The notes below the pieces were generated by a model. The model did not search any database and was not told where the DNA came from. It worked only from the letters and a program-made list of their open reading frames with translations. Below, one piece after another: positions 1 through 64,000 of a DNA stretch of 64,000 bases (its first letter is position 1; each line of letters opens with the position of its first letter). The position numbers and the translations under genes are program-made. This stretch comes from Planctomycetota bacterium. GTDB taxonomy: Bacteria; Planctomycetota; Phycisphaerae; UBA1845. The stretch spans positions 1 through 64,000 of the forward strand of contig JAUWWQ010000011.1 of NCBI GenBank assembly GCA_030616775.1, given 5' to 3'.

Positions 1-102
1 AGAAGGAAGGCGATCCGTTGAGACAAGAGTTGACGATCCGCGAGTGGCAAACAAAGCGAGTGCCGAGACTACAACTCGCCCGGAAAAGGGCCAAACCCCA
101 GA

Positions 103-134
103 GAAGGGCGGGCTTGCGGCCAAGCCCGCCCTTC
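103..134 (-). terminator. Strong hairpin after the beta-helix gene
   Basis: A 14-bp perfect stem (103-116 pairing with 121-134) with the tetraloop CGGC lies 31 bases past the stop codon of the minus-strand gene at 166-4224. No clear T-run follows on the minus strand, so it may be a transcript-end hairpin or a member of the dispersed GC-rich palindromes seen elsewhere in the window. Confidence 0.5.
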
Positions 135-165
135 CTTCGGTATGTCTACCTCGAGCTACACCCGG

Positions 166-3100
166 TTACGGGCATCCGTCCGGTCCGGGCCAGCCAGTTG
201 CCGGAGGCGTCTGCGCCGGCGGATAGGCGAACCCGCGGAACGCATCGAGCTCAAACGTACAGTCTGAAATGTTCACCAGCCCGTCCGGCAAATTGGGCTC
301 GATGTCCGCCCTGGACTTTAGCACCGCGCCCACCAAGTTCCTGAACTTGTCAAAGCACGCAGTGACATCCGTGGCCATGTTCACGACTCCCTCAGGCGGG
401 CTGCACGGAATGACCGCGCAAGTCCCCACCGAATCGCCCCACTTGCTCGTGGTTATCGTCAGCGGGGCCGAGTAGTGATCCTCGTTCTCGAAGTCGCACT
501 GGCACTCGATGGCCTGCACGTCGTAGACGGCGCTGGGGATGATTTCGTCATCGGTCACATGGAGAACTTCCACCGTGCTCCAGTCCATACAGAGCGGGCT
601 ACCCTGCAGGTGAGCGCTCATGAAGTCCGGCCAGCCCGGTTCGTGGGCAATCTTGCCGGAGTTCTCACTGACTTGCTGGGGCTCGCCGACCCAGCAACTG
701 GTGTCGTTAAATCCGTCGAACGGGGCCGGCAGGGTAGTCAGAGTCACCCGCAAGGCCGTCTGATAGCCGGCGTTGCCGGGAACCATGGAGATGTAGCGGA
801 TCTTCTCATAACCGGCCTCTCCGGCCGGCGTCGATGGTGGAGCGAGTTCCGGGCACTCGCACTCGTCGGGGACGCCATTGGTGTTGTCGTCGCTGCTCTG
901 GCCGCAGTCGGGGACATTGCAGTCGCCGCCGAGGGCCTCGCAGTCCAAATCGCATATGTCGGGGATGTCGTTCTCATTGCAGTCGCCGAACGGGTATTCA
1001 TAGGCTCCCATGTCCACGACAGCCTTACCGTCGCTGTCACCGTCCAAAACGCGCGGATTCCCGTCGAGGTCGGTGGCTTCCGTTACGTCCGTGTTGTCGC
1101 CCGTGTCGATGCAGGGTGAACCGGTAGACAGGCGCAGGTCGCCGTAGTCGTCGTTGGCCCCCTCATCGATCTCCGTCGTCGCCGGGTCGTCGCCCCATCC
1201 ATCGCCACCGTCGTAGGGGTCGCGCGCAAAGAGCGGGTCGGCGTCGATGTTGGTCGCCCCCGGGTACCCGCCCTGGACGTCGCTGTAGGTGACGACCGGC
1301 GTGCTGCTATCGTTCCAAATCTCCGGACCACCGGATGCGGCCGAGTCACCCCAGAAAATGCAGTTGGTCACCGTCGGGCTGCTGGTGTAGTAGTTGGACA
1401 TCCCGCCGCCGCCGTCGTCACCGGCCGTATTCCCGCTGAACGTGCAGTTGGTCACCGTCGGGTCGCTGTGGACGGAGTTGGACATGCCCCCGCCGCGGTT
1501 GGTGCCCGAGTTCCCGCTGAAGACGCAGTTGGTCACGGTCGGGCTGCTCTCGTGGTTGCGCATCCCGCCGCCGTAGTCGGCCGAGTTTCCGCTGAAGGTG
1601 CAGTTGGTCACCGTCGGGTCGCTTGCAATGGTTACTTTGCGGTTGAGCATTGCACCGCCGGAGGGTCCGGTGTTCCCAGTGAAGATACAGTTGGTCACTG
1701 CCGGGTCGCTAGCTTCGTAGTTAGCCATCGCCCCACCGCCAAGCGAAGCCGCGTTCCCGGTGAACGTGCAGTTGGTCACCGTCGGGCTGGCAACGTGGTT
1801 GTACATGCCGCCGCCGGCGGCCACATCGATGCTGCCGCCGCCGGCTGTGTTCCCGCTGAACGTGCAGTTGGCTATCGTCGGACTGGTAGAGTGGTTGGAC
1901 ATTGCGCCTCCCGTCCCCGCCGTATTCCCACTGAAAGCGCAGTTCATCACCGTCGCTGTGGCTCCAGTGCTGCAAATCCCGCCGCCATGTTGGTTGGCGT
2001 GGTTTCCGGTGAACGTGCACCCCGTCACCGTCGCGCTGCTACCAGTCGCATTGATCATTCCGCCACCTATGGGGGCTTCGTTACCAATGAACGTGCAGTT
2101 GGTCACCGTGGGGTTGCTGTCGATATAGTTGGACATCCCGCCGCCGCGCTCACTCGAGTTCCCGGCAAACGTGCAGTTGGTCACGGTCGGATGGCTTTGG
2201 GAGTTGTGCATACCGCCACCGTAGTAGGTCCCGGTGTTCCCGCTGAACGTGCAGTTGGCAACCGTCGGGCTGGCGGAGAAGTTGTACATGCCCCCGCCGC
2301 GGAGGTACCCATCGCCAGTGTCGGTGCCGGTACCGCCGGTAATCGTGAAGCCGTCGAGGATTGTGTCCGATCCCTCGCCGCTGTCGCACTTGACCACGCT
2401 GGTGCCCAGGCCCGTGGCGTCGATCGTGGTCACGTCGCGCCCGTCGCTGCTGTGCAAGTCGATCCCCTTGCCCTGAAAGTCGATGGCCTCGTAGTACGTC
2501 CCGGGGGCTACGACGATCTCGTCTCCCTCGTCACACGTTGCATCGATCGCGAACTGGATGCTGCAGTACGGGTCCTGTTCGGTCCCGGAACCCTGTCCGG
2601 GACAAGTGTCATCGTCGACGTAGATCGTCATGGCCCCGGCGTAGGAGTCGAACTGCCGCTCGTAGGCCCCCATGTCGACGATCGGAGGCGTGCCCAAGCC
2701 CCCGTCGGTCACGCCGGCGTCGTCCACAAATCGCGGGTTGCCGTCCAGGTCCGTCGTAACGGCTGCGGCCGCGCCGTTATTCCCCTGGTCCACGCACGGG
2801 GAGTCGCAGCCCAGCCGCAGGTCGCCGCTGATGGCATCGACGAAGAGCGGATCGGCGTCGATGTTCGTTTCCCCGGCGTAGCCGCCCTGGACGTCGCTAT
2901 AGGTGACAGCCGGCGTGCTGGAATAGTTGTAGATCTCGGGATCGGACGGGGCCGTGTCGCCCCAGAAAATGCAGTTGGTCACAGTCGGGTTGCTGGAGGT
3001 GTAGTTGGACATCCCGCCGCCGTAGTTGCCTGCCAAGTTCCCGCTGAAGGTGCAGTTGGTGACCGCCGGGTTGCTGGAGTTGTTGTTGACCATCCCGCCG

Positions 3101-4224
3101 CCGAAGTCGGCCGCCGTGTTGCCGCTGAACGTGCAGTTGGTCACAGTCGGGCTGCTGTAATTGTTGATCATCCCGCCGCCTATAAATCCACTGGCTGAGT
3201 TTCCGACGAACGTGCAGTTGGTCACCGCCGGGCTGGCAAGGTAGTTGTACATCCCGCCGCCAACCATAAGGCCCGTGTTCCCGAGAAAACTGCATCGGGT
3301 CACCGTCGGGCTGCTCTCATCATTGAACATCCCGCCCCCCCCAAAATTAGTGGTCGAGTTTCCGCTGAACGTGCAGTCGGTCACCGTAGGCTCGGCGTTG
3401 TTATAGTTGTACATCCCGCCGCCGTGAGAGGCCGTGTTCCCGCTGAACGTGCAGTCGGTCACCGTCGGCAGGCTGCCTTCATTGATGTTCGCCATCCCGC
3501 CGCCTTGCGAACTGGCGCTGTTTCCGCTGAATGTGCAGTCGGTCACCGTCGGTTCGCCGTTGTTCAGCATCCCGCCCCCGGTACCTGCCGTGTTCCCGGT
3601 GAACACGCAATTGATTACGTGGGCTGTCGCGCCAACACGCACGGACATCCCGCCGCCGAAGGTGGCCGAGTTCCCGGTGAACGTGCAGTTGGCCACCGTC
3701 GGGTCCCCGCTGATGTTGGTCATCCCGCCGCCGTTGTTGTAAGGGGTTGACGCGTTCGCGTTCCCAGCGGTGATGGTGAAGCCGTCGAGGACGCCCGTGT
3801 CGTCGGTCCCGCTGGCGGTGACCACCTGATAGCTGTTGTCCGTGGTACCCGCCGCTCCGATGTCGCCGGAGAGGATCGTCTCGTAGGTCTCGATGTCCCG
3901 TTCATCGGGGTCGCCCGCCCCGCAACCGGCGTAGCCCCCTTCGATCGTCACGCCGTTTTTGAGCTGGTGCGTCGCGGTGCGATCCGTCCCGCTGGTCGGC
4001 TTGTACGTGCCGTCGGCAACGTGAATCGTGTCACCGGAGCCCGCAACGGCCAGGGCTCCTTGCAGGTCAAGGAAGGCCTGACACCATGAGGTGCCGTTGT
4101 GCGGCGTTGTGTCGGCGTTCTCGTCGACGTACCAGGTGAATCCGTGCGCGGCGCCGGCCGTTATCAGCACACAGGCAAAAGACCCAAACAGCGTTCGAGT
4201 TCGATTCAGGCAACACACGATCAA
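166..4224 (-). CDS. Large secreted beta-helix repeat protein with dockerin-like tail
   Basis: This is a 1352-residue exported protein. Residues 1-28 form a signal peptide (basic start, hydrophobic core, AHG-type cleavage site). Most of the rest is two arrays of ~23-residue repeats built around 'TVTNCTFSGN' and 'GGGM.N', matching right-handed parallel beta-helix/Chlamydia-PMP-like repeats. The arrays (roughly residues 110-430 and 610-1010) are separated by a linker that resembles a second copy of the N-terminal 'YVDDD..G.GT..PYCSIQ' module. Near residue 1120 an Asn/Asp-rich segment (CNENDIPDICD, then DNTNGVPDECE) resembles calcium-binding type-3/dockerin-like repeats. The final ~200 residues form the module that ends many planctomycete surface proteins (DGLVNISDCTFELDAFRG). 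The likely location is the cell surface. The substrate or partner is unknown. The long plus-strand ORFs across this gene are mirror images of the repeats. Confidence 0.85.
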   Translation of the reverse strand: MIVCCLNRTRTLFGSFACVLITAGAAHGFTWYVDENADTTPHNGTSWCQAFLDLQGALAVAGSGDTIHVADGTYKPTSGTDRTATHQLKNGVTIEGGYAGCGAGDPDERDIETYETILSGDIGAAGTTDNSYQVVTASGTDDTGVLDGFTITAGNANASTPYNNGGGMTNISGDPTVANCTFTGNSATFGGGMSVRVGATAHVINCVFTGNTAGTGGGMLNNGEPTVTDCTFSGNSASSQGGGMANINEGSLPTVTDCTFSGNTASHGGGMYNYNNAEPTVTDCTFSGNSTTNFGGGGMFNDESSPTVTRCSFLGNTGLMVGGGMYNYLASPAVTNCTFVGNSASGFIGGGMINNYSSPTVTNCTFSGNTAADFGGGMVNNNSSNPAVTNCTFSGNLAGNYGGGMSNYTSSNPTVTNCIFWGDTAPSDPEIYNYSSTPAVTYSDVQGGYAGETNIDADPLFVDAISGDLRLGCDSPCVDQGNNGAAAAVTTDLDGNPRFVDDAGVTDGGLGTPPIVDMGAYERQFDSYAGAMTIYVDDDTCPGQGSGTEQDPYCSIQFAIDATCDEGDEIVVAPGTYYEAIDFQGKGIDLHSSDGRDVTTIDATGLGTSVVKCDSGEGSDTILDGFTITGGTGTDTGDGYLRGGGMYNFSASPTVANCTFSGNTGTYYGGGMHNSQSHPTVTNCTFAGNSSERGGGMSNYIDSNPTVTNCTFIGNEAPIGGGMINATGSSATVTGCTFTGNHANQHGGGICSTGATATVMNCAFSGNTAGTGGAMSNHSTSPTIANCTFSGNTAGGGSIDVAAGGGMYNHVASPTVTNCTFTGNAASLGGGAMANYEASDPAVTNCIFTGNTGPSGGAMLNRKVTIASDPTVTNCTFSGNSADYGGGMRNHESSPTVTNCVFSGNSGTNRGGGMSNSVHSDPTVTNCTFSGNTAGDDGGGGMSNYYTSSPTVTNCIFWGDSAASGGPEIWNDSSTPVVTYSDVQGGYPGATNIDADPLFARDPYDGGDGWGDDPATTEIDEGANDDYGDLRLSTGSPCIDTGDNTDVTEATDLDGNPRVLDGDSDGKAVVDMGAYEYPFGDCNENDIPDICDLDCEALGGDCNVPDCGQSSDDNTNGVPDECECPELAPPSTPAGEAGYEKIRYISMVPGNAGYQTALRVTLTTLPAPFDGFNDTSCWVGEPQQVSENSGKIAHEPGWPDFMSAHLQGSPLCMDWSTVEVLHVTDDEIIPSAVYDVQAIECQCDFENEDHYSAPLTITTSKWGDSVGTCAVIPCSPPEGVVNMATDVTACFDKFRNLVGAVLKSRADIEPNLPDGLVNISDCTFELDAFRGFAYPPAQTPPATGWPGPDGCP

Positions 4225-5047
4225 TCCTCCTCTAGACCAGATTTCGTTTTCGTGTACCGCAGGAGCCCCCTCTTTCCCCCCTTGCAGGGGGGACGGTTGA
4301 GGTCGCTAAGCACATACATGCGAAGGACGGCGCCCAGTCGAAGAGATCGCAGCGTTTCACAGGCGTTGAGAAAAGCGCGGGCGCGCCGATCAAATGGTGA
4401 GCAGCCGCTTGAAAAGCGGCTATAGACATCCTCCGCAGGTGGGTGCAACCTTGCCCTCCGACCTCTCTCTGAGGCAATGCCAGATTACTCAATCCTCACG
4501 CCGGCGTCAAGCAAACTCACCAGGTTATTGCCAAATGGGTGCGTGACAGTCTAGGCGGCTTCATCGCCGTAGGCTGTTGCAGCCTGAAAGGCTGACCTAC
4601 AGTAGCCGTGGGCAAGTCCGCCACAGGTGGACGCCGCCCACGGTAACCCCAACACCCGTTCCATTCGACCCTGCAAGGGTCGTATGAACGCCACGTTGCA
4701 CGCGCCGCAGAGAATAGACGACCCTTTCAGGGTCGGGCGGCTTGGTAACACCCGGACCCGGTGGCGGCGCTACGCTTGCCACCGGCTACTTTCGGGCAGG
4801 CCTTCAGCCTGCGATCATGCCCGACGTTTCTGTCACGGACCCTTGCCAATCTATCATGCCCGATTCCCAGGATCGGCGTCCATCGGAACCCGTAATACAA
4901 CGGGTTTTTGCGAGATGAGCTGTCAACATCCAGCCGTGTAGGTCGGGTCTGCAGACCCGACATTGGGATCCGGTTTCCGTAGGCGTCGGGTTCGCAGACC
5001 CGACATTGGGATCCGGTTTCCATAGGCGTCGGGTCGGATGACCCGAC
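4225..5047. other. Non-coding gap with palindromic repeats
   Basis: No convincing gene is seen in these ~820 bases. The stretch holds several short inverted repeats (for example around 4401-4425, and CCCTGCAAGGGTC and CCCTTTCAGGGTC types at 4670-4735) and ends in a three-unit tandem palindromic repeat. The upstream part must carry the promoter of the beta-helix gene, but no clear -35/-10 pair could be picked. Confidence 0.5.
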
Positions 5048-5050
5048 CTA
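4942..5050. repeat. Three 43-bp tandem units, each with a GTCGGGT/ACCCGAC hairpin
   Basis: GTCGGGT begins at 4942, 4985 and 5028, giving an exact 43-bp period. Each unit has the inverted partner ACCCGAC after 4-6 bases. The first two are joined by the same spacer (ATTGGGATCCGGTTTCC). The last unit runs to the stop codon of the endonuclease III gene at 5048. This could serve as a transcript-end or messenger-stability hairpin array. Confidence 0.8.
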
Positions 5051-5713
5051 CATTGCTGACGGACAGTGCCCGGCCAGCGTGCAGTGCTCACAGTCCGGTT
5101 TACGGGCGGGGCAGACTTTGCGGCCGTGCCAGATCAGTGAGTGGCCGACGAAGGTCCACTCCTTGCGGGGAATGATCTCCATCAGGTCACGCTCGATCTT
5201 GACGGCGTCTTTGCTGTCTTTGCCGGACCAGGTGAGTGCCAGGCGCGTGGCAAGGCGCCCGACGTGGGTATCAACCACCACGCCTTCGCATTTGCCGAAC
5301 GCGCTGCCTAGAACGACATTGGCCGTCTTACGGGCGACACCGGGAAGGGTCAGTAAGTCGTCCATGTTGTCAGGGACATGGCCGCCGAAAGTGTCGGCGA
5401 CCTTCCAGCAGGCGCCTTGGATGCTCTTGGTCTTTTGACGGAAAAATCCGGTCGAATGGATGATCTCTTCGATCTGGCCGGGTGAAGCCCCCGCCAGTGC
5501 CCGGGCTGTCTTGAATCGTTTGAACAGAACCGGCGTGACCTTGTTGACCGTTTCGTCGGTCGATTGAGCCGAGAGGATGGTAGCCACCAGAAGCTGCAAC
5601 GGATTCCTGTGGCGAAGCGCAGTATCAGCGTCAGGGTATGACTTATGCAAAGCCGAGACGATCTTCCGTGCTCGCTTCTTCTTGGCCTCCAATGACTCGC
5701 TGGTCTTCAACAT
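5048..5713 (-). CDS. nth: Endonuclease III (DNA glycosylase/AP lyase)
   Basis: This base-excision repair enzyme removes oxidised pyrimidines and cuts the abasic site. The 221-residue product has the expected domains: the helix-hairpin-helix LPGVARKTANVVL with the catalytic Lys, the catalytic Asp in VVDTHVGR, and the C-terminal 4Fe-4S loop with Cys spacing C-X6-C-X2-C-X5-C (from CPARKPDCEHC). ATG at 5713 is preferred. An upstream in-frame TTG at 5779 would add 22 residues and overlap the neighbouring moaD-moaE gene by 28 bp. The N-terminus from the ATG (MLKTSESLE) already extends past that of typical Nth. The gene lies immediately downstream of the molybdopterin gene on the same strand, so co-transcription is likely. 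Confidence 0.93.
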   Translation of the reverse strand: MLKTSESLEAKKKRARKIVSALHKSYPDADTALRHRNPLQLLVATILSAQSTDETVNKVTPVLFKRFKTARALAGASPGQIEEIIHSTGFFRQKTKSIQGACWKVADTFGGHVPDNMDDLLTLPGVARKTANVVLGSAFGKCEGVVVDTHVGRLATRLALTWSGKDSKDAVKIERDLMEIIPRKEWTFVGHSLIWHGRKVCPARKPDCEHCTLAGHCPSAM

Positions 5714-5751
5714 GATGGTTGACGGTTCGGCTCTCTCGGACGAAGCCTTAT

Positions 5752-6453
5752 TTAACTCGTTTGCTCCGGCTGTACCCAACGCACGTATCCGTCTTCAAAG
5801 ATATCCTTTTTCCAGATGGGCACTTCCTTTTTGATTGTGTCGATCAGCCAGCGACAGGCTTCGAACGCCTCCGCCCGATGGCCGCAGGCAACGGCGATCA
5901 TGAGCGCCACCTCTCCCGGCGGTATGCCCCCAAGGCGATGAATGATTGCCACGCGTCCGGCCGACCAGCGTTTCTTAGCCTCTCCGGCCAGACGTTCGAG
6001 TTGCTGCCGTGTCATCGACTCATAGGCCTCATAGTCCAGCCGGAGGATCGCACCATGTTCGGGATCGACGTCGCGCCGGGTGGCACCCTCAAACGTAACG
6101 ATCCCGCCGAGCAGCGGATCACCCATTACGAAATCACGCACACGCTGAGCGGGAATCGGATCGGTGACGAGGTCGACTAGTATGGTATTCTCGGCCTCTC
6201 CGCCGGAGACCGGTGGGATCAGTGCCACGTTGTCGCCGCCGTGCAGCACGGTGTCGTCGCTTGCGAAATCCTGGTTGACGGCGAAGCGTATCGTTGGCAG
6301 GGCACGGCTCAGCTTCGAGTATCGCTCGGACAGGACGCTGCGCAGGTCCGCGACGGTGCTTCCTTCGGCGACCTCCAACAACACCGTCTCCGCGTCTGCC
6401 AGATTCTTGGCCGGGCCGAGAAAGAGTACACTAATCTGGACCACGGGTCTCAC
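5752..6453 (-). CDS. MoaD-MoaE fusion, molybdopterin synthase
   Basis: Both subunits of molybdopterin synthase lie in one 233-residue chain. Residues ~1-88 are a ubiquitin-fold MoaD domain ending PPVSGG. Residues ~92-230 are MoaE, with YEAYESMT, the dimer/active-site stretch HRLGGIPPGEVA, and KKEVPIWKK carrying the catalytic Lys. The enzyme adds two sulfurs to precursor Z (cPMP) to form molybdopterin. In stand-alone MoaD the terminal Gly-Gly must be free to become a thiocarboxylate. Here it is internal and followed by EAENTI, so either the chain is cut after GG, as reported for the mycobacterial MoaX fusion, or another MoaD serves. No other molybdenum-cofactor gene is in the window. The downstream neighbour is nth. 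Confidence 0.92.
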   Translation of the reverse strand: MRPVVQISVLFLGPAKNLADAETVLLEVAEGSTVADLRSVLSERYSKLSRALPTIRFAVNQDFASDDTVLHGGDNVALIPPVSGGEAENTILVDLVTDPIPAQRVRDFVMGDPLLGGIVTFEGATRRDVDPEHGAILRLDYEAYESMTRQQLERLAGEAKKRWSAGRVAIIHRLGGIPPGEVALMIAVACGHRAEAFEACRWLIDTIKKEVPIWKKDIFEDGYVRWVQPEQTS

Positions 6454-6516
6454 ACTCAGCTACGTAACAGAGCCTGGTTCTCTCTTTCAACTCAAACTGA
6501 CTGATTTCTCGCTCCC

Positions 6517-6607
6517 GAGCCGCAGACTTGAAGTCTGCGCGGACTGCCGATTGCCATTGACGCTGACTCGGTGAACGCGAGGCCGCGCGGGCTAAAGCCC
6601 GCGGCTC
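6517..6607. repeat. Paired palindromic repeat (GAGCCGCAG.../...CTGCGGCTC type)
   Basis: The left arm (6517-6542) and right arm (6583-6607) are each palindromic. The right arm matches 63749-63773 exactly in its 25 bases, including GGGCTAAAGCCC. The left arm is a variant with GACTTGAAGTC at its centre. The pair sits between the O-methyltransferase stop and the moaD-moaE start. Confidence 0.85.
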
Positions 6608-6653
6608 AGGGGTCTACGCTCAACCGCAACGAACGAACCGGTCAGTTCGAGTT

Positions 6654-7223
6654 TTAACGAACCGTCCGTTTGATCGACAACTCCATGCCGTTGCCGACCG
6701 GAACCGTCGTCGAATAGAAATCATCGCGCCGACGAATCCAGGCCACGAACTCCGCAAGCCGGTCGGCGAGGTCTATCGTGTTATCAGTGAGCACGGCGGC
6801 ACGGTCGCTGAGCTTCTCGGCGACAAGCTCCACGTATCGAATGCAGCTTTCCTTGTCGGCGTCGTTGAGGACAAAGTCGATCGGGCCGGAGAGCGACTCC
6901 AGAACGTCAGCCGCCCTGCCGGTTCGCACATCCACGCACGCCGTCAGGCCGCCGGAGTCGAAATACTTCCGAGCGGCCTCACTCTTGCGCGGGTCGTGAT
7001 CTATGGTGATCAGCGTCCCGCCGTTCTCACGCAGCGCGGAAGCAATCCACAGACCGCTGTAGCCGTAACTCGTGCCGATCTCGACGCCGTGCTTTGCCCC
7101 GCAGCCAAGGATCAGGGCATGGACAAACTCACCCGCCTGGCGCGGAATGGCCAGCGCATCGTCGACTGTTGCGATGAACTGTTCCAGCTCACCGATGGTC
7201 CTGGCTACCCGCTCATTCATCAT
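6654..7223 (-). CDS. Class I SAM-dependent O-methyltransferase
   Basis: The 189-residue product resembles the catechol/caffeoyl-CoA O-methyltransferase family. HGVEIGTSYGYSGLW is the SAM-binding glycine loop, followed by the acidic ribose-binding residue in LITIDHD and the metal-binding region FVLNDADKESC. The C-terminus (NGMELSIKR) also fits the family. The methyl acceptor cannot be told from sequence. ATG at 7223 is followed by a second in-frame ATG. The gene sits between mrp and the molybdopterin gene on the same strand, but a repeat element and gaps separate them, so operon membership is uncertain. Confidence 0.85.
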   Translation of the reverse strand: MMNERVARTIGELEQFIATVDDALAIPRQAGEFVHALILGCGAKHGVEIGTSYGYSGLWIASALRENGGTLITIDHDPRKSEAARKYFDSGGLTACVDVRTGRAADVLESLSGPIDFVLNDADKESCIRYVELVAEKLSDRAAVLTDNTIDLADRLAEFVAWIRRRDDFYSTTVPVGNGMELSIKRTVR

Positions 7224-7290
7224 GGAAGCTCCTGCGAGAACTGCCGATTACGCCGTTCGGCAGATGCCCCGTGGAATAGTAGCGTGCCGC

Positions 7291-8370
7291 CTACTCGATC
7301 GAAAGTGTCGGCGCCGCGGCTTGAAGTCGGCTTCTTATGCTAACCTGCCCGGCCATGTTGGTGACGACTTGGTGGATCGCAGCGCACAGGTGGTCCTCGG
7401 TGTCGGTGAAGGCTTTCTCCGGCGTACCCTCGTCGCCGTAGACTCGTATTTTGGCGTTTAACGGGATCTCGCCGAGGAACGGGACGCCGAGTTCGCCAGC
7501 AGCGACTTTCGCCCCGCCGTGGTCAAACGGCTCGTCGCGATGACCGCACTTAGGGCACAGGTAGTAGCTCATGTTTTCGATGATGCCAAGACACGGAACG
7601 TTGAGCTGTTCGTACATCCTGACCGCCCGCCGGGCGTCGACCAATGCAATATCCTGTGGCGTGCAAACCACGACCGAGCCGGTCATGGGAATCAACTGGG
7701 CCAGACTCAACGGTACGTCGCCCGTGCCCGGCGGCAGGTCGACAATCAGGTAATCGAGCTCGCCCCAGTCAACCTGTCCGAGAAACTGGGTGATCACACC
7801 ATGTGTCATGGGGCCTCGCCAGATCAACGGCCTGTCCCGATCCACCATGAAGCCGATGCTCATGATCTTCACGCCACCGGCCAGGGGCGGGACCATCATG
7901 TTATCCCGCAACGAAGGTCTGGCCCCTTCGATTCCGGTCATCGTTGGGATGCTCGGACCATATACATCCGCGTCCATGATGCCGGCGGTTGCTCCCATTC
8001 GGCGAAGGCCGTATGCCAGTAGAACGGCGGCCATGCTTTTGCCAACACCACCCTTCCCTGCGCCCACAGCGACAATGTTCTTCACTCCGGGCAATTGCGG
8101 GGTATCCCCATGACTCGACCGGACCTTGGCGCTCCACCTGATCTCGACGGCTTGCACGCCCTCGATTCGCCTGACCGCTTGCTCGATGTCGATCTTGATA
8201 CGCTGCTTGAGCGGACACGTCGGCGTGGTCAGCTCGATGTCGATAAGGACTCTTGATCCGTCGATGGCGACGTGCTTGACCATGTCCAGCGAGATCAGGT
8301 CCTTATGCAGCTCGGGGTCCTTGACCGTGCGCAATTGCGCCCGCACTTGGTCTACCGTAATTGCACTCAT
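7291..8370 (-). CDS. mrp: Mrp/ApbC-type iron-sulfur carrier ATPase
   Basis: This P-loop ATPase is of the kind that carries and delivers 4Fe-4S clusters to apoproteins in the cytoplasm. The first ~85 residues are a DUF59/MIP18 domain (VKDPELHKDL, TTPTCPL). The deviant Walker A GAGKGGVGKS follows near residues 103-112, then DLPPGTGD and the cluster-binding CPKC motif (YYLCPKCGH). The length (359) is normal for the family. ATG at 8370 leads directly into the DUF59 domain. No other Fe-S assembly genes are adjacent, although the window has many Fe-S enzymes (endonuclease III, the ETF oxidoreductase). Confidence 0.93.
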   Translation of the reverse strand: MSAITVDQVRAQLRTVKDPELHKDLISLDMVKHVAIDGSRVLIDIELTTPTCPLKQRIKIDIEQAVRRIEGVQAVEIRWSAKVRSSHGDTPQLPGVKNIVAVGAGKGGVGKSMAAVLLAYGLRRMGATAGIMDADVYGPSIPTMTGIEGARPSLRDNMMVPPLAGGVKIMSIGFMVDRDRPLIWRGPMTHGVITQFLGQVDWGELDYLIVDLPPGTGDVPLSLAQLIPMTGSVVVCTPQDIALVDARRAVRMYEQLNVPCLGIIENMSYYLCPKCGHRDEPFDHGGAKVAAGELGVPFLGEIPLNAKIRVYGDEGTPEKAFTDTEDHLCAAIHQVVTNMAGQVSIRSRLQAAAPTLSIE

Positions 8371-8737
8371 TCCGGGGAAAGCTCCAGGACCGACGGTTCA
8401 ATCAGTCGCCGCGGACAGTCCGCCAACCCGCGGGCGCATCGTCCAAGGCCGTTTGGCAATAGCAATATAGCACCAATTTGGTACCATATCCAGGTTCAAA
8501 TAAACATAAACACGCCAGTCACACGCTCGGCCTGGACTTCCAGGCTGACCCAACCGTGGCGAGGCCACTGCATCGCCGATATCTGGTCAATAGCGGCCCC
8601 TTCGGGTAGGCTTCCGGATCGGGATAGTCGGTCGTCAGATGACGGGATCGCTGACGAAGAGCAACGTAGGATCCCCTGCGACGGGGTGGGAATCTAGAAA
8701 GCACTACTTTAGGTATGTTCTTGGAGCGTTAAGCACC
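8371..8737. other. Divergent intergenic region, probable promoters
   Basis: These 367 bases separate the minus-strand mrp from the plus-strand exported protein. A locally A/T-rich patch (about 8460-8515) is the likeliest promoter area for one or both genes. An ORF beginning at 8639 is only an in-frame extension of the next gene and lacks a signal peptide at its own start. Confidence 0.4.
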
Positions 8738-9466
8738 ATGCCTGGATATCGAAACGCATCGCTAGGATACGGGCTGCTGGTTGGAGTGTTACCCTTCTGT
8801 ATCTCGGCCTATTCGTGGGGAGGGCCTGCGGATGAGTCCCTTGACAAACTGGAAAAGAAGAGACGGGCGCAGCTTCGGACGCTTTACCACGTCACGAAGG
8901 CCACCTCGCGAGAAGGCGACATCGTCCGAGAGACTACAACCCAGACGTGGGAGAAGCGAGCCGGCAAGACACTCAAGATCCGGCGCAGCACCAAGATCAA
9001 AACCCTTGGCAAAAGTGGGAAACCGCTGAGCGAGGTGGAGACGCTCACAGTCGTGGATGGTGAATACGAATGGCGGCAGATGCCGGTCGGCGATCAGACA
9101 ATGGTCTTCAAATCCAAGGTGTCTCGCCAGGGGACTCTTAATGACATCAAGGCGACACTTCGTTCAGGCAAGGGGCGGATAAAGGGTCACGAAAACATCC
9201 ACCGGGAACCTTGCGTGGTGCTCGAAGTCAGCGGCGGCAATCAGGGTGATCGGTTCAAGGTCACGTATTGGATCAGTGAATCATACGGCGTGCTACTCAA
9301 GAGTGTCAGCACCCGGGCAGACCGCACCCGAACGGGAATGGACACAACCGAGTTCAAGGTGAATGCTGCTGTGGAAGACGCGAAGTTTGTTTACACTCCG
9401 CCGGAAGGTGCCACGGTTCTGGATACCGAAGCGATTGGCAAGAAAGGCGGCGGCTCCAAGCCATAG
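8738..9466 (+). CDS. Exported protein of unknown function, LolA-like pattern
   Basis: The 242-residue protein begins with a signal peptide (MPGYRNASLGYGLLVGVLPF, then AYSWGG). ATG 8738 is chosen because it places the signal peptide at the start. The body is rich in beta-strands with alternating charged residues (SREGDIVRETTTQTWEKRAGKTLKIRR, VDGEYEWRQ, YWISESYGVLLKS). This resembles LolA/LolB-fold or 'outer-membrane lipoprotein-sorting' periplasmic proteins, but no diagnostic motif is present. It lies just upstream of the two-component genes (27-bp gap) and may be co-transcribed with them; a sensory or envelope-stress role is conceivable but unproven. Confidence 0.7.
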   Translation: MPGYRNASLGYGLLVGVLPFCISAYSWGGPADESLDKLEKKRRAQLRTLYHVTKATSREGDIVRETTTQTWEKRAGKTLKIRRSTKIKTLGKSGKPLSEVETLTVVDGEYEWRQMPVGDQTMVFKSKVSRQGTLNDIKATLRSGKGRIKGHENIHREPCVVLEVSGGNQGDRFKVTYWISESYGVLLKSVSTRADRTRTGMDTTEFKVNAAVEDAKFVYTPPEGATVLDTEAIGKKGGGSKP

Positions 9467-9493
9467 GTAGATGCCCTTCGGGTCCGAGAGTCT

Positions 9494-11089
9494 ATGCGAC
9501 TAAACGATCCTCACCGCTGGAGTCGACGGTTGACCTGGCGAATTGCCGGTCTGTGGATGGTCGCCCTAGCCCTTGGGCTTGCGGTTGTGGGTATCGTCCT
9601 TGCCCTGGAGCAAACGCGGTCGCTGACCTTTCGCCTGATGGCCCCGGCGGAGGCCCAAGCCGTTCGTATCGCCAACGCAGCCCTGGAACAGTTCAACGAC
9701 CAGCTCTCTGACGGTCTCCGCATGGCGGTAGACCACGTACGCGAGGGCTCGGACCGGCCCTGGGAGCCCCCAGGTGAGTTTCCCACCTGGCTGGATGGCC
9801 TTTTTACCTGGAACGGGCGTAACCTGAGCCTCATCGCAACGTCATCGGGCGATATGATGGAGTTGATTCCACTGGTGGAAGAGCGCCTGGCGGCGCGCTG
9901 GCAGCGAGCGTCTGGAGATGCTGAGCCGGGCATCGAACTGTTTTATGACTCGATTGGGACCTCACCGGTCGTGACCGCGTGTGTCGAGACGACGGATCCA
10001 ACTGCCCAGCCGATTCTCGTCGCCGCACACCTAAACCTCGATCTACTCAGATCTGACCTGGTCGAGCCGCTGCTGCCCGCGGCCTCCGGTTTGGAGTTGG
10101 TCGGGGCCAGCCCGGGCACGCCCTACAAGCCTTGGTCGCAACGGCTTGTCAGCGCCATGCGCTTCTGGGCCATCGAGCCTACGGAATCCTTCATCCGTGA
10201 GCAGTACAAGGCAGTTCTCGGGCAGACACTTGTTTACCTGGGGCTTACAGTTCTGGCACTGGCTACGCTCCTGATTGCCATGTGGGTACTGGTTCGCGTA
10301 GTGCGGCGGGACATGGCCCTTGCGGAAATGAAAGCCAACTTCGTCGCCGACGTGTCGCACGAACTCAAGACACCGTTGTCGCTGATCCGGTTATTCGGTG
10401 AGACGTTGCAGTCCGGCCGGGTCACCTCCCAGCAGAAGCGGCAAGAATACTACGAGATCATCACTCGCGAGAGCACGCGCCTGGCCAATCTGATCAACAA
10501 CATTCTCGATTTCGCGCGGATCGAGGCCGGCCGCAAGGAGTATTCGTTGGAGCCGACGGACATCGCCGGCGTGGTCCGAGAGACCTACGAGGCCTATCGG
10601 ACGCAGCTCGAACATGCCGGGTTCGAGCATCATCTGACCGTCGCTGCGTCACTCCCCCCTGTCGATGCCGACCGCGACGCCATCGCCCGGGTGCTGATCA
10701 ACCTGACCAACAACGCCATCAAGTACTCCCGCGATGAGCGCTATTTGGCCATTGACGTGACTGAGGACGTCCGCCGCGGACGGCGCGGTGTGCTGATATC
10801 CGTCCATGACCGGGGAATCGGCATACAGCCGGAGGATCGGGCTCACCTCGTGGATGGATTCTTCCGTGCTGCGGACCGCCGTGTCCGCGACCAGGGAGGG
10901 GCCGGGCTGGGCCTGGCACTGGTCAAGCACATTGTCGACAGCCACCACGGCTCTTTAGATGTCGAATCTCGACTGGTCAAAGGTAGTACTTTTCGTATAT
11001 TCTTACCCGCGTCGGACCGGCAAGCTTCCGAGGAAAGTGAAATAGACCGGGAGGGCCTCGCGGCTGAGGAAACCGACCGACAGGATTAA
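9494..11089 (+). CDS. Membrane sensor histidine kinase (PhoR-like)
   Basis: The 531-residue sensor has a transmembrane helix near residues 15-38, a periplasmic domain of ~200 residues and a second helix near 245-268. The HisKA domain carries the phospho-accepting His (about residue 289, ADVSHELKTPLS). The HATPase domain shows the N box (LINLTNNAIKYS), G1 box (DRGIGI) and G2 box (GGAGLGLALVKHIV). No PAS or HAMP domain is obvious. The response regulator gene begins 29 bp downstream, so the two form a cognate pair. The sensed signal is unknown. Confidence 0.93.
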   Translation: MRLNDPHRWSRRLTWRIAGLWMVALALGLAVVGIVLALEQTRSLTFRLMAPAEAQAVRIANAALEQFNDQLSDGLRMAVDHVREGSDRPWEPPGEFPTWLDGLFTWNGRNLSLIATSSGDMMELIPLVEERLAARWQRASGDAEPGIELFYDSIGTSPVVTACVETTDPTAQPILVAAHLNLDLLRSDLVEPLLPAASGLELVGASPGTPYKPWSQRLVSAMRFWAIEPTESFIREQYKAVLGQTLVYLGLTVLALATLLIAMWVLVRVVRRDMALAEMKANFVADVSHELKTPLSLIRLFGETLQSGRVTSQQKRQEYYEIITRESTRLANLINNILDFARIEAGRKEYSLEPTDIAGVVRETYEAYRTQLEHAGFEHHLTVAASLPPVDADRDAIARVLINLTNNAIKYSRDERYLAIDVTEDVRRGRRGVLISVHDRGIGIQPEDRAHLVDGFFRAADRRVRDQGGAGLGLALVKHIVDSHHGSLDVESRLVKGSTFRIFLPASDRQASEESEIDREGLAAEETDRQD

Positions 11090-11118
11090 TCGAAACCGCC
11101 AGAGCGGAGGTAACAGGT

Positions 11119-11799
11119 ATGGCAAGGATACTGGTCGCAGAAGACGAAGCGGACATGGCAATGGGTTTGCGCGATAATCTCCAGTTCGAAGGCTACGACG
11201 TGATCGTAGCCGGGGATGGTGAAACTGCCCTCGACGCGGCGATCCAGCATACCCCCGATCTTATCCTACTCGACATTATGATGCCCAAGATGGATGGGCT
11301 GGAGGTCTGCCGGCGGGTCCGCGAGGCTGGTTTCGTCGTGCCGATCCTCATGCTCACAGCCAAGAGCCAGGAGATCGATATCGTTCGGGGCCTGGAGGTC
11401 GGCGCGGATGATTACATCACCAAGCCGTTCAGCATTCGCGAGCTGCTTGCGCGGGTTAAGGCGGCTCTGCGCCGAACCGGTGCCGGCAAAGGGCTGTCCA
11501 AGATCCTGCGAATCGGCGAAGCTACAGTCGATCTGGTCAAGGGCAGAGTCGAACGAGGCGATCAAACGTTCAACCTGGGCCACTTCGAGCTGGAAATCCT
11601 CAAACTGCTGGTGGAGAACTCGGAGAAGCCCGTCGATCGCAGCAAACTCCTCGACGTGATCTGGGGCCTGGAGGGCTTCCCGGCCACCCGAACGGTTGAT
11701 AACCACATTGTAAGTCTGCGCCGCAAGATCGAACCGGACGCGAAACACCCCAGACACATCGTGACGGTGCATAGCATCGGGTACAAGTTTGTACCATAG
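11119..11799 (+). CDS. OmpR/PhoB-family response regulator
   Basis: The 226-residue regulator has an N-terminal receiver domain with acidic pocket EDE (residues 8-10), phospho-acceptor Asp52 (LLDIMMP) and the conserved Lys in YITKPF. The C-terminal winged-helix DNA-binding domain ends in the typical TVDNHIVSLRRKIE...VTVHSIGYKF. GGAGGT precedes the ATG at suitable spacing. It follows the histidine kinase on the same strand and should be its partner. Confidence 0.95.
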   Translation: MARILVAEDEADMAMGLRDNLQFEGYDVIVAGDGETALDAAIQHTPDLILLDIMMPKMDGLEVCRRVREAGFVVPILMLTAKSQEIDIVRGLEVGADDYITKPFSIRELLARVKAALRRTGAGKGLSKILRIGEATVDLVKGRVERGDQTFNLGHFELEILKLLVENSEKPVDRSKLLDVIWGLEGFPATRTVDNHIVSLRRKIEPDAKHPRHIVTVHSIGYKFVP

Positions 11800-11902
11800 G
11801 CGTTACAGGCCTCCCGCTTGTGCGCCAATACTGTCCCTATAAGCAGCGCATCCGGTCTTCCAGGTAGTCTCCACAAACTATGACAATTTTCTTATGAGCC
11901 GA

Positions 11903-11916
11903 TCGGAATATTCCGA
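11903..11916. promoter_or_regulatory. 14-bp perfect palindrome, candidate operator
   Basis: TCGGAATATTCCGA is a perfect palindrome in an A/T-rich stretch ~60 bp ahead of the small ORF at 11973 and ~105 bp after the response regulator stop. Its size and symmetry suit a dimeric regulator binding site, but no second copy was noticed. Confidence 0.4.
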
Positions 11917-11972
11917 GCGTCTAGGCGTATGAACAGTAGGAACAAACGCCCAGCGTTACGGGGAAATGACCT

Positions 11973-12158
11973 ATGGGCATGGCGACCCATTCACGACACG
12001 ACGACGTAGTACGAATAGAGAGGCAGTTGCGCCGGCTTCGCAACCGCCTTGCTGACGCTTGGGCGTCTGACGGCTCGCCAGTGGTGATTCGACGGATCGA
12101 ATGGCTGATGCAACGCCGCTGGCAGTTGCTCGATAAAACTCGACACCAACATCCCTGA
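11973..12158 (+). CDS. Small hypothetical protein (61 aa), charged and helical
   Basis: A short ORF whose product is rich in Arg, His and Trp (VRIERQLRRLRNRLADAW, then IRRIEWLMQRRWQLLDK), predicted mostly helical. It has its own upstream palindrome (11903-11916) and is followed after ~30 bp by a strong hairpin, which together suggest a genuine small transcription unit. The ribosome-binding site is weak and a second ATG lies two codons in. No family is recognised. Confidence 0.4.
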   Translation: MGMATHSRHDDVVRIERQLRRLRNRLADAWASDGSPVVIRRIEWLMQRRWQLLDKTRHQHP

Positions 12159-12190
12159 CCCACAAGCCGGATTGACGCACCGGCCTGCCT

Positions 12191-12226
12191 GATGCGGGTC
12201 GGGTGACCCTCCACCCGACCCGCATC
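12191..12226 (+). terminator. 14-bp stem hairpin after the small ORF
   Basis: GATGCGGGTCGGGT (12191-12204) pairs perfectly with ACCCGACCCGCATC (12213-12226) across an 8-base loop, followed by CCTCCTTTCT. The stem is very stable, but the following tract is pyrimidine-rich rather than a pure T-run. It shares the GGGT/ACCC core with the tandem palindromes at 4942-5050. Confidence 0.55.
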
Positions 12227-12325
12227 CCTCCTTTCTAGGACCTACATGACCTGCAAGTCTTGCGGCAACCGGCCCCTGCCAGCACAATGCCGCCCAGCGG
12301 GTAGTCTGAAGTAGGGAGGATAACG

Positions 12326-12760
12326 ATGCCCAATGCCCAGGAGATTCTGGATAAGAAAGGTACGGACGTGGCCACCGTCGATCGGAACGCGACGGTGCTG
12401 GATGCGGCCAGGCTGATGAACGAGCGGCGGATCGGGGCCGTCGTGGTCACCGGCGGGGAGAATGCGGTCGGCATCTTCACCGAGCGGGACATCCTTAACC
12501 GGATCGTGGCTGCCGGCAAACAGGCCGGTCAAACATCTGTGGGCGAAGTGATGACCGCGCCGATGGCCTGTTGCCGTCGAGACAGCTCGTTGGAAGAGTG
12601 CAAGACCGTCATGACCGACAAGCGGATCCGGCACCTGCCCGTGGTCGAGGAGGGCAAGCTCTACGGGTTGATCTCCTCCGGCGACATTATCGCCTACGAG
12701 AGCGCCAACCAGCAGGCCTCGATCGAGTACCTTCACGAATATCTCTACCGGCGCCGGTAG
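12326..12760 (+). CDS. CBS-pair domain protein
   Basis: The 144-residue protein consists almost entirely of two CBS motifs (about residues 10-60 and 75-130; note the repeated pattern GIFTERDIL and GLISSGDII). Such stand-alone CBS pairs bind adenosine nucleotides and act as energy or redox sensors. Which ligand applies here cannot be told. GGAGGA precedes the ATG. The phosphoesterase gene starts 5 bp after its stop, so the two are probably one transcript. Confidence 0.9.
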   Translation: MPNAQEILDKKGTDVATVDRNATVLDAARLMNERRIGAVVVTGGENAVGIFTERDILNRIVAAGKQAGQTSVGEVMTAPMACCRRDSSLEECKTVMTDKRIRHLPVVEEGKLYGLISSGDIIAYESANQQASIEYLHEYLYRRR

Positions 12761-12765
12761 GTGGT

Positions 12766-13251
12766 ATGATGCTAATCGGCGTGATCGCGGATACGCATGA
12801 TCGGCTGCCGCAGATCGATGCGGCCCTTTCACTCTTTGCCCGGCGCAAAGTCGAGGCGGTCATCCATCCCGGCGACTTTGTGGCCCCCTTTGCCGTCCGG
12901 CGTCTGCTGAGCTACGACGGACCGTTGCACGTGACCTATGGCAATAACGACGGTGAGCGGGCCGGACTCAAGGAGCTGATGCCGCAAGTTCAGGACGGGC
13001 CGCTCTTTGTCGAGCTGGGCGGACGCACGATTCTGGTCCACCATTACATCGATTGGTGCAAGCCCGCCGACGTCGAGCGGGCGGACATCATCATCACCGG
13101 CCACACCCATGAGGTGGTCAACCGCTTCGAGAACGGCAGACTCTTTCTGAACGCGGGAGAATGTTGCGGCTGGGTAAGCGGGCGGTGTACCGTAGCTATC
13201 CTCGATACCGCCGGCCCGTCGGCCGAAGTGTGCGAGTTGGAGCCGCTGTGA
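12766..13251 (+). CDS. YfcE/MJ0936-type metallophosphoesterase
   Basis: This 161-residue calcineurin-like phosphodiesterase has the metal-binding signature in order: GVIADTHD, IHPGDFV, YGNND, VHHYID (where GH is more usual) and ITGHTHE. It resembles YfcE/MJ0936, which hydrolyse phosphodiesters in vitro; the natural substrate is unknown. The start is the first of two adjacent ATGs at 12766. A longer in-frame reading to 12571 would overlap the CBS gene in another frame and is not credible. Confidence 0.9.
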   Translation: MMLIGVIADTHDRLPQIDAALSLFARRKVEAVIHPGDFVAPFAVRRLLSYDGPLHVTYGNNDGERAGLKELMPQVQDGPLFVELGGRTILVHHYIDWCKPADVERADIIITGHTHEVVNRFENGRLFLNAGECCGWVSGRCTVAILDTAGPSAEVCELEPL

Positions 13252-13298
13252 TGAAACTCTCGGCGGCCTGCGACTCCTTTTGAAGGTGAGCACGGAAA

Positions 13299-13826
13299 AT
13301 GACTCACGCTTTGCTATCGTGTCGATGTCGTCTCCTCCGAGCCGCAGGCTTTAGCTTCCGAGCCGCAGGCTTTAGCCTGCGCGGATGTCCGCGCGCCCTG
13401 AAGGTCGCGGCTCGCTCGAATGGTTGCTTGTACTTGGTTGCGGCTGGATTGCTCGTTGCAGTGACTTCGACCGGTTGCGTCCGGCGAACGATCACGATTA
13501 CGACTGAACCGCCGGCTGCCTTGGTTTTTCTGAACGATCAGGAGGTCGGGCGCAGTGTGGTCACGATCGATTTCCTCTGGTACGGCGATTATGATGTGAT
13601 CATCAGGAAGGAGGGCTACCAGACGCTGAAGACCAATTGGGAGGTCAACCCACCCTGGTATCAGGTTATCCCATTCGACTTTTTCGCCGAGGTCCTCTGG
13701 CCCGGCCACTTACACGACAAGCACTCCCGGCATTTTACCCTCGACCCGGCGGAGGTCCCCACCCAGGAGGAACTTGTCAAGCGAGCCGAGGAAATCCGCC
13801 AGCGCGCCCTCAGCCCACGGAAATGA
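13299..13826 (+). CDS. PEGA-domain lipoprotein with repeat-derived N-terminus
   Basis: The 175-residue lipoprotein carries a PEGA domain (ITTEPPAALVFLNDQEVGRS...GYQTLKTNWEV), a surface beta-sandwich common in planctomycetes. A signal-peptide core (CLYLVAAGLLVAVTSTGC) ends in a lipobox Cys near residue 66, unusually deep. The first ~40 residues (two AAGFS repeats) are encoded by a palindromic repeat element inserted at 13339-13384. A good ribosome-binding site (GAAGGTGAG) precedes ATG 13299, so translation probably starts there, although a short-form start near TTG 13428 cannot be excluded. It is likely anchored in the envelope; its partner is unknown. Confidence 0.75.
   Translation: MTHALLSCRCRLLRAAGFSFRAAGFSLRGCPRALKVAARSNGCLYLVAAGLLVAVTSTGCVRRTITITTEPPAALVFLNDQEVGRSVVTIDFLWYGDYDVIIRKEGYQTLKTNWEVNPPWYQVIPFDFFAEVLWPGHLHDKHSRHFTLDPAEVPTQEELVKRAEEIRQRALSPRK
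13339..13384. repeat. Palindromic repeat inside a coding region, partly duplicated
   Basis: A 17-bp block starting GAGCCGCAGGCT occurs at 13339-13355 and again at 13360 as the start of a full 25-bp arm (13360-13384) identical to the copy at 63720-63744. Both lie in frame within the PEGA lipoprotein gene. Confidence 0.85.
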
Positions 13827-13875
13827 CCCGCCAACGCCCGGGCAAGATCGGATAACTAATCAGGAAAACGTCAAT

Positions 13876-13901
13876 GGGCTGCGGGCTTTAGGCCCGCGCA
13901 G
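13876..13901. repeat. Half-copy of the dispersed palindrome
   Basis: GCGGGC and GCCCGC (13881-13886, 13892-13897) flank TTTAG, resembling one arm of the GAGCCGCAG/CTGCGGCTC repeat family. It lies in the gap after the PEGA lipoprotein gene and could also act as its transcript-end hairpin. Confidence 0.5.
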
Positions 13902-13991
13902 ACGCTGAAGCTGGTCCGCGCGTAGTCCATCGATCTACCGCCCAGTTCCACTCAACCCCCTCTCATCTGTGTTGCTGGGATAGTGATACGG

Positions 13992-14969
13992 TTACCTGCT
14001 CTGCTGCCAGACGAGACCGGCGGCGCCGATCACGCCGGCGTCGTAGCCGAGCCGAGCCAGGGTGATCGTGGGAAGGTCATCATGGAGCTTCCACCGTTGT
14101 CGGCTGACGTGATCTGTCACTCGGTCGAGAAGGAAGTCTCCGGCTTTGCTCATGCCGCCGCCCAACACAACGCAGGCGGGGTTGAATGCGTGTTGGATGC
14201 TAATGCACGCCACGGCGAGGTACAGGCAGGCTTCGTCCCAGATGCGCAGACATAGCGGATCACCGGCTTTGGCACACTGAACCACCTGCTCGGCGTCGAT
14301 GAGCTTGCCCTTCCCCACTGCGTCGGAAAGAGCGCTCGGCTTACCCTCCTTGATGGCACTTACAACCCGGCGTGCCACGGCGCCGGCGGATGCATATTGC
14401 TCCAAGCAGCCCCGCTGGCCGCATGAACACGGTAGACCGTTAACCGCGACAATCATGTGTCCCAGCTCGGCGGCGTTCTCGAAGTGGCCGTGAAGGATGC
14501 GGCCGTCCAATACCACACCGCCACCGACGCCGGTTCCCAGCGTGAATATGACCAGATCGTTCAAGCCGCGGCCGGCGCCGATCCAGAACTCACCAAACGC
14601 GGCGGCGTTAGCGTCGTTGTCCAGCACGATTGGAGTTTGGAGCTTCTCGCCTAGTTGATCCCGAATGGGCACATCCACCCAACCCGGGAGATTGGCTGAG
14701 CGAATGATCCTGCCGGTGCGATGACTAAGCGGACCCGGTGCTCCAACTCCGACACCCACCACGTGCGACCTATCGAGTGATGCGTCCGCAAGGAGCCGGT
14801 CAACCAAGCTCACCATATCGGCCATCACCGCATCGGGGCTGAGTCCGGCTATGGAGTGGGCGTCTTTAGTCAGGATTTGGCCGTCGCGATCGACGGCTGC
14901 ACCCTTGAGATTCGTACCGCCTAGATCGATGCCGATTGCAACAGAGACGTTCACTATCAGTTCGCACAT
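13992..14969 (-). CDS. ROK-family glucokinase
   Basis: This 325-residue sugar kinase phosphorylates glucose or a related hexose with ATP. IGIDLGGTNLKG is the phosphate-binding loop. LDNDANAAAFGE carries the catalytic Asp, ELGHMIV the ROK signature, and CSCGQRGCLEQYAS the structural zinc site. GTGVGGGVVLDGRI also fits. ATG 14969 is chosen; the frame stays open for 75 more codons, but that part overlaps the next gene and has no family similarity. It is followed, in the upstream direction of the same strand, by the Memo-family gene (62-bp gap). Sugar specificity is inferred. Confidence 0.88.
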   Translation of the reverse strand: MCELIVNVSVAIGIDLGGTNLKGAAVDRDGQILTKDAHSIAGLSPDAVMADMVSLVDRLLADASLDRSHVVGVGVGAPGPLSHRTGRIIRSANLPGWVDVPIRDQLGEKLQTPIVLDNDANAAAFGEFWIGAGRGLNDLVIFTLGTGVGGGVVLDGRILHGHFENAAELGHMIVAVNGLPCSCGQRGCLEQYASAGAVARRVVSAIKEGKPSALSDAVGKGKLIDAEQVVQCAKAGDPLCLRIWDEACLYLAVACISIQHAFNPACVVLGGGMSKAGDFLLDRVTDHVSRQRWKLHDDLPTITLARLGYDAGVIGAAGLVWQQSR

Positions 14970-15031
14970 CCGAACGGGCTGCGAGGGGCAGCCCGCGAAG
15001 AGATCCGCGCAGGGCACATCCTGCAGCTTGT

Positions 15032-15907
15032 CTATTCGAAGACCACGGCAGCGTATCCGACCGAATCGTGCTGGTCGTCGGGCATCCCCCCGGCTACAAC
15101 CTCGCTGCTGGTCGTATGCTCGAGCAGTACGCCCTTTGTCGCCCCTAACGCTGTTGCGGCAGCGACAGTGGCGGCCGCAGCACCACTGGCACAAGCGTTC
15201 TTGCGATCGACGGCCTCGGGCACAAGTTCCTTGGCTTTCATCGAGCAGACCATGTCGACAAACCGCCGATCATTGTCGTCTTTAGCCCATGTGTTGCCCT
15301 TGGCATCGACGCCGTGAGGGATAAAGCCGTAGCGTGGGCCGTAGTGAGTCAAGTCCGTGGTGCCGACGACCAATGCGTCGTATTTGTAGGCCGTGAGCGT
15401 ACGCCCGACCGCTTCACCGACCTCATAGGCGGTCGGTGTCACGGGGACCATGATCGGTACTACCTTGGCCTGGGGGAACAGGTGCTTGACGAAGGGCATC
15501 TGCACCTCGATGGAGTGCTCGTCCTCATGGGTGTAGGCGTCGTCGACAATCAGATTGGTGTGGCCCATGATGCGCTCAGCCAGGCGATCGTCCACCTCCA
15601 CCGGGCCCAACGGGGTTTCCCACCGACCTGCGGTGAACAGCGCCGCCTCTCGTCCCTGGAAGCGGTGCACCCCGCCGAGCAGGACAATGACGTCCGGGGA
15701 CCTCGATGCGGCAAGTGCGTTGAACACCTTGGCAGCGACTGCCCCACTGAAGACCCACCCGGCGTGCGGTACAATGCCGCCCACGGGGCGCTTGTCGGAA
15801 TCGTAATCGGCCATCCCCTCCTTAAGAAGCTGCAACACTTCGGCACGACACCGCTCCGGGTTGCCCGGATAAAACTGTCCGGCGACAACTGGCTCACGAA
15901 TCATCAT
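15032..15907 (-). CDS. amrB: Memo-family protein (AmmeMemoRadiSam system protein B)
   Basis: The 291-residue protein belongs to the Memo/LigB-like superfamily: REPVVAGQFYP at the start, GIVPHAGWVFSG with the first metal-type His, GGVHRFQG in place of the usual GPSH, EDEHSIEVQMPF, TTDLTHYG and ACASG. Members bind metal (copper in human MEMO1) and in prokaryotes often travel with an AMMECR1 protein and a radical SAM enzyme. Neither partner is adjacent here, but an AMMECR1-like domain occurs at 55182-56981. ATG 15907 is preferred to a TTG at 15940. It is probably co-transcribed with the ROK kinase. Confidence 0.9.
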   Translation of the reverse strand: MMIREPVVAGQFYPGNPERCRAEVLQLLKEGMADYDSDKRPVGGIVPHAGWVFSGAVAAKVFNALAASRSPDVIVLLGGVHRFQGREAALFTAGRWETPLGPVEVDDRLAERIMGHTNLIVDDAYTHEDEHSIEVQMPFVKHLFPQAKVVPIMVPVTPTAYEVGEAVGRTLTAYKYDALVVGTTDLTHYGPRYGFIPHGVDAKGNTWAKDDNDRRFVDMVCSMKAKELVPEAVDRKNACASGAAAATVAAATALGATKGVLLEHTTSSEVVAGGMPDDQHDSVGYAAVVFE

Positions 15908-16027
15908 GGCTGGCTCTCTTACAATCTGACTGGTAAGCAAACATGATGCCCGATTCGGACTAGGGGAGCAACCCCGACAGAACGGACTTCCACAATGCGA
16001 TCTCTGCCGACCCTTGCAGGTACGTAG

Positions 16028-16342
16028 CTAGGCGGGTTCTCGAGCCGGCCGAATACGCACGACGTGCATGCACAACAGCATGAACGCTGGGATGGCGAGA
16101 CTCATGGACCCGCAGCGAGGGGTGGCGTCGGACGGGAATGCCCCTCCAGGCGGATAAAGGGGGCGAAGCGGCTCTTCGATAACCGGATCGACTGGTAGGG
16201 AAATCGGCTCCCCGCCATCTTCGACGGCACTAACGTCTTGCCGCGCAGCGGGATCCGATGGGTACGCCTGCCCCGGTTGGTCATTCGAGGCAAGCCCACC
16301 GATGAATGTCAACAGGATCAGAATATTCCGCCATGCAGTCAT
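16028..16342 (-). CDS. Small exported protein with hydrophobic C-terminal tail
   Basis: The 104-residue product has an N-terminal signal-like segment (MTAWRNILILLTFIGGLAS), a Pro-rich acidic middle (EPISLPVDPVIEEPLRPLYPP) and a short hydrophobic C-terminal segment (SLAIPAFMLLCMHVV) ending in basic residues (RIRPAREP). That arrangement resembles protein-sorting tails, though no named motif (PEP, IPTL, VPEP) is present. It stands alone between the Memo gene and the divergent DUF456 gene. Function is not known. Confidence 0.5.
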   Translation of the reverse strand: MTAWRNILILLTFIGGLASNDQPGQAYPSDPAARQDVSAVEDGGEPISLPVDPVIEEPLRPLYPPGGAFPSDATPRCGSMSLAIPAFMLLCMHVVRIRPAREPA

Positions 16343-16523
16343 GAAGGGATCCCCTCCGGTTCTCGGTACCCGGTGATTCTACGCCGTCACCGTGCACGGT
16401 GTCGACCGGGCGCTCAGTCGTCGGGACAGTCCTGATAACCCGGTCCGCAAGCCACCCGTGGGATCAGGCGGGACCCGGCGGTGGTCTTGCATTGAAAGCC
16501 GGACCGGACGAATCTATCGGAAC

Positions 16524-17117
16524 ATGTGGGAGATCATCACGATCGTCGGGCTGGTGTTGTGTTGCTGCCTGGCAGTTGCCCTGACAGCCCTGCGTCTGCC
16601 TGGCACGTGGCTGCTCATCGCGGTTACGCTCGGCTACGGCTGGCTGTCGGACTGGCAGCGGGTGGGACTGGTGATGGTGGCGGTGCTGGGCGGACTGGCC
16701 CTGATCGGCGAGGCCGTTGAGCTGCTGGCTTCGGTATTCACTGCGAAAAAAGCGGGAGCCACGCGGCAGGCTGCCTGGGGCGGTCTGGCCGGAGGGCTTG
16801 CGGGAATGTTACTTCTCTCCTTCCTGGTTCCAGTGCCGCTGGTTGGCACGATGGTCGGGGCGCTGCTCGGGTGTTTTGTCGGTGCGGCCCTGGTAGAGCT
16901 GGCGATGCGCAAGAAACTGACTCAAGGGACGAAGGTCGGCTTTTTTTCGGCGTTGGGATTCGCGTTGGGTGTTGCTGCTAAAGTGGCGATTGCTCTGGCT
17001 ATGTCGGCTGTCCTGTTGACCTCAGTTGTGTGTTCCAAACCGCCCTCAACTGAACTCGGGGACGAAGCCTCACTCGTCGCGCCGCCTTCCCGGCGCGAGG
17101 TCGTCGATGATCCGTAG
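16524..17117 (+). CDS. DUF456-family membrane protein
   Basis: The 197-residue protein has multiple predicted transmembrane helices and glycine-rich turns (LRLPGTWLLIAVTLGYGWL; AAWGGLAGGLAGMLLLSFLVPVP), matching the DUF456 family of inner-membrane proteins with no known activity. ATG 16524 gives a start with the membrane helix directly following (MWEIITIVGLVL). The C-terminal ~35 residues are hydrophilic. The end of the gene overlaps the convergent DUF1579-like gene by 48 bp. Confidence 0.82.
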   Translation: MWEIITIVGLVLCCCLAVALTALRLPGTWLLIAVTLGYGWLSDWQRVGLVMVAVLGGLALIGEAVELLASVFTAKKAGATRQAAWGGLAGGLAGMLLLSFLVPVPLVGTMVGALLGCFVGAALVELAMRKKLTQGTKVGFFSALGFALGVAAKVAIALAMSAVLLTSVVCSKPPSTELGDEASLVAPPSRREVVDDP

Positions 17118-17735
17118 GCGCCCGGGACAGGGAACGGGGCGTGTGTATGTCACTACCATGCGTTTGACGCTCTCATCCCCCTTGATCAGATAGGTCGTGG
17201 CCACGCGTTTTTCCTCGTGGACGAACCGCTCGACGACTTTGTATCGCATTTTGGAACCATCTTGGTTGACCGACTCGAGTGTAAACACGAAGGCACGATT
17301 CTCGTCCGCCCACTCGCCCTTTGTTATCCTGGGGCCTGCGGTTGACGCGTTGTCGAACCAGACGCCATGGTACTTGTGCTCCACTTCGTTGAAGGCCAGC
17401 GTCCCGAAGGCGCGATAGACGTTGGGTTCCGTCCCACTGGTGTAGGTCCGCTGGATCGCCCGCCGATCGAGAATCCAGGTGATCTCTTCCTTGCCCTTGA
17501 CCTTACCGATGACCTCGCCACGGTCGTCAAAATGGGTCTCGGTGAGGTCCCACGGGCCGATCAACGGTTCCAGGCGGGCTATCTCGAGGCTGACATACTC
17601 AGTCGGTGCGCTTTCATCTCCCCGTTCGGCCCTCTGCGGTGCTGGCTGGTCGCCGGGGCCGGCGGCGCCTGTGGCGATTTCGCCTGTCCAGGCAAGTGTC
17701 AAAGCGACGAGTCCAAATCGAATATGAGTCCACAT
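17070..17735 (-). CDS. Exported DUF1579-like protein
   Basis: The 221-residue protein has a signal peptide (MWTHIRFGLVALTLAWTGEI). Its body contains LEPLIGPWDLTETHFDDRG, GKEEITWILDRRAIQR and a series of beta-strands typical of DUF1579/heme-nitrobindin-like beta-barrels that 'report' on small ligands. The exact ligand is unknown. The gene is convergent with the DUF456 gene, with 48 bp of overlap at the 3' ends, so its last 15 codons are read on both strands. Confidence 0.75.
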   Translation of the reverse strand: MWTHIRFGLVALTLAWTGEIATGAAGPGDQPAPQRAERGDESAPTEYVSLEIARLEPLIGPWDLTETHFDDRGEVIGKVKGKEEITWILDRRAIQRTYTSGTEPNVYRAFGTLAFNEVEHKYHGVWFDNASTAGPRITKGEWADENRAFVFTLESVNQDGSKMRYKVVERFVHEEKRVATTYLIKGDESVKRMVVTYTRPVPCPGRLRIIDDLAPGRRRDE

Positions 17736-17864
17736 CGGTGCGATCCTCCAACATTATCCCGCTGCTCATGGGCGTTGTGAATGCGCCTCCCCTGCCGATT
17801 CTGCGTTCGGCAGGCAGGAACACTCCAAGCGCCCAGGTTGGACGGTATTGTCGGGCCTCCTCGG

Positions 17865-19844
17865 CTACCGCCGGGCCAACGTGGTAGCCCTCTTCATGAT
17901 ATGCGTCAGCCCCACCCCGATATGCGAAAAAACTTCAGCAGCGGTCCGGCCGGACTTGGGGATCCGCCGAGCAGTCATACCGTACACGCGAATCTTGCCG
18001 GTCTCAGCCGCCGCCTCCGCGATCTCGGCGTGCACGCCCCCAATGTAGTTGTCCTCCACGGTTAGGATTACACCCCCGCTTGCCCTGGCCGCGTCGAAGA
18101 TCGGGGCCGGGTCAAGCGGCAGAGCGTACGCATCGAAGACGTTGCATGTAATGCCTTCTTCCGAGAGCTTTTCGGCGGCCTCAAGCACGGTGTGCAGGAG
18201 TAAGCCGCAACTTACGATGGTCAGGTGTTTGCCGGTGCGAAGCTGCTTGCATCCGCGAGGTTCGAACCGCTCATCGAACGGATAGATGAAATCCGCTTTC
18301 GGTCGATGAGTGCGCAGGTAGCATAGTCCTTCGATGTTGGCCATCAGTTCCGTGCAGCGATAGGCACTGACGGCGTCACAGGGATGGAAAATGTGGCAGG
18401 CGATGTTGCCTTGGCCGAGGTCGGTTCTGGTCATGCTGCGGAAGTAGGCGACGTCGGCCAGCGACATTTGCGATGGACCGTCGGCAGCGAGTGAGACGCC
18501 GGAATGCGATCCGACGATCTTTATGTTCGCTCGTGTGATACTGGCCATGTCAATCTGGTCGACCGCCCGGGCGATGAACTTGGCGAAGCTGCTGGCGAAG
18601 GGGATCTTGCCGGCGGCGGCCAACCCCGCGGCGGCGCTGATCATGTTCTGCTCGGCAATCTTGCACTCGAAGAACCTGTCGGGGTGCTCGTTGGCAAACA
18701 GCTCCGCGAAGGTCGAGTTACGGACGTCGCCGTCAAGGCAAACGATCCGCGGATCCGTATCCCCTAACGCCACGAGCGCCGCCCCGTATGCCGCCCGCGT
18801 AGCCAGCCTTTTCGTCTTCAGAGTGCTGTCCAGGCCGACACGTTTGAGAGCCGTCTGGAATCCCGGCAGATTGATCGGCCCCGCGTGCCGGCGGCGCGGC
18901 ACTACAGCCGGCGGACGCGGTGTCATACCACCATCCGGGGCTGCACCTAGTCGCTCTCCAGTGGCATCAAGCTCCGCGCACGCTTTCTCCAGGTCGCCCG
19001 CAGGAACCGGTATGCCATGAAAGTTCTTCCCCCGCATCAAGTCAACGCCCCACCCCTTGATGGTCCGTGCGACTATCGCCGTGGGTCTACCGCCGGCCCC
19101 CACCTTCTCAAATGCGGCGGATAGCTGCTGAGGATCATGGCCGTCAACCTCGATCACCTCCCAGCCGAAAGCAGTCGCCTTGGCTGCGATCGCCTCGGGA
19201 TATTGCTGCGGCGATACCGGCGCCGCTTGGCCGTGACCGTTACAGCTATAGATCACACAGATGTTGGTGAGCTCATGATCGATGATGAAGTCAGCCGCTT
19301 CCCACACCTGGCCCTCGCGCGACTCACCATCACCGGCGACTACATAGATTCGCTTATCGATCCCGTCGAGGCGCGCCGCCAGGGCAAGACCCGCAGCAAC
19401 GGACATTCCTTGCCCCAGTGACCCGGTCGCCGAATCGAAGAATGGAAATCCTTCAGCCGGATTGGGATGGCCATCCAGCACACTCGACAGCTCGCGAAGC
19501 GTCCAGAGATCGTCGACGGTCAGGAACCGGGGGTTGTTCGGGTCATTGCCCACCGCTCCACCGAGATCGGCATAGGCCGCATAGACAATAGGAACGGCGT
19601 GACCGATCGAGAGAATGAGCCGATCGCTTGCCGGATTCCATGGGTCGGCCGGGTCGTAACGCATTTGCCGGTACATCAGCTCTACAATGATGTGCCCCAA
19701 GGCTAAGCCTGATGACGCATGGCCTGACCCGGCTATGGTCGTCATGCGGACAACGTGTTTACCCAGTTCAACGGCTTTAGCATGGGCACTACTGGTTGCA
19801 AACACTAGCGTCTCCTGACCGGTGCAAGTTTCCGTCTGAGTCAT
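17865..19844 (-). CDS. tkt: Transketolase
   Basis: A 659-residue thiamine-diphosphate enzyme of the pentose phosphate pathway, with all three domains. The N-terminal ThDP-binding domain has SGHASSGLALG, GSLGQGMSVAAGLALA and the GDGESREGQVWEA signature with its Asn-containing end (YSCNGHGQ). The pyrimidine domain has CLDGDVRNSTF and the catalytic Glu in AEQNMISAAAGLA. The C-terminal transketolase domain follows (VEDNYIGGVHAEIAEAA). It is complete, with no close partners. It interconverts sugar phosphates and links to glucose uptake through the nearby ROK kinase only by general metabolism. Confidence 0.93.
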   Translation of the reverse strand: MTQTETCTGQETLVFATSSAHAKAVELGKHVVRMTTIAGSGHASSGLALGHIIVELMYRQMRYDPADPWNPASDRLILSIGHAVPIVYAAYADLGGAVGNDPNNPRFLTVDDLWTLRELSSVLDGHPNPAEGFPFFDSATGSLGQGMSVAAGLALAARLDGIDKRIYVVAGDGESREGQVWEAADFIIDHELTNICVIYSCNGHGQAAPVSPQQYPEAIAAKATAFGWEVIEVDGHDPQQLSAAFEKVGAGGRPTAIVARTIKGWGVDLMRGKNFHGIPVPAGDLEKACAELDATGERLGAAPDGGMTPRPPAVVPRRRHAGPINLPGFQTALKRVGLDSTLKTKRLATRAAYGAALVALGDTDPRIVCLDGDVRNSTFAELFANEHPDRFFECKIAEQNMISAAAGLAAAGKIPFASSFAKFIARAVDQIDMASITRANIKIVGSHSGVSLAADGPSQMSLADVAYFRSMTRTDLGQGNIACHIFHPCDAVSAYRCTELMANIEGLCYLRTHRPKADFIYPFDERFEPRGCKQLRTGKHLTIVSCGLLLHTVLEAAEKLSEEGITCNVFDAYALPLDPAPIFDAARASGGVILTVEDNYIGGVHAEIAEAAAETGKIRVYGMTARRIPKSGRTAAEVFSHIGVGLTHIMKRATTLARR

Positions 19845-20075
19845 GTATAGCTCCGCAAAGCAATTTAGTGGCGTCTCGCAGGCAGATTAGCGTTGGGAAA
19901 AAATCGGTTCAAGCCCCTGACGGTAATTTATGCCGCGCGTTTTCTAGCCCTCCTGTGACACGCTAACAAATCACAGAACTGCTGTATGACATGGTGGATT
20001 AACAACGGCGAATATCGCAAAACAGCTCCACCACGAGTGGCTCGCTCTGGCCCGGTGAATTCCCCTGTGCTCCTC

Positions 20076-20107
20076 TTTCGCTATTCGCCATTCATCATTC
20101 GCTATTC
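20076..20107. repeat. Short direct repeats of TTCGCTATTC type
   Basis: The stretch repeats TTCGCTATTC, TCGCCATTC and TTCGCTATTC just downstream of the enoyl-CoA hydratase stop. It is a short low-complexity repeat of the kind found between genes; it is not coding. Confidence 0.6.
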
Positions 20108-20902
20108 CCCTTTGAACTGCGGCGGGCGTTTTTCGATAAAGGCCGCCACACCCTCGCGGTGGTCGCGTGTCTGGCAGGCCATGCTTTGCAGCGTGGCCTC
20201 GTACTCCAACTGCGTTTTGAGGTCGGCACTCCACGCAGCGTTGATGGCCCGTTTTGTGAGCCCGATGGCGTAAGTCGGCAGGTTGGCGAGCTTATTAGCA
20301 AGCTGCATGGTCTGTGCCGCGAGCCGATCGTCGGGCACAACCTGGTTCACCAGGCCAATCTGTAGGGCTTCTAACGATTGTATCGCCCTCCCGGTACAGG
20401 CCATCTCCATTGCCCGGGCGACGCCAATCAGTCGCGGCAACATGAAAGTGCTGCCTGCATCAGGAACCAGGCCGATGTTGATGAACGCCTGGATGAAACT
20501 GGCCGACTCAGCCGCGATGCGCATGTCGCATACCAGCGCCAGGCTGCAGCCCGCCCCGGCCGCCACGCCGTTCACTGAGGCAACGACCGGTTTCCCCATT
20601 GTGCGGATCTTGCTTATCGCCGGATTATAGTGGGTACGCAGATAGCTCCCGAACTCGATCGGCTCATTCCTTTCGTAGCGGTCGCGCACGTCGGCCAGAT
20701 CCTGACCACTGGAGAATGCCCGTCCCGCCCCAGTGATCACCAGGCAGCGGACAGCCTTGTCTTGCTCCGCCTCCCGCAGAGCCTTCGTCAATGCCGCAAG
20801 TATGGCCTCATTAAGAGCATTAAGGACGTTTGGTCTGTTCAGTGTGATCTTCCGTACACCGCCTTCGTTCTCGATCAGAACAGTTTGTTCATCACCGGTC
20901 AC
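20102..20902 (-). CDS. Enoyl-CoA hydratase/isomerase family protein
   Basis: This 266-residue crotonase-fold enzyme acts on CoA thioesters in fatty-acid or aromatic breakdown. It shows LNRPNVLNALNEAI, the oxyanion-hole stretch GRAFSSGQDLADV, VASVNGVAAGAGCSLALVCDMRIAAESASF, and the active-site region GLVPDAGSTFMLPRLIG (Asp in PDAGS rather than hydratase Glu), which matches PaaG/PaaB-type isomerases. LANLPTYAIGLTKRAIN follows. It may feed the ETF-quinone oxidoreductase module at 45.5-49.8 kb, although that link is inferred. The true substrate is unknown. Confidence 0.88.
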   Translation of the reverse strand: MTGDEQTVLIENEGGVRKITLNRPNVLNALNEAILAALTKALREAEQDKAVRCLVITGAGRAFSSGQDLADVRDRYERNEPIEFGSYLRTHYNPAISKIRTMGKPVVASVNGVAAGAGCSLALVCDMRIAAESASFIQAFINIGLVPDAGSTFMLPRLIGVARAMEMACTGRAIQSLEALQIGLVNQVVPDDRLAAQTMQLANKLANLPTYAIGLTKRAINAAWSADLKTQLEYEATLQSMACQTRDHREGVAAFIEKRPPQFKGE

Positions 20903-21558
20903 AACTTGGCGCTCCCCGGTCTAGCGTTGCATCTTATGGGGCACAACTTCGTGCCACTGATCCCAGTCCTTCTTGGCGTTATCTGCCGACGAACGTCCCC
21001 ACGGGATCCGTTCGCGAGCCGCCGGACGTCGAGAACAGATCGAGTGAAAGACGCCCTTCGTCGGCCCCGGGCATTCTAAAATCGGTTCACCTTCGGGCAC
21101 CCGCCCACACGTTCACTCGTCTCGACTCCTGCACGTTTTGATGTCGGTTGTCGCTCTTGGAAGGCCGGCCTGCGGTACCCTCCAAAGCCCTTCAGTCCTC
21201 CTTGTGGCCCTCTGTAGCGAAGGGCTAATGATACACCTTTCGGTCATACCACCGCCGCGTATTGTGCGCAGCTCTGAGCAATGCCGCAAGGCGGTGTGAA
21301 GCGTCGGTACGTGGGCGATCCCAAACGGCAAGGCACAATATCTGTCACGGACCGTGCGCTACGCTCCGCCAAGAAGTCCAAGAAATCAGAAAGGCACTGC
21401 GAAAGGAACCATTCGAGCCCTTCCGGGTCCATCCCCCCCCCATGATAATCCCGGTCCGCTAACTGCACCCAACCGAAAGTGCAGCAGGCTCGATTGGGCC
21501 GGAAGCGCCGCCGACCCGGTGTGATTGACAGCCTGATGAGGTGCGTTACCATTTGGAT
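20903..21558. other. Non-coding gap between divergent genes
   Basis: No full gene is recognised in these ~650 bases. A plus-strand fragment at 21373-21432 looks like a gene relic (entry below). An antisense ORF at 21244-21882 overlaps the following exported protein gene and is not credible. Confidence 0.5.
21373..21432 (+). pseudogene. Relic of a small 'EPFEPFRVH' protein
   Basis: The reading EVQEIRKALRKEPFEPFRVH matches the start of a family of short planctomycete/proteobacterial proteins that typically read '..LR.EPF.PFRIHL.DGR...'. The similarity ends at a run of eight or nine C residues (21433-21441), after which the expected continuation is absent. No start or stop of a full gene is seen. 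The family match is from memory of the motif. Confidence 0.4.
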
Positions 21559-22209
21559 ATGAGCGGACGAACAGTTGTCATTGTGTGCGGCCTTCTCTAC
21601 GGCGTGTTGAACGGGACTGCTGTGGCCGCTCCCGAGAGCGAGTCGTTGGCGACGGCCTGGCGGCTGGACGTACAATTCCATGATCCGCAACGGGTAACTT
21701 TGCGGTTTCCGGGTGCCCAGCATTCCAGCACCTTCTGGTACATGCTGTATCAGGTCACCAATAACACCGGGCAGGAGGTGGGCTTCTATCCCTCCTTCCG
21801 ACTGGTGACGGACACGCTTCAGGTGGTTGTGGGCGGTGCCGATATTCCCCCGAGTGTGTACGACGCCATCACGGCACGACACAAGGGCGAGTTTCCGTTC
21901 CTGGCCCCGCCGGCCAGGGTGACCGGCCGGCTGCTTCAGGGAGAGGAGAACGCTCGGGCCTCCGTCGCCGTATTCCGTCCCTTCGATCGGGAGGCCAATA
22001 GCTTTACTGTTTACGCCAGCGGGATTTCGGGTGAGGTGCAGCGTGTCCCGAATCCCGCGTTTGACGCCAAGCAGAAGGAATCAGAGAGTAACCCGCGTTC
22101 CTTCATCCTCCGCAGGACCCTGGCGATCATATATGATCTGCCGGGTGCTCCTGAGGTGCGCCGGTGGGCGAAGCCTGTCCGCCGCACGAGGGAATGGGTG
22201 ATGAGGTGA
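21559..22209 (+). CDS. Exported protein of unknown function
   Basis: The 216-residue protein has a signal peptide (MSGRTVVIVCGLLYGVLNGTAVAA). The mature part has beta-rich segments (WRLDVQFHDPQRVTLRF; FWYMLYQVTNNTGQEVGFYPSFRLVTDT) typical of an immunoglobulin-like domain that may sit at the cell surface; the region at FDREANSFTVYASGISGEVQRV could contact a partner. ATG 21559 is used although in-frame GTG 21541 and TTG 21553 exist. It precedes rpmA by 71 bp. I do not recognise the family beyond its planctomycete-like style. Confidence 0.65.
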   Translation: MSGRTVVIVCGLLYGVLNGTAVAAPESESLATAWRLDVQFHDPQRVTLRFPGAQHSSTFWYMLYQVTNNTGQEVGFYPSFRLVTDTLQVVVGGADIPPSVYDAITARHKGEFPFLAPPARVTGRLLQGEENARASVAVFRPFDREANSFTVYASGISGEVQRVPNPAFDAKQKESESNPRSFILRRTLAIIYDLPGAPEVRRWAKPVRRTREWVMR

Positions 22210-22280
22210 CTTGCAGCGCGGTCACGACATTGTTATGATAGGTGGCACTGGTCGTGTCCGGCCGGACGGAGTGAAGCGAA

Positions 22281-22526
22281 ATGGCACATAAAAAGGGTCA
22301 AGGTTCCTCGCGGAACGGGCGTGACAGTGGACCGCAGTACCGGGGCGTGAAGCGCTTTGCCGGTCAATCGGTAAGAGTCGGGGCAGTCATCGTGCGACAG
22401 TGCGGCACGCCGCATCTGCCCGGGCGGAACGTTGGCCGGGGCCGCGACGATACGCTGTTTGCCCTGGCAGACGGGATCATCCAGTTTCGTGGGCGTAGGG
22501 TCGACGTCCTACCGGCCCCAGTGTGA
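22281..22526 (+). CDS. rpmA: 50S ribosomal protein L27
   Basis: The 81-residue bL27 protein has the typical N-terminus [16 protein letters not shown] (contacts the peptidyl-transferase centre), then [33 protein letters not shown] precedes the ATG. Unlike the usual rplU-rpmA-obgE order, no L21 gene is upstream. A strong intrinsic terminator lies between rpmA and obgE. Confidence 0.97.
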
Positions 22527-22554
22527 CGGACAGGTCATTCGACGAGCTGCTGGC

Positions 22555-22588
22555 GGAGGATGGTTTTGATACCATCCTCCCTTTTTTG
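22555..22588 (+). terminator. Intrinsic terminator between rpmA and obgE
   Basis: GGAGGATGGT (22555-22564) pairs perfectly with ACCATCCTCC (22571-22580) around a 6-base loop, followed directly by CTTTTTTG. This is a textbook Rho-independent terminator placed 28 bp after the rpmA stop and 38 bp before the obgE start, so rpmA is ended or attenuated before obgE. Confidence 0.9.
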
Positions 22589-22626
22589 TTGGCTCCGCAG
22601 GGTCTTGCGCATACGCTGGTCTCGAA

Positions 22627-23676
22627 ATGCTTGTTGATCAGGCTGAAATCTACGTTCGTGGTGGCAAGGGTGGTGACGGCTGCGTGAGCTTCCGCCGGGA
22701 GAGGTTTGTACCCAAGGGCGGGCCGGACGGCGGTGACGGCGGCGACGGCGGCTGCATCTACGCGGTTGCAACCCCCGGAGTCGATACGCTGCTGGACTTC
22801 AAAGGTCGCCACCACTGGATTGCCCAAAGCGGTCGACCCGGCATGGGAAAGAACATGACCGGTCCCAAGGGTGAGGATTTGACTCTCAAACTTCCGGTCG
22901 GCACACTGATCTACGACCGCGACGCTGACATCCTGATTAAAGACCTCTCAGCGGTTAACCAGCTCGTGTGCATCGCCAAGGGCGGCAAAGGCGGGCGAGG
23001 GAACGCTCGGTTTGCCCGGCCGGACCACCAGACCCCTCGCGAGTACGAACCGGGGATGCCTGCGGAGGAGCGGTTGCTGCGGCTGGAGTTGAAGCTCATC
23101 GCGGACGTTGGGATCGTGGGTTTACCCAACACCGGGAAGAGCACACTGCTGTCCAGGCTGTCAAAGGCCCGACCTAAGATCGCCGAGTACCCGTTCACCA
23201 CGTTGCAGCCGCAACTCGGCATCGCCGAACTCTCTGGTCATCGACGGTTTGTGCTGGCAGACATCCCGGGGCTCATAGAGGGGGCTCACGAGGGGGCCGG
23301 TCTCGGTGACGCTTTCCTGAAGCACATCGAGCGGACCCGGGTTATATTGCATCTTGTTGATGTCGGTTCAGAGCTTGCCGCCATGCCCCCAGTCGATGCC
23401 TATCACGCCGTACGGGCGGAACTTGGCCAGTACACCATGGAACTGGCCGCCAAGGAGGAGATCGTAGCGGGCAACAAGATTGATCTGACCGGTGGCGAAG
23501 AAGCGGCCCGGAAACTCGCCCAGGCGATTGGCAAGGACGTCTTGCCCATCAGTGCGATCAGCGGTAAAGGAGTCAACAAGCTTGCTGAGGTTCTATGGGG
23601 CGTCGTTCAACGAACGAAACAAACACCACTGCCCGAAGCGCCCCTGCGCCACCCGCCCCACTTGGAAAGGTCGTGA
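22627..23676 (+). CDS. obgE: GTPase ObgE/CgtA
   Basis: A 349-residue Obg-fold GTPase involved in ribosome assembly and stress control. The glycine-rich Obg domain covers residues 1-158 (GGKGGDGCVSFRRE, GGDGGDGG). The G domain has G1 GLPNTGKS, G3 DIPGLIEG, G4 NKID and G5-like SAISGKG. The C-terminal OCT domain of some Obg proteins is absent, leaving only ~20 residues. Its stop codon overlaps the coaX start (GTGA), so the two are translationally coupled. Confidence 0.95.
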   Translation: MLVDQAEIYVRGGKGGDGCVSFRRERFVPKGGPDGGDGGDGGCIYAVATPGVDTLLDFKGRHHWIAQSGRPGMGKNMTGPKGEDLTLKLPVGTLIYDRDADILIKDLSAVNQLVCIAKGGKGGRGNARFARPDHQTPREYEPGMPAEERLLRLELKLIADVGIVGLPNTGKSTLLSRLSKARPKIAEYPFTTLQPQLGIAELSGHRRFVLADIPGLIEGAHEGAGLGDAFLKHIERTRVILHLVDVGSELAAMPPVDAYHAVRAELGQYTMELAAKEEIVAGNKIDLTGGEEAARKLAQAIGKDVLPISAISGKGVNKLAEVLWGVVQRTKQTPLPEAPLRHPPHLERS

Positions 23677-24473
23677 GCCGTAGAATGCCAGGCTACAACC
23701 CGGACGCGCCGGTCATCGTGATTGAAATTGGCAACACCACGACCGCCATCGGCACGTGGGACAGGGACCAGCTCAAGACGCCTCTCTCCATCTTGACAGA
23801 CGATGAGACCGGGTTCGATCAGGCCCTCGAAGCCCAGGTAGACGCCATGCCGAAGCGCCGCGTCGCTGCCGTTGTCATAGGATCAGTTGTGCCGCAGGCC
23901 TTGCAGCGAATTCAGGGCTACCTCGAGGGCAAACTGGACCGAAACGCATTGGTCGTCGGCGACACGATCCCCCTTCCGATCGACGTCGGCGTAGCCGAGG
24001 CCAAGGCGATCGGCGTGGATCGCGTATGTGCAGCGGCAGCGGCCTATGAGAAGCTGCAGACCGGGTGCATCATTGTCGATTTTGGGTCCGCCGTGACCGT
24101 GGATCTTGTGGACGACGAGGGTACGCTCGTCGGCGGTGCCATCTTACCGGGTCTGAAGATGCAGCTTCGTGCGTTGCACGAGCAGACAGCCGTGCTTCCG
24201 GAAGTGGAGCCCGGACTACCTGACACTCCCTACGGGCGAAACACGACTGAGGCAATGCAGGCCGGCGTGTGCCGGGGGGTTGTTGGCGCTGTGCGAGGCC
24301 TAGTTGAAGCCTACGCGAGCTCCCTCAACCATTGGCCCCAGGTTCTTGGAACCGGGGGTGATCTGAGCCTCGTCGGTCCGATCTGCGATTTTCTGGATAC
24401 CCAGGTGCACCATTTGGCGCTGCGCGGAGTGGGGGTGGCCTATATGAAGCACCTAAAGGGCATGGGGGCATGA
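23673..24473 (+). CDS. coaX: Type III pantothenate kinase
   Basis: The enzyme phosphorylates pantothenate, the first step of coenzyme A synthesis. The 266-residue chain has the ASKHA folds: IEIGNTTTAIGTW, GVDR (the catalytic Asp region), IVDFGSAVTVD and GGAILPGL, then TGGD near the end. Normally the first motif is DxGNT with an Asp; here it is Glu (EIGNT). GTG 23673 overlaps the obgE stop (GTGA), and an in-frame ATG at 23685 is an alternative start. The following MnmE-like gene overlaps its stop by 4 bp (ATGA). Confidence 0.88.
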   Translation: MSRRMPGYNPDAPVIVIEIGNTTTAIGTWDRDQLKTPLSILTDDETGFDQALEAQVDAMPKRRVAAVVIGSVVPQALQRIQGYLEGKLDRNALVVGDTIPLPIDVGVAEAKAIGVDRVCAAAAAYEKLQTGCIIVDFGSAVTVDLVDDEGTLVGGAILPGLKMQLRALHEQTAVLPEVEPGLPDTPYGRNTTEAMQAGVCRGVVGAVRGLVEAYASSLNHWPQVLGTGGDLSLVGPICDFLDTQVHHLALRGVGVAYMKHLKGMGA

Positions 24474-25726
24474 CCGCACCCGGGGGGAACCGTACGACCG
24501 TTCTGACGCCGCCTGGTGCCGGTGCCATCGGCGTTATTCGGGTGATTGGCCCGGATGCATTCTCGATCGTCGGCAAGCTGTTTCATGCGAAGACCCGGCG
24601 ATGTCAACCGGTGCCCCGGTCCGCGCAGGCCGAAAGCTGCAACTCGTTGGTCCCCGGAGACCGTCTGCGATACGGGCGTTTCGTAGTCGACGAAGAGGTG
24701 GTAGACGATGTGTTCATTAGCCAGGCCCCGACCGGTGACCTCCCCGCGGTGGACATTTGCGCTCACGGTGGTGTTCGCGTGATCGAGCGAATTCTTGAGG
24801 CGTTTGAGCGGCACGGCGCCCCACTTCGTGAGAGCGACGAATCAGCAATCCCGATCTGGCCGACATGTAATTTGATCGACCAAGAGATTGTGGAGGCCAT
24901 GTCGCGGGCAAAAACCGAGCGTGCCCTGCGATTCCTGGCATGGCAGCGCCGGCATCTGGTTCCGTTCTTGGAACAAGCGGCTTCCCTTTGCCAAGCGGAG
25001 GCCGACAGGACCCGGACGATGTTGGAAGCGGTACTTGCAGGTTACAGTGCCGCCTTGACGCTCGTCAAAGGGGCGACGGTGATCATTCTAGGTCCACCCA
25101 ATAGTGGTAAGTCCACCCTGTTCAACCGGTTGATCGGCCGATCCGCAACGATCGTGTCACGCCGTCCGGGCACCACGCGCGACTGGGTGACCGAGTCTAT
25201 CGAGATTGATGGAGTCCCCTTAACTCTGGTGGACACAGCCGGGCAACATGAGACTGCGGTGTCTCTGGAGCGCCAGGCGATTGAAAGAGGGTGGGCGATC
25301 AGCGAGCAGGCAGAGGTGTCCCTGCTGCTGCTTGATGGTTCGAGGCCGCTTTCGGAGGGGGCCCGCGCGTTGTGCACGGCTTGTCGGCCTCTGGCGCGCT
25401 GCTTGACCGTGATCAACAAGGTCGATGTAGGACGGGCGTGGGACCTTTCGGCCCTGCCGACCGAGCGGGCATATGAGGGTGTTGACCCGATCTGGGTGTC
25501 GGCCCTGGCTGGTACCGGCGTGGATGTGCTGACCCAGGGGATATTGCGGGTGCTGGGATACGAGGAGCGCATCGATACGGTGCCGTCGCTCTTCACGGCT
25601 CGGCAAAGGGAGATCGCCGCGGAGGTCCTATCGGACTTGCCTCACCGCAGGGAGACGGCCGAAACCGCGATCATGTGCCGACTGATAGTGCCTAGCTCAG
25701 TGACTCCGAGCTCGGGCAGGCTATAA
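24470..25726 (+). CDS. MnmE/TrmE-like GTPase lacking the C-terminal Cys motif
   Basis: The 418-residue protein has a TrmE N-terminal domain (TVLTPPGAGAIGVIRVIGPDAF; AHGGVRVIERIL, residues ~10-110), helical parts and a G domain with G1 GPPNSGKS, G2 TTRD, G3 DTAG, G4 NKVD and a SAL G5 loop. MnmE modifies the wobble uridine of tRNAs with MnmG. The usual C-terminal CIGK/C(I/L/V)GK motif is missing: the product ends ~40 residues after the G domain in MCRLIVPSSVTPSSGRL, and no such motif is found in the next bases of any frame. The start overlaps coaX (ATGA). It may be a paralogue with an altered role. Confidence 0.75.
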   Translation: MTAPGGNRTTVLTPPGAGAIGVIRVIGPDAFSIVGKLFHAKTRRCQPVPRSAQAESCNSLVPGDRLRYGRFVVDEEVVDDVFISQAPTGDLPAVDICAHGGVRVIERILEAFERHGAPLRESDESAIPIWPTCNLIDQEIVEAMSRAKTERALRFLAWQRRHLVPFLEQAASLCQAEADRTRTMLEAVLAGYSAALTLVKGATVIILGPPNSGKSTLFNRLIGRSATIVSRRPGTTRDWVTESIEIDGVPLTLVDTAGQHETAVSLERQAIERGWAISEQAEVSLLLLDGSRPLSEGARALCTACRPLARCLTVINKVDVGRAWDLSALPTERAYEGVDPIWVSALAGTGVDVLTQGILRVLGYEERIDTVPSLFTARQREIAAEVLSDLPHRRETAETAIMCRLIVPSSVTPSSGRL

Positions 25727-25925
25727 TGGCATAATGGAGCGGATCGCATGTTGGATCAGCTTACATAGGTTCCGGCGGATGCAGCCTGTCGTGGATGCCG
25801 GACCTTGGGCCAATTTTTGCGTTGATATGGGATGTGGAGCAGCCTACAGTGTGAAACGTCAGGTGGGAGTTTGACGCTGTGGGTTCGTGAGTGTCGAACC
25901 TCGCTTGGGCGTAACGGATCGGGGC

Positions 25926-27164
25926 ATGTCCATAGCCGATGATTCACAGTTCGGCCGGTTGACAGTCGAACGCAAGCTCTGCACGAGCAACGAAATCGAA
26001 CTCGTCCGTGCGGAACAGAAGAGCTTGGCCGAGAAGGGTACGATCACTTCCCTTGCAGACCTGCTGGTCCAGCGCGGGTTCATCACGCACACGCAACTCT
26101 CCAGGCTTCAGACCGCCCTGGACGAGGACTCGATGTACCGGCCTGCGCAGCAGATTCCGGGATTTCAGATTCTCAACAAGATCGGCCAGGGGGCGATGGC
26201 CGTGGTCTTCAAGGCCAAGCAGTTGAGCCTGGATCGCATCGTGGCCATCAAAGTGCTGCCCAAACGTTTGAGCGACAACCCGGAATTCGTCGAGCGGTTC
26301 TACCGCGAGGGGCGTGCCGCGGCGCGATTGAATCACCCGAACATCGTCCAGGCCTTTGATGTCGGTGAATCCGGAGGGTATCACTACTTCGTGATGGAGT
26401 TCATCGACGGTAAGACCGTCTACGACGTCGTAAACGACGGTCGACCCATGGAGGAGTCCGAGGCACTTGGGTTGATTCTCCAGGCCGCCAAGGCCCTGGA
26501 GCATGCCCATGCCCAGGACCTTATTCACCGCGACGTCAAGCCGAAGAACCTGATGCTCACCAAGGCCGGTGATGTGAAGCTTGCTGACATGGGTCTGGCA
26601 CGGGAGATGAGTGATTACGCAACGGCGACGGCCGAGGCCGGGCGGGCTTACGGAACCCCCTATTACATCAGCCCCGAGCAGATCCGCGGGGAAATAACCA
26701 TCGACGCTCGGGCCGACATTTATGGCCTCGGGGCGACTTTCTACCACATCGTCACCGGGAAGGTACCCTTCGACGGCACATCACCCTCGGAGGTGATGCA
26801 CAAACATCTAAAGGACCCCCTGGTACCGGCTGATCACGTCAACCATTCGCTATCATCCGGCATCGGCGAGATCATCGAGGTGATGATGGCCAAGACTCCC
26901 GATGATCGCTATCCCACCATGACCGAGGCCATCAACGATGTGGAAGCGGTAGCCCGGGGAGAACCGCCCTTCCAGGCTCGTAAAAAGTATGATCACGAGC
27001 TACTAAAGACGCTGGCCACAGGATCGAGAATGACCGAACCCGGGGCTAAGGCGGGAGAGATTACCGGCCACACGCCGCGCGTCTCGGCCCATTGGGTCCT
27101 GGCACTCGGGGTGCTTTTGGCGATTTCTATCCTGTGTAACGTGCTGTTGTTTTTCAGGGGCTAG
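25926..27164 (+). CDS. Membrane-anchored Ser/Thr protein kinase
   Basis: The product is a 412-residue eukaryotic-like kinase. It has an N-terminal helical stretch (residues ~10-70), then the kinase domain: glycine loop IGQGAMAVVFKA, VAIKVLPK with the Lys, HRDVKPKNLM catalytic loop, and DMG where DFG is usual. The APE-like segment (YYISPEQIRGE) and GLGATFYHIVTGKVPF follow. A single transmembrane helix (WVLALGVLLAISILCNVLLFF) closes the chain with no external domain. ATG 25926 is used; GTG 25887 in frame is an alternative. The gene ends convergently with the next gene, overlapping by 4 bp. Confidence 0.9.
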   Translation: MSIADDSQFGRLTVERKLCTSNEIELVRAEQKSLAEKGTITSLADLLVQRGFITHTQLSRLQTALDEDSMYRPAQQIPGFQILNKIGQGAMAVVFKAKQLSLDRIVAIKVLPKRLSDNPEFVERFYREGRAAARLNHPNIVQAFDVGESGGYHYFVMEFIDGKTVYDVVNDGRPMEESEALGLILQAAKALEHAHAQDLIHRDVKPKNLMLTKAGDVKLADMGLAREMSDYATATAEAGRAYGTPYYISPEQIRGEITIDARADIYGLGATFYHIVTGKVPFDGTSPSEVMHKHLKDPLVPADHVNHSLSSGIGEIIEVMMAKTPDDRYPTMTEAINDVEAVARGEPPFQARKKYDHELLKTLATGSRMTEPGAKAGEITGHTPRVSAHWVLALGVLLAISILCNVLLFFRG

Positions 27165-27718
27165 TCGCACTTGGCAACTCTTTTGAGCGGCGGCAAGGGA
27201 TCGGGATTTTGGGTCCGGGCTCGGTCGTAGTCGTCGATCTCCGCTCCCCAATTCTCCGTGGTGCCCATATCGCCACCAACTCTGGCGAGCTCGGCGAATA
27301 CGACCTCGATGCACCCCTTGAAGGTATCGTTGGCCTTCAAGTAGTCGTTCACATAATGAGGGACAAGTAGTGGGCTTTCCTCGTACGTAGTATCCGGCGT
27401 GGGCTTGTAGTAAAAGTCGATGTTAAACGTCTCGACGTAGTAGCCGTGTGCCTCAGTGATGTAGTAATAGATCCGATGCTTCTCCCCCGTGGGGTCGACC
27501 TCCCACTGGATTGAGAGATCGGCAGGTTCCGCCGGCTCCTCACCCGGCAGGTCGCGTTTCGACAGTTCCGTTTGGAGCACTCTGATGTGCTGAAGTTCTT
27601 CGGCGCTGATCTCCGGTTCATACTGCGGTTCCTTATCCGCTGGCGCGGAGGTTCGCACCGCAAAGTAAACCGCCAGACCTGCCACAACGACGATCAGAAT
27701 CAACAGGCGAGCGCTCAT
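27161..27718 (-). CDS. Membrane-anchored protein of unknown function
   Basis: The 185-residue product has an N-terminal membrane anchor (MSARLLILIVVVAGLAVYFA), an acidic linker (PEISAEELQH) and a hydrophilic domain with aromatic-rich strands (HRIYYYITEAHGYYVETFNIDFYYKP) and a later helix (VNDYLKANDTFKGCIEVVFAELAR). No family is recognised. ATG 27718 is chosen, since the longer open frame to 28120 lacks signal character. Its 3' end overlaps the kinase gene by 4 bp on the opposite strand. Confidence 0.65.
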   Translation of the reverse strand: MSARLLILIVVVAGLAVYFAVRTSAPADKEPQYEPEISAEELQHIRVLQTELSKRDLPGEEPAEPADLSIQWEVDPTGEKHRIYYYITEAHGYYVETFNIDFYYKPTPDTTYEESPLLVPHYVNDYLKANDTFKGCIEVVFAELARVGGDMGTTENWGAEIDDYDRARTQNPDPLPPLKRVAKCD

Positions 27719-27839
27719 CTTGATACTTCTCCGCAACGGATGAGATCGACGGGTCCACTCGACCAAGCATCGACCGTCCGGTGAGCACGTTGGCTGTAGA
27801 CTGCGATCGAAGCTCCCCGGGTACCGCAGCCTCGACCGC

Positions 27840-28401
27840 GTGTCCTCCCCATATACGGTTACGGGCAGTGTACCGTTCAGGGCCGAAACCACAACCCGGC
27901 CGCTGCGACCTGGCTGTGGGCTGCTAGGCGGGCCGAGCGACTGCAATGGCAACGTCATGCCCGATGCTTGCGACAATAGGCGGGCAAACTGGCTCAGATT
28001 GCAACGATAACGTGGTCCTCGACGAATGCGAACACGACGGCGATGGTGACGGGTTGATCGACGAGTGCGACCGGTGTCCGGGCGAGGATGATCGAATTGA
28101 CTACAACGAGAATGGCACACCGGACTGCCTCGAACACGGCCCGATCCCGACGGTCTCCGAATGGGGCCTTGTTATCCTGGTGCTCTCGCTCCTGACACTG
28201 AGCAGGGTATATTCCCGTCGGTGTAATACAGGACGATCTCGGGAGACCTGGCGATGGGTGCATCCCAATCCGGGTGGCACGGGCAAACTTGTTTGCCCGT
28301 GTGAGACCCGTTTGCACGGGCAAGCTACCGCTTGCCCATGCCACCCGGTCAGCTTCTGCCACCTTTTTCAGGATGCACTTCCTGCGCGATGTGCGGCTTA
28401 G
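27840..28401 (+). pseudogene. Frameshifted relic of an IPTL-CTERM secreted protein
   Basis: An ORF at 27946-28401 encodes CNDNVVLDECEHDGDGDG, DECDRCPGEDD and DYNENGTPDCLEHGPIPTVS plus EWGLVILVLSLLTLS, which is the calcium-binding tail and IPTL-CTERM sorting signal of planctomycete exported proteins. The preceding frame carries the matching SDCNGNVMPDACDN, so one base (near 27975-27985) has shifted the frame. No signal peptide remains. The reading also runs on through the palindromic element at 28270-28348, past the expected stop. The upstream part is too decayed to define. Confidence 0.6.
28270..28348. repeat. Inverted-repeat element with GGTGGCAxGGGCAA ends
   Basis: CCGGGTGGCACGGGCAA (28270-28286) is mirrored by TTGCCCATGCCACCCGG (28332-28348) with one mismatch, and the inside holds another hairpin (GGGCAAAC/GTTTGCCC). 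A related, longer element lies at 49863-49948. Confidence 0.8.
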
Positions 28402-28502
28402 TTGACGGTGGAGCAGATGGCGGCTAGCATACTGACTTGCACCGAGTCGGCGGTTCGCCTCGGCAGGATTGGCTCAGGGCCACAGGAGATTGATCAAGCG
28501 CG

Positions 28503-28937
28503 ATGCAGGCCCAATGTCCACTGACAACCGTCGTTGCGGCGATCATGTTATCGGTGGTTAGCGGGTGTGTTGGAGCGGCACCGGTCGCAGGGAACGCCTC
28601 GCTTGTTTCGTCCGCGCATCCGTACGAGCCGGGCATTCCGGTGCCCACAGGCTTCCGTCTGGTGGATCAGGCCAGCGAGGACTTCTCGAGCGGCCCGGTT
28701 CGCTATGTACGGCACCGGTATCTTGGCCGAGCCGATAAATATGCCGTACGAGAGTTCTACCGCAAGCAGATGCCGCTGGTTCGATGGACGGCGATCAGCG
28801 ATAGCAACGTCAACGGGCGGATCACGATGCGGTTTCAGCGACAGGATGAGTCGTGTACTGTGACGATCGAAGATGAAACGTCCGGGTTTGCTCGTCGCGT
28901 CGCCGTACAAGTGATGATTGCTCCGTCGGCACGTTAG
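28503..28937 (+). CDS. Small lipoprotein of unknown function
   Basis: The 144-residue lipoprotein has a signal peptide with lipobox LSVVSGC (Cys ~22). The mature part reads PGIPVPTGFRLVDQASEDF, VRYVRHRYLGRADKYAVREFY and MPLVRWTAISDSNVNGRITMRFQ, suggesting a small alpha/beta domain that recurs in planctomycete lipoproteins ('..P.GF.L......Y.G...Y.V..FY...MP...W'). The function is not known. It is the first gene of a plus-strand run with 28971 and 29867 (gaps 33 and 20 bp). Confidence 0.7.
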   Translation: MQAQCPLTTVVAAIMLSVVSGCVGAAPVAGNASLVSSAHPYEPGIPVPTGFRLVDQASEDFSSGPVRYVRHRYLGRADKYAVREFYRKQMPLVRWTAISDSNVNGRITMRFQRQDESCTVTIEDETSGFARRVAVQVMIAPSAR

Positions 28938-28970
28938 CCGGCTGACGTAAACGCACGTGAAGACAATGCC

Positions 28971-29846
28971 ATGAAAGCTCAAAGACGTCACGAACTGAAA
29001 GAAAGTGATCTGGGCCACACCCTCGAGGTGGCGCGGAAGTATCTGGATGAGAATAGCAAGTCGATCGGGATCGTGGTCATAATCGTGGCGGCTGTGGTGG
29101 CGGCCGTCGCGTTCGGTGTACGCTCTCGGGCTGCGGCTATAGAGGACGTGTGGCGGCGCCGCGGGCAGCTCAGTTTTGAAAACCCGGAGATCGGGAAGGA
29201 GTCGCTGGAATCACTGGCGACCATGACGCTGGGTGTCTCTGATGAGCAGTTCGTGTTGACAAGTCTGCTGGAGCAAGGCCAGCAGGCCTTACGGCTCGCC
29301 CAGGAGGTGGCGGTCCCTCCGGATCGCGAAATGAATAACAAGGCCAGACAGGTTTTTGAGGAGTTGCTGGGACGATTCCAGGACAACCCCCTTGCGGTCG
29401 GTGTGGCCCACATCGGCCTCGCGACCGTCGAAGAGAACGAGTTCATGCTGGACGACGAACTTGTCCATAAAGAGAGGGCGAATGCTCATCTCACGGCGGT
29501 CATCGATGACCCGGCCTTAAACGGGATGCCCTTTAAGCAGATGGCTTTGGATCGACGCAAGGCGCTCGACGAAACCTTCACCAGGGTGGTGTTTGAATAC
29601 CCGCAGCCGGAAGAGTTTGCCGAGACAATCACCGTCGATGAGGACGCCCAGGTGGAGTATGTCGAACCCGTTGGCGCAGATGTACCGGCGGGTACGGTGT
29701 TCACGGTCCCGAGAACCTCTGTGAACGAATCGAGTCAAGCGGATGACTCCAAGACCTCAGTCCCGGAGGCTGAGGATTCCAGCTCCACTAAGAGCGATCC
29801 GGAGAAGCCCGGTGGGCCCGGTTCCGAACCCGACGACACGCCGTAG
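28971..29846 (+). CDS. Single-pass membrane protein with YfgM/TPR-like helical domain
   Basis: The 291-residue protein has a cytoplasmic N-terminus, a transmembrane helix (IGIVVIIVAAVVAAVAFGV, residues ~33-51) and a helical periplasmic domain (residues ~60-205) with TPR-like repeats (ARQVFEELLGRFQDNPLAVGVAHIGLATVEENE). A low-complexity acidic/Ser tail (ESSQADDSKTSVPEAEDSSS) follows. The architecture resembles YfgM-like ancillary proteins of the secretion machinery or generic TPR anchors; the exact role is unknown. It is likely co-transcribed with the neighbours. Confidence 0.7.
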   Translation: MKAQRRHELKESDLGHTLEVARKYLDENSKSIGIVVIIVAAVVAAVAFGVRSRAAAIEDVWRRRGQLSFENPEIGKESLESLATMTLGVSDEQFVLTSLLEQGQQALRLAQEVAVPPDREMNNKARQVFEELLGRFQDNPLAVGVAHIGLATVEENEFMLDDELVHKERANAHLTAVIDDPALNGMPFKQMALDRRKALDETFTRVVFEYPQPEEFAETITVDEDAQVEYVEPVGADVPAGTVFTVPRTSVNESSQADDSKTSVPEAEDSSSTKSDPEKPGGPGSEPDDTP

Positions 29847-29866
29847 CGCCGATCAACAATAAGGTC

Positions 29867-32788
29867 ATGGCATTTTTTGGCTTGATGGCCGAGCAACCTC
29901 CCAACGGCAGGACACAGCGTCTGCACCTTGCACGTCTCCGTTTTTGGCTTCCCACGACCTGCCTGGCCACCCTTGCGGTTATGACCGCCGGTTGCGTAAG
30001 CGCGCCTGAGGGCGTCTACATGTGGGTTGAAGAACCATCCCCACGTCTTGGGAGCCCCCCGCATGCTCTGGACGGGCCGGCAAGCTTCGAGACAAGCCCG
30101 CGGCGTGTAAGGCTCGCCGGAGCGATCAACGAAACACTGAGTTTCCGCTTCGTCGTCCGCGCGGGTAATAGGTCGATCAACAATCCCACCCTCCGGATCG
30201 GGCCGCTTGAATCCGTAGCGGCGCAAATCGACCCCTCAGTCGTGCAGGTGTTTCGGATGCACCGGGTATCCATCGAGAGGTTCCCCGGCTGGCACATCCG
30301 TTCGATTCCGCCCGATCGACGGCAGGCCAGGCCGTTGGACGTTTTGGTGCCCATCCGTGCACCACGAGGCGGAATGCCGAACACGTTGCTGCCGGGCGAG
30401 AGCTACTATTTTTGGACCGACGTCGCGATTCCGAAGGGTACGTTTGCAGGGCGATATAGGACCGACATAGAACTGATGTCCGGCAACACGACGATCGGCG
30501 CCATGGGCGTTCACTTGACGGTCTGGCCCATCGTTTTGCCGGACGAAGCCGACGCTTTGGTGATCGCGGAGGTCGATCATCATAGACTATTTCGCCATCA
30601 TATTGGACTTCGGGCAGGCCCCTCGACCCTTATGGCGGATGATTGGCGGGACTCGCCGATGCGCAGCGATTTGAACGCCTTGCTTCAGTCGGCTCTTCGG
30701 GTCCTCCAGTCTCACCGCTTGACACCTGTTTTGCACAAGCTGGCGCCGCTTGTGAAAATCAATGCGCACGGCAAATTGTCAATCGATTGGGGGCAGTATG
30801 ATGCCGTAGTGGAGCCGTGCCTGAACGGGCGGGCGTTTTTCAACCGCGTACCGCTTCGACTCTGGCCGATGCCTTTCCACGCCGCCTTTTCCTCACCACG
30901 CGATGATGACATCATGTCGTCAGCTGGGTATGCCAAGCTGCTGCGTCAATACCTCTCCCAGTGCGCAGCCCACTTCCATGAAAAAGGCTGGCTGGATCGC
31001 AGCTATGCCTTACTGCCCGGTGTGGTGACTGTCAGTGATGAATCGGTGCAGGCGACACGGGACTTCGCAACCGCCGCCCGTAATGCAGACGAGCGGATTG
31101 CGATCGCCTCGCGGCTGTGGCCTCAGGACATGGCCCCTTACGGGTGGGTGGATTATCCCTTCCGGGAGTTTGCGGATGCAGTGGACATTTGGCTGCCGCC
31201 GGCCCAATTCTACGACCGGGAGGCCATGTCCGCTCAGCGGGCCGCTGGCCGACGGACCTGGCTGACCATTGACCGCCCTCCTTACAGCGGGTCGATTGCC
31301 CTGCATTCGTCAGCCGCACATGTGCGGGTGCTGCCGTGGCAGGCTGCCGCGCTAGAGGCCCAGGTTCTGCATCTTGGCTGCATCAATCGCTGGCCCGAGG
31401 ATATGGACCGGCCAACTCCCGAAGAGTGCGTGCACAGTGATCCCAACGTGCTGCTGTACCCCGGCGGGCCATTTGGGCTGGACGAGCCGGTCCCGTCGGT
31501 TCGACTCAAACACCTGCGTCGCGGCCTCCAGGATACCGCATATCGGAAACTCTTGTATGACCACGGGCTGGAACACGTTGCTGCGACGCTGGGACGATCC
31601 CTGGCAGCCTGCGCGGGCAGCGACGCCTACCGGACCCATTTCGCGGACGGTCGACCCATCGGCTGGCTTGACGACCCGGTCCTGTTCGACCTGGCCCGGG
31701 ACATCATGGCTGAGGCGCTCCTCGAGGCTTCGTATCGCAATCGCCCTAAGACGCGATTCGACGCCTTTGCGAGAGACGCGATGTGGCGACGTTTTATGAG
31801 CGCGGCCAGAACGCTGCACTTTTACGTGGACGGTACGCGCCTGCGGTTTACGGGAACACCGGCGGCGTGGCGGGCCGACGTGGAGTGCGCGTTGACCATC
31901 GTGAACCGGAGGCGCGTCCCGGTCGCGGGGACGGTGCGTTTGGTCGATCTGCTGGAAGGATGGATGACATTGGCCGAGGGCCTCTCGGTCGCATCGGTTG
32001 CCCCGAACAGCTCGCGGCGGGTGACGCTGACGGCGCAGACCTCGGCATTGCCGGTAGGCCCCGGCGGAATCGTGTCGCTCCCCATCGAGTTCACGACGGA
32101 GGATGGCACAGTACACCAGCGTCAGGCTCAGGTTTCGTGTGTGACCGCGGTTCCCGCTGGTGGGTCGATCCATATCGATGGAGATCTTTCGGACTGGCCG
32201 CCGGGTGCTGTCAACGTGGCGTCGGGCTTTCGACTGATCGTTGGTGAATCTCCTGACACGTCCGCCCAGAGTATGATACGACCGCATCGCCGTACCACGG
32301 GCTTCGTCATTGGCGACGGCGAGTTTCTGTACCTTGCGGTCAACTGTGAGTCAGATGCTCAGACCGCAGGGCAAGCCTCGCGGCGGAACACCGTCGATTA
32401 CGATGACTTGATCCCTGTCGGCGAGGAACTGATTGAAGTGCTCATCGACCCGCTAAATACGGGGACGCGCTCCCCGACTGATCTGTACCATATCGTGGTC
32501 AAGCCCTCGGGGACGTATCTAACGGAAAAAGGGATTCGGTTTGACCCGCCGTGCGGTCGCCGGGTTCCCTGGCCGGCGGACATCGATGTCGCCACGCGCA
32601 TATATCCCGACCGCTGGACAGTCGAGCTCCGCATTCCCCTGGCCGCGTTCGACGCCGTGGCCGAGCACACGTTTTGGGGCTTTAATATCACGCGGTACGA
32701 CGCTTTGCGGCAGGAGTTCAGTACCTGGTCGGGGGCACGCGGCAACGCTTATGACCCGCTGTCGCTGGGCAACCTTTACCTGCCGTAG
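29867..32788 (+). CDS. Lipoprotein with DUF4091/GH123-like and CBM9-like domains
   Basis: The 973-residue lipoprotein has a signal peptide ending in LAVMTAGC (Cys ~44). The middle of the protein (about residues 230-620) fits the DUF4091/GH123-like fold: TVSDESVQATRDF (with an Asp-Glu pair where the family's catalytic pair would lie), WPQDMAPYGWVDYPF, and INRWPEDMDRPTPEECV with GGPFGLDEPVPSVRLKHLRRGLQD. The C-terminal ~220 residues (IHIDGDLSDWPPG...YLAVNCES...VEVLIDPLNTG-like) form a CBM9-like carbohydrate-binding domain. It is probably an outer-surface glycan hydrolase; substrate and catalysis are inferred. Confidence 0.78.
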   Translation: MAFFGLMAEQPPNGRTQRLHLARLRFWLPTTCLATLAVMTAGCVSAPEGVYMWVEEPSPRLGSPPHALDGPASFETSPRRVRLAGAINETLSFRFVVRAGNRSINNPTLRIGPLESVAAQIDPSVVQVFRMHRVSIERFPGWHIRSIPPDRRQARPLDVLVPIRAPRGGMPNTLLPGESYYFWTDVAIPKGTFAGRYRTDIELMSGNTTIGAMGVHLTVWPIVLPDEADALVIAEVDHHRLFRHHIGLRAGPSTLMADDWRDSPMRSDLNALLQSALRVLQSHRLTPVLHKLAPLVKINAHGKLSIDWGQYDAVVEPCLNGRAFFNRVPLRLWPMPFHAAFSSPRDDDIMSSAGYAKLLRQYLSQCAAHFHEKGWLDRSYALLPGVVTVSDESVQATRDFATAARNADERIAIASRLWPQDMAPYGWVDYPFREFADAVDIWLPPAQFYDREAMSAQRAAGRRTWLTIDRPPYSGSIALHSSAAHVRVLPWQAAALEAQVLHLGCINRWPEDMDRPTPEECVHSDPNVLLYPGGPFGLDEPVPSVRLKHLRRGLQDTAYRKLLYDHGLEHVAATLGRSLAACAGSDAYRTHFADGRPIGWLDDPVLFDLARDIMAEALLEASYRNRPKTRFDAFARDAMWRRFMSAARTLHFYVDGTRLRFTGTPAAWRADVECALTIVNRRRVPVAGTVRLVDLLEGWMTLAEGLSVASVAPNSSRRVTLTAQTSALPVGPGGIVSLPIEFTTEDGTVHQRQAQVSCVTAVPAGGSIHIDGDLSDWPPGAVNVASGFRLIVGESPDTSAQSMIRPHRRTTGFVIGDGEFLYLAVNCESDAQTAGQASRRNTVDYDDLIPVGEELIEVLIDPLNTGTRSPTDLYHIVVKPSGTYLTEKGIRFDPPCGRRVPWPADIDVATRIYPDRWTVELRIPLAAFDAVAEHTFWGFNITRYDALRQEFSTWSGARGNAYDPLSLGNLYLP

Positions 32789-32874
32789 GTGCCGCGGCGT
32801 GCTCTGCCCGCGCAGGCGGTTTGATTCCGCGCGGGCTGACGCTATGATTTAGCGCCTGCACAACGATAGGTCCC

Positions 32875-33777
32875 ATGCAAGCGTTTATTCAAGGCCAAGC
32901 TGATTATCGGAGATGGGTCACCGCGAGGGCGTCCCGGCCCCGGCGACCCCGATGTCCCGCGTTTACGCTGATTGAGTTGCTCGTGGTCATCTCGATCATC
33001 TCGTTGCTGATCTCGATCCTGCTTCCGTCAATGAGCCGGGCCCGCGATCAGGCTAAGAGCGTGCACTGCCTGGCCCGGCTTAGAGAGTTCGGGACGGCGA
33101 TTGCGACCTATGAGAACATTTCGGGTGGAGTATTGCCGCCGGCACACTGGTATCCATCTGAACGAGATCTCGATCCTGATGAGACCGACGAGCGCAAGCA
33201 CACCTCGGACACCGACCCGGCCAAAGCCGCTGTGGAGTACGGGTGGGCTGAGACCCTGTTCACGTATGTCTATCAGGAGAAGGTGGGTCTGAAAGCCGAT
33301 TACCCGGTGCAGCGCAACATCGAGGGGAAGCGTTGGCAGAAGTATTTTATCTGCGAGGCCGTGGGCCACACCGATGTCAATGGCGGTCACTACCGGGTGT
33401 ACTTGCCTGCCTGGAGCGCGGGTAGTTACGCACTGGAAGCAGGCGGCGTCTATGGTGAAACCACACGTGCTGATCAGGACCGAAGCTGCCGCCGTGAGCG
33501 GATTCATCCCAAGCTACCTTTGATCGGTGATGCCAATGAACGGTCGGAGCGCGGCGATGGACTGGGTGACGACGATTGCAGCTATATCGACGCCGGCGAA
33601 GCCAACTACGTCGGATCCAACGGAATCAATAACGGAAATCGATTCTCCGACCGTCACTACGGCGGCACTAACTACCTGTTTCAAGACCTTCACGCCACCT
33701 GGAATCCGCAGCTCCGGCAGGAACTCGCCAGGGACTATGACTTAAACGGCGTGATCGATATCGCCGAGCAACCTTAG
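32875..33777 (+). CDS. Pseudopilin-like protein with EF-hand-like tail
   Basis: The 300-residue protein has a prepilin cleavage/methylation site (CPAFTLIELLVVISIISLL) after a long basic leader (~30 residues). The pilin-like helix is followed by MSRARDQAKSVHCLARLREFG, typical of planctomycete pseudopilins. The body has a GG-rich region and ends DYDLNGVIDIAEQP, an EF-hand/dockerin-like calcium site. It is probably assembled into a type II secretion-like pseudopilus or displayed on the surface. It follows the GH123-like gene by 86 bp, but no other secretion genes are near. Confidence 0.85.
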   Translation: MQAFIQGQADYRRWVTARASRPRRPRCPAFTLIELLVVISIISLLISILLPSMSRARDQAKSVHCLARLREFGTAIATYENISGGVLPPAHWYPSERDLDPDETDERKHTSDTDPAKAAVEYGWAETLFTYVYQEKVGLKADYPVQRNIEGKRWQKYFICEAVGHTDVNGGHYRVYLPAWSAGSYALEAGGVYGETTRADQDRSCRRERIHPKLPLIGDANERSERGDGLGDDDCSYIDAGEANYVGSNGINNGNRFSDRHYGGTNYLFQDLHATWNPQLRQELARDYDLNGVIDIAEQP

Positions 33778-34126
33778 GCGGGAAGATCGGGAGCCTGAAG
33801 TCGATTGGATTCGTGACACGAAGTGCCATTGCGCCATTGAGTGCGCCCTGGTTACCGGTGTCATCCACCACAAGGGCAGCTACCCAGGTATTCTCCACGT
33901 GGTCAGGGAATGGGTGATTGGCCGGGCGCGCCACAAGGTCTCAGCCAGCTCCGGTCTGCTCAGCGATGCGATCGGCAGGACGGCCGGTGCCAACAACTTC
34001 TTGCCTGAAGTCGCGTCCCAGCCGACCCGGTAAGGACGGATGCCGCTGGAAAGCTCCGACCGTCTGTTGCCTTCAGACGCCACGTGGTGCTAAACTGGCG
34101 GTTTTGGCTGGTATGCCGCGGATTCG
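33778..34126. other. Intergenic stretch, no gene seen
   Basis: These 349 bases follow the pseudopilin gene. Minus-strand readings of 67-88 residues exist here (for example NTWVAALVVDDTGNQGAL), but lack a family match, good start or consistent frame. The gap may hold the promoter of the PTS gene. Confidence 0.35.
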
Positions 34127-34582
34127 ATGAAAATCACCGACACGCTCCGGAAATCTTGCGTACGCGTCCCGCTGCGGTCGCGGGAGAAGATAGCGGTTAT
34201 GACCGAGTTGGTGGACCTGCTCCACGAGCACGGACAGCTCACCGACCGGGACGAAGCGCTAAAGGCCGTTCTGGCCCGTGAGAAAACACGGTCTACGGGC
34301 ATTGGTCTTGGGCTGGCGGTGCCCCACGGCAAGTCCCGCGGGTGTCGCCGACTGGCCATCGCCGTCGGGAAGCCGGCAACACCAATGGACTTCGAGGCTG
34401 TTGACGGTCGGCCGTGCGGTTTTATCGTCTTGCTGACCAGCCCAACGGACAAGACGGGTCCTCATATCCAAGCCCTGGCAAGCATAAGCCGTCTATGGCA
34501 ACACGATGGCTTCAGAAGAGCAGTGGCCCAGGCCAAAAGCGCCGACGACCTCTACGCCGCCATTGAGCAGCACGAGGGATGA
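34127..34582 (+). CDS. PTS EIIA domain protein (fructose/nitrogen type)
   Basis: The 151-residue protein has the fold and active-site pattern of the fructose/mannitol/PtsN EIIA family: LREKTRSTGIGLGLAVPHGK-like sequence with the phospho-accepting His (AVPHGKS, residue ~66), VDGRPCGFIVLLTSP and HIQALASISRLW. No EI, HPr or sugar permease is in the window, so it may work as a regulatory EIIA that receives phosphate from HPr encoded elsewhere. Confidence 0.87.
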   Translation: MKITDTLRKSCVRVPLRSREKIAVMTELVDLLHEHGQLTDRDEALKAVLAREKTRSTGIGLGLAVPHGKSRGCRRLAIAVGKPATPMDFEAVDGRPCGFIVLLTSPTDKTGPHIQALASISRLWQHDGFRRAVAQAKSADDLYAAIEQHEG

Positions 34583-34824
34583 GTGATCAACATAGCGGTA
34601 AGACCGCCCGCTTCATGCTCCGCTGGGTCAGCACCAGCGGCGAAAAAGGACCGTGGAGCGAGACGGCGAGTGCGACGATCGGGACGTGAGAGAGGACCTG
34701 CAACGGCCAGGTATGCCCCTGCTCACGCTTGGGCACGGCACCCGGCTCTTGCAGTAGCCTACTGCTCACGCGTCCACCAACGGATCAACATACATGACAG
34801 TGACCAACGTAAGGAGCACAACTC

Positions 34825-35316
34825 ATGAGCATTTGGATTAAGCTCGGCGTTGTGACGGTGCTTGCTGGTACCTGGTTCTGGTTTATAGCCGGGGCCATAA
34901 CAGGCATGGCGAGCTTTGCGCAGGTAGGACCGCAACAAAGTGGAAGTGATGTTCAGAGCTCTTCAAACATGCCCTTTGAGGTAGGAGCGGTTTGGGCGCT
35001 CTACGGGGCAATAGCAAGCTTCATCCTATATCTCTATTTTGTCACCAGGCCCCGCGAGGAGCATAACGAGCCCGCAGGAGTAATAGCTCCTCAGTCTGTG
35101 TCGGAGCTTAAAGCAACTTTCCTCGCACTTATCCTTGGGGTCTTGGCAGCAATACTGCTCTGCAAGTATTACATACTGAGGATGAAGCTCCCTTCGACTA
35201 TCGCGCTTAAGCCGCCAAAGAACATATACGGGATAGCCACGCTAATGACCGTCATTGCTTCCGTTGTGACTATCCCACTTGCCGGGAAGATTTACCAGGC
35301 TTTTCGCAGAAAATGA
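34825..35316 (+). CDS. Integral membrane protein, low GC, unknown function
   Basis: A 163-residue protein with about four transmembrane helices (IKLGVVTVLAGTWFWFIAG; GAVWALYGAIASFILYLYF; LKATFLALILGVLAAILL; GIATLMTVIASVVTIPLAG). An AAGGAG site sits 8 bp ahead of ATG 34825. Base composition looks lower in GC than the neighbours and codon use differs (many ATA, AGC, CTT codons), hinting at transfer. No family recognised. It is bounded downstream by two quasi-palindromic repeats and a truncated gene. Confidence 0.7.
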   Translation: MSIWIKLGVVTVLAGTWFWFIAGAITGMASFAQVGPQQSGSDVQSSSNMPFEVGAVWALYGAIASFILYLYFVTRPREEHNEPAGVIAPQSVSELKATFLALILGVLAAILLCKYYILRMKLPSTIALKPPKNIYGIATLMTVIASVVTIPLAGKIYQAFRRK

Positions 35317-35331
35317 GGAATCTGTGTGTAC

Positions 35332-35399
35332 GGTGCGTCCGTTGACGTGCCATTCAAATGTAGGGCCGGAGCCGCCTAGGGTCCGTCCCTTGACGCACC
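35332..35399. repeat. Two near-identical 20-bp quasi-palindromes (GGTGCGTC...)
   Basis: GGTGCGTCCGTTGACGTGCC (35332-35351) and GGTCCGTCCCTTGACGCACC (35380-35399) share the same core 48 bp apart, and a further GACGCACC is at 35434-35441. They lie directly behind the membrane protein gene. Confidence 0.65.
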
Positions 35400-35596
35400 T
35401 TCTGATTTGATTGCGGCGGATTGGTGCCTCCGGGACGCACCCTGCGATTGGCGCACTGCTGACCGTTCGGCTGTGCTCAGGGCAGGCACAGCACGCGCAC
35501 GCATCGAATCCTGAACCCCGAACCCTACGTCCGCCACGGGGGGCGGACGCTACAGGCTGAACCCTCCGGCACTTGCCGGCGGGCAGGATGCCCGCC

Positions 35597-35743
35597 CTAC
35601 GCGTGCGTGCGAGACGCCCACGCCACACCGGCGTTGCCGGGCAGCGTTTCCTTGTATTCCAGCGTCTTGGACTCGTGGACACTATCGTCGATCAATGCGT
35701 CGATGTCCTTCTTATAGATGGCGTCGAAGCTCTTTTGGATCAC
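35597..35743 (-). pseudogene. Truncated AlbA_2 (Schlafen-type) DNA-binding domain
   Basis: A 48-residue reading starts at GTG 35743 with GGGAGGTG ahead of it. It encodes VIQKSFDAIYKKDIDALI plus DDSVHESKTLEYKETLPGN, closely matching the start of AlbA_2 domain proteins ('...DLQALI...V.E.K.IEYK..LPGN...DKKEFL'). After LPGN the match breaks, and a stop follows directly before a palindrome (GCGGGCAGGATGCCCGC, 35579-35595). This is an 5' fragment of a longer gene lost or replaced by repeats. Confidence 0.6.
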
Positions 35744-35821
35744 AGCTCACACCTCCCAACTCGCGCGTACCGGTACTATATGACCGTGCGGAATTGTGCG
35801 ACACCCGCCTGCCAATTTTTA

Positions 35822-35846
35822 CCGCGCGGGTTGAAACCCGCGGCTC
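35822..35846. repeat. Single arm of the dispersed palindrome
   Basis: The 25-bp segment (CCGCGCGGGTTG..., ending CGCGGCTC) is one arm of the repeat family with GGGTTGAAACCC at the centre. No partner arm is nearby. Confidence 0.75.
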
Positions 35847-36283
35847 GGTCGCGCTGCAAGATTGCGTACGGTCATTTAGGATCCGCTGGTTGGGTTATGG
35901 GAACCTGCTCGGCATCCTGAGGCGGTGTTTGGCAGACGAAGCGTTGTATCTTAGATTTGAAATGCCCATGTGTCGGCGGGATCGACCCGGAGATGACCGA
36001 CTGGAAAGTCGGTCCCACATTATCTCCCACACTGTACTGTTTGGGAGTGTTCTTCCGGGCGCGCCGCTGGACGTTCGAGATTACGGCGGCGGAACTCGGC
36101 GGTTCTGAAAGATCAGATAACTCTATCGGACCAGACGGGCTTCACACCTGGTGCTTTCCTGGTGGGGAAAGAAGCGGCCGGCCAGCTCAGGGATCGCGCG
36201 CAACTGCCGGTCCTTGACTGGCCGGTTTGCTTTGACCCGGGAGCTTTCAAGTATACATGATTCGGGCAGTTGGCCGCCCAAGC
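35847..36283. other. Non-coding, decayed stretch
   Basis: No credible gene lies here. A perfect hairpin (GACCGACT/AGTCGGTC around GGAA, 35995-36014) is present. ORFs in several frames cross the region without any recognisable similarity, and the stretch appears to be the remnant of rearranged DNA between the AlbA_2 fragment and the isochorismatase-like gene. Confidence 0.4.
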
Positions 36284-37099
36284 TCACGTGTCGCCGGCGG
36301 ATGCTTCTTCGCCCGATGGCGACATCCTGGCCTCCCGTCGTGATTCAGGAAAGTGGTCACGAAGGGGATGGCTTCTGGGCGACGCGTCACGGCGGCTGTT
36401 GCTGTTGAGATGACTCGCGACGTCGGCTTCGGTTCGAGTCTTGCGACAGGTGGGATACCGCCAGCGCCGATCCAGCCTGCGTCTTAGGAGTTGATCGACG
36501 GTGATGATTATGGCGCCTTTGGCAACCACCTGTCTTACCGCCAGGTCGGCGGTGGCTTTGTTCCAATAGCCGCACGCATCCACCACAATGGTCACCCGCT
36601 TCTCGCGGGCCAGCAGTGCCAGGGCCAGCGCTTTGACGGCTCCGTCGATGCTGATTCCGAAGAGAATGAACTCCTTGGCCGGTAGTTCGGTAAAGAAGCG
36701 ATCTGCTTTGGGATTGCCTAACAGGTCGCTGGCTCGCTTGCGGAAGAGGACCTGTTGGTACTCAGCGAACAGATCCATGGGACATGAGAGGGTGTTATCC
36801 ACCTCAACGCGCGTGCATCGGTGGAACATCGTAAAGTCGATCTTGCGCTGCCCCTCGGATCCGTCCACACAATAGAGAGGGTCACCATTATCCGAAAACT
36901 CGGAGGGGCGATGCGATTCGATCGAGGATATGACCGGCGCCTGATTGCGTTTCGCCCAGGCGATCATGTGGCGAAGTGCGGGGATTAACTCTTGGATATT
37001 CGCAGCCGGATATGCACCGCTCGAGTCGCAGAAGTCGCGTTGCGTGTTCACGTCGACGACGACGCACTCGTATTTCCGGCCGTCTCCACCCCCGATCAT
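36284..37099 (-). CDS. Isochorismatase-like hydrolase lacking the catalytic Cys
   Basis: The 271-residue protein has the isochorismatase/nicotinamidase fold: CVVVDVNTQRDFC (metal-side Asp), VLFRKRASD with the catalytic-type Lys, and FILFGISIDGAVKALALALL followed by VTIVVDACGYW and the end GAIIITVDQLL. In the family the position before 'V..TAL.A' is the nucleophilic Cys (..TDVCV..), and here it reads IDGAV, so Gly replaces Cys. It may be inactive, use another chemistry or bind a ligand only. The C-terminal ~60 residues are basic and unrelated to the fold. ATG 37099 is used; ATG 37147 is an alternative. Confidence 0.7.
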   Translation of the reverse strand: MIGGGDGRKYECVVVDVNTQRDFCDSSGAYPAANIQELIPALRHMIAWAKRNQAPVISSIESHRPSEFSDNGDPLYCVDGSEGQRKIDFTMFHRCTRVEVDNTLSCPMDLFAEYQQVLFRKRASDLLGNPKADRFFTELPAKEFILFGISIDGAVKALALALLAREKRVTIVVDACGYWNKATADLAVRQVVAKGAIIITVDQLLRRRLDRRWRYPTCRKTRTEADVASHLNSNSRRDASPRSHPLRDHFPESRREARMSPSGEEASAGDT

Positions 37100-37654
37100 G
37101 CTCCTACCCCCAAGGCGGCGATAGCTGCAGCGCCGACCGTAAGCCATCGAGGTGCTCCGGTCGCTCAGGAAGCGATATTGACGGGACTCGCTTCCCTCCC
37201 ATCGTGAACCCCCTTGTTCTTCACACCTTCCTCATCAGGAAGAAAGTATGAAGTTCAGCTCGGTAATAGTTTAGGCAAGAAAGTCGCCAGGGGCGAGTGC
37301 CGAGGAGAATTTATGTAACCTGTTGCAGACCAATACCTTACGCCGGGTTCAAGTCTGGCACCTGGTTGTGAATTCAGGCAGAGTGATCTCAGACGCGTTT
37401 AGTGAGACAGGGCGCAGTTTTCGCGCAGATGCAGCGCGAAAGTAGCCTGGTCGATCCGCTGAAGTGGCCTGGGTGGGCAAGTCGATAAGGAGGGCAGTTA
37501 TCGGACAATCATCCGAGGCCTGCGGTAACTGTTTTGCGCAGGCCGTACAACCGATGGGTATAAGGCGGTGCCGCTATTCTGGCGGCGCATAGTCCTAATC
37601 GGCAGTGCGCCCGTGCGTGCAGCCGGCAGTTTCCCATTGCCTTGAGTGGTGTCG
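37100..37654. other. Non-coding gap ahead of the PD40 lipoprotein
   Basis: No gene, tRNA or known riboswitch is seen in this ~550-bp divergent region. Several short inverted repeats are present (for example GATAAGGAGGGCAGTTATC at 37484-37502). Confidence 0.4.
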
Positions 37655-38830
37655 ATGGCCATGGCTATTCGCTCGAAACTGGTGACTCGATGTTGCCATC
37701 TGACGGGTGTGTTTACTTGCTCCATTATGCTTGCAGGCTGTGTGGGGCGTGACGCTGACGGCGTGCTGGTTTCGGGCCGGCGGACCCGAGTCATGTTGGC
37801 CGCTGCTCGGGCCAACCACGTCAGCATGTTCGGTGATCTCTCCGACAGGAGCCCCACCACGTTCTTCTCGCGCACCGCAGTGTCACTGGGACGGCACACC
37901 TTCAGTGAGGTCGGTGCGGATTTCGATCCCGATATTGACGCTACGGGTAAGCGGTTGGTGTTCGCCTCCACTCGGCACAACATTTTGCCGGATCTCTACA
38001 TCAAGTCCGTGGACGGGGTCGCGGTTACGCAACTGACATCCGATCCAGCCTCTGATATTCAGCCGGCATTCAGCCCTGACGGGAAGCACGTTGCGTTCGC
38101 CAGCAACCGGAGCGGCAACTGGGACATATGGGTCACTGATGCCGGCGGCGGTCCGGCGGTGCAGGTCACAAATGGGGTTGCAGACGAGGTGCATCCCAGC
38201 TGGTCGCCCGACGGGACGAAGATGGTCTTTTGCAGCCTGCCGTCTAACGGGGGGCAATGGGAGTTGTGGATTACCGACGCCGCTGGGGGTGCAAGCAGAC
38301 GTTTTGTCGGGTACGGGCTTTTCCCCGAGTGGTCTCCAGCCGGTGACACGATCGTGTACCAACGGGCCCGCGAGCGCGGGAGCCGTTGGTTTAGCATTTG
38401 GACGCTGACCCTGGTGAACGGCGAGCCACGGTATCCGACCGAGGTCGCCTCAAACGCGAAGCACGCCGTGATCCAGCCAACCTGGAGCCCTGACGGGACG
38501 CGTATCGCCTATGCCAGTACTGCCACCCTTCTCGCTGAACGAGAGGGGAGTACGTTGCCTGACAGCACCGGGGTGTTCGACGTCTGGGTGATGAACGCAG
38601 ACGGTCGTGGGAAGGTTCGACTAACCGATGGGCGCACGGCCAACTACTCACCGGCGTTCTCCCCGGAGGGGCGAGTGTTCTTCACAAGCAACCGGGCCGG
38701 AGTCGAGAATGTCTGGTCGGAGCTACCCACGACCCGGCCTATCGGGCCTTCGGCCGACGATGTCCTCAAGCGGATTGAAGCTAATTCCCAGCGGACCGTG
38801 CAGACGGCATCGCACGATGATGATTTATAG
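37655..38830 (+). CDS. PD40/TolB-like beta-propeller lipoprotein
   Basis: The 391-residue lipoprotein has a signal peptide with lipobox IMLAGC, then a set of five or more PD40 (TolB-type WD40-like) blades: DFDPDIDATGKRLVFAST, QPAFSPDGKHVAFASN, HPSWSPDGTKMVFCS, PEWSPAGDTIVYQ, QPTWSPDGTRIAYAST and SPAFSPEGRVFFTSN. These usually form a six- or seven-bladed propeller used as a protein-binding platform at the envelope. The gene lies upstream of the CsgG/LpoB-like lipoprotein, with which it may share a transcript. ATG 37655 (then 37661) is chosen over a GTG at 37646. Confidence 0.9.
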   Translation: MAMAIRSKLVTRCCHLTGVFTCSIMLAGCVGRDADGVLVSGRRTRVMLAAARANHVSMFGDLSDRSPTTFFSRTAVSLGRHTFSEVGADFDPDIDATGKRLVFASTRHNILPDLYIKSVDGVAVTQLTSDPASDIQPAFSPDGKHVAFASNRSGNWDIWVTDAGGGPAVQVTNGVADEVHPSWSPDGTKMVFCSLPSNGGQWELWITDAAGGASRRFVGYGLFPEWSPAGDTIVYQRARERGSRWFSIWTLTLVNGEPRYPTEVASNAKHAVIQPTWSPDGTRIAYASTATLLAEREGSTLPDSTGVFDVWVMNADGRGKVRLTDGRTANYSPAFSPEGRVFFTSNRAGVENVWSELPTTRPIGPSADDVLKRIEANSQRTVQTASHDDDL

Positions 38831-38986
38831 GATGTGTGGAAATCGGTCGTTTCACACGAAAGGGGCTTTTGGAAATAGACGATGAAGCCTTTGTCCCTGG
38901 TTGCTGGGCTTGGATTTCAGCGGTGTTAACCGCGCCCAGACAGGCAGTGACCAACGGGACGGACGGCTGAAGTTGGGTGGTCAGGG

Positions 38987-39736
38987 ATGACCAGGAAGGA
39001 CAGCCTTGGGCGATGGGGATGGGGGGCGGTAAAGCTGCTGGCGGGCACGACGATCCTGGGCGGCTGTAGCAGCGCGAAACGGGTTGAACCGGTTTCCATA
39101 GCGAATTCGACGTTCGGGCCCATGACGATCGCGGTCGCCCCGGCCTTGAACCTGAGCGGGTCGGCGGATTTTGACCCCGATCGGTTCGCGGATCTGATGG
39201 CCAGCGAGCTGAGCTATGCTGACGGCATCTCGGTGATTCCCGTCAGTCGAGTGCTCGGTGTTCTGGCGGCTCAGGGACGCGGCGAAGTGGAGTCGGCAAG
39301 CCACGCACTGGAGGTGGCGGCTCTGCTTGGTGCGGATGCGATTCTGGTCTTTGCGGTGACAGAATATGACCCATACGACCCACCGAGCATTGGAATCTCC
39401 GCTCAACTGTACGGGACACGGTCTCGGTCGCGTGACCGGGCGCTGGATCCGGTGGCGCTCTCGCGTCAGGCCAGTCTTGCTGCTTCGAATGCTTCCGCGT
39501 CCCCGCAGCGACTCTTGGCTCAGACCCAGCGGGTATTCAATGCATCCCATGGATCCGTCGCCGCAGGGATTCGGGAGTTTGCAGCAGCCCGTGGTGCCGA
39601 GGGCAGTCCGTACGGGTGGCGCAAGTACGTGGTCAGTCAGCAGCATTTTATCAAGTATTGCTGTCATGCCACAATCCGGGCGCTTTTGAACGCCCAGCGC
39701 GGATCTGTGCTCGTGGGCGGAAACCGCGAGAGGTAG
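38987..39736 (+). CDS. Lipoprotein with CsgG/LpoB-like domain
   Basis: The 249-residue lipoprotein has a signal peptide with lipobox ILGGCSS (Cys ~27). The mature N-terminal part MTIAVAPALNLSGSADFDPD (then FADLMASELSYADGISVIPVSRVLGVL) and GADAILVFAVTEYDPYDPPSI match the fold of CsgG/LpoB/TolB-N-type proteins that read '..VAP..N.SG....D...L.D.L...L......V..R....L'. A second part (residues ~140-249) is helical and Ser/Ala-rich. It is probably an outer-membrane partner of secretion or cell-wall proteins. The next gene starts 7 bp after its stop. Confidence 0.75.
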   Translation: MTRKDSLGRWGWGAVKLLAGTTILGGCSSAKRVEPVSIANSTFGPMTIAVAPALNLSGSADFDPDRFADLMASELSYADGISVIPVSRVLGVLAAQGRGEVESASHALEVAALLGADAILVFAVTEYDPYDPPSIGISAQLYGTRSRSRDRALDPVALSRQASLAASNASASPQRLLAQTQRVFNASHGSVAAGIREFAAARGAEGSPYGWRKYVVSQQHFIKYCCHATIRALLNAQRGSVLVGGNRER

Positions 39737-39743
39737 GGATGCC

Positions 39744-39950
39744 ATGAACGTGGTTAGGCAGTTGTCGCTGGTCAAGGGTGAGGAACGTTTCGTGTTTCGT
39801 TACCAGGCTGGGCAGGAGCCGGAGATCATCGATGCGTTTGCCTCGCTCGCCGCGAATCAGAGGAGTAGTTTCGACTGGTTTGATGCGGCCGTGCTCAGCT
39901 ACCAGATGGGCCGGCGCCTCGAGACGGAGCTCGATCAGATCGCCACGTAG
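39744..39950 (+). CDS. Small conserved-type protein (68 aa)
   Basis: The 68-residue product (MNVVRQLSLVKGEERFVFRY, then ...DAFASLAANQRSSFDWFDAAVLSYQMGRRL) has no signal peptide or membrane helix. GGTAGGG precedes the ATG and only 7 bp separate it from the CsgG/LpoB-like gene, so it is probably translated from the same message. It resembles small planctomycete proteins of unknown role; the exact family is not certain. Confidence 0.6.
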   Translation: MNVVRQLSLVKGEERFVFRYQAGQEPEIIDAFASLAANQRSSFDWFDAAVLSYQMGRRLETELDQIAT

Positions 39951-40043
39951 TTCGAAAGGACAGGGGCAGTGACTAGCCCCTGAATCAGGACTATGATCAG
40001 ATATCAGATAGCCGTGGGTTGATTCGCCGATCTGTAACGAGCG

Positions 40044-41069
40044 ATGATGACTGAGAATTCATTGATTACCGAGTTTTTGAACTATTTGAAGTTCGAGCGG
40101 CACTTCTCGCCTCATACGGCCAAGTGTTATTCGGCAGATCTCACGCAGTTCTGCGCGTTTCTGGCGGGCGACAAGGAGAGGGCACAGGGCGGCCAGTGCT
40201 TCGCGCCCACGGCCGGTGCGCTTACGTCACGGGCGACCGATTCCGCCCACCCGGCGGGCCAGGGGACGGCCGGCACCGCAGTACTGCCCCAAACGGATGC
40301 CCAGCAGAAACTCCGCGAGGTTGAGCCTGAACAGGTCAAGTTGTTTCTGGCGTTCTTGGGGACTCAGAGCTACTCGAAGTCCACCATCGCCCGTAAGCTC
40401 GCCACCTTGCGCAGCTTTTACAAGTTCTGCCTGCGTCGCGGGTACATCCAGGCTCATCCGCTGGCGTCGATTCGAACCCCCAAGCAGGAAAAACGGCTGC
40501 CTAAGTACCTCGAGCTGGAGCAGATCACCAAGCTGCTTTCGACTCCAGACGACAAAACGTTGTTGGGCGCCCGTGATCGGGCGATGCTGGAGGTTCTGTT
40601 CTCTACCGGCGTTCGGGTCAGCGAACTGGTCGACCTGGACTTCGCCGACGTAGATTTCTCGGGCCAAACGATCCGGGTACGCGGCAAGGGCAAGAAACAG
40701 CGGACCGCTCCCATCGGGCAGACCGCCATCGCCGCTATCAGAAGATACCTCGAGCTTCGTCGGGCCGATGCCCGGTCGGCCGCCTCCGATCAGAACGCGT
40801 TGTTCGTCAACAAGCATGGTCAGCGGCTCAGCACCCGGAGCGTTCGTCGCAAGCTTGACAAGTATCTCGCGGAAGCGGGCCTTGATCCCAACATCAGCCC
40901 GCACACGCTGCGGCACAGTTTTGCGACCCACATGCTCAACAACGGCGCCGACCTGCGAAGCGTACAGGAGCTGCTCGGGCACCAGTCGCTTTCCACGACC
41001 CAGGTTTACACGCATTTGACGACGCCGCGACTGAAGGCCGTCTACGACGACGCCCACCCGAGGTCCTGA
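40044..41069 (+). CDS. XerC/XerD-type tyrosine recombinase with N-domain insertion
   Basis: A 341-residue site-specific recombinase that resolves chromosome dimers or performs related strand exchange. The SAM-like N-terminal domain begins LITEFLNYLKFERHFSPHTAKCYSADL. It is interrupted by a Gln/Gly/Thr-rich insert of ~50 residues (GGQCFAPTAGALTSRATDSA...) before the rest of the domain. The catalytic domain has Arg (STGVRVSELV), Lys region (RVRGKGKKQRTAPIG), HTLRHSFATHML, the LLGHQS His and the nucleophilic Tyr (TQVYTHL). No nearby dif-like site was identified. The gene is complete and likely the host's Xer protein. Confidence 0.9.
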   Translation: MMTENSLITEFLNYLKFERHFSPHTAKCYSADLTQFCAFLAGDKERAQGGQCFAPTAGALTSRATDSAHPAGQGTAGTAVLPQTDAQQKLREVEPEQVKLFLAFLGTQSYSKSTIARKLATLRSFYKFCLRRGYIQAHPLASIRTPKQEKRLPKYLELEQITKLLSTPDDKTLLGARDRAMLEVLFSTGVRVSELVDLDFADVDFSGQTIRVRGKGKKQRTAPIGQTAIAAIRRYLELRRADARSAASDQNALFVNKHGQRLSTRSVRRKLDKYLAEAGLDPNISPHTLRHSFATHMLNNGADLRSVQELLGHQSLSTTQVYTHLTTPRLKAVYDDAHPRS

Positions 41070-41362
41070 CGGCTCTTGCCGCCGGGGGCTGAAACCAGCC
41101 CAAAGTCCGCCACAAGCGAACGACGGGCCTGGTTGACTCCTATTTTCCGCAAACAGGTACCTGTCACCGGCACGCGCCCGGCGTGCGCCGATCCATCTGC
41201 GTGATCCATACGCCCGCCGCCGGCCATCGCGTCAAGGCTCAAAGCGTCCATATCCCCCCGCCGCCCTCGAACTCGTTCCAATCGCAAGTCGGATTTATAA
41301 GAGCGGGCGGCCTGAGTCTGTGGTATACTCCGCGCCGACCCCAAAAGGCAGGGAAGTGAACT

Positions 41363-41560
41363 GTGACGTACGTGGGCCCTATGACCATTATCGTTGCGAC
41401 CGTGCTCGGGGTGTGTCTCATTGCCGGGCTGGTCTTCGTCTTCCGGGCCATGTCCGCCCGAACCTCGGCCAGGAAGAAGGTGTGTCACCGGTGCCGCAAC
41501 GTCAACCCGGCACGTGCCGAGTTCTGCGCCCACTGCGGTGAGAGTTTGAATTCATCTTGA
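41363..41560 (+). CDS. Small membrane protein with zinc ribbon
   Basis: The 65-residue product has one transmembrane helix (TIIVATVLGVCLIAGLVFVF) followed by a C-terminal zinc ribbon with two CxxC pairs (CHRCRNVNPARAEFCAHCG). It is read from GTG 41363; an in-frame ATG at 41381 is an alternative. It sits 27 bp before the first of the two SPFH genes and is likely co-transcribed with them, so it may be a small accessory or assembly partner on the cytoplasmic face. Confidence 0.75.
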   Translation: MTYVGPMTIIVATVLGVCLIAGLVFVFRAMSARTSARKKVCHRCRNVNPARAEFCAHCGESLNSS

Positions 41561-41587
41561 GCACGGACTTGCGAAAGGACAAAACCT

Positions 41588-43177
41588 ATGACCAACCACG
41601 GTAGCAACATCGTACGACCTTCGATACCGCCCTACCGCTTACCGGTGTTTCCAGCGGCTTTGGGGAGCATCATATTCCTGCTCTTTCTGATCGGCGCAGT
41701 GTTCTGGTTCGTGATTCGGGTTGAGGTCAACGCCAACGAGATCCTGGTGCTGGTCAACAAGACAGGCAACACGCTGCCGGCGGAGTTGGTGGATCAGTTT
41801 GGGGATCAGGTCATCCTGTATCCTCAGTTGGTGGAGGCGATTGCAGCTTCAACCGGTGAAACGCCCGAGGAGGTCCGCGACGGGTATAAGGGGATTTGCT
41901 ATGATGTGCTCCCCGAGGGGCGATACTTCCCCAATCCCTACTTCTACAAGGCCATCAAGCAATCGGCGACCACCATTCGTCAGAACGAGATCGGCGTATT
42001 GATCCGCAAGTACGGCAATCCGCTTCCGTTCCCCAAGACCGTCGCCACCGAGCCGGATGAGCGTGGTCCGGTTGCGGAGATCCTACGTCCGGGCCGGCAC
42101 AACATCAACCTGCTGGCCTATGAGGTACAGCGGTTCCCGGCCATACAGATTCCGGAAGGTCATGTCGGCGTCGTGACACTGCTTAGTGGTGAGGATCCGA
42201 AGGAGAGGAACACCTACACGGTTGAACCCGGGGAAAAGGGCGTCCAGCGCCGAACGCTCCCGCCCGGTCTGGAATACTACAACCCGTATCTGAAGCGAAT
42301 AGAGACCGTCGACGTGCGGAGCCACAAGTATGACATGTTGGGTGAGGACGCCATCCACTTCCCGTCCAACGACAGTTTTACGATCGCTATTGAAGGTACG
42401 ATCGAATGGGCGATCCGCCCCGACCACGTGGCCGAAGCCACTGTAGCCTACGGGTTTGAGCAGGACATTCTCAGCAAGGTCATCCTGCCGAACGCGCGCA
42501 GCGTCGCCAGGATTCAGGGGTCAAAGCTGCTGGCGCGCGAGTTTATTAGCGGCAAGACCCGCACCGCCTTTCAAGAGCGGCTGCTGTCGGAGCTAAGACG
42601 GGAATGCTGGAAACAGGGGATTGACATCAAATCGGCGTTGGTGCGCGACATCCAGCCACCGGCGGAGATCGCCGCCCTGATCAGCCAGCGTGAACAGGCC
42701 GACCAGGAGATCGAGCGGTCCACGAATCAGATGGAAGAGGCCAAGGCGGAAGCGCAGCTCGTCGAACAGCGTGAGCTGCAGGAGCAGAACAAAGCCATCG
42801 GTGATGGCCGGCGACAGGTCGTCACGGTGACCAAACGAGCGGAGCAGGGCAAGATAGTCGCCGTCACGCACGCCAAACGCGAGCTGGAGGTGGGTAAGCT
42901 CGAACTGGAGGCGGCTGAGAAGCTGGCGTCGGCCATCCGCTCTCGTGGTGAAGCCGAGGCCAACGTCGTCCTTTATGAGTATCAGGCCCGGGCGGAGCCC
43001 TTGGCGAGGGCCGTGCAAGCCTTCGGCGACGGGGCCACATACGCACAGCAGTTCTTCCTTAGGCGTGTGGCGCCTTCGATCAGTACGATCCTGTCCAACA
43101 CCGACGGGCCTTTTGCGGAGATCTTCAAGCAGTTTCAGACATTTGGTGAGACATCCTCACAAGGAGGTGGCCGATGA
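41588..43177 (+). CDS. SPFH/band-7 membrane protein 1 with repeated N-terminal modules
   Basis: The 529-residue protein has one N-terminal transmembrane helix (SIIFLLFLIGAVFWFVIRV), then ~200 residues of repeated strands: NEILVLVNKTGNTLP, NEIGVLIRKYGNPLPF and GHVGVVTLLSGEDP, each followed by 'GPVAEILRPGRHNIN' or 'GVQRRTLPPGLEYYNP'-like segments. The SPFH core (about residues 255-385) includes TIAIEGTIEWAIRPDHV, ILPNARSVARIQGSKLLAREFI and GIDIKSALVRDIQPPAEI. A long charged coiled coil (AEAQLVEQRELQEQNKAI...) follows. Such proteins form ring- or cage-like oligomers on membranes. The next gene overlaps by 4 bp (ATGA). Confidence 0.88.
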   Translation: MTNHGSNIVRPSIPPYRLPVFPAALGSIIFLLFLIGAVFWFVIRVEVNANEILVLVNKTGNTLPAELVDQFGDQVILYPQLVEAIAASTGETPEEVRDGYKGICYDVLPEGRYFPNPYFYKAIKQSATTIRQNEIGVLIRKYGNPLPFPKTVATEPDERGPVAEILRPGRHNINLLAYEVQRFPAIQIPEGHVGVVTLLSGEDPKERNTYTVEPGEKGVQRRTLPPGLEYYNPYLKRIETVDVRSHKYDMLGEDAIHFPSNDSFTIAIEGTIEWAIRPDHVAEATVAYGFEQDILSKVILPNARSVARIQGSKLLAREFISGKTRTAFQERLLSELRRECWKQGIDIKSALVRDIQPPAEIAALISQREQADQEIERSTNQMEEAKAEAQLVEQRELQEQNKAIGDGRRQVVTVTKRAEQGKIVAVTHAKRELEVGKLELEAAEKLASAIRSRGEAEANVVLYEYQARAEPLARAVQAFGDGATYAQQFFLRRVAPSISTILSNTDGPFAEIFKQFQTFGETSSQGGGR

Positions 43178-44910
43178 TGCGGCAACTGGTCATTGGAGTG
43201 GTGGGACTGGTTCTGGTCGCGATTGCGGTAATGGGGGCACTGGCCTGGGTTACCTTCCGCGTCTATGTGCCGGAGGATCGGTGCGCCGTGCTCATTCGCA
43301 AGATGGGCAAGCCGTTGCCGCCGGGCCAGCTTGTTGCCACCGAGCCGGGTCAACGCGGGATTCAGGAAGAGGTTCTTGGTCCGGGACGCTACTTCTATAA
43401 TCCCATCGTGTGGGATAATGAAATCAAGCCCCTGACCACAATTCCAGCCGGGAATCCGAGCACCTGGGAGTGGGTCCATTCGCTCAATGACCGACAGCGC
43501 GACGCGCTTCGGGCAGGAACCTTCGCGTTCAAGGGCGAGTTCCCACAGTTAGGTGTCGTCACGCGGAAGGTGGGCAAGAAGCCCGCCCCCGGACAGGTGG
43601 TCGTGAAGCGCGATTCGGGCATCAAAGGGATCCTCGAAGAGGTGCTCACGCCTGGTATCTACAAGATCAATCCGTATGTGTACGACGTCCAGCTTCACCC
43701 GGCCGTGGTCATCCCGGCCGGGTTTGTCGGCGTGGTAACCAACCTCTTTGGTGACCAACCCGAAGTGTCTGTGACAGAAGCATTGCCGGAGCTGGGCGAT
43801 GAACAGGCGGAAACGCCCGGCGAAACCGCGGACACTGAGTTTACAAGTTACGTGCGGCCCCTGGCCAAATTCGGAGAACGCGGAACGCTGCGCGATGTCC
43901 TGCAGCCCGGTGTCTATTTTATCAATCCGAAACTCCAGAAGGTCACCCTGCTGGAAATCGGCTTCAATGAATACTCACAGGTAAAGCTCACCGAATCCGA
44001 GAACCTTCGTATTTCTTTCCCCTCGGATACCGGTTATCTCATTCGTGTCGGTGTTACGGTCATCTGGGGGATCCATCCGAAGCACGCAGCCGAGATCATC
44101 AACGAGTTCGGCAACATCGACAGCGTGCTTGATAAGGTAATCGCACCGCAGCTTCGCTCGATCTGTCGCAACATCGGCTCGACCTATGCAGCCCGGGATT
44201 TCATCCAGGGCGAGAAGCGTGAGATGTTCCAACGGGCTTTGACTGCGGAGCTCCAACGGATCTGCCGGGCGAAGAATCTCGAGGTGCTGCTTGCACTGAT
44301 ACGCGAGATTGAGGTGCATGCCCCGACGGCCGGTGCCGTCGATGGGCAAGCGACCACGGACCTCAAACGAACCATCCAGCAAAGCTTCATCGCCATCGAA
44401 AGTCGGCTTGCCATGGTCAAACAGCGTGAAGCCGCGGCCGTAAAGGCCAAGCTTGAAGAGGAAAAAAAGAAGGTCGACATTGCCCGGGAAACCATCAAGG
44501 GCGATACACGCGTGATGGTGGCCAACATCCTGGCCGAAGGTGACAAACGCGCCGCCGAGATCGATGCTCAGGGTCAGCTCGAGGTGGCCACCATCCAACA
44601 GGAGGTTGCCCAACTGGACGCCCAGCGCATTGAGATCCTCGGTCAGGCACGGGCCGACGTCGTGAAGATGAAAAACGAAAGCGAGGCCAAGGGCTACGAA
44701 ATGCTGATCAATGCCTTTGGCAGCGGGCACGCCTACAACCTCTACACCTTCGCCGAGAACTTCCAGCCCGAGTCGATCCGCTTGTTCTTTGCCGGCGACG
44801 GAACGTTCTGGACCGATCTGTCACGGTTCGAACAACTCGGGGCAGCCAAGCTGCTCCGCCCGACGGCGGAACCGACGTCGCCAGGGTCGACTTCAGCGGA
44901 GCGTGAATAG
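43174..44910 (+). CDS. SPFH/band-7 membrane protein 2, larger paralogue
   Basis: The 578-residue protein shares the plan of its upstream neighbour: an N-terminal membrane helix (LVIGVVGLVLVAIAVMGALAWV), three repeats of a ~70-residue module (RCAVLIRKMGKPLPPGQLVA...EEVLGPGRYFYNP; GVVTRKVGKKPAPGQVV...EEVLTPGIYKINP; FGERGTLRDVLQPGVYFINP), the SPFH domain (YLIRVGVTVIWGIHPKHAAEI; ICRNIGSTYAARDFI), and a coiled-coil C-terminus (AKLEEEKKKVDIARE). It also carries an EGDKRAAEIDAQGQLEVATI stretch typical of flotillin-like tails. A ribosome-binding site (AAGGAGG) lies in the end of gene 1. The two are expected to co-assemble. Confidence 0.88.
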   Translation: MMRQLVIGVVGLVLVAIAVMGALAWVTFRVYVPEDRCAVLIRKMGKPLPPGQLVATEPGQRGIQEEVLGPGRYFYNPIVWDNEIKPLTTIPAGNPSTWEWVHSLNDRQRDALRAGTFAFKGEFPQLGVVTRKVGKKPAPGQVVVKRDSGIKGILEEVLTPGIYKINPYVYDVQLHPAVVIPAGFVGVVTNLFGDQPEVSVTEALPELGDEQAETPGETADTEFTSYVRPLAKFGERGTLRDVLQPGVYFINPKLQKVTLLEIGFNEYSQVKLTESENLRISFPSDTGYLIRVGVTVIWGIHPKHAAEIINEFGNIDSVLDKVIAPQLRSICRNIGSTYAARDFIQGEKREMFQRALTAELQRICRAKNLEVLLALIREIEVHAPTAGAVDGQATTDLKRTIQQSFIAIESRLAMVKQREAAAVKAKLEEEKKKVDIARETIKGDTRVMVANILAEGDKRAAEIDAQGQLEVATIQQEVAQLDAQRIEILGQARADVVKMKNESEAKGYEMLINAFGSGHAYNLYTFAENFQPESIRLFFAGDGTFWTDLSRFEQLGAAKLLRPTAEPTSPGSTSAERE

Positions 44911-44945
44911 GGATCACTGGGCGGGGATCACGAACTACAGAATAG

Positions 44946-45341
44946 CCGATCACGAAACAGGTAAGGCCGGTTTTACCACGGCCACGGGAAGGTGGGCCCG
45001 GACGCAAGCCCGCAGACCAACGGCAGATGCTCAACGGCATCATGTGAATCTTGCGGACGGGTGCCCCTTGGCGGGATGTGCCGGAACGATTCGGGCCCTG
45101 GCAGACGGTCTACCACTATTTCAACGAGTGGCGTAAGCAGGGCGTCTACGATCGGATCATCGAGGCGCTGCAAATTCTGCTGGACGCAAACGATCAGATC
45201 GACTGGGATCTGTGGTGTGTCGACGGTAGTTCGATTCGTACCAGTCGGGCTGCTACCGGCGCGATCGCTACCTTTCTCGGGATGCACCCTTTCAAGTCGG
45301 TCCCGCGCCCCCGATATCCGGGGGACACAGAAGCGCCCTGA
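44946..45341 (+). pseudogene. Broken IS5-family transposase
   Basis: In one frame the sequence reads LPRPREGGPGRKPADQRQML then NGIM-stop-ILRTGAPWRDVPERFGPWQTVYHYFNEWRKQG and LWCVDGSSIRTSRAATGA, which follow IS5-type transposases (DDE_Tnp_1 with the DUF4096 N-domain). A TGA (45045-45047) stands where the family has Trp, and after RAATGA the protein continues into unrelated residues. No terminal inverted repeats were identified. The element is dead. Confidence 0.8.
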
Positions 45342-45550
45342 CACGTGCTCGGGTGTGATATCCGCGTGGGCACATAACACACCAACCGTTTGCAGCCGGC
45401 CCACGAAGCCCGCTATCATTCCAACCCCGAGGCAGTGGCGTTCCATCGGGGAGGCTGGTACACGCCTTGCTAATGGCCCAATGTGTTGTTCAGCGCTCTT
45501 ATGGGCGACAGGTAAGCGTTAATTGGCCCTGAGCATAGGAGATCCCTACG

Positions 45551-46342
45551 TTGAGAATCTTAACGGTCATCAAACAGGTGCCCGACTCCAATGCCACCAT
45601 CAAGGTGCTGCCTGACGGGAGCGGGATCGACACCAACGGTCTGAAATACGTGCTCGACCCGTTTGACGAGTTCGGGGTCGAGCTGGGGGTCCAGCTTCGC
45701 GAGAAACGGAAGGACGTCACCGAGGTCGTGGCCCTTATCTTGGGGCCGGACAAGGCGGCCGAGGCCCTTCGGGTCGCCCTTGCCATGGGTGCCGACTCCG
45801 GCATCCACATCAACGACCCGACCCTCGAGTCGAAAAACGAGCTGTTCGCCGCATACGTGATTGCCGAGGCCATCAAGAAGGACGAGAAGGGCTTCGACCT
45901 GATCCTCTGCGGCAAATACACCATCGACCTCGACGCCGGGGCAGTGGGGCCGGCGCTGGCCGAGTTTTTGGACCTGCCGCACGTCGGGGCCCTGCAAGAC
46001 CTGGAGATGTCGGAGGACGGCAAGAGCTTCGTCGCCAAGCGGCGCATCGAGGGCGCCGAGGAAGTGGTGGAGTGCGACCTGCCGGCCCTTTTAACTCTGG
46101 AGAAGGGTTACGTCGTGCCTCGCTACCCGTCGCTGCCCAACCTCATGAAGGCCAAGAAGAAACCGGTCAAGTTGCTTACCTCTGCGGATCTGGCCGGTGA
46201 AGAGGCTCTAAAGGCCGGGACCAGCTTCGAGTCGGTCGCTCCGCCGCCGCCGAGGCCGGAGTGCAAGTTGATCGAAGGTGAGCCGGAAGAGATGGCTAAG
46301 GAACTTGTCAGGGTCTTACGTGAGGAGGCGAAGGTCGTTTAG
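45551..46342 (+). CDS. etfB: Electron transfer flavoprotein beta subunit
   Basis: The 263-residue ETF beta subunit binds AMP and, with EtfA, shuttles electrons from acyl-CoA dehydrogenases. It starts with TTG (AGGAGATC ahead of it) and opens with LRILTVIKQVPDSNATIKV. LKYVLDPFDEFGVE, ALAMGADSGIH, ILCGKYTIDLDAGAVGPALAEFLDLPH and the C-terminal KAKKKPVK region match. etfA starts 2 bp after its stop. The gene follows a dead transposase. Confidence 0.93.
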   Translation: MRILTVIKQVPDSNATIKVLPDGSGIDTNGLKYVLDPFDEFGVELGVQLREKRKDVTEVVALILGPDKAAEALRVALAMGADSGIHINDPTLESKNELFAAYVIAEAIKKDEKGFDLILCGKYTIDLDAGAVGPALAEFLDLPHVGALQDLEMSEDGKSFVAKRRIEGAEEVVECDLPALLTLEKGYVVPRYPSLPNLMKAKKKPVKLLTSADLAGEEALKAGTSFESVAPPPPRPECKLIEGEPEEMAKELVRVLREEAKVV

Positions 46343-46344
46343 CC

Positions 46345-47331
46345 ATGAGCAGCAACATACTTGTATTCATCGAGCAGCGTAACGGGAAGATTCTTCCGGC
46401 TTCGTTTCAGCTATTGAAGTTGGCGAATGATCTGGGAGAGACGACCGGTGGGCAGGCGGAGGCCTGCGTCGTCGGTCAAGACGTGGGCGGTCTCGTTCCG
46501 GACATTGCGGCCTACGGTGCCAAGAAGGTCTATACGGTCGACGATCCTCAGTTGGCCATGTACCGGGCCGCGCCCTATGCGGCCGCCGTTGCAGCCGCGA
46601 TCGATAAGGCCGATCCAAAGACGGTATTGATCCCGACGACGGCCATGGGTCGGGATCTAGCTTCGCGCCTGGCGGCACGGAAGCGGGCGGCGCTGGCCAT
46701 CGATTGCACCGAGGTCTCGTTCGAGGGCGACGATCTGGTCGTCTTCAAACCCATGTACGCCGGCAAGTTCAACGCCAGGTTTCGCCTGTCGGACGCATGC
46801 CTGCAGGTGGCCACGGTACGCTCCAACGCCTACGGCGCGGCCGAGCCCCAGGCGGGTGCCTCCGCCGAGGTGGTGGCCGTCCCGCTGTCACTTACCGACA
46901 GCGAAAACCGCCTGAAAATACAGGACATCGTCAGCACCAGCGCGGGTGTCAAGGACGTGACCGAGGCGGATATCGTCGTCTCCGGCGGACGGGCCCTGAA
47001 GAAGGAAGAGAACTTCAAGGTTCTTCAGGAGCTGGCGGAAGTGCTGGACGGCGCGGTGGGTGCGTCGCGGGCGGCCTGCGACGCCGGGTATCAGCCGCAC
47101 TCCCGTCAGGTGGGGCTCACCGGCAAGGTGGTGACGCCGAGGCTGTACATCGCCTGTGGGATCGACGGTGCGATCCAACATCTGGCCGGCATGCGCGGCA
47201 GCAAGGTCATCGTCGCGGTCAACACCAAAAAAGAGGCACCGATCTTCAACGTGGCCAACTACGGCTGCGTGATCGATCTGTTTAAGCTTGTTCCGCTGCT
47301 GACGGAAGAATTCATGCGCCTCAAAGGGTAG
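46345..47331 (+). CDS. etfA: Electron transfer flavoprotein alpha subunit
   Basis: The 328-residue ETF alpha subunit binds FAD. The N-terminal domain ([17 protein letters not shown]) is followed by the C-terminal FAD domain with [64 protein letters not shown] and [23 protein letters not shown], all diagnostic. It forms a heterodimer with EtfB. The ETF-oxidising Fe-S protein lies 346 bp downstream, behind a repeat-filled gap. Confidence 0.95.
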
Positions 47332-47345
47332 TTCTCCCCAGCGCC

Positions 47346-47573
47346 GAGCCGCAGGCTTCAGCCTGCGCGGGGCTGTCGTCCTCCGATGGATGCGTCGGAA
47401 GGTCTGTGTGGTATGGTTCACGGTTACGTGACCATATCGTTGGACGATCGGAGGCACATGCCCACGCAAGCGTGGGCATTCCACCCGGGCATCCACAGAG
47501 TGGACAACACAGACTGTCCACATGCACGTTGCATTGGCGATGGGAATTCCGCGCAGGCTAAAGCCCGCGGCTC
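47346..47573. repeat. Paired palindromic repeat separated by 178 bp
   Basis: The left arm (47346-47370; GAGCCGCAGGCT..., TTCAG centre) and right arm (47549-47573; ...CTAAAGCCCGCGGCTC) belong to the dispersed family and lie in opposite orientation, here with ~178 bp of DNA between. The gap between holds a further inverted repeat (TGGACA/TGTCCA, 47501-47521). Nothing coding is seen in the 346-bp gap (47332-47677). Confidence 0.75.
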
Positions 47574-47677
47574 GCTAGAGCAACAGAAGGTGGGTCGATG
47601 ACCCACCCTACTGGACTCGACCCGTCGCTTGCGCTCCGGGCTCTGATTGGGTTACGAATCTGGAGGATACAACCAGA

Positions 47678-49849
47678 ATGAATCCGATCGTGATGGCGGT
47701 GTTGTTAATCTTGGGGTGGGGGTTGTTTGCTTACTCTGCCTGGCGGCGGTGGAAGCTGATGATGGTCGGGGTGGCAGAGGACCGCTTCGACCGGGTGGGA
47801 GCGCGCCTGGGCGCGGTGTGGACCTACGCCATCAAACAACTTCGCATGCGCCGCTATCCCCTGGCCGGCTATGCCCACATGATCATCTTCTTCGGCTTTC
47901 TGGTCCTGCTGCTTCGATCGCTGATGCTGTGGGGCCGGGGCTTCGACGAGTCGTTCAGTTTCTGGATCTTCGGTACGGAACAGATCCTGGGCCGGATCTA
48001 CTCGCTGCTAAAGGACGTGTTCGCAGTTCTGGTGTTCCTGGGCGCGTTGGTTTTTGTCTACTACCGCATGATCGCCCGGCTGCCGCGAATGACGCTCAGC
48101 ACCGAGGGGCTGATCATCATCTGGATCATCGTCGTGATGATGGTCGCCGATGTCCTATACGACGGGGCGTTCATCGCGCGGGATGCGCATGCATCAGCGA
48201 TACCAGGTGTGGCTCTCGCCCCAGTGATGACGGGGCCCGTTGATCCTGATGCGTTCGATACCAAGGAAACAGGCTACGTTGTGGAACCGGATTCCCCGCT
48301 TAAACGTTCGCGGATTTCCTTCACCTGGTACGAACCCGCCGGTTCGGTTGTAGCGATGATGGTGCAGGGGCTTTCCGACGGCGCGTTAAACTGCGTGCGT
48401 CACGTCGGCTTCTGGACGCACGTAGCGTTGGTGCTGATCTTCTTGAACCTGCTGCCGTACTCGAAGCACTTTCACGTCATTACGGCCATCCCGAACGTTT
48501 ACACGCAGAACCTGAAGCCGCCGGGGCGCCTGCCGCCGATTGAGGATATCGAAGGCCGGCTGGAGCGCGAGGAGACGCTGGGCATCAAGCGCATCGACCA
48601 GTTCAGTTGGAAGTCGATCCTGGACTTCTACACCTGTACGGAATGCGGGCGGTGCAGCGATCATTGTCCGGCGACGAGCACCGGTAAGAAGCTGTCACCA
48701 AAGCACTTCACGCTCGATCTGCGGGATTTTCTGTATAAGCATGATAAGGCCCTGGTCGCTGCCAAGGCACTCGGCGGGGGTGATTCCTGTGAGGGTGACC
48801 CGCCCGAGCATTACAAGGATCTCGTCGACGGGGTGATCGACCCGGAGGTGCTGTGGGCCTGCACGTCCTGTCGGGCTTGCGAACAGGAGTGCCCGGTCCT
48901 TATCAGCTATGTCGACAAGATTGTCGACATGCGGCGTTATCTCGTTCAGGAGCGCGGGGAGTTCCCCAACGAGCTTCAAACGGCTTTCCGCTGTCTCGAG
49001 GCCAGCTTCAACCCCTGGGGGTTCCCGGCCGAAGAGCGCGCCAAATGGGCCGAGGGCCTTAATGTCCAGACGCTGGCGGATCATCCGGACGCGGAGGTGA
49101 TCTTATGGGTGGGCTGCGCCCCGGCTTATGACGATCGTGCCAAGAAGGTGACACGGGCTACCGCCCAACTGATGCAAAAGGCCGGCGTCGACTTTGCGAT
49201 TCTGGGCACCGAGGAGCAGTGCACCGGCGACGTGGCCCGCCGGGCTGGCAACGAGTACCTCTTCCAGATGTTCGCCCAACAAAACGTCGAGACGCTCAAT
49301 CGGTATGGAGCGGACACAAAGAAGATCGTCACTACATGCCCGCACTGCTACAACATGCTGCAGCATGAATACGGGGACTTCGGCGGACACTACCACGTGA
49401 TCCATCACACGACGTTCCTGGCTGACCTTCTGGCCAAAGGTAGACTCGAGCCAACTAAGCGCGTCGACAAGAAAGTGACGTTCCACGACTCCTGCTACCT
49501 CGGCCGGTACAACGACATATACGAAGCCCCGAGGGAAGCACTCGAGAGTATTCCCGGCCTGACGCTTGTTGAACCGGCGGAATCGCGCGATCGCGGGATG
49601 TGCTGCGGGGCCGGCGGTGCTCAGATGTTCAAGGAAGAAGAGCCCGGCGATCAGCGCGTCAACGCGGCCCGGACCCAGCAGCTACTCAACACCAACCCCG
49701 ATGCCATCGCCAGCGCCTGCCCGTTTTGCATGCGTATGCTCACCGACGGTCTGGCAGACAAGGGCCGCGAAGACCTCCCTCAATTGGACGTTGCGGAGAT
49801 CCTGCTGGAATCCGTAGAGGCGGGGCAACCAACCGAAGCACACACGTAG
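47678..49849 (+). CDS. Membrane (Fe-S) ETF:quinone oxidoreductase, HdrD/EMO-like
   Basis: The 723-residue protein has an N-terminal NarI-like heme-b membrane domain (residues ~1-270, several helices), then a 4Fe-4S ferredoxin pair (CTECGRCSDHCP, CTSCRACEQECP) and two CCG domains (CTGDVARRAGN...CPHCYNM; CYLGRYN...RGMCCGAGG...CPFCMRML). This is the layout of the ETF:(methyl)menaquinone oxidoreductase (EMO/FadF-like). With EtfAB it should pass electrons from acyl-CoA dehydrogenases to the quinone pool. No acyl-CoA dehydrogenase is in the window. The assignment to EMO is based on neighbourhood and layout. Confidence 0.88.
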   Translation: MNPIVMAVLLILGWGLFAYSAWRRWKLMMVGVAEDRFDRVGARLGAVWTYAIKQLRMRRYPLAGYAHMIIFFGFLVLLLRSLMLWGRGFDESFSFWIFGTEQILGRIYSLLKDVFAVLVFLGALVFVYYRMIARLPRMTLSTEGLIIIWIIVVMMVADVLYDGAFIARDAHASAIPGVALAPVMTGPVDPDAFDTKETGYVVEPDSPLKRSRISFTWYEPAGSVVAMMVQGLSDGALNCVRHVGFWTHVALVLIFLNLLPYSKHFHVITAIPNVYTQNLKPPGRLPPIEDIEGRLEREETLGIKRIDQFSWKSILDFYTCTECGRCSDHCPATSTGKKLSPKHFTLDLRDFLYKHDKALVAAKALGGGDSCEGDPPEHYKDLVDGVIDPEVLWACTSCRACEQECPVLISYVDKIVDMRRYLVQERGEFPNELQTAFRCLEASFNPWGFPAEERAKWAEGLNVQTLADHPDAEVILWVGCAPAYDDRAKKVTRATAQLMQKAGVDFAILGTEEQCTGDVARRAGNEYLFQMFAQQNVETLNRYGADTKKIVTTCPHCYNMLQHEYGDFGGHYHVIHHTTFLADLLAKGRLEPTKRVDKKVTFHDSCYLGRYNDIYEAPREALESIPGLTLVEPAESRDRGMCCGAGGAQMFKEEEPGDQRVNAARTQQLLNTNPDAIASACPFCMRMLTDGLADKGREDLPQLDVAEILLESVEAGQPTEAHT

Positions 49850-49862
49850 CACACCCGATGGT

Positions 49863-49948
49863 GGGTGGCATGGGCAAGCGCCAGCTTGCCTGTGCTTCGC
49901 CAGCGGGTCCATGGACGAATCCCGACGTGCCTCGGGACCCATGCCACC
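49863..49948. repeat. Second copy of the GGTGGCATGGG inverted element
   Basis: GGGTGGCATGGG (49863-49874) is mirrored by CCCATGCCACC at 49938-49948, with a nested GGCAAGC/GCTTGCC and GGTCC...GGGACC inside. It is related to 28270-28348 and lies between convergent genes, where it may also end transcripts. Confidence 0.7.
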
Positions 49949-49984
49949 GAGAACTTGACCCGCACCTTGGCCTGTGATGCAGCA

Positions 49985-52522
49985 CTACGGCTGGTCGGAA
50001 CTGCGTTTGCGACGCGATTGTGCCTCTTGCCGTAAACGTGCCAGGCGGTCTTCGATGCGGCTTATCAGATCGGTTCGACCGGACGACGAAGCCAGTTCCA
50101 GGCAGCGCTCCATGGCTGCGATGGCCTCATCGAACCGGCCCAATGCCGCCAGACCGGTGGCGAGGTTGTAATGAGCTTGGAGCATTTCCGGGTCTGCTGC
50201 TGCTGCGAGCCGGTAGTGCTTCACAGCCGATTCGGTGTCGTTCATCAACCCGTAGATCTGCCCGAGGTTGTTGTGGGCCTCCGCAAAACCGGGTGACAGC
50301 TCGATTGTCCGCTTATAGTGCTCCATGGCCTCACGGTGCCGGTCGATGGCACTTAGAGCGCTGGCGATTTCGTAATGAAGAAATGGATTATCCGGCTGCA
50401 GTTCAATCGCGCTTTGGTATTGTTCAATCGCCGCGACGAAGCGCCCGATCCGGGCGAGCTGACGAGCCTGCTCGGCAATTGTTGCAAGGTCCATCGGTTG
50501 TGCTTCAGGAGCCCGTTCCGGCGGCAATCGGTCGTCTCCCGCGGAGAGCTTGATGCCTTCGGTCTCAAGTGCCTCAACAGTGGCAGGATCAAGGCTAACA
50601 GCCAGGCGAAACTCGCGATCCGCATCCATGTCTCGGCCAACTTCCCGCAACAACAGCCCCATGCGCAGACGGAGCCGGGCGTTATCCGGATCGAGTAACG
50701 TGAGGAGCTCCAACTCTTGCAGGGCTTCGTCCCTTGACCCGCTCGCCAATAGCAGTTTAACCAGTGCCATCCTGGCGTGCTTGCCATCCGGCTTCAGGCG
50801 GATCGCTTCGCGGTAATGCAGCACGGCCTGATCCGCCCGGCCTTGCCCGGCCAGTACCCTGGCAAGGTCAACGTGCGTAGCTGCAACGGTGGGATCAAGT
50901 GCGCTGGCCTTGCGCAGGTGCTTCACACCCGCTTCCGGCCGGCCGGTTTGGGCCATGAGCATGCCCAGGCGGTGATGAGCGGCGGCGTTGTCCGGATACA
51001 ACTCGATCGCCCGGTGCAGGTAACGTTCGGCATCATCCGTGCGACCAGCCTGGCCACAGGCAATGCTCAGATTGGCGAACGACACGCTGCGATAGGCGGA
51101 CTCGGGCACCATCGGGCGATTGACCAGGAAGGCGGCCACCACCGCAGCGGCGACAGCGACGGCCAAAGTACGTACCTGCCGGGCGCGATATGCACCGAGA
51201 CCTTCGATGCAGGCGTATCCTGCCAGCGGAACCAGCACCGGCACAAGCGGAAAGCGATATCGCGCGAAGACGAAGAAGATCGCCACACCAGCCGTAATGA
51301 ACACCAGCAGCAGATAGAGCACCCATGCACGTCGCCACTGACGCCAGGAAAGCACGATTCCCGCTACGCCCAACGGAGCCAAGATGCCGAAGTGAAACAC
51401 CGTGCTCAGCACACGCAACAGCGACGACCACTCGGCGTAGGTGTACAGGTCCTCCGTGTCAGGCACCTCGAACCGATTCCACGTCAACAGTACCTTACGC
51501 AGCATCAGCCTCAGCCATGCACCCGGCTGACCTGTGACAAACGCCACCCCCCGACGGAACCAGTAGTTGGAGACCTCACCCGGCGTGAGCTCGCGACCGA
51601 GGGCCTGCTCGGCCAGATCAATGGCATCTTGCCGTTCGAACGACGGATCTTGGCGCTCGTGGCGAAGCGGCTCGTACAGCCCGTTTGCGTCGGGATTGTT
51701 GCCGAAATAGAAGTTCGGCCCCACGTTGAAAGTCGTGATCGCGAAGACGGACCCGACGCTGTAGTTCCGAAGTCCCACTGGTACGAGCACCAGTGCTGTC
51801 CCGGCGAGGTAGCCAAGCGTCCAGCCCAGGCGGCCTTTGATTCGGCAGTCCTTGGTTCGCAGTAATATCCAAACCGGCACCACGGCAATAAGCAGCAGCA
51901 TGTTCTCGCGAGTTAGGGCAAGCACGCCGGCGGCCAGCCCACAGAGTGCGAAGCCGACGGCGGTGGCCCTGTCCAGGGTACGGGCCAGCAGGTACAACAA
52001 CAGCGCCATCAGAAACAGGCCCAGGCCGGTCTTGTGAATAACGCCGTCGAAGAAGATGGCCGGCGCATACAGCGCCAGCAGCACACCGGCAGCCAGTCCG
52101 GCTCCCTCGCCGAAAAAACGCCGCCCCGCGAGGTAAATCAGCACGCAGGACATCGCCCCCATGATCATCTGCACAACGTGCACCAGCATCAGGTTGTGCC
52201 CTGCGATTGAATAAATCACGCCCAATAGATACGGGTAGGCCGGTGCCTGATAGAAGACTTCATCGTCCCACCAGTCGCCTGAAGCGATACGCTGCCCCCA
52301 CTGGTCGTAGGACCGGGAGTCCACCATGGGGAATTTGAGAAAAGGGATCGTCCTGACCTCATAGAGGTAGACAAAGCGCACGAGTAGCGCGACCGCGAAT
52401 ATGACCAATCCCCGTTTGATCAGACGGCGATCCCGCACTGCTTGACCGCGTGGAGCGGCCGCCGATGGAGACACGCCGTTCGTATTCGAGGACGCGGTGT
52501 GATTGATTGACTCGTTCGTCAT
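49985..52522 (-). CDS. Membrane glycosyltransferase-39-like protein with C-terminal TPRs
   Basis: An 845-residue protein. The N-terminal half (residues ~25-470) has about 10-12 transmembrane helices with DSRSYDQWGQRIASGDWW, AYPYLLGVIYSIAGHNLMLVHVVQMIMG and FDGVIHKTGLGLFL, typical of PMT/ArnT-type (GT39) transferases that use polyprenyl-phosphate sugars. The C-terminal half has about ten TPR units (AAHHRLGMLMAQTGRPEAGVKHLRKA and similar), which probably face the periplasm or cytoplasm and gather partner proteins. The acceptor (protein O-mannose or lipid) is not known. It is divergent from the DsrE-like gene. Confidence 0.82.
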   Translation of the reverse strand: MTNESINHTASSNTNGVSPSAAAPRGQAVRDRRLIKRGLVIFAVALLVRFVYLYEVRTIPFLKFPMVDSRSYDQWGQRIASGDWWDDEVFYQAPAYPYLLGVIYSIAGHNLMLVHVVQMIMGAMSCVLIYLAGRRFFGEGAGLAAGVLLALYAPAIFFDGVIHKTGLGLFLMALLLYLLARTLDRATAVGFALCGLAAGVLALTRENMLLLIAVVPVWILLRTKDCRIKGRLGWTLGYLAGTALVLVPVGLRNYSVGSVFAITTFNVGPNFYFGNNPDANGLYEPLRHERQDPSFERQDAIDLAEQALGRELTPGEVSNYWFRRGVAFVTGQPGAWLRLMLRKVLLTWNRFEVPDTEDLYTYAEWSSLLRVLSTVFHFGILAPLGVAGIVLSWRQWRRAWVLYLLLVFITAGVAIFFVFARYRFPLVPVLVPLAGYACIEGLGAYRARQVRTLAVAVAAAVVAAFLVNRPMVPESAYRSVSFANLSIACGQAGRTDDAERYLHRAIELYPDNAAAHHRLGMLMAQTGRPEAGVKHLRKASALDPTVAATHVDLARVLAGQGRADQAVLHYREAIRLKPDGKHARMALVKLLLASGSRDEALQELELLTLLDPDNARLRLRMGLLLREVGRDMDADREFRLAVSLDPATVEALETEGIKLSAGDDRLPPERAPEAQPMDLATIAEQARQLARIGRFVAAIEQYQSAIELQPDNPFLHYEIASALSAIDRHREAMEHYKRTIELSPGFAEAHNNLGQIYGLMNDTESAVKHYRLAAAADPEMLQAHYNLATGLAALGRFDEAIAAMERCLELASSSGRTDLISRIEDRLARLRQEAQSRRKRSSDQP

Positions 52523-52735
52523 GGCTATAGTCGCCGTAGGCGCGGCCAGGCAAAAACCCCGCGCCTATGCGCGGTGGTTATTCTACGTGCATACCGGCCC
52601 CGTTGTCATCAACGGGAATCTCCGTAAGCTTGATCAATGTATAGGCTTTATCACGTTTGGCTCGTGGATTACGAGTTCCGTAGCCGGAACGCTGGCGACT
52701 TGCGTCGGCTATGAGCATTGGATGAGGTACCTTCT

Positions 52736-53068
52736 ATGAAGACAGTTGTCGTAATCAACAGCGACCAGATGGGGCACGGTGATCGTAAGCTGGGCCGGAA
52801 GCTCCTGGCCACGTGCCTGCGAAAGCTGGGAAACTCCAAAGAGGTCGAGGCGATTGTGCTGTACAACTCCGCGGTCCGGTTGGCTACGAAGGATTCCCAC
52901 GTTGCGGTCGAGCTGAGCATGCTCCACGAGCATGGTGTGGACATACTCCCGTGCGGCACCTGCGTCGATTACTACGGGATCGGAGACGAGTTGCTGTTCG
53001 ACAGGATCAGCAACATGGATGAGATTATGGCGACCATGCACGCTGCTCGAAAAGTCATCACATTGTGA
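52736..53068 (+). CDS. DsrE/YedF-C-like protein
   Basis: The 110-residue protein matches the C-terminal half of YedF-type selenium/sulfur-relay proteins and the DsrE/F family (MKTVVVINSDQMGHGDRKLG; VEAIVLYNSAVRLATKDSHV; GVDILPCGTCVDYYGIGDEL). It includes the Cys pair in PCGTCVDYY. The N-terminal TusA-like domain of YedF is absent. GATGAGG precedes ATG 52736. The gene stands alone between two large membrane protein genes. Confidence 0.8.
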   Translation: MKTVVVINSDQMGHGDRKLGRKLLATCLRKLGNSKEVEAIVLYNSAVRLATKDSHVAVELSMLHEHGVDILPCGTCVDYYGIGDELLFDRISNMDEIMATMHAARKVITL

Positions 53069-53086
53069 GATTATCAGCCCTGTCGG

Positions 53087-55174
53087 CTACCGCGGTATCT
53101 CGTACAGCTCGACGTATCGCGTGTTTTTCTGAGGATGGGGGAATTCGCCAAGCCGGCTCAGACCGGCAGCGGACAAGCGGTTGAACATCTGTTCGAGTTG
53201 TCTTGGGCTCACGGCCGGAGAGAAGCCGTAGGTCGAGGCCAAACGCCCGATCTCGCTCCAGTTGACCAGCACGTGCGTGTAACCCTGGTCGCGTAACCAG
53301 TTCAGCAGTTCCCGCCCGGTTGCAGCGGTGCGGTCGGCCTCGAAAAACGGATTCCGGTTGAACGCCACGCAGTAGTCCACTTGTCGTTTGAAATAAAACG
53401 CCCTGGAGTCGCCGACCAGAAGAATCTTCGCGTCGAGGGGAAGCTCATGGTTCACGACGGCAAAGCATTCGTAACCCCCAAGCCGACCATCGTAGATCAG
53501 CGAGGCCGGTGCACCGCCAGGCGACTCTTGCTTGTGCAACAGCGCAGCGAAGGTAAAGTTCCAACCGCTGCCGGCAAGCAGCACGGCCGCAATGATACTT
53601 TTGCGAGCGACACGGCTTACCCCGAGTAGCCCACGCCCGCAGAGCAGGGAAAGCGGAATCAGCAAAACCACAGCGAAGCGCGCAAAAAGATGAGTGGCTG
53701 ACAGCCATACTGCAAGCTGGGTGATTGCCACGACCAGCAATACAAGATCGACCCGTTCACGCTTGCGCCCGAAGAATCCGGCAGCGGCCAGCAAGATGAT
53801 GGCCGGTCCAAAGCGATGGTACTTGTCCCACAGCACGTGGTTCCAGAGCGTCTCGAGGCGCGCACTGATCGCTCGTTGATGACTCTGCGTGCTGTGCCCT
53901 CGAACCCATAGCTCGGTCTCTTCCGCTCCCCAACCCGGCGGCGTGGCCTCAAAGACCTGGTTGGCGAGGGGGAAGACCGGATTGCCCGTCATTACCTGAT
54001 TCTTGATCAGCCACGGGGAGAAAGTCAGTGACGTGGCCAGCGTGAAGACACATGCACCGGCGACTCTTCGCCCTATCGAGCCGCCGGGCAAGAGGAGCAC
54101 TCCAAGCCCGAGCGGCGCAGCGATCATGGGCAGGGCTGTATACTTGCAGCCACAGGCAAGCCCCGCGACAGCGCCGGCCAATGATATCCAACTCAGCCGC
54201 CTATCCCGGTCCGCGGGATCGGATTCAGTACTGCCGCCTCGCCCAAGGACCCTGTACCTCGCACCTCGAAGCAACGACGCGGCTGCCACCATCCCGAAAA
54301 ACAGCATTCCGTTTTCGACGTAGGCCAGTCCACAGAGGAAGGCGAGCCATCCGGCTGTCGCCACGACTACCGCGCTGATGATTCCGGCTTGCGGCGACCA
54401 TTCCCTTCCCGCAACCCAGGCGGCAAAGACCGTAAGCACGCCGAAGATCAGGTGGATCATGTTGGCCACAACGCCAACGTCGTGCACATCGTTCAGCACG
54501 ACCATCGCGAGCAAATAAAGCATCTCCACGTTGGCGGGGAAGTTCGCGTAGACGTTATGCGGCAGATACGTGATGCGGCCGGCCTGGTAGTACTCCTTCG
54601 GTAGTAGCAAGTGGTATTCCAAGACGTCATACCCGAAGCCCTCCTCCTGCCAGATAAAGCCCGGGGCATTGGAGGCGGCCAGAAGCCCCAGGACCAGAAA
54701 TGGGCAGGCAAGCAACCACAGATACGACCAGGCGCCGGCGTTGTGAGGTTCGGCAACCCGCGAGCGGGCATGTTCATTGTAGTCCGCGCGGTTTGCCAAC
54801 ATACGAATCCGCACGATGCCCAAGACTGCAAAGACAAACAGAAGGATTATCCAGACGGGTCGTTGCAGAACGCCCGCCAGGCCGAGCAGCAGAACCAGCA
54901 GCGAGGTCAGCCCCAGTCCTAAGGCGGCGCCGAGCAGTAAGTGCCACCGAAGTGGCATCGATCCGGCACGAAAGAGCGGCACGAGCCAGAGGCCCATAAG
55001 CATCGCCGGCACCACTACGACAGCAGCCGCCAGACCATCGAAAACAACCGAAAGAAGGGCATACCGGGATGTGACCCCGACACCGAGCAGCGTCAACACG
55101 ACAAATCCCACGGCAAGTGCGCGGCTTACCTTGGGGTGGTTGGAGCCTTGTTTGTCGTGTCTTGTCCCGATCAC
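53087..55174 (-). CDS. Large membrane protein with GT39-type layout
   Basis: The 695-residue protein has about a dozen predicted transmembrane helices and YDVLEYHLLLPKEYYQAGRI, YLPHNVYANFPANVEMLYLLAMVVLND and an external C-terminal domain (KILLVGDSRAFYFKRQVDY; YTHVLVNWSEIGRLASTYGF). This resembles planctomycete 'dolichyl-phosphate mannosyltransferase-like' proteins with an external domain. It lies 7 bp after the end of the AMMECR1-like/toroid gene on the same strand and is likely co-transcribed with it. The substrate is unknown. Confidence 0.72.
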   Translation of the reverse strand: MIGTRHDKQGSNHPKVSRALAVGFVVLTLLGVGVTSRYALLSVVFDGLAAAVVVVPAMLMGLWLVPLFRAGSMPLRWHLLLGAALGLGLTSLLVLLLGLAGVLQRPVWIILLFVFAVLGIVRIRMLANRADYNEHARSRVAEPHNAGAWSYLWLLACPFLVLGLLAASNAPGFIWQEEGFGYDVLEYHLLLPKEYYQAGRITYLPHNVYANFPANVEMLYLLAMVVLNDVHDVGVVANMIHLIFGVLTVFAAWVAGREWSPQAGIISAVVVATAGWLAFLCGLAYVENGMLFFGMVAAASLLRGARYRVLGRGGSTESDPADRDRRLSWISLAGAVAGLACGCKYTALPMIAAPLGLGVLLLPGGSIGRRVAGACVFTLATSLTFSPWLIKNQVMTGNPVFPLANQVFEATPPGWGAEETELWVRGHSTQSHQRAISARLETLWNHVLWDKYHRFGPAIILLAAAGFFGRKRERVDLVLLVVAITQLAVWLSATHLFARFAVVLLIPLSLLCGRGLLGVSRVARKSIIAAVLLAGSGWNFTFAALLHKQESPGGAPASLIYDGRLGGYECFAVVNHELPLDAKILLVGDSRAFYFKRQVDYCVAFNRNPFFEADRTAATGRELLNWLRDQGYTHVLVNWSEIGRLASTYGFSPAVSPRQLEQMFNRLSAAGLSRLGEFPHPQKNTRYVELYEIPR

Positions 55175-55181
55175 CTCGCCG

Positions 55182-56981
55182 TCAGTCCTGATCGGGAAAG
55201 AGGACCTGCCTGGCCTTGATCAGCCCGACCAGGGCGTGTTGACAGTGGTCGATGCGAAGGAGGTTGAGCGAGGGACTGGTCCGGATACCGCCGATGGCAT
55301 CCTGCGGGCTACGCATGAAATAGGTCTCCTCCGGGCGGACCTGCAATTGCATCACGAAGCGGGCGGCCTCACGGACGACCCTTTCATAGCGCCTCGCCCG
55401 CACCGTATCACCTACCGATCGGGCCAGCGCCAGAGCGTCGGCGAATCCTTCCAGATAAGACGCGGTGGCCACACCGGCTCGACCGGGGCTGTACGCGGCG
55501 ATCCCGCCCCACAAGTCCGGCCACGGGCAGTTCGACCGGGTCAACTGCTTATCCGCCAGCCAGTCGGTCAGCTCGAAGACATAGTCAACGTAGTCTTTGC
55601 GCTTGCTGTGACCGGCCATTGCCGTGTACGCCTGCACCTGCCAGGGTACGAATGCGGGTGAAGGTCTACCACGAAAATACTCCCGGTAGAACGTGATCGC
55701 CTGATGGAATGCGTCGAGGACACGGGCCGACGGGTTGTGGCGGTAGTCGGTCGCCAGCGCCAGCAAGGCCTCACCGGGAAAGTACTCCTGGGCGTCGATC
55801 TTCTGTGCCGGTGGAAATGCGGTCACGAACATCCCCGAAGGCCGTTGAAGCCACAGCATCCCGTTTATGAGCTCCTCACGCGCGTCGGCGTATCGGGACG
55901 GCTCCGGGTGCTCCGCCATTGCCAGGCACAATAGAGCCGTGACGCCAAGCTTGTTACGTCCGTCGGCTGTTTTGATAAAAGCCGCATTGTCGACGCCGTC
56001 AATCTCGGTAAGCCCTTGTAGATGGTAGCGGATGCCGACGTCGGCAGCGGCGCCCGACGCGCTATGCCCCAACCACCTGGCGTGTACCGCCATCGCCACC
56101 ACCGTGCCGACCTGGCGGACCAGGTTCTGCTGGTCGCTGTAACGGTCCGAACCCGGCTCGTACTGATATGCAAACAGCCCCGAGTCGAGCTGCCTGTAGG
56201 CCATATACTCCGCCAGGCGGGCGATGGCTTCATCCAAGACCTTCGGCGTGACGGCCTCGGGTGGTATGATCGTCATTCCACGGTACAGCGACACAACCTT
56301 GTCACTCAGACTCGGTTGGTACCAATGGACCGTGCGAAAGCGCATAAGACGTACGTCCGAGAGCTGCGAGGGATTCAGGTGTGTAGCCTGGGCCAGTTGC
56401 TTCAGCACATCGGCGAGGACCAGATCGCTGGTGTACAACTCCGTCGGACAGAACCGATGTCGGACCCGAGGCCCGGTCAAGACCAGACCGTGGATGCCCG
56501 GCTCGACGAACGGGTCGACGGCCCGCGGCAGAGTCCAATCCGTCTCTACGGTGATGGATTGTGCCGGCCCCACGACCTCAATCTCGATCAACAGAGCGTT
56601 AACCACGTCGAGGTCAACGGCACCTGTCGTCGAAAGCATTTCGGCCGCGGTCAGGGCAGCATCTCGGGTCGCTGCAGCAAGTGGGGCGGGACCTGCCGCC
56701 GCAACGGCACGTAGATATCCGCTCTGCCGGAGCCGGACGACCACCTCGGCAGCAAGCTCCTTAAGCGCCGCCGGTACATACTCCGGCTCGTAGGTGTTGC
56801 GGCCCAGAACAGCATCCCGCACGGTCCGACGCCCCAGGCGGGAGAGGAACGTGCGGTGGTTCTCGTCGATCGTCGGAACCGGCGGTTCTGCCGCGTCGGC
56901 GCTGCATCGAGCGGGGATCAGCAGTACCGGGCCAACCGCCGCCATCACAAGACACAGGTACGTGAGTTTGTGGGCCGGCAT
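55182..56981 (-). CDS. AMMECR1-like domain joined to alpha/alpha-toroid domain, exported
   Basis: The 599-residue protein has a signal peptide (MPAHKLTYLCLVMAAVGPVLLI). Residues ~30-230 resemble a divergent AMMECR1 domain: AATRDAALTAAEML, ALLIEIEVVGPAQSI, PFVEPGIHGLVLTGPRVRHRFCPTE and DVLKQLAQATHL fit the 'I.VL.P...I.....V..GRHGLIV..G....FLP.V..E' pattern. Residues ~245-599 form repeated helix pairs (ARLAEYMAYRQLDSGLFAYQYEP; LCLAMAEHPEPSRYADA; PGEALLALATDYRHNPSARVLDAF; DLWGGIAAYSPGRAGVATASYLEGFADAL), typical of (alpha/alpha)6 toroid glycosidase or terpenoid-cyclase-like domains. ATG 56981 sets the signal peptide at the start. It forms a pair with the downstream GT39-like membrane protein. Confidence 0.65.
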   Translation of the reverse strand: MPAHKLTYLCLVMAAVGPVLLIPARCSADAAEPPVPTIDENHRTFLSRLGRRTVRDAVLGRNTYEPEYVPAALKELAAEVVVRLRQSGYLRAVAAAGPAPLAAATRDAALTAAEMLSTTGAVDLDVVNALLIEIEVVGPAQSITVETDWTLPRAVDPFVEPGIHGLVLTGPRVRHRFCPTELYTSDLVLADVLKQLAQATHLNPSQLSDVRLMRFRTVHWYQPSLSDKVVSLYRGMTIIPPEAVTPKVLDEAIARLAEYMAYRQLDSGLFAYQYEPGSDRYSDQQNLVRQVGTVVAMAVHARWLGHSASGAAADVGIRYHLQGLTEIDGVDNAAFIKTADGRNKLGVTALLCLAMAEHPEPSRYADAREELINGMLWLQRPSGMFVTAFPPAQKIDAQEYFPGEALLALATDYRHNPSARVLDAFHQAITFYREYFRGRPSPAFVPWQVQAYTAMAGHSKRKDYVDYVFELTDWLADKQLTRSNCPWPDLWGGIAAYSPGRAGVATASYLEGFADALALARSVGDTVRARRYERVVREAARFVMQLQVRPEETYFMRSPQDAIGGIRTSPSLNLLRIDHCQHALVGLIKARQVLFPDQD

Positions 56982-57043
56982 GCCGATCAGTATAGTGCTG
57001 AGGGTGATGCGTCTCAAACACAGCATCGTTGATGGAGTGTTTT

Positions 57044-57961
57044 ATGCCCAAAGCCGAGACTGACATCGCAGGCCCCGTCATCGCTGCCGCCGCTGCTGTT
57101 GCCAAGGCCGTGAAGGCCAGCGTTCTGTTCGTCTATGTCAGTGCCTTGGACGACCTGGCCGCCTTGCAGACCGCCCTCAAGCCGCCGACCAAGCCTATTC
57201 TGGTCTGCCGAGACGCTCAGGACGAGCAACGTGCCAAGGAAATCTCCGCCGAGGCCCTGACCGTGCCGGGCTTCGACCTGACGCGGATGGACCAGATCAA
57301 GATGGCCACACTGATCGCCTTCGCGCAGGGCCTCCTCAATACGGGCGATGTGTTCGTGTTCCTAAGTGGTGTGGCCGGCCGCAGCATAGACACGCTCGTT
57401 ACCATGCGCGTCGGGGAGGAGTATGAGCTGTTTCAGTCGGTCGGCCAACCCAAGCTGACCGAGCACATTCGCAGACCGATCTTCGAGAAGGTGCTGAGAA
57501 TCGCGCTGGAGCTGGCTCATGAGGGGCGTGAAGGCAAGCCGGTCGGTGCCCTGCTGGTCATTGGTGATCATCGGGAAGTGGAAAAGTACAGTCTGGAGGG
57601 GCGTATCAATCCCTTCAAGGGCTATACCGAGAAGGAGCGTAACATCCTCAATGACTCCATAGCCGAGACGGTGAAGGAAATCGCCAAGATGGACGGGGCC
57701 TTCATCATAAAGGGCAACGGGGTGATCGTCACGGCGTGCGCCACGCTTCGTCCGGCCATTGCAGGCGAGAAGCTGCCCCAAGGACTCGGTGCACGCCACG
57801 CTACCGCAGCCGCCATCACTGCCAACACCAAGAGCATCGCGATCACCCTGTCGGAATCCACCGGCGACGTACGGATATGGCGACGCGGGGCCATGATCAC
57901 GGAGATCGAAAGAGCACCACGCGCTCTTCTTGATGGAGCCTCACCACCGTCTGTTACGTAA
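57044..57961 (+). CDS. Diadenylate cyclase (DacZ-like, DisA_N domain)
   Basis: The 305-residue enzyme makes cyclic di-AMP from two ATP. The C-terminal half is a DAC domain: GALLVIGDHREVEKYSLEGR, DGAFIIKGNGVIVTACATL with the DGA motif, and GARHATAAAITANTKSIAI with the RHxxA motif. The N-terminal ~165 residues (KASVLFVYVSALDDLAALQ; VFVFLSGVAGRSIDTLVTMRVGEEYELFQ) form an alpha/beta domain like that of archaeal-type DacZ, without the DNA-binding domain of DisA or the membrane helices of CdaA. GGAG precedes ATG 57044. It is divergent from the AMMECR1-like gene. Confidence 0.88.
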   Translation: MPKAETDIAGPVIAAAAAVAKAVKASVLFVYVSALDDLAALQTALKPPTKPILVCRDAQDEQRAKEISAEALTVPGFDLTRMDQIKMATLIAFAQGLLNTGDVFVFLSGVAGRSIDTLVTMRVGEEYELFQSVGQPKLTEHIRRPIFEKVLRIALELAHEGREGKPVGALLVIGDHREVEKYSLEGRINPFKGYTEKERNILNDSIAETVKEIAKMDGAFIIKGNGVIVTACATLRPAIAGEKLPQGLGARHATAAAITANTKSIAITLSESTGDVRIWRRGAMITEIERAPRALLDGASPPSVT

Positions 57962-57991
57962 ATGGCGGCATCCCCACCTGTCTACGGGTAT

Positions 57992-58819
57992 TCAGTCGAT
58001 CGGGATCATCACCCGCCGGCGTTCCTTAAAGATGCTGGTGTAAGGTAATTCCGCCTTGCGGAGCATGGCTGCCGCCCATTCGAATCCGGCGCCGACATCC
58101 TCGAGACAATGAGCGTCGGAACCGAGTGACATGACCTTACCACCAAGCTTGGCATACCGGGTCACGGTGTCGGCATCAGGCATGGGTTCTGCAAGTTCCT
58201 GCCGCAGTGTCGAGGTGTTGACCTCAGGGACCAGGTCGGCTGCGAGACAGGTTCGCAGTATTTCGTCCAGTATATCCTCGAACTGCGATATATGGTGTGT
58301 GTCGAAGAACCGCTGCGTGTAACGCTTCACCAGGTCAAGATGACCGAGCACATCGAAGACACGGCCGTGGATTTGGTGCAATCGCTGGCAGTATCGAGCG
58401 GCGTCCAGCACGGTCTCGAGGTAGCGCCGGGTTCCCGCCACGCTGTCCAGCCCCGTCCAGTTCTCACGTTTATACACCGCAAGGCCACCAAAGTAGTGGA
58501 CGCTCAGCATCACCATGTCAAACTGGTGACGCTGCAGGAAGTCGAGGACAAAGTCCATCCGGTCGGGCTGGTAGCACACCTCGATCCCCTTGCCGATAAA
58601 GATCGCATCGCCGAAGTCGGCCCGAAGCCTCCTGATTGTCGCCGAGTAGGCCTCATCATCATACGTACATCCGGTCCAATCGTCCGGATGGGTATCGAAA
58701 TGCTCGGTGAAGGTAAGCCCGGCAAGCCCGCAAGCGATGGCGCGGCCCACGCTAGCGCCCGGGTCCGCCTGCGAGTCGAACGAGTGGTTTGAATGCACGT
58801 GCTGATCGTACAAATCCAT
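57992..58819 (-). CDS. PHP-domain histidinol-phosphatase (HisK-type)
   Basis: The 275-residue hydrolase has the PHP metal-binding plan: YDQHVHSNHSFDSQADP (first His pair), LTFTEHFDTHPDD, FIGKGIEVCYQPDRMDFV, MLSVHYFGGL, GHLDLVKRY, EVNTSTLRQELAEPMPD and SLGSDAHCLEDVGAGF, close to HisK/YtvP-type histidinol-phosphate phosphatases. No other histidine genes are in the window. Its 3' end faces the diadenylate cyclase 3' end. Confidence 0.85.
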   Translation of the reverse strand: MDLYDQHVHSNHSFDSQADPGASVGRAIACGLAGLTFTEHFDTHPDDWTGCTYDDEAYSATIRRLRADFGDAIFIGKGIEVCYQPDRMDFVLDFLQRHQFDMVMLSVHYFGGLAVYKRENWTGLDSVAGTRRYLETVLDAARYCQRLHQIHGRVFDVLGHLDLVKRYTQRFFDTHHISQFEDILDEILRTCLAADLVPEVNTSTLRQELAEPMPDADTVTRYAKLGGKVMSLGSDAHCLEDVGAGFEWAAAMLRKAELPYTSIFKERRRVMIPID

Positions 58820-58972
58820 GCGCGACCGATCCCGAACAACACAAATATCCGAGGGCTTCCCGGCAATATCCCGACAGAACCTCCCGCCCGCAAGGGAAGG
58901 TTCTCAGCCACTCCGGGCGTGACAGGCTGGGTGTAACTCGGATACGATAGCTATGGCTACAGGAGCGGTGCC

Positions 58973-59431
58973 ATGAGCGACGCCTACGGGCGCTCCCCTG
59001 GGTTGGAGCCGGCAACAATCTACTGTCCTCAATGCGGACAGGCCATGCTCGTTGCCCCGCAGCACGTACAAACGCAGGTCGAGTGCCCGCATTGTGGGCA
59101 TACGCTCGAACCGTGGCGCTTCGTTAGGAGGGTGGCGCCCGGAGCAGCTCCTCCAACGGCCCCGCCGCACTACAACTACCCGCAACAGAACTTTCTGGGC
59201 TATTCCTGGCGGAACCGTTGGGTGGCGGGCGCGTTGGGTGTATTGCTCGGAGCGTTCGGGGTGCATCGATTTTACCTGGGATTCACCGGGATCGGTATTC
59301 TGCAAGCCGCTCTCACGGTTGGCTCGCTCTTCGTGCTATCGCCCGTGGTGGCAGTGTGGGCTTTTATTGAGGGCATCCTCTGCTTCTGCGGCGCGATGCG
59401 CGACGCCGACGGCTTGCCGTTGCGTGGTTGA
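58973..59431 (+). CDS. Zinc-ribbon TM2-domain membrane protein
   Basis: The 152-residue protein starts with a zinc ribbon (CPQCGQAML...CPHCGHTL), followed by a Pro-rich linker and a TM2 domain: NRWVAGALGVLLGAFGVHRFYLGFTGIGILQAALT, with the GVHRFYLG signature, then ILCFCGAMRDADGLPLRG. Such proteins are small inner-membrane proteins of unknown role. It stands between the PHP gene and the polysaccharide gene on the opposite strand. Confidence 0.85.
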   Translation: MSDAYGRSPGLEPATIYCPQCGQAMLVAPQHVQTQVECPHCGHTLEPWRFVRRVAPGAAPPTAPPHYNYPQQNFLGYSWRNRWVAGALGVLLGAFGVHRFYLGFTGIGILQAALTVGSLFVLSPVVAVWAFIEGILCFCGAMRDADGLPLRG

Positions 59432-59499
59432 AGGCGGCGCGTCGACCTTCCTGCCACAGATGGGTTTGGAACCGGATTTTGACCGGTGCCGGCGTCAAG

Positions 59500-61032
59500 T
59501 CAGCACGCCCCGTGCAGGAACGTACCCGCCGTGCGGAACAGAATGATGATGTCCAGCTCGAAGGATATGTGCTTGAGGTAATACAGATCGAATTGTAGTT
59601 TCCGCTTGGCGTCGTCAGTAGACGAACCGTATCGAAAGCTGATCTGGGCCCAGCCGGTGATCCCCGGCTTGACCAGATGTCGCTCGGGGTAGTAAGGGAC
59701 CTCCCGGCACAGTTGGCCCACGATGTCAGGCCGCTCCGGCCTGGGGCCTACGATTGACATCTGCCCGACAAGCACGTTGTAGAGCTGGGGGAGCTCGTCC
59801 AACCTGATTCGACGCAGGAACCGCCCGACGCGTGTCACCCGCGGGTCGTTGGGAGAACACCACACACTCTTGCCATTCTCCGCATCGGGCCGCATGGTGC
59901 GGAACTTATAGAGCTTGAATACCTTGCCGTTCTGTCCGACCCGGTCCTGCGAATAGAAGACCGGCCCACGGTCGCACAGCTTCACAGCCAGGGCTATCAG
60001 AGGCCACAGCGGCGCCGACAGGCAAAGCCCGAGCCCGGCAATCGCCAGATCCATTACCCGCTTGAGCGTGGCATGTTCGTCGCAGTGCACTTTCAGATCA
60101 GCGAATAGAAACCATGACGGGGTGATCTCGTCGACCAGAATCTGACCGGTGGCTTTTTCGTAGAAGATGGCTTCATTGGTTACCCGACAGCCCCGCTGCA
60201 AGCAGGGCATCATCCACTCCATCACGCTCGGATCCCGGGCGGGGCTGCCGCCGACTACAATGTCTGTGACACCCAGGTGTCCCAGCCTGTCGATTTGCTC
60301 GTGTATGGTTCCCAGATAGAACGGGTCATGGATTGCCGCAGTTGAGTCTTCATCCGGTGTTGTGTATCCGACAAGGCGGTACTCACGAAGCAACTCGTTT
60401 GCCTGCGCCGTTTCAAACGACTCGAACAGAGCACGGGGGCCGACGACCAGCAGCCCGCTACGCACTTTGTGAACCACCCACCATGCACCCAGCCGAATGG
60501 TTGCGCCACCTACCACGAACAGTGACATCGCCAGAGCCGAGACGCGCCGAGTCACCGTCGCATACATGATGACGTAGATGATCGCGTAGGCAACCACGGC
60601 GGCGGTTGTGGTGGTCAACCCCAGTCGGGTGAGGATGCGCGACCGGCTTCTGATCGTCTCGCGCTCGTAGAGTCCGAAAACAAGGCTGCCGATGATCACT
60701 GCGAAAGCGAAGACAGCCGATGCCTGCCACAAAGCGACGTGTGGTGTCGAGGATAGCTGCGGCGGTTGAAGGATCGCAAACGCGGCATATACCCCAGCCA
60801 ATAGGACCGAAATGTCGACCAACATCCAGGTGGAGGGAGGAAGGCCCAGCACCACACGGCCGATAACACGGAGCACGCGCTCCCAAACGGATCCCAGGGC
60901 GGCCCGACGGGAAAGACGTCGCTCGGCGCCCAGACGGTCCAGTCCAGGCACGATGACAGCGTGCCCCTCGGTGCCGGCGGCGATGTGCACGCCCATGAAA
61001 GCTCTCTCTGCCTGCGAGTCCCCGAAACCCAT
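59500..61032 (-). CDS. Polyprenyl glycosylphosphotransferase (EpsB/WbaP-type)
   Basis: The 510-residue integral membrane enzyme starts an exopolysaccharide repeat unit by moving a sugar-1-phosphate to polyprenyl phosphate. Several N-terminal transmembrane helices (about residues 55-170) are followed by a cytoplasmic domain with Rossmann-like parts (RSGLLVVGPRALFESFETAQA) and the C-terminal bacterial sugar transferase domain: KRVMDLAIAGLGLCLSAP, DRGPVFYSQDRVGQNGKVF, LYKFRTMRPDAE, RRIRLDELPQLYNVLVGQMS, VGPRPERPD and KPGITGWAQISFRYGSS. ATG 61032 is used; ATG 60996 is possible. It lies near a VanZ-like gene, as in exosortase/polysaccharide loci. Confidence 0.9.
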   Translation of the reverse strand: MGFGDSQAERAFMGVHIAAGTEGHAVIVPGLDRLGAERRLSRRAALGSVWERVLRVIGRVVLGLPPSTWMLVDISVLLAGVYAAFAILQPPQLSSTPHVALWQASAVFAFAVIIGSLVFGLYERETIRSRSRILTRLGLTTTTAAVVAYAIIYVIMYATVTRRVSALAMSLFVVGGATIRLGAWWVVHKVRSGLLVVGPRALFESFETAQANELLREYRLVGYTTPDEDSTAAIHDPFYLGTIHEQIDRLGHLGVTDIVVGGSPARDPSVMEWMMPCLQRGCRVTNEAIFYEKATGQILVDEITPSWFLFADLKVHCDEHATLKRVMDLAIAGLGLCLSAPLWPLIALAVKLCDRGPVFYSQDRVGQNGKVFKLYKFRTMRPDAENGKSVWCSPNDPRVTRVGRFLRRIRLDELPQLYNVLVGQMSIVGPRPERPDIVGQLCREVPYYPERHLVKPGITGWAQISFRYGSSTDDAKRKLQFDLYYLKHISFELDIIILFRTAGTFLHGAC

Positions 61033-61189
61033 CGGTCAGTTTTGCAGGCAAGGTGAGTTATCGGGACGCGTTAGTTGGCGAGGCAAAGGCACTTCACCTT
61101 TCAAGACCGATAATGGAAGCTGTGCAAGTGGCGCGTTGTGTCAGCTCCCTTTTTTGGAGCAGTATGCTCGGCACCCTCCCGATATCCAA

Positions 61190-61212
61190 ACGGTGACTGC
61201 ATAGGTCACCGT
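61190..61212 (+). promoter_or_regulatory. 8-bp perfect inverted repeat upstream of a lipoprotein gene
   Basis: ACGGTGAC (61190-61197) pairs with GTCACCGT (61205-61212) around a 7-base loop, 44 bp before the ATG of the lipoprotein gene at 61256. It may be an operator or a leader hairpin. Confidence 0.35.
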
Positions 61213-61255
61213 CTTGAAGCTGTTTTGACCCATACGGGGCGAGTGCGCCGACAAG

Positions 61256-62038
61256 ATGAGGACTAGTCTCATACGACAACGGGCGAGAGGTGTCGTCGCA
61301 GTCACCGCCTTGCTTGCGATTCTTGCGTCCGGCTGCGCGGCAAAGCGTGTCGAGATGTGGACGCCGAAACCCCTTGTCAACTGGGAACACGTTTCGACCC
61401 AACCGGTCGCACCGGTCCATAAGGGGTATCGCGTTCTGGTAGATCAACCCACGCGCGGGCTGTTTCCCGCATCTTTGGCGGTAACACGGGTCGCCCTCGA
61501 GGTCTCGGAGGGGCGGTTGCCCATCTTGCGGCCCTACTTGCTCACCGACCCCCGCAACGAGTTCCTGCAATGGAACCGGGCATTGGACGACCAGATGGCG
61601 GTCAGCGAAGTGTTCCCGATCATGGACCGCGACCTGGGCGGTGGCGTGGCTGATCCCGAGCAGGTTCTGGCGGCGTTTCGGGCCCTGCACGCGCGACTGG
61701 GGCTCATCTACGCGATGAATGAGCTGAGCAGCACTGAATCGGAGGTGCTGGGTGTTCTGTACGACACTGCGTCGGCGCAGCCGATCGCCTCCTTCCACGC
61801 CCAGGCCGTCTCGGTCGCACCACCGGAGCAGAAGTACTGTCGCAAACCGGCCGATTTGTGGGACACCGATTCCCGGGCCCTGGCGCGAGCAGAGTTCGAA
61901 CGTCTCGTGCATACCTGCATTCGCGACTTGATCTTGCTGGACGAATCTGCCACCGTCAAAGCACCAAACGGCTGGACACCTGCTGGCCCGATATACCCGG
62001 TCGAGTGGCCGCCGAGACGGTTCCGCACTGGTCCGTAG
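61256..62038 (+). CDS. Lipoprotein of unknown function
   Basis: The 260-residue lipoprotein has a signal peptide with lipobox LASGC (Cys ~27). The mature part lacks recognised domains; notable stretches include GYRVLVDQPTRGLFPASLAVTRV, DDQMAVSEVFPIMDRDLGGG and QKYCRKPADLWDTDSRALARAEFERLVHTCIRDLILL, whose Cys pair (YCRK, HTCI) might bind metal or form a disulfide. The VanZ-like gene begins 33 bp after its stop, so they may be co-transcribed. Confidence 0.65.
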   Translation: MRTSLIRQRARGVVAVTALLAILASGCAAKRVEMWTPKPLVNWEHVSTQPVAPVHKGYRVLVDQPTRGLFPASLAVTRVALEVSEGRLPILRPYLLTDPRNEFLQWNRALDDQMAVSEVFPIMDRDLGGGVADPEQVLAAFRALHARLGLIYAMNELSSTESEVLGVLYDTASAQPIASFHAQAVSVAPPEQKYCRKPADLWDTDSRALARAEFERLVHTCIRDLILLDESATVKAPNGWTPAGPIYPVEWPPRRFRTGP

Positions 62039-62071
62039 CTGCAACGTGCGCCGGTCCCGCGGACTGCTCTG

Positions 62072-63679
62072 ATGGCTGTCAGGGTTTCGCCCATGAGCAT
62101 GAACGCTGTCAGTCATCCTACCGTTCGGTTTCTGGTTCGGCGTTATGTCGGGCTGCTGACGATCCTGGCGGTCCTGTTTGTCTTGCAGGCCGGGCTTGTG
62201 CCATTCGATTTTATGGGGGGCCGCCCGAACGCCGGATCGACCGCCCTTTTCGGGGCCAAGGTCACACCCCTGACTTTCCCGGACATCGTCAGCAACATCT
62301 TTCTGTACGTCCCGCTTGGAGCCCTACTTTATTGGGCTCTATCGTTAATCCTAAGAAGCCGGACACTGGTACTGCCCGTGACGATCGTCATCGCCGCCGC
62401 GCTCAGCGGTGCCATCGAGTGGATTCAGGCCTACTCGCCTGCGCGGGTATCCTCTTTTATCGATTTCGTGAGCAACGTCCTTGGGGCATCCCTTGGGGCG
62501 TCCATTACATGGATGTGTCGCTGGATCGGTCGTCGGTTGTTGGGAGCCGTTGTCTTTGAACTCCGCTACCGCCCGCAGGCTGTCCTTCTGAAGCTCTACT
62601 GCCTGGTGCTGGTCGTGTTCGCCGCCATCCCCTTCTCGTTTTCGTTTGATACGAGCCGGTTAAAACGGGCGGTCAAGTCCGCCAACTTGGTTCCCTTCCG
62701 TGCGGGCAAGATGAATGAGGCTCTCACCGACGAGGTGCTGGCCCGGGGCGACTATACCGCGTACTCCCATCTTAAATGGCAGCGCATGAAACGCTGGTCA
62801 CGATGGGCGGCGGAGTGCGCCTCGTTTGTAGTTTTAGCCTGGTTGTGGTTGTCGGTCGTACGATACGACTACGGATTTGGCCGGTGGGCGGCCAAGGTGC
62901 TGGTATTCTGGCTTGGAGGGACGTTCGCCGTCGGCCTGAGCGCTTTGCAGTTTCCGATCATCTCCCGGGCGTGTGACGTCACGGATATTCTGTTCCGCCT
63001 GCTGGGTCTGTGGCTCGGCCTTGTCACTGTGTCAATCTACCTGCGCGACAGCGGGCGTATCACGCCCGCGCTCCAAGCTCAGGCCTGGCAAAGACTCGCC
63101 AAGGTCGGATGCGCTGTCGCGGCCGGGTACATCTTCTACGCTGGTCTGATTCCGCTGACTTTCGATCTGGGAAGTGATGGGCCGGCGGAATCCTTCGCCT
63201 CCAAGGCTTTCCTTCCGTTCTATGGGTATTTCATAGCCCGCTTTGACCTGATGATGGATGACGCCATGGAGAAGTTCGCCTGCTATGTTGTCTTCTCGGC
63301 GTTGCTGGCCACGTGCTGGACGGGGATGACCGGCGCCGGGCCCAGGTCACGACCGCTGGCCATTGCGGCTGCCGGCGTGGCGATCTCCGTGGTCATTGAG
63401 CTGTTCCAGATGTTCATTCCGGTCCGCGTCACGAGTCTGACCGATCCGATCCTGGCCGGCGCCGGCTGCCTGGCTGGGGCGATCGCTCAGCAGTACGCGG
63501 TGAAGTTCTACCAGCTCGCTTCATCTATCCATTTCGTCGCCCCGGACGAGCCTGCGCACCTCGCGGCGGCCACACAGGGTCTGGCGCCCGGTGACGCTCT
63601 AATCGCTACGTTGGCTGAGCCAAAGCCGGACGCACCATCCGAACCCTCGCCGACGCGTCCTCCCGTGCGTCGGCGCTAG
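62072..63679 (+). CDS. VanZ-like membrane protein with two VanZ-type segments
   Basis: The 535-residue integral membrane protein has several transmembrane helices in two halves. The first VanZ-like part has FPDIVSNIFLYVPLGALLYW and GAIEWIQAYSPARVSSFIDFVSNVLGASLGA (VanZ-type ExP..R..S..D...N..G). The second half has MEKFACYVVFSALLATCW and VVIELFQMFIPVRVTSLTDPILAGAGCLAGA, a second copy of the same pattern. A Pro-rich C-terminal tail (PKPDAPSEPSPTRPPVRRR) closes the chain. ATG 62072 or 62093 could be the start. VanZ-like proteins often accompany polysaccharide or exosortase loci. Confidence 0.82.
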   Translation: MAVRVSPMSMNAVSHPTVRFLVRRYVGLLTILAVLFVLQAGLVPFDFMGGRPNAGSTALFGAKVTPLTFPDIVSNIFLYVPLGALLYWALSLILRSRTLVLPVTIVIAAALSGAIEWIQAYSPARVSSFIDFVSNVLGASLGASITWMCRWIGRRLLGAVVFELRYRPQAVLLKLYCLVLVVFAAIPFSFSFDTSRLKRAVKSANLVPFRAGKMNEALTDEVLARGDYTAYSHLKWQRMKRWSRWAAECASFVVLAWLWLSVVRYDYGFGRWAAKVLVFWLGGTFAVGLSALQFPIISRACDVTDILFRLLGLWLGLVTVSIYLRDSGRITPALQAQAWQRLAKVGCAVAAGYIFYAGLIPLTFDLGSDGPAESFASKAFLPFYGYFIARFDLMMDDAMEKFACYVVFSALLATCWTGMTGAGPRSRPLAIAAAGVAISVVIELFQMFIPVRVTSLTDPILAGAGCLAGAIAQQYAVKFYQLASSIHFVAPDEPAHLAAATQGLAPGDALIATLAEPKPDAPSEPSPTRPPVRRR

Positions 63680-63847
63680 TACCGTGTTTCACAAATACTA
63701 CGACTATAGATCACGCGCCGAGCCGCAGGCTTTAGCCTGCGCGGAGCACCGCGCGGGCTAAAGCCCGCGGCTCAGGTAATCGCGGGACCGAGAAGGGATT
63801 CTCGGTCCAGCAATGAAAGTCGCGTTTCTTATGAAACACGGTACTAG
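63676..63847. mobile_element. Possible MITE-like element with 16-bp terminal inverted repeats
   Basis: CTAGTACCGTGTTTCA (63676-63691) is mirrored perfectly by TGAAACACGGTACTAG (63832-63847). Inside lie the paired palindromic arms at 63720-63744 and 63749-63773 and another hairpin (GGGACCGAGAA/TTCTCGGTCC, 63784-63808). No ORF lies within. The layout suggests a non-autonomous element or a large structured repeat. The left end overlaps the last codon of the VanZ-like gene. Confidence 0.6.
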
Positions 63848-64000
63848 GGCACTTCTTTGCACGAAACCCTCCGAGCGGAAACGGCACTAGCACGCCGGGC
63901 TCGCCCGTGTCCACTGCCGTCCGACCCACAAACTCCGATGCTCTTTTGCTCGAAGCAGTTGCGAATTTCACAGCCTGCCGGCAAGAGTCGGCGTCCAGTG
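63848..64000. other. Window edge, no gene recognised
   Basis: A minus-strand reading (63732-63971) crosses the repeat and has no start signal or family resemblance. Nothing else is seen. Confidence 0.3.

What the first reader, a model, noticed from the sequence alone, without database searches (positions are those of the whole stretch)
41363..44910. Three-gene unit: zinc-ribbon membrane protein plus two coupled SPFH proteins with repeated modules
Seen: a 65-aa TM/zinc-ribbon protein, then two SPFH proteins overlapping by ATGA. Each SPFH protein carries before the SPFH domain several copies of a ~60-70-residue module ('VLIRK.G.PLP.....G.....L.PG.Y..NP'). The extra modules are not part of ordinary flotillin or prohibitin. 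Known: SPFH proteins form membrane cages (HflK/C, prohibitin, flotillin). The eukaryotic major vault protein likewise combines N-terminal repeat domains with an SPFH-like shoulder and a helical cap. Inferred: the pair forms a hetero-oligomeric envelope cage, with the zinc ribbon as accessory.
Basis: partly seen in the sequence, partly recalled or inferred. Interest (0 to 1): 0.62.

Follow-up and report, generated by a model that had tools for sequence, protein, structure and literature searches.

The report
Paired membrane cage proteins, vault-like repeats
Planctomycete bacteria carry a pair of membrane-anchored ring-forming (SPFH) proteins whose walls are lengthened by three stacked copies of one small beta-sheet module, an arrangement otherwise seen in solved structures only in the vault particle of eukaryotes, so they offer a bacterial test of what tall protein cages of this kind do.

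Summary
Window 41363-44910 carries a 65-aa membrane/zinc-ribbon gene and two SPFH (Band_7) genes overlapping by ATGA. Each SPFH protein has a membrane helix, three homologous ~60-residue modules, an SPFH core and a coiled coil. The third module is the N-terminal (SPFH1) part of Band_7 itself, so two copies are extra. All six modules are mutually homologous (hhalign 97-99.7%; reversed controls under 4%), each closest to its positional counterpart in the partner: triplication preceded gene duplication. All 66 proteins from 33 pair loci have them; the paralogs form two clades and always lie side by side. The zinc-ribbon gene is intact in 35 of 38 loci of the class, absent in 20 of 20 distant loci. 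In AlphaFold models the modules plus core align collinearly to major vault protein from residue 323 (4.2-4.3 A); ordinary SPFH proteins align only from module three. Sequence profiles show no link to vault protein: shared architecture, not shown homology. Best reading: an obligate hetero-oligomeric, inner-membrane-anchored, periplasm-facing tall cage; ring, stoichiometry and function are inferred. New variant of a known kind.

The parts
41363..41560 (+). ZR: 65-aa protein, one TM helix (about 41381-41443) and a C-terminal CxxC-CxxC zinc ribbon (about 41483-41536); GTG start
   Evidence: cysteines invariant in 12 aligned orthologs
41588..43177 (+). S1: first SPFH protein, 529 aa
41645..41716 (+). 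S1 N-terminal transmembrane helix (residues 20-43)
   Evidence: helix; hydropathy and charge bias over 50 proteins
41717..41968 (+). S1 module M1 (residues 44-127), with a lineage-specific helical insert at about residues 63-100
41969..42145 (+). S1 module M2 (residues 128-186)
42146..42319 (+). S1 module M3 (residues 187-244) = SPFH1 subdomain, N-terminal part of Band_7
42320..42661 (+). S1 SPFH2 core (residues 245-358)
42662..43027 (+). S1 long helical/coiled-coil region (residues 359-480)
43174..44910 (+). S2: second SPFH protein, 578 aa, ATGA overlap with S1
43177..43257 (+). S2 N-terminal transmembrane helix (residues 2-28)
43258..43449 (+). S2 module M1 (residues 29-92)
43534..43707 (+). 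S2 module M2 (residues 121-178)
43708..43968 (+). S2 module M3 (residues 179-265) = SPFH1 subdomain, with a low-confidence insert at about residues 199-225
43969..44325 (+). S2 SPFH2 core (residues 266-384)
44350..44718 (+). S2 long helical/coiled-coil region (residues 393-515)

Best explanation
S1 and S2 are obligate partner subunits of one hetero-oligomeric, inner-membrane-anchored SPFH cage. Each subunit enters the membrane with an N-terminal helix (N terminus in the cytoplasm). It then stacks three SPFH1-type beta modules outward as a wall, continues with the SPFH2 core and closes with a coiled-coil roof, as HflK/HflC and prohibitin do. The two extra modules lift the SPFH2 ring and roof further from the membrane, giving a taller chamber built like the upper wall of the vault. 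The likely job is that of other SPFH cages: fencing off a membrane patch and holding membrane or periplasmic client proteins, perhaps as a quality-control or protease-restricting compartment. In one order and a related family the small ZR protein, whose zinc ribbon is predicted to face the cytoplasm, would sit in or under the ring as a cytoplasmic docking or regulatory piece. Shown: gene order, repeats, paralog split, conservation. Predicted: monomer folds, topology. Inferred: ring, stoichiometry, chamber height, function, role of ZR.
For: Pair adjacent, same strand, S1 first, in all 33 loci read in full and in all 33 other genomes of the class sample with a strong S1 match, each with an S2 match next to it (some genomes overlap the first set). 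S1 and S2 form two clades (98/94 support, 100% of bootstrap trees) with correlated distances (r 0.95). Three modules in every protein, as conserved as the SPFH core (41-49% versus 43-45% mean pairwise identity). Models with modules mostly at pLDDT 80-95. Only major vault protein covers modules 1-2 in the PDB comparison: 9r86 Z 11.5, 4.3 A over 285 residues for S1; 7pkz Z 10.2, 4.2 A over 229 for S2; both start at vault residue about 323. N-side more positive than C-side of the TM in 40 of 50 proteins. ZR upstream in 35 of 38 class loci.
Against: No complex, ring or function was tested. pTM is only 0.50-0.53 and inter-module error was not reported. AlphaFold was trained on vault structures. Mirror-tree correlation largely reflects species phylogeny. 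Periplasmic placement rests on charge bias alone. Three of 12 aligned ZR orthologs do not show the expected charge bias. ZR is not needed where the pair occurs outside the class.
Confidence: 0.65

Rival explanations
1. It is an HflK/HflC-type FtsH modulator in which the N-terminal modules are ornaments: the cage and function are the standard ones.
For: Tandem pair, N-terminal TM, SPFH core and coiled coil as in HflK/C; the S1 and S2 models align to HflK/C chains with Z 12-14. The genome has an FtsH-type peptidase.
Against: The same genome has a separate SPFH cluster with HflC/HflK-like proteins (L072); S1/S2 are separated from it by a very long branch. The S1 match to the hflC equivalog model is E 0.42, 9.4 bits against a cutoff of 134. 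Modules are as conserved as the core, so not ornaments. The FtsH-type peptidase lies on another contig.
Confidence: 0.2
2. The modules make a trans-envelope scaffold or tether rather than a closed chamber: an extended wall reaching toward cell wall or outer membrane.
For: Repeated stacked modules directly after the TM; module number varies, with a five-module relative (L084).
Against: In known SPFH cages the modules next to the membrane form a ring closed by the coiled coil, and the coiled coil is retained here. No peptidoglycan- or outer-membrane-binding domain was found by Pfam.
Confidence: 0.1
3. It is a true bacterial relative of the vault: the eukaryotic major vault protein descends from such a multi-module SPFH protein.
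For: Collinear structural match of three modules plus core to vault residues from about 323 on, in both paralogs; three-stranded antiparallel modules as in vault repeats R1-R9 (PMC13347060); relative with more modules.
Against: No sequence-level signal: no Vault or shoulder Pfam hit, profile search of PDB finds prohibitin and stomatin but not vault protein, hhalign probability at most 1%. SPFH1 duplication could have happened twice independently.
Confidence: 0.1

Closest known systems
Major vault protein (eukaryotic vault)
   Same: Array of three-stranded beta modules leading into an SPFH-like shoulder and then a long helix; three modules plus core superpose on vault residues from about 323.
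   Different: Three modules, not nine; N-terminal TM anchor; two paralogs instead of one; no detectable sequence similarity; vault is a cytosolic closed 78-mer.
HflK/HflC (E. coli)
   Same: Two paralogous SPFH proteins in one operon, N-terminal TM, SPFH1-SPFH2 core, coiled coil.
   Different: HflK/C have one SPFH1 module; here three. Does not reach the hflC family cutoff. The host genome has its own separate HflK/C-like cluster.
Prohibitin 1/2 complex
   Same: Best core match (8rrh_B Z 16.9 for S1; 16.1 for S2); hetero-oligomer; best sequence-profile match in PDB (E 3.5e-5).
   Different: Aligns only from module 3 on (S1 residue 183-185 onward); no extra modules.
Flotillin and SPFH-NfeD pairs (QmcA-YbbJ)
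   Same: SPFH cage fold; small membrane partner gene in the operon.
   Different: The partner here is a TM/zinc-ribbon protein, not NfeD, by Pfam; flotillin aligns only from module 3.
Prokaryotic SPFH11a/b subfamily (PMC2636767, 2009)
   Same: Two SPFH paralogs always adjacent in one operon.
   Different: Defined on about 7 genomes, no member described, SPFH11b lacks the coiled coil; whether S1/S2 belong to it could not be tested.

Membership tests
SPFH superfamily | Band_7/SPFH domain by sequence | tested here: met
   Pfam E 1.5e-29 and 5.6e-19, above cutoff
SPFH superfamily | N-terminal membrane anchor, SPFH1-SPFH2 core, coiled coil | tested here: met
   Models and hydropathy; predictions only
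SPFH superfamily | Oligomeric ring or dome on a membrane | not testable with these tools
   No complex prediction available
Major vault protein | Array of three-stranded beta repeats followed by SPFH-like shoulder | tested here: met
   VIA-align: S1 residues 43-406 to vault 322-695, 4.3 A over 285; S2 29-381 to 323-645, 4.2 A over 229
Major vault protein | Vault-family sequence signature | tested here: not met
   No Vault Pfam hit at E up to 1; absent from profile hits in PDB; hhalign probability at most 1%, reversed controls 0.1-0.2%
Major vault protein | Nine repeats, no membrane anchor | tested here: not met
   Three modules and a TM helix in the pair proteins
Major vault protein | 78-mer closed particle joined at N termini | not testable with these tools
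   Needs experiment
HflK/HflC | HflC or HflK family model above cutoff | tested here: not met
   hflC TIGR01932 9.4 bits against cutoff 134.4 for S1; no HflK or HflC hit for S2
HflK/HflC | Adjacent paralogous pair with N-terminal TM | tested here: met
HflK/HflC | Binding and regulation of FtsH | not testable with these tools
   FtsH-type peptidase on another contig; interaction needs experiment
SPFH-NfeD operons | NfeD partner gene in the operon | tested here: not met
   The operon's small membrane gene matches zinc-ribbon families and no NfeD at E up to 1

The most novel reading that the evidence does not exclude
Planctomycetes build a membrane-anchored bacterial half-vault: a two-subunit cage with a multi-module wall. 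The vault wall and this wall share descent from an SPFH1-duplicated bacterial ancestor, so the vault began as a membrane-bound envelope cage.
Probability: 0.1. Interest if true: 0.88.

Novelty: new variant of a known kind. Interest (0 to 1): 0.63.

Why it matters
A 2026 vault paper (PMC13100048) states that the repeat domains before the SPFH domain are unique to the vault and that all other SPFH cages are half cages with membrane motifs upstream. These proteins combine both: a membrane anchor and a vault-like module array. They show a middle architecture, built by triplication of the SPFH1 subdomain before the two paralogs split, in a bacterial phylum with cultured members. That makes two open questions testable: what wall height does for an SPFH cage, and whether the vault arose from a membrane-bound cage or by independent duplication. 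They also give Planctomycetota, known for unusual envelopes, a widespread but uncharacterised envelope machine.

Tried and rejected
Vault homology by sequence: Pfam scan, profile search of PDB and hhalign with human and rat vault residues 330-605 against reversed controls gave nothing. Vault Pfam family in 392 phylum genomes: none, but the control genomes were silent too, so inconclusive. Plasmid search with S2: no match. Conserved neighbours: besides ZR no gene family recurs widely next to the pair; cluster 1 is reverse-strand shadow ORFs of the pair. Ser/Thr kinases flank it in three families, but kinases are common in this phylum and this was not tested statistically. My first scan for ZR used a strict CxxC pattern; a relaxed look rescued five class loci, and the relaxed scan still found none in the 20 distant loci.

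Full report
What is there. Pfam finds Band_7 in both SPFH proteins and nothing significant in front of it; ZR scores just under cutoff for zinc-ribbon families. The window sits on contig C22 of a 4.4-Mb genome; the nearest named relatives are Phycisphaerae/Phycisphaerales MAGs.

The repeats. Six modules (three in each protein) were cut from an alignment of 50 proteins (25 loci, both paralogs) and compared as profiles. All 15 pairs are homologous (probability 96.8-99.7%, E 2e-10 to 7e-27); the same comparisons with one side reversed gave at most 3.9%. Each module is closest to the module in the same place of the partner protein (M1-M1 99.7, M2-M2 99.7, M3-M3 99.6), so the module was triplicated before the gene was duplicated. 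An HMM of the module finds three copies in all 66 proteins of the 33 pair loci; in a few the third is split by an insert. Twelve columns are invariant over the 50 proteins, nine of them in or at the edges of the modules. Modules are as conserved as the SPFH core, 41-49% against 43-45% mean pairwise identity. They are not loose linkers. M3 coincides with the start of Band_7 (residue 187 in S1, profile position 2), so it is the ordinary SPFH1 subdomain and M1 and M2 are the extra copies.

Gene order. The S1-S2 pair, same strand and S1 first, is present in all 33 loci read in full (13 close ones, L009-L021; 20 from distant families, L052-L071), commonly with the 4-base overlap. A phylum sample gave 58 of 246 genomes with a match at 1e-5, not all of which are the pair; a class sample gave 49 of 198 at 1e-10, of which 33 besides the window have a strong S1, and each of these has an S2 match beside it. 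S1 and S2 form two clades (98/94; all 200 bootstrap trees), and their distance matrices correlate at 0.95, as expected for partners kept together, though shared species history alone gives much of that. ZR: with the overlapping sets merged, 35 of 38 class loci have an intact TM/zinc-ribbon gene just upstream of S1, one (L097) has it frame-disrupted and two (L016, the same contig as L098; and L119) lack it. None of the 20 distant loci has one within 2 kb on either side. So the trio is conserved within the order and one more family of the class, and the pair across the phylum.

Structure. Two AlphaFold2 jobs were run on alignments of window and close-relative proteins. S1: mean pLDDT 78, pTM 0.53, modules mostly 80-95. 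S2: mean pLDDT 74, pTM 0.50. Each module is a small sheet of three main strands, in line with the description of vault repeats R1-R9 as antiparallel three-stranded sheets (PMC13347060). In the PDB comparison the SPFH core matches prohibitin, Erlin, stomatin, HflK/C and flotillin, essentially from residue 183 of S1 or 177 of S2 onward. The only listed entries that cover modules 1 and 2 in sequence order are major vault protein: S1 residues 43-406 on 322-695 of 9r86 (Z 11.5, 4.3 A, 285 residues), S2 29-381 on 323-645 of 7pkz (Z 10.2, 4.2 A, 229 residues). From PMC13347060, R6 includes residues about 298-305, R8 includes 383 and R9 461-492, so the match begins near the start of R7 and runs R7-R8-R9-shoulder (boundary of R7 inferred). 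Caveats: AlphaFold was trained on vault structures; inter-module error was not given; Z of 10-11 is moderate for chains of this size, and other vault entries give large rmsd because the hinged coiled coil is included.

Vault or not. By sequence there is no link: no Vault Pfam hit, prohibitin and stomatin but no vault protein in the profile search of PDB, hhalign probability at most 1%. Three modules instead of nine, a membrane anchor, and two paralogs also differ. It is therefore like the vault wall in build, not shown to be a member of that family. [quoted passage not shown] the proteins here carry both features. I found no description of this architecture in the held library, which is open-access only. 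From memory, unverified, vault-protein-like sequences have been reported in a few bacteria; that lead could not be followed.

Wider family. Other planctomycete proteins share the array: single genes with three modules (L077-L083, L088, L089), a protein with five modules (L084, 681 aa from its first listed start) and one with at least four (L085). Those whose sequences were printed keep an N-terminal hydrophobic helix. Module number is thus variable, as expected if the array sets wall height.

How it probably works. The charge bias around the membrane helix (mean +2.3 before, +0.06 after; N side higher in 40 of 50, lower in 3) puts the modules and core outside the cytoplasm, as in HflK/C. ZR shows the opposite bias in 9 of 12 orthologs, so its ribbon should face the cytoplasm. 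Solved SPFH complexes of this layout form rings or domes, and S1 and S2 are always paired as HflK-HflC, prohibitin 1-2 and flotillin 1-2 are, so the most likely object is an S1/S2 dome on the inner membrane whose two extra module layers raise its roof (inference). What it encloses is unknown; sequestration of membrane proteins or restriction of a protease are the standing ideas for the family. The genome has its own HflK/C-like SPFH cluster (L072) and an FtsH-type peptidase elsewhere, so S1/S2 are probably not its substitute for HflK/C.

Limits. Only Planctomycetota could be sampled by genome, so presence elsewhere is untested. Ring, partners and function rest on analogy. The outgroup branches in the tree are long; only the S1/S2 split is used from it.

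Noticed in passing
L084:2340-4385 (-): A 681-aa relative with five SPFH1-type modules before the SPFH core and an N-terminal TM: more modules than any pair protein.
   Followed up: partly
L077-L083, L088, L089: A third, apparently single-gene family of three-module SPFH proteins, with about 30% identity to S2 over most of its length, in other planctomycete families.
   Followed up: partly
L085:2508-4916 (-): An SPFH protein with at least four modules and an odd, possibly frame-shifted stretch between its second and third detected modules.
   Followed up: no
L052:11074-12249, L054:5139-6158, L056:10555-11703: Ser/Thr protein kinase genes lie directly beside the SPFH pair in three genomes of different families.
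   Followed up: no
L072:3238-7651 (G000 C21): Three further SPFH genes in tandem in the same genome: a 706-aa SPFH protein with an N-terminal membrane part, then HflC- and HflK-like proteins, followed by what look like ABC transporter genes.
   Followed up: partly
L074:2737-4518 (G000 C10): A 593-aa Band_7 protein that begins with two zinc ribbons: a second, independent link of zinc ribbon and SPFH in this genome.
   Followed up: no
window 41774-41890: Helical insert inside S1 module 1 (residues about 63-100), present in the close clade and absent from the distant S1 proteins by module length.
   Followed up: partly
L097, about 1450-1671: Zinc-ribbon gene keeps its membrane helix but loses the ribbon in frame; the relative L100 has it intact: decay or a sequencing error.
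   Followed up: no
window 45051-45341: Fragment resembling an IS5-type transposase just downstream of the operon, before the electron-transfer flavoprotein genes.
   Followed up: no
window 166-4224 (-): A 1352-aa protein made of repeats of the 'PTVTNCTFSGN' type, likely a beta-helix surface protein.
   Followed up: no
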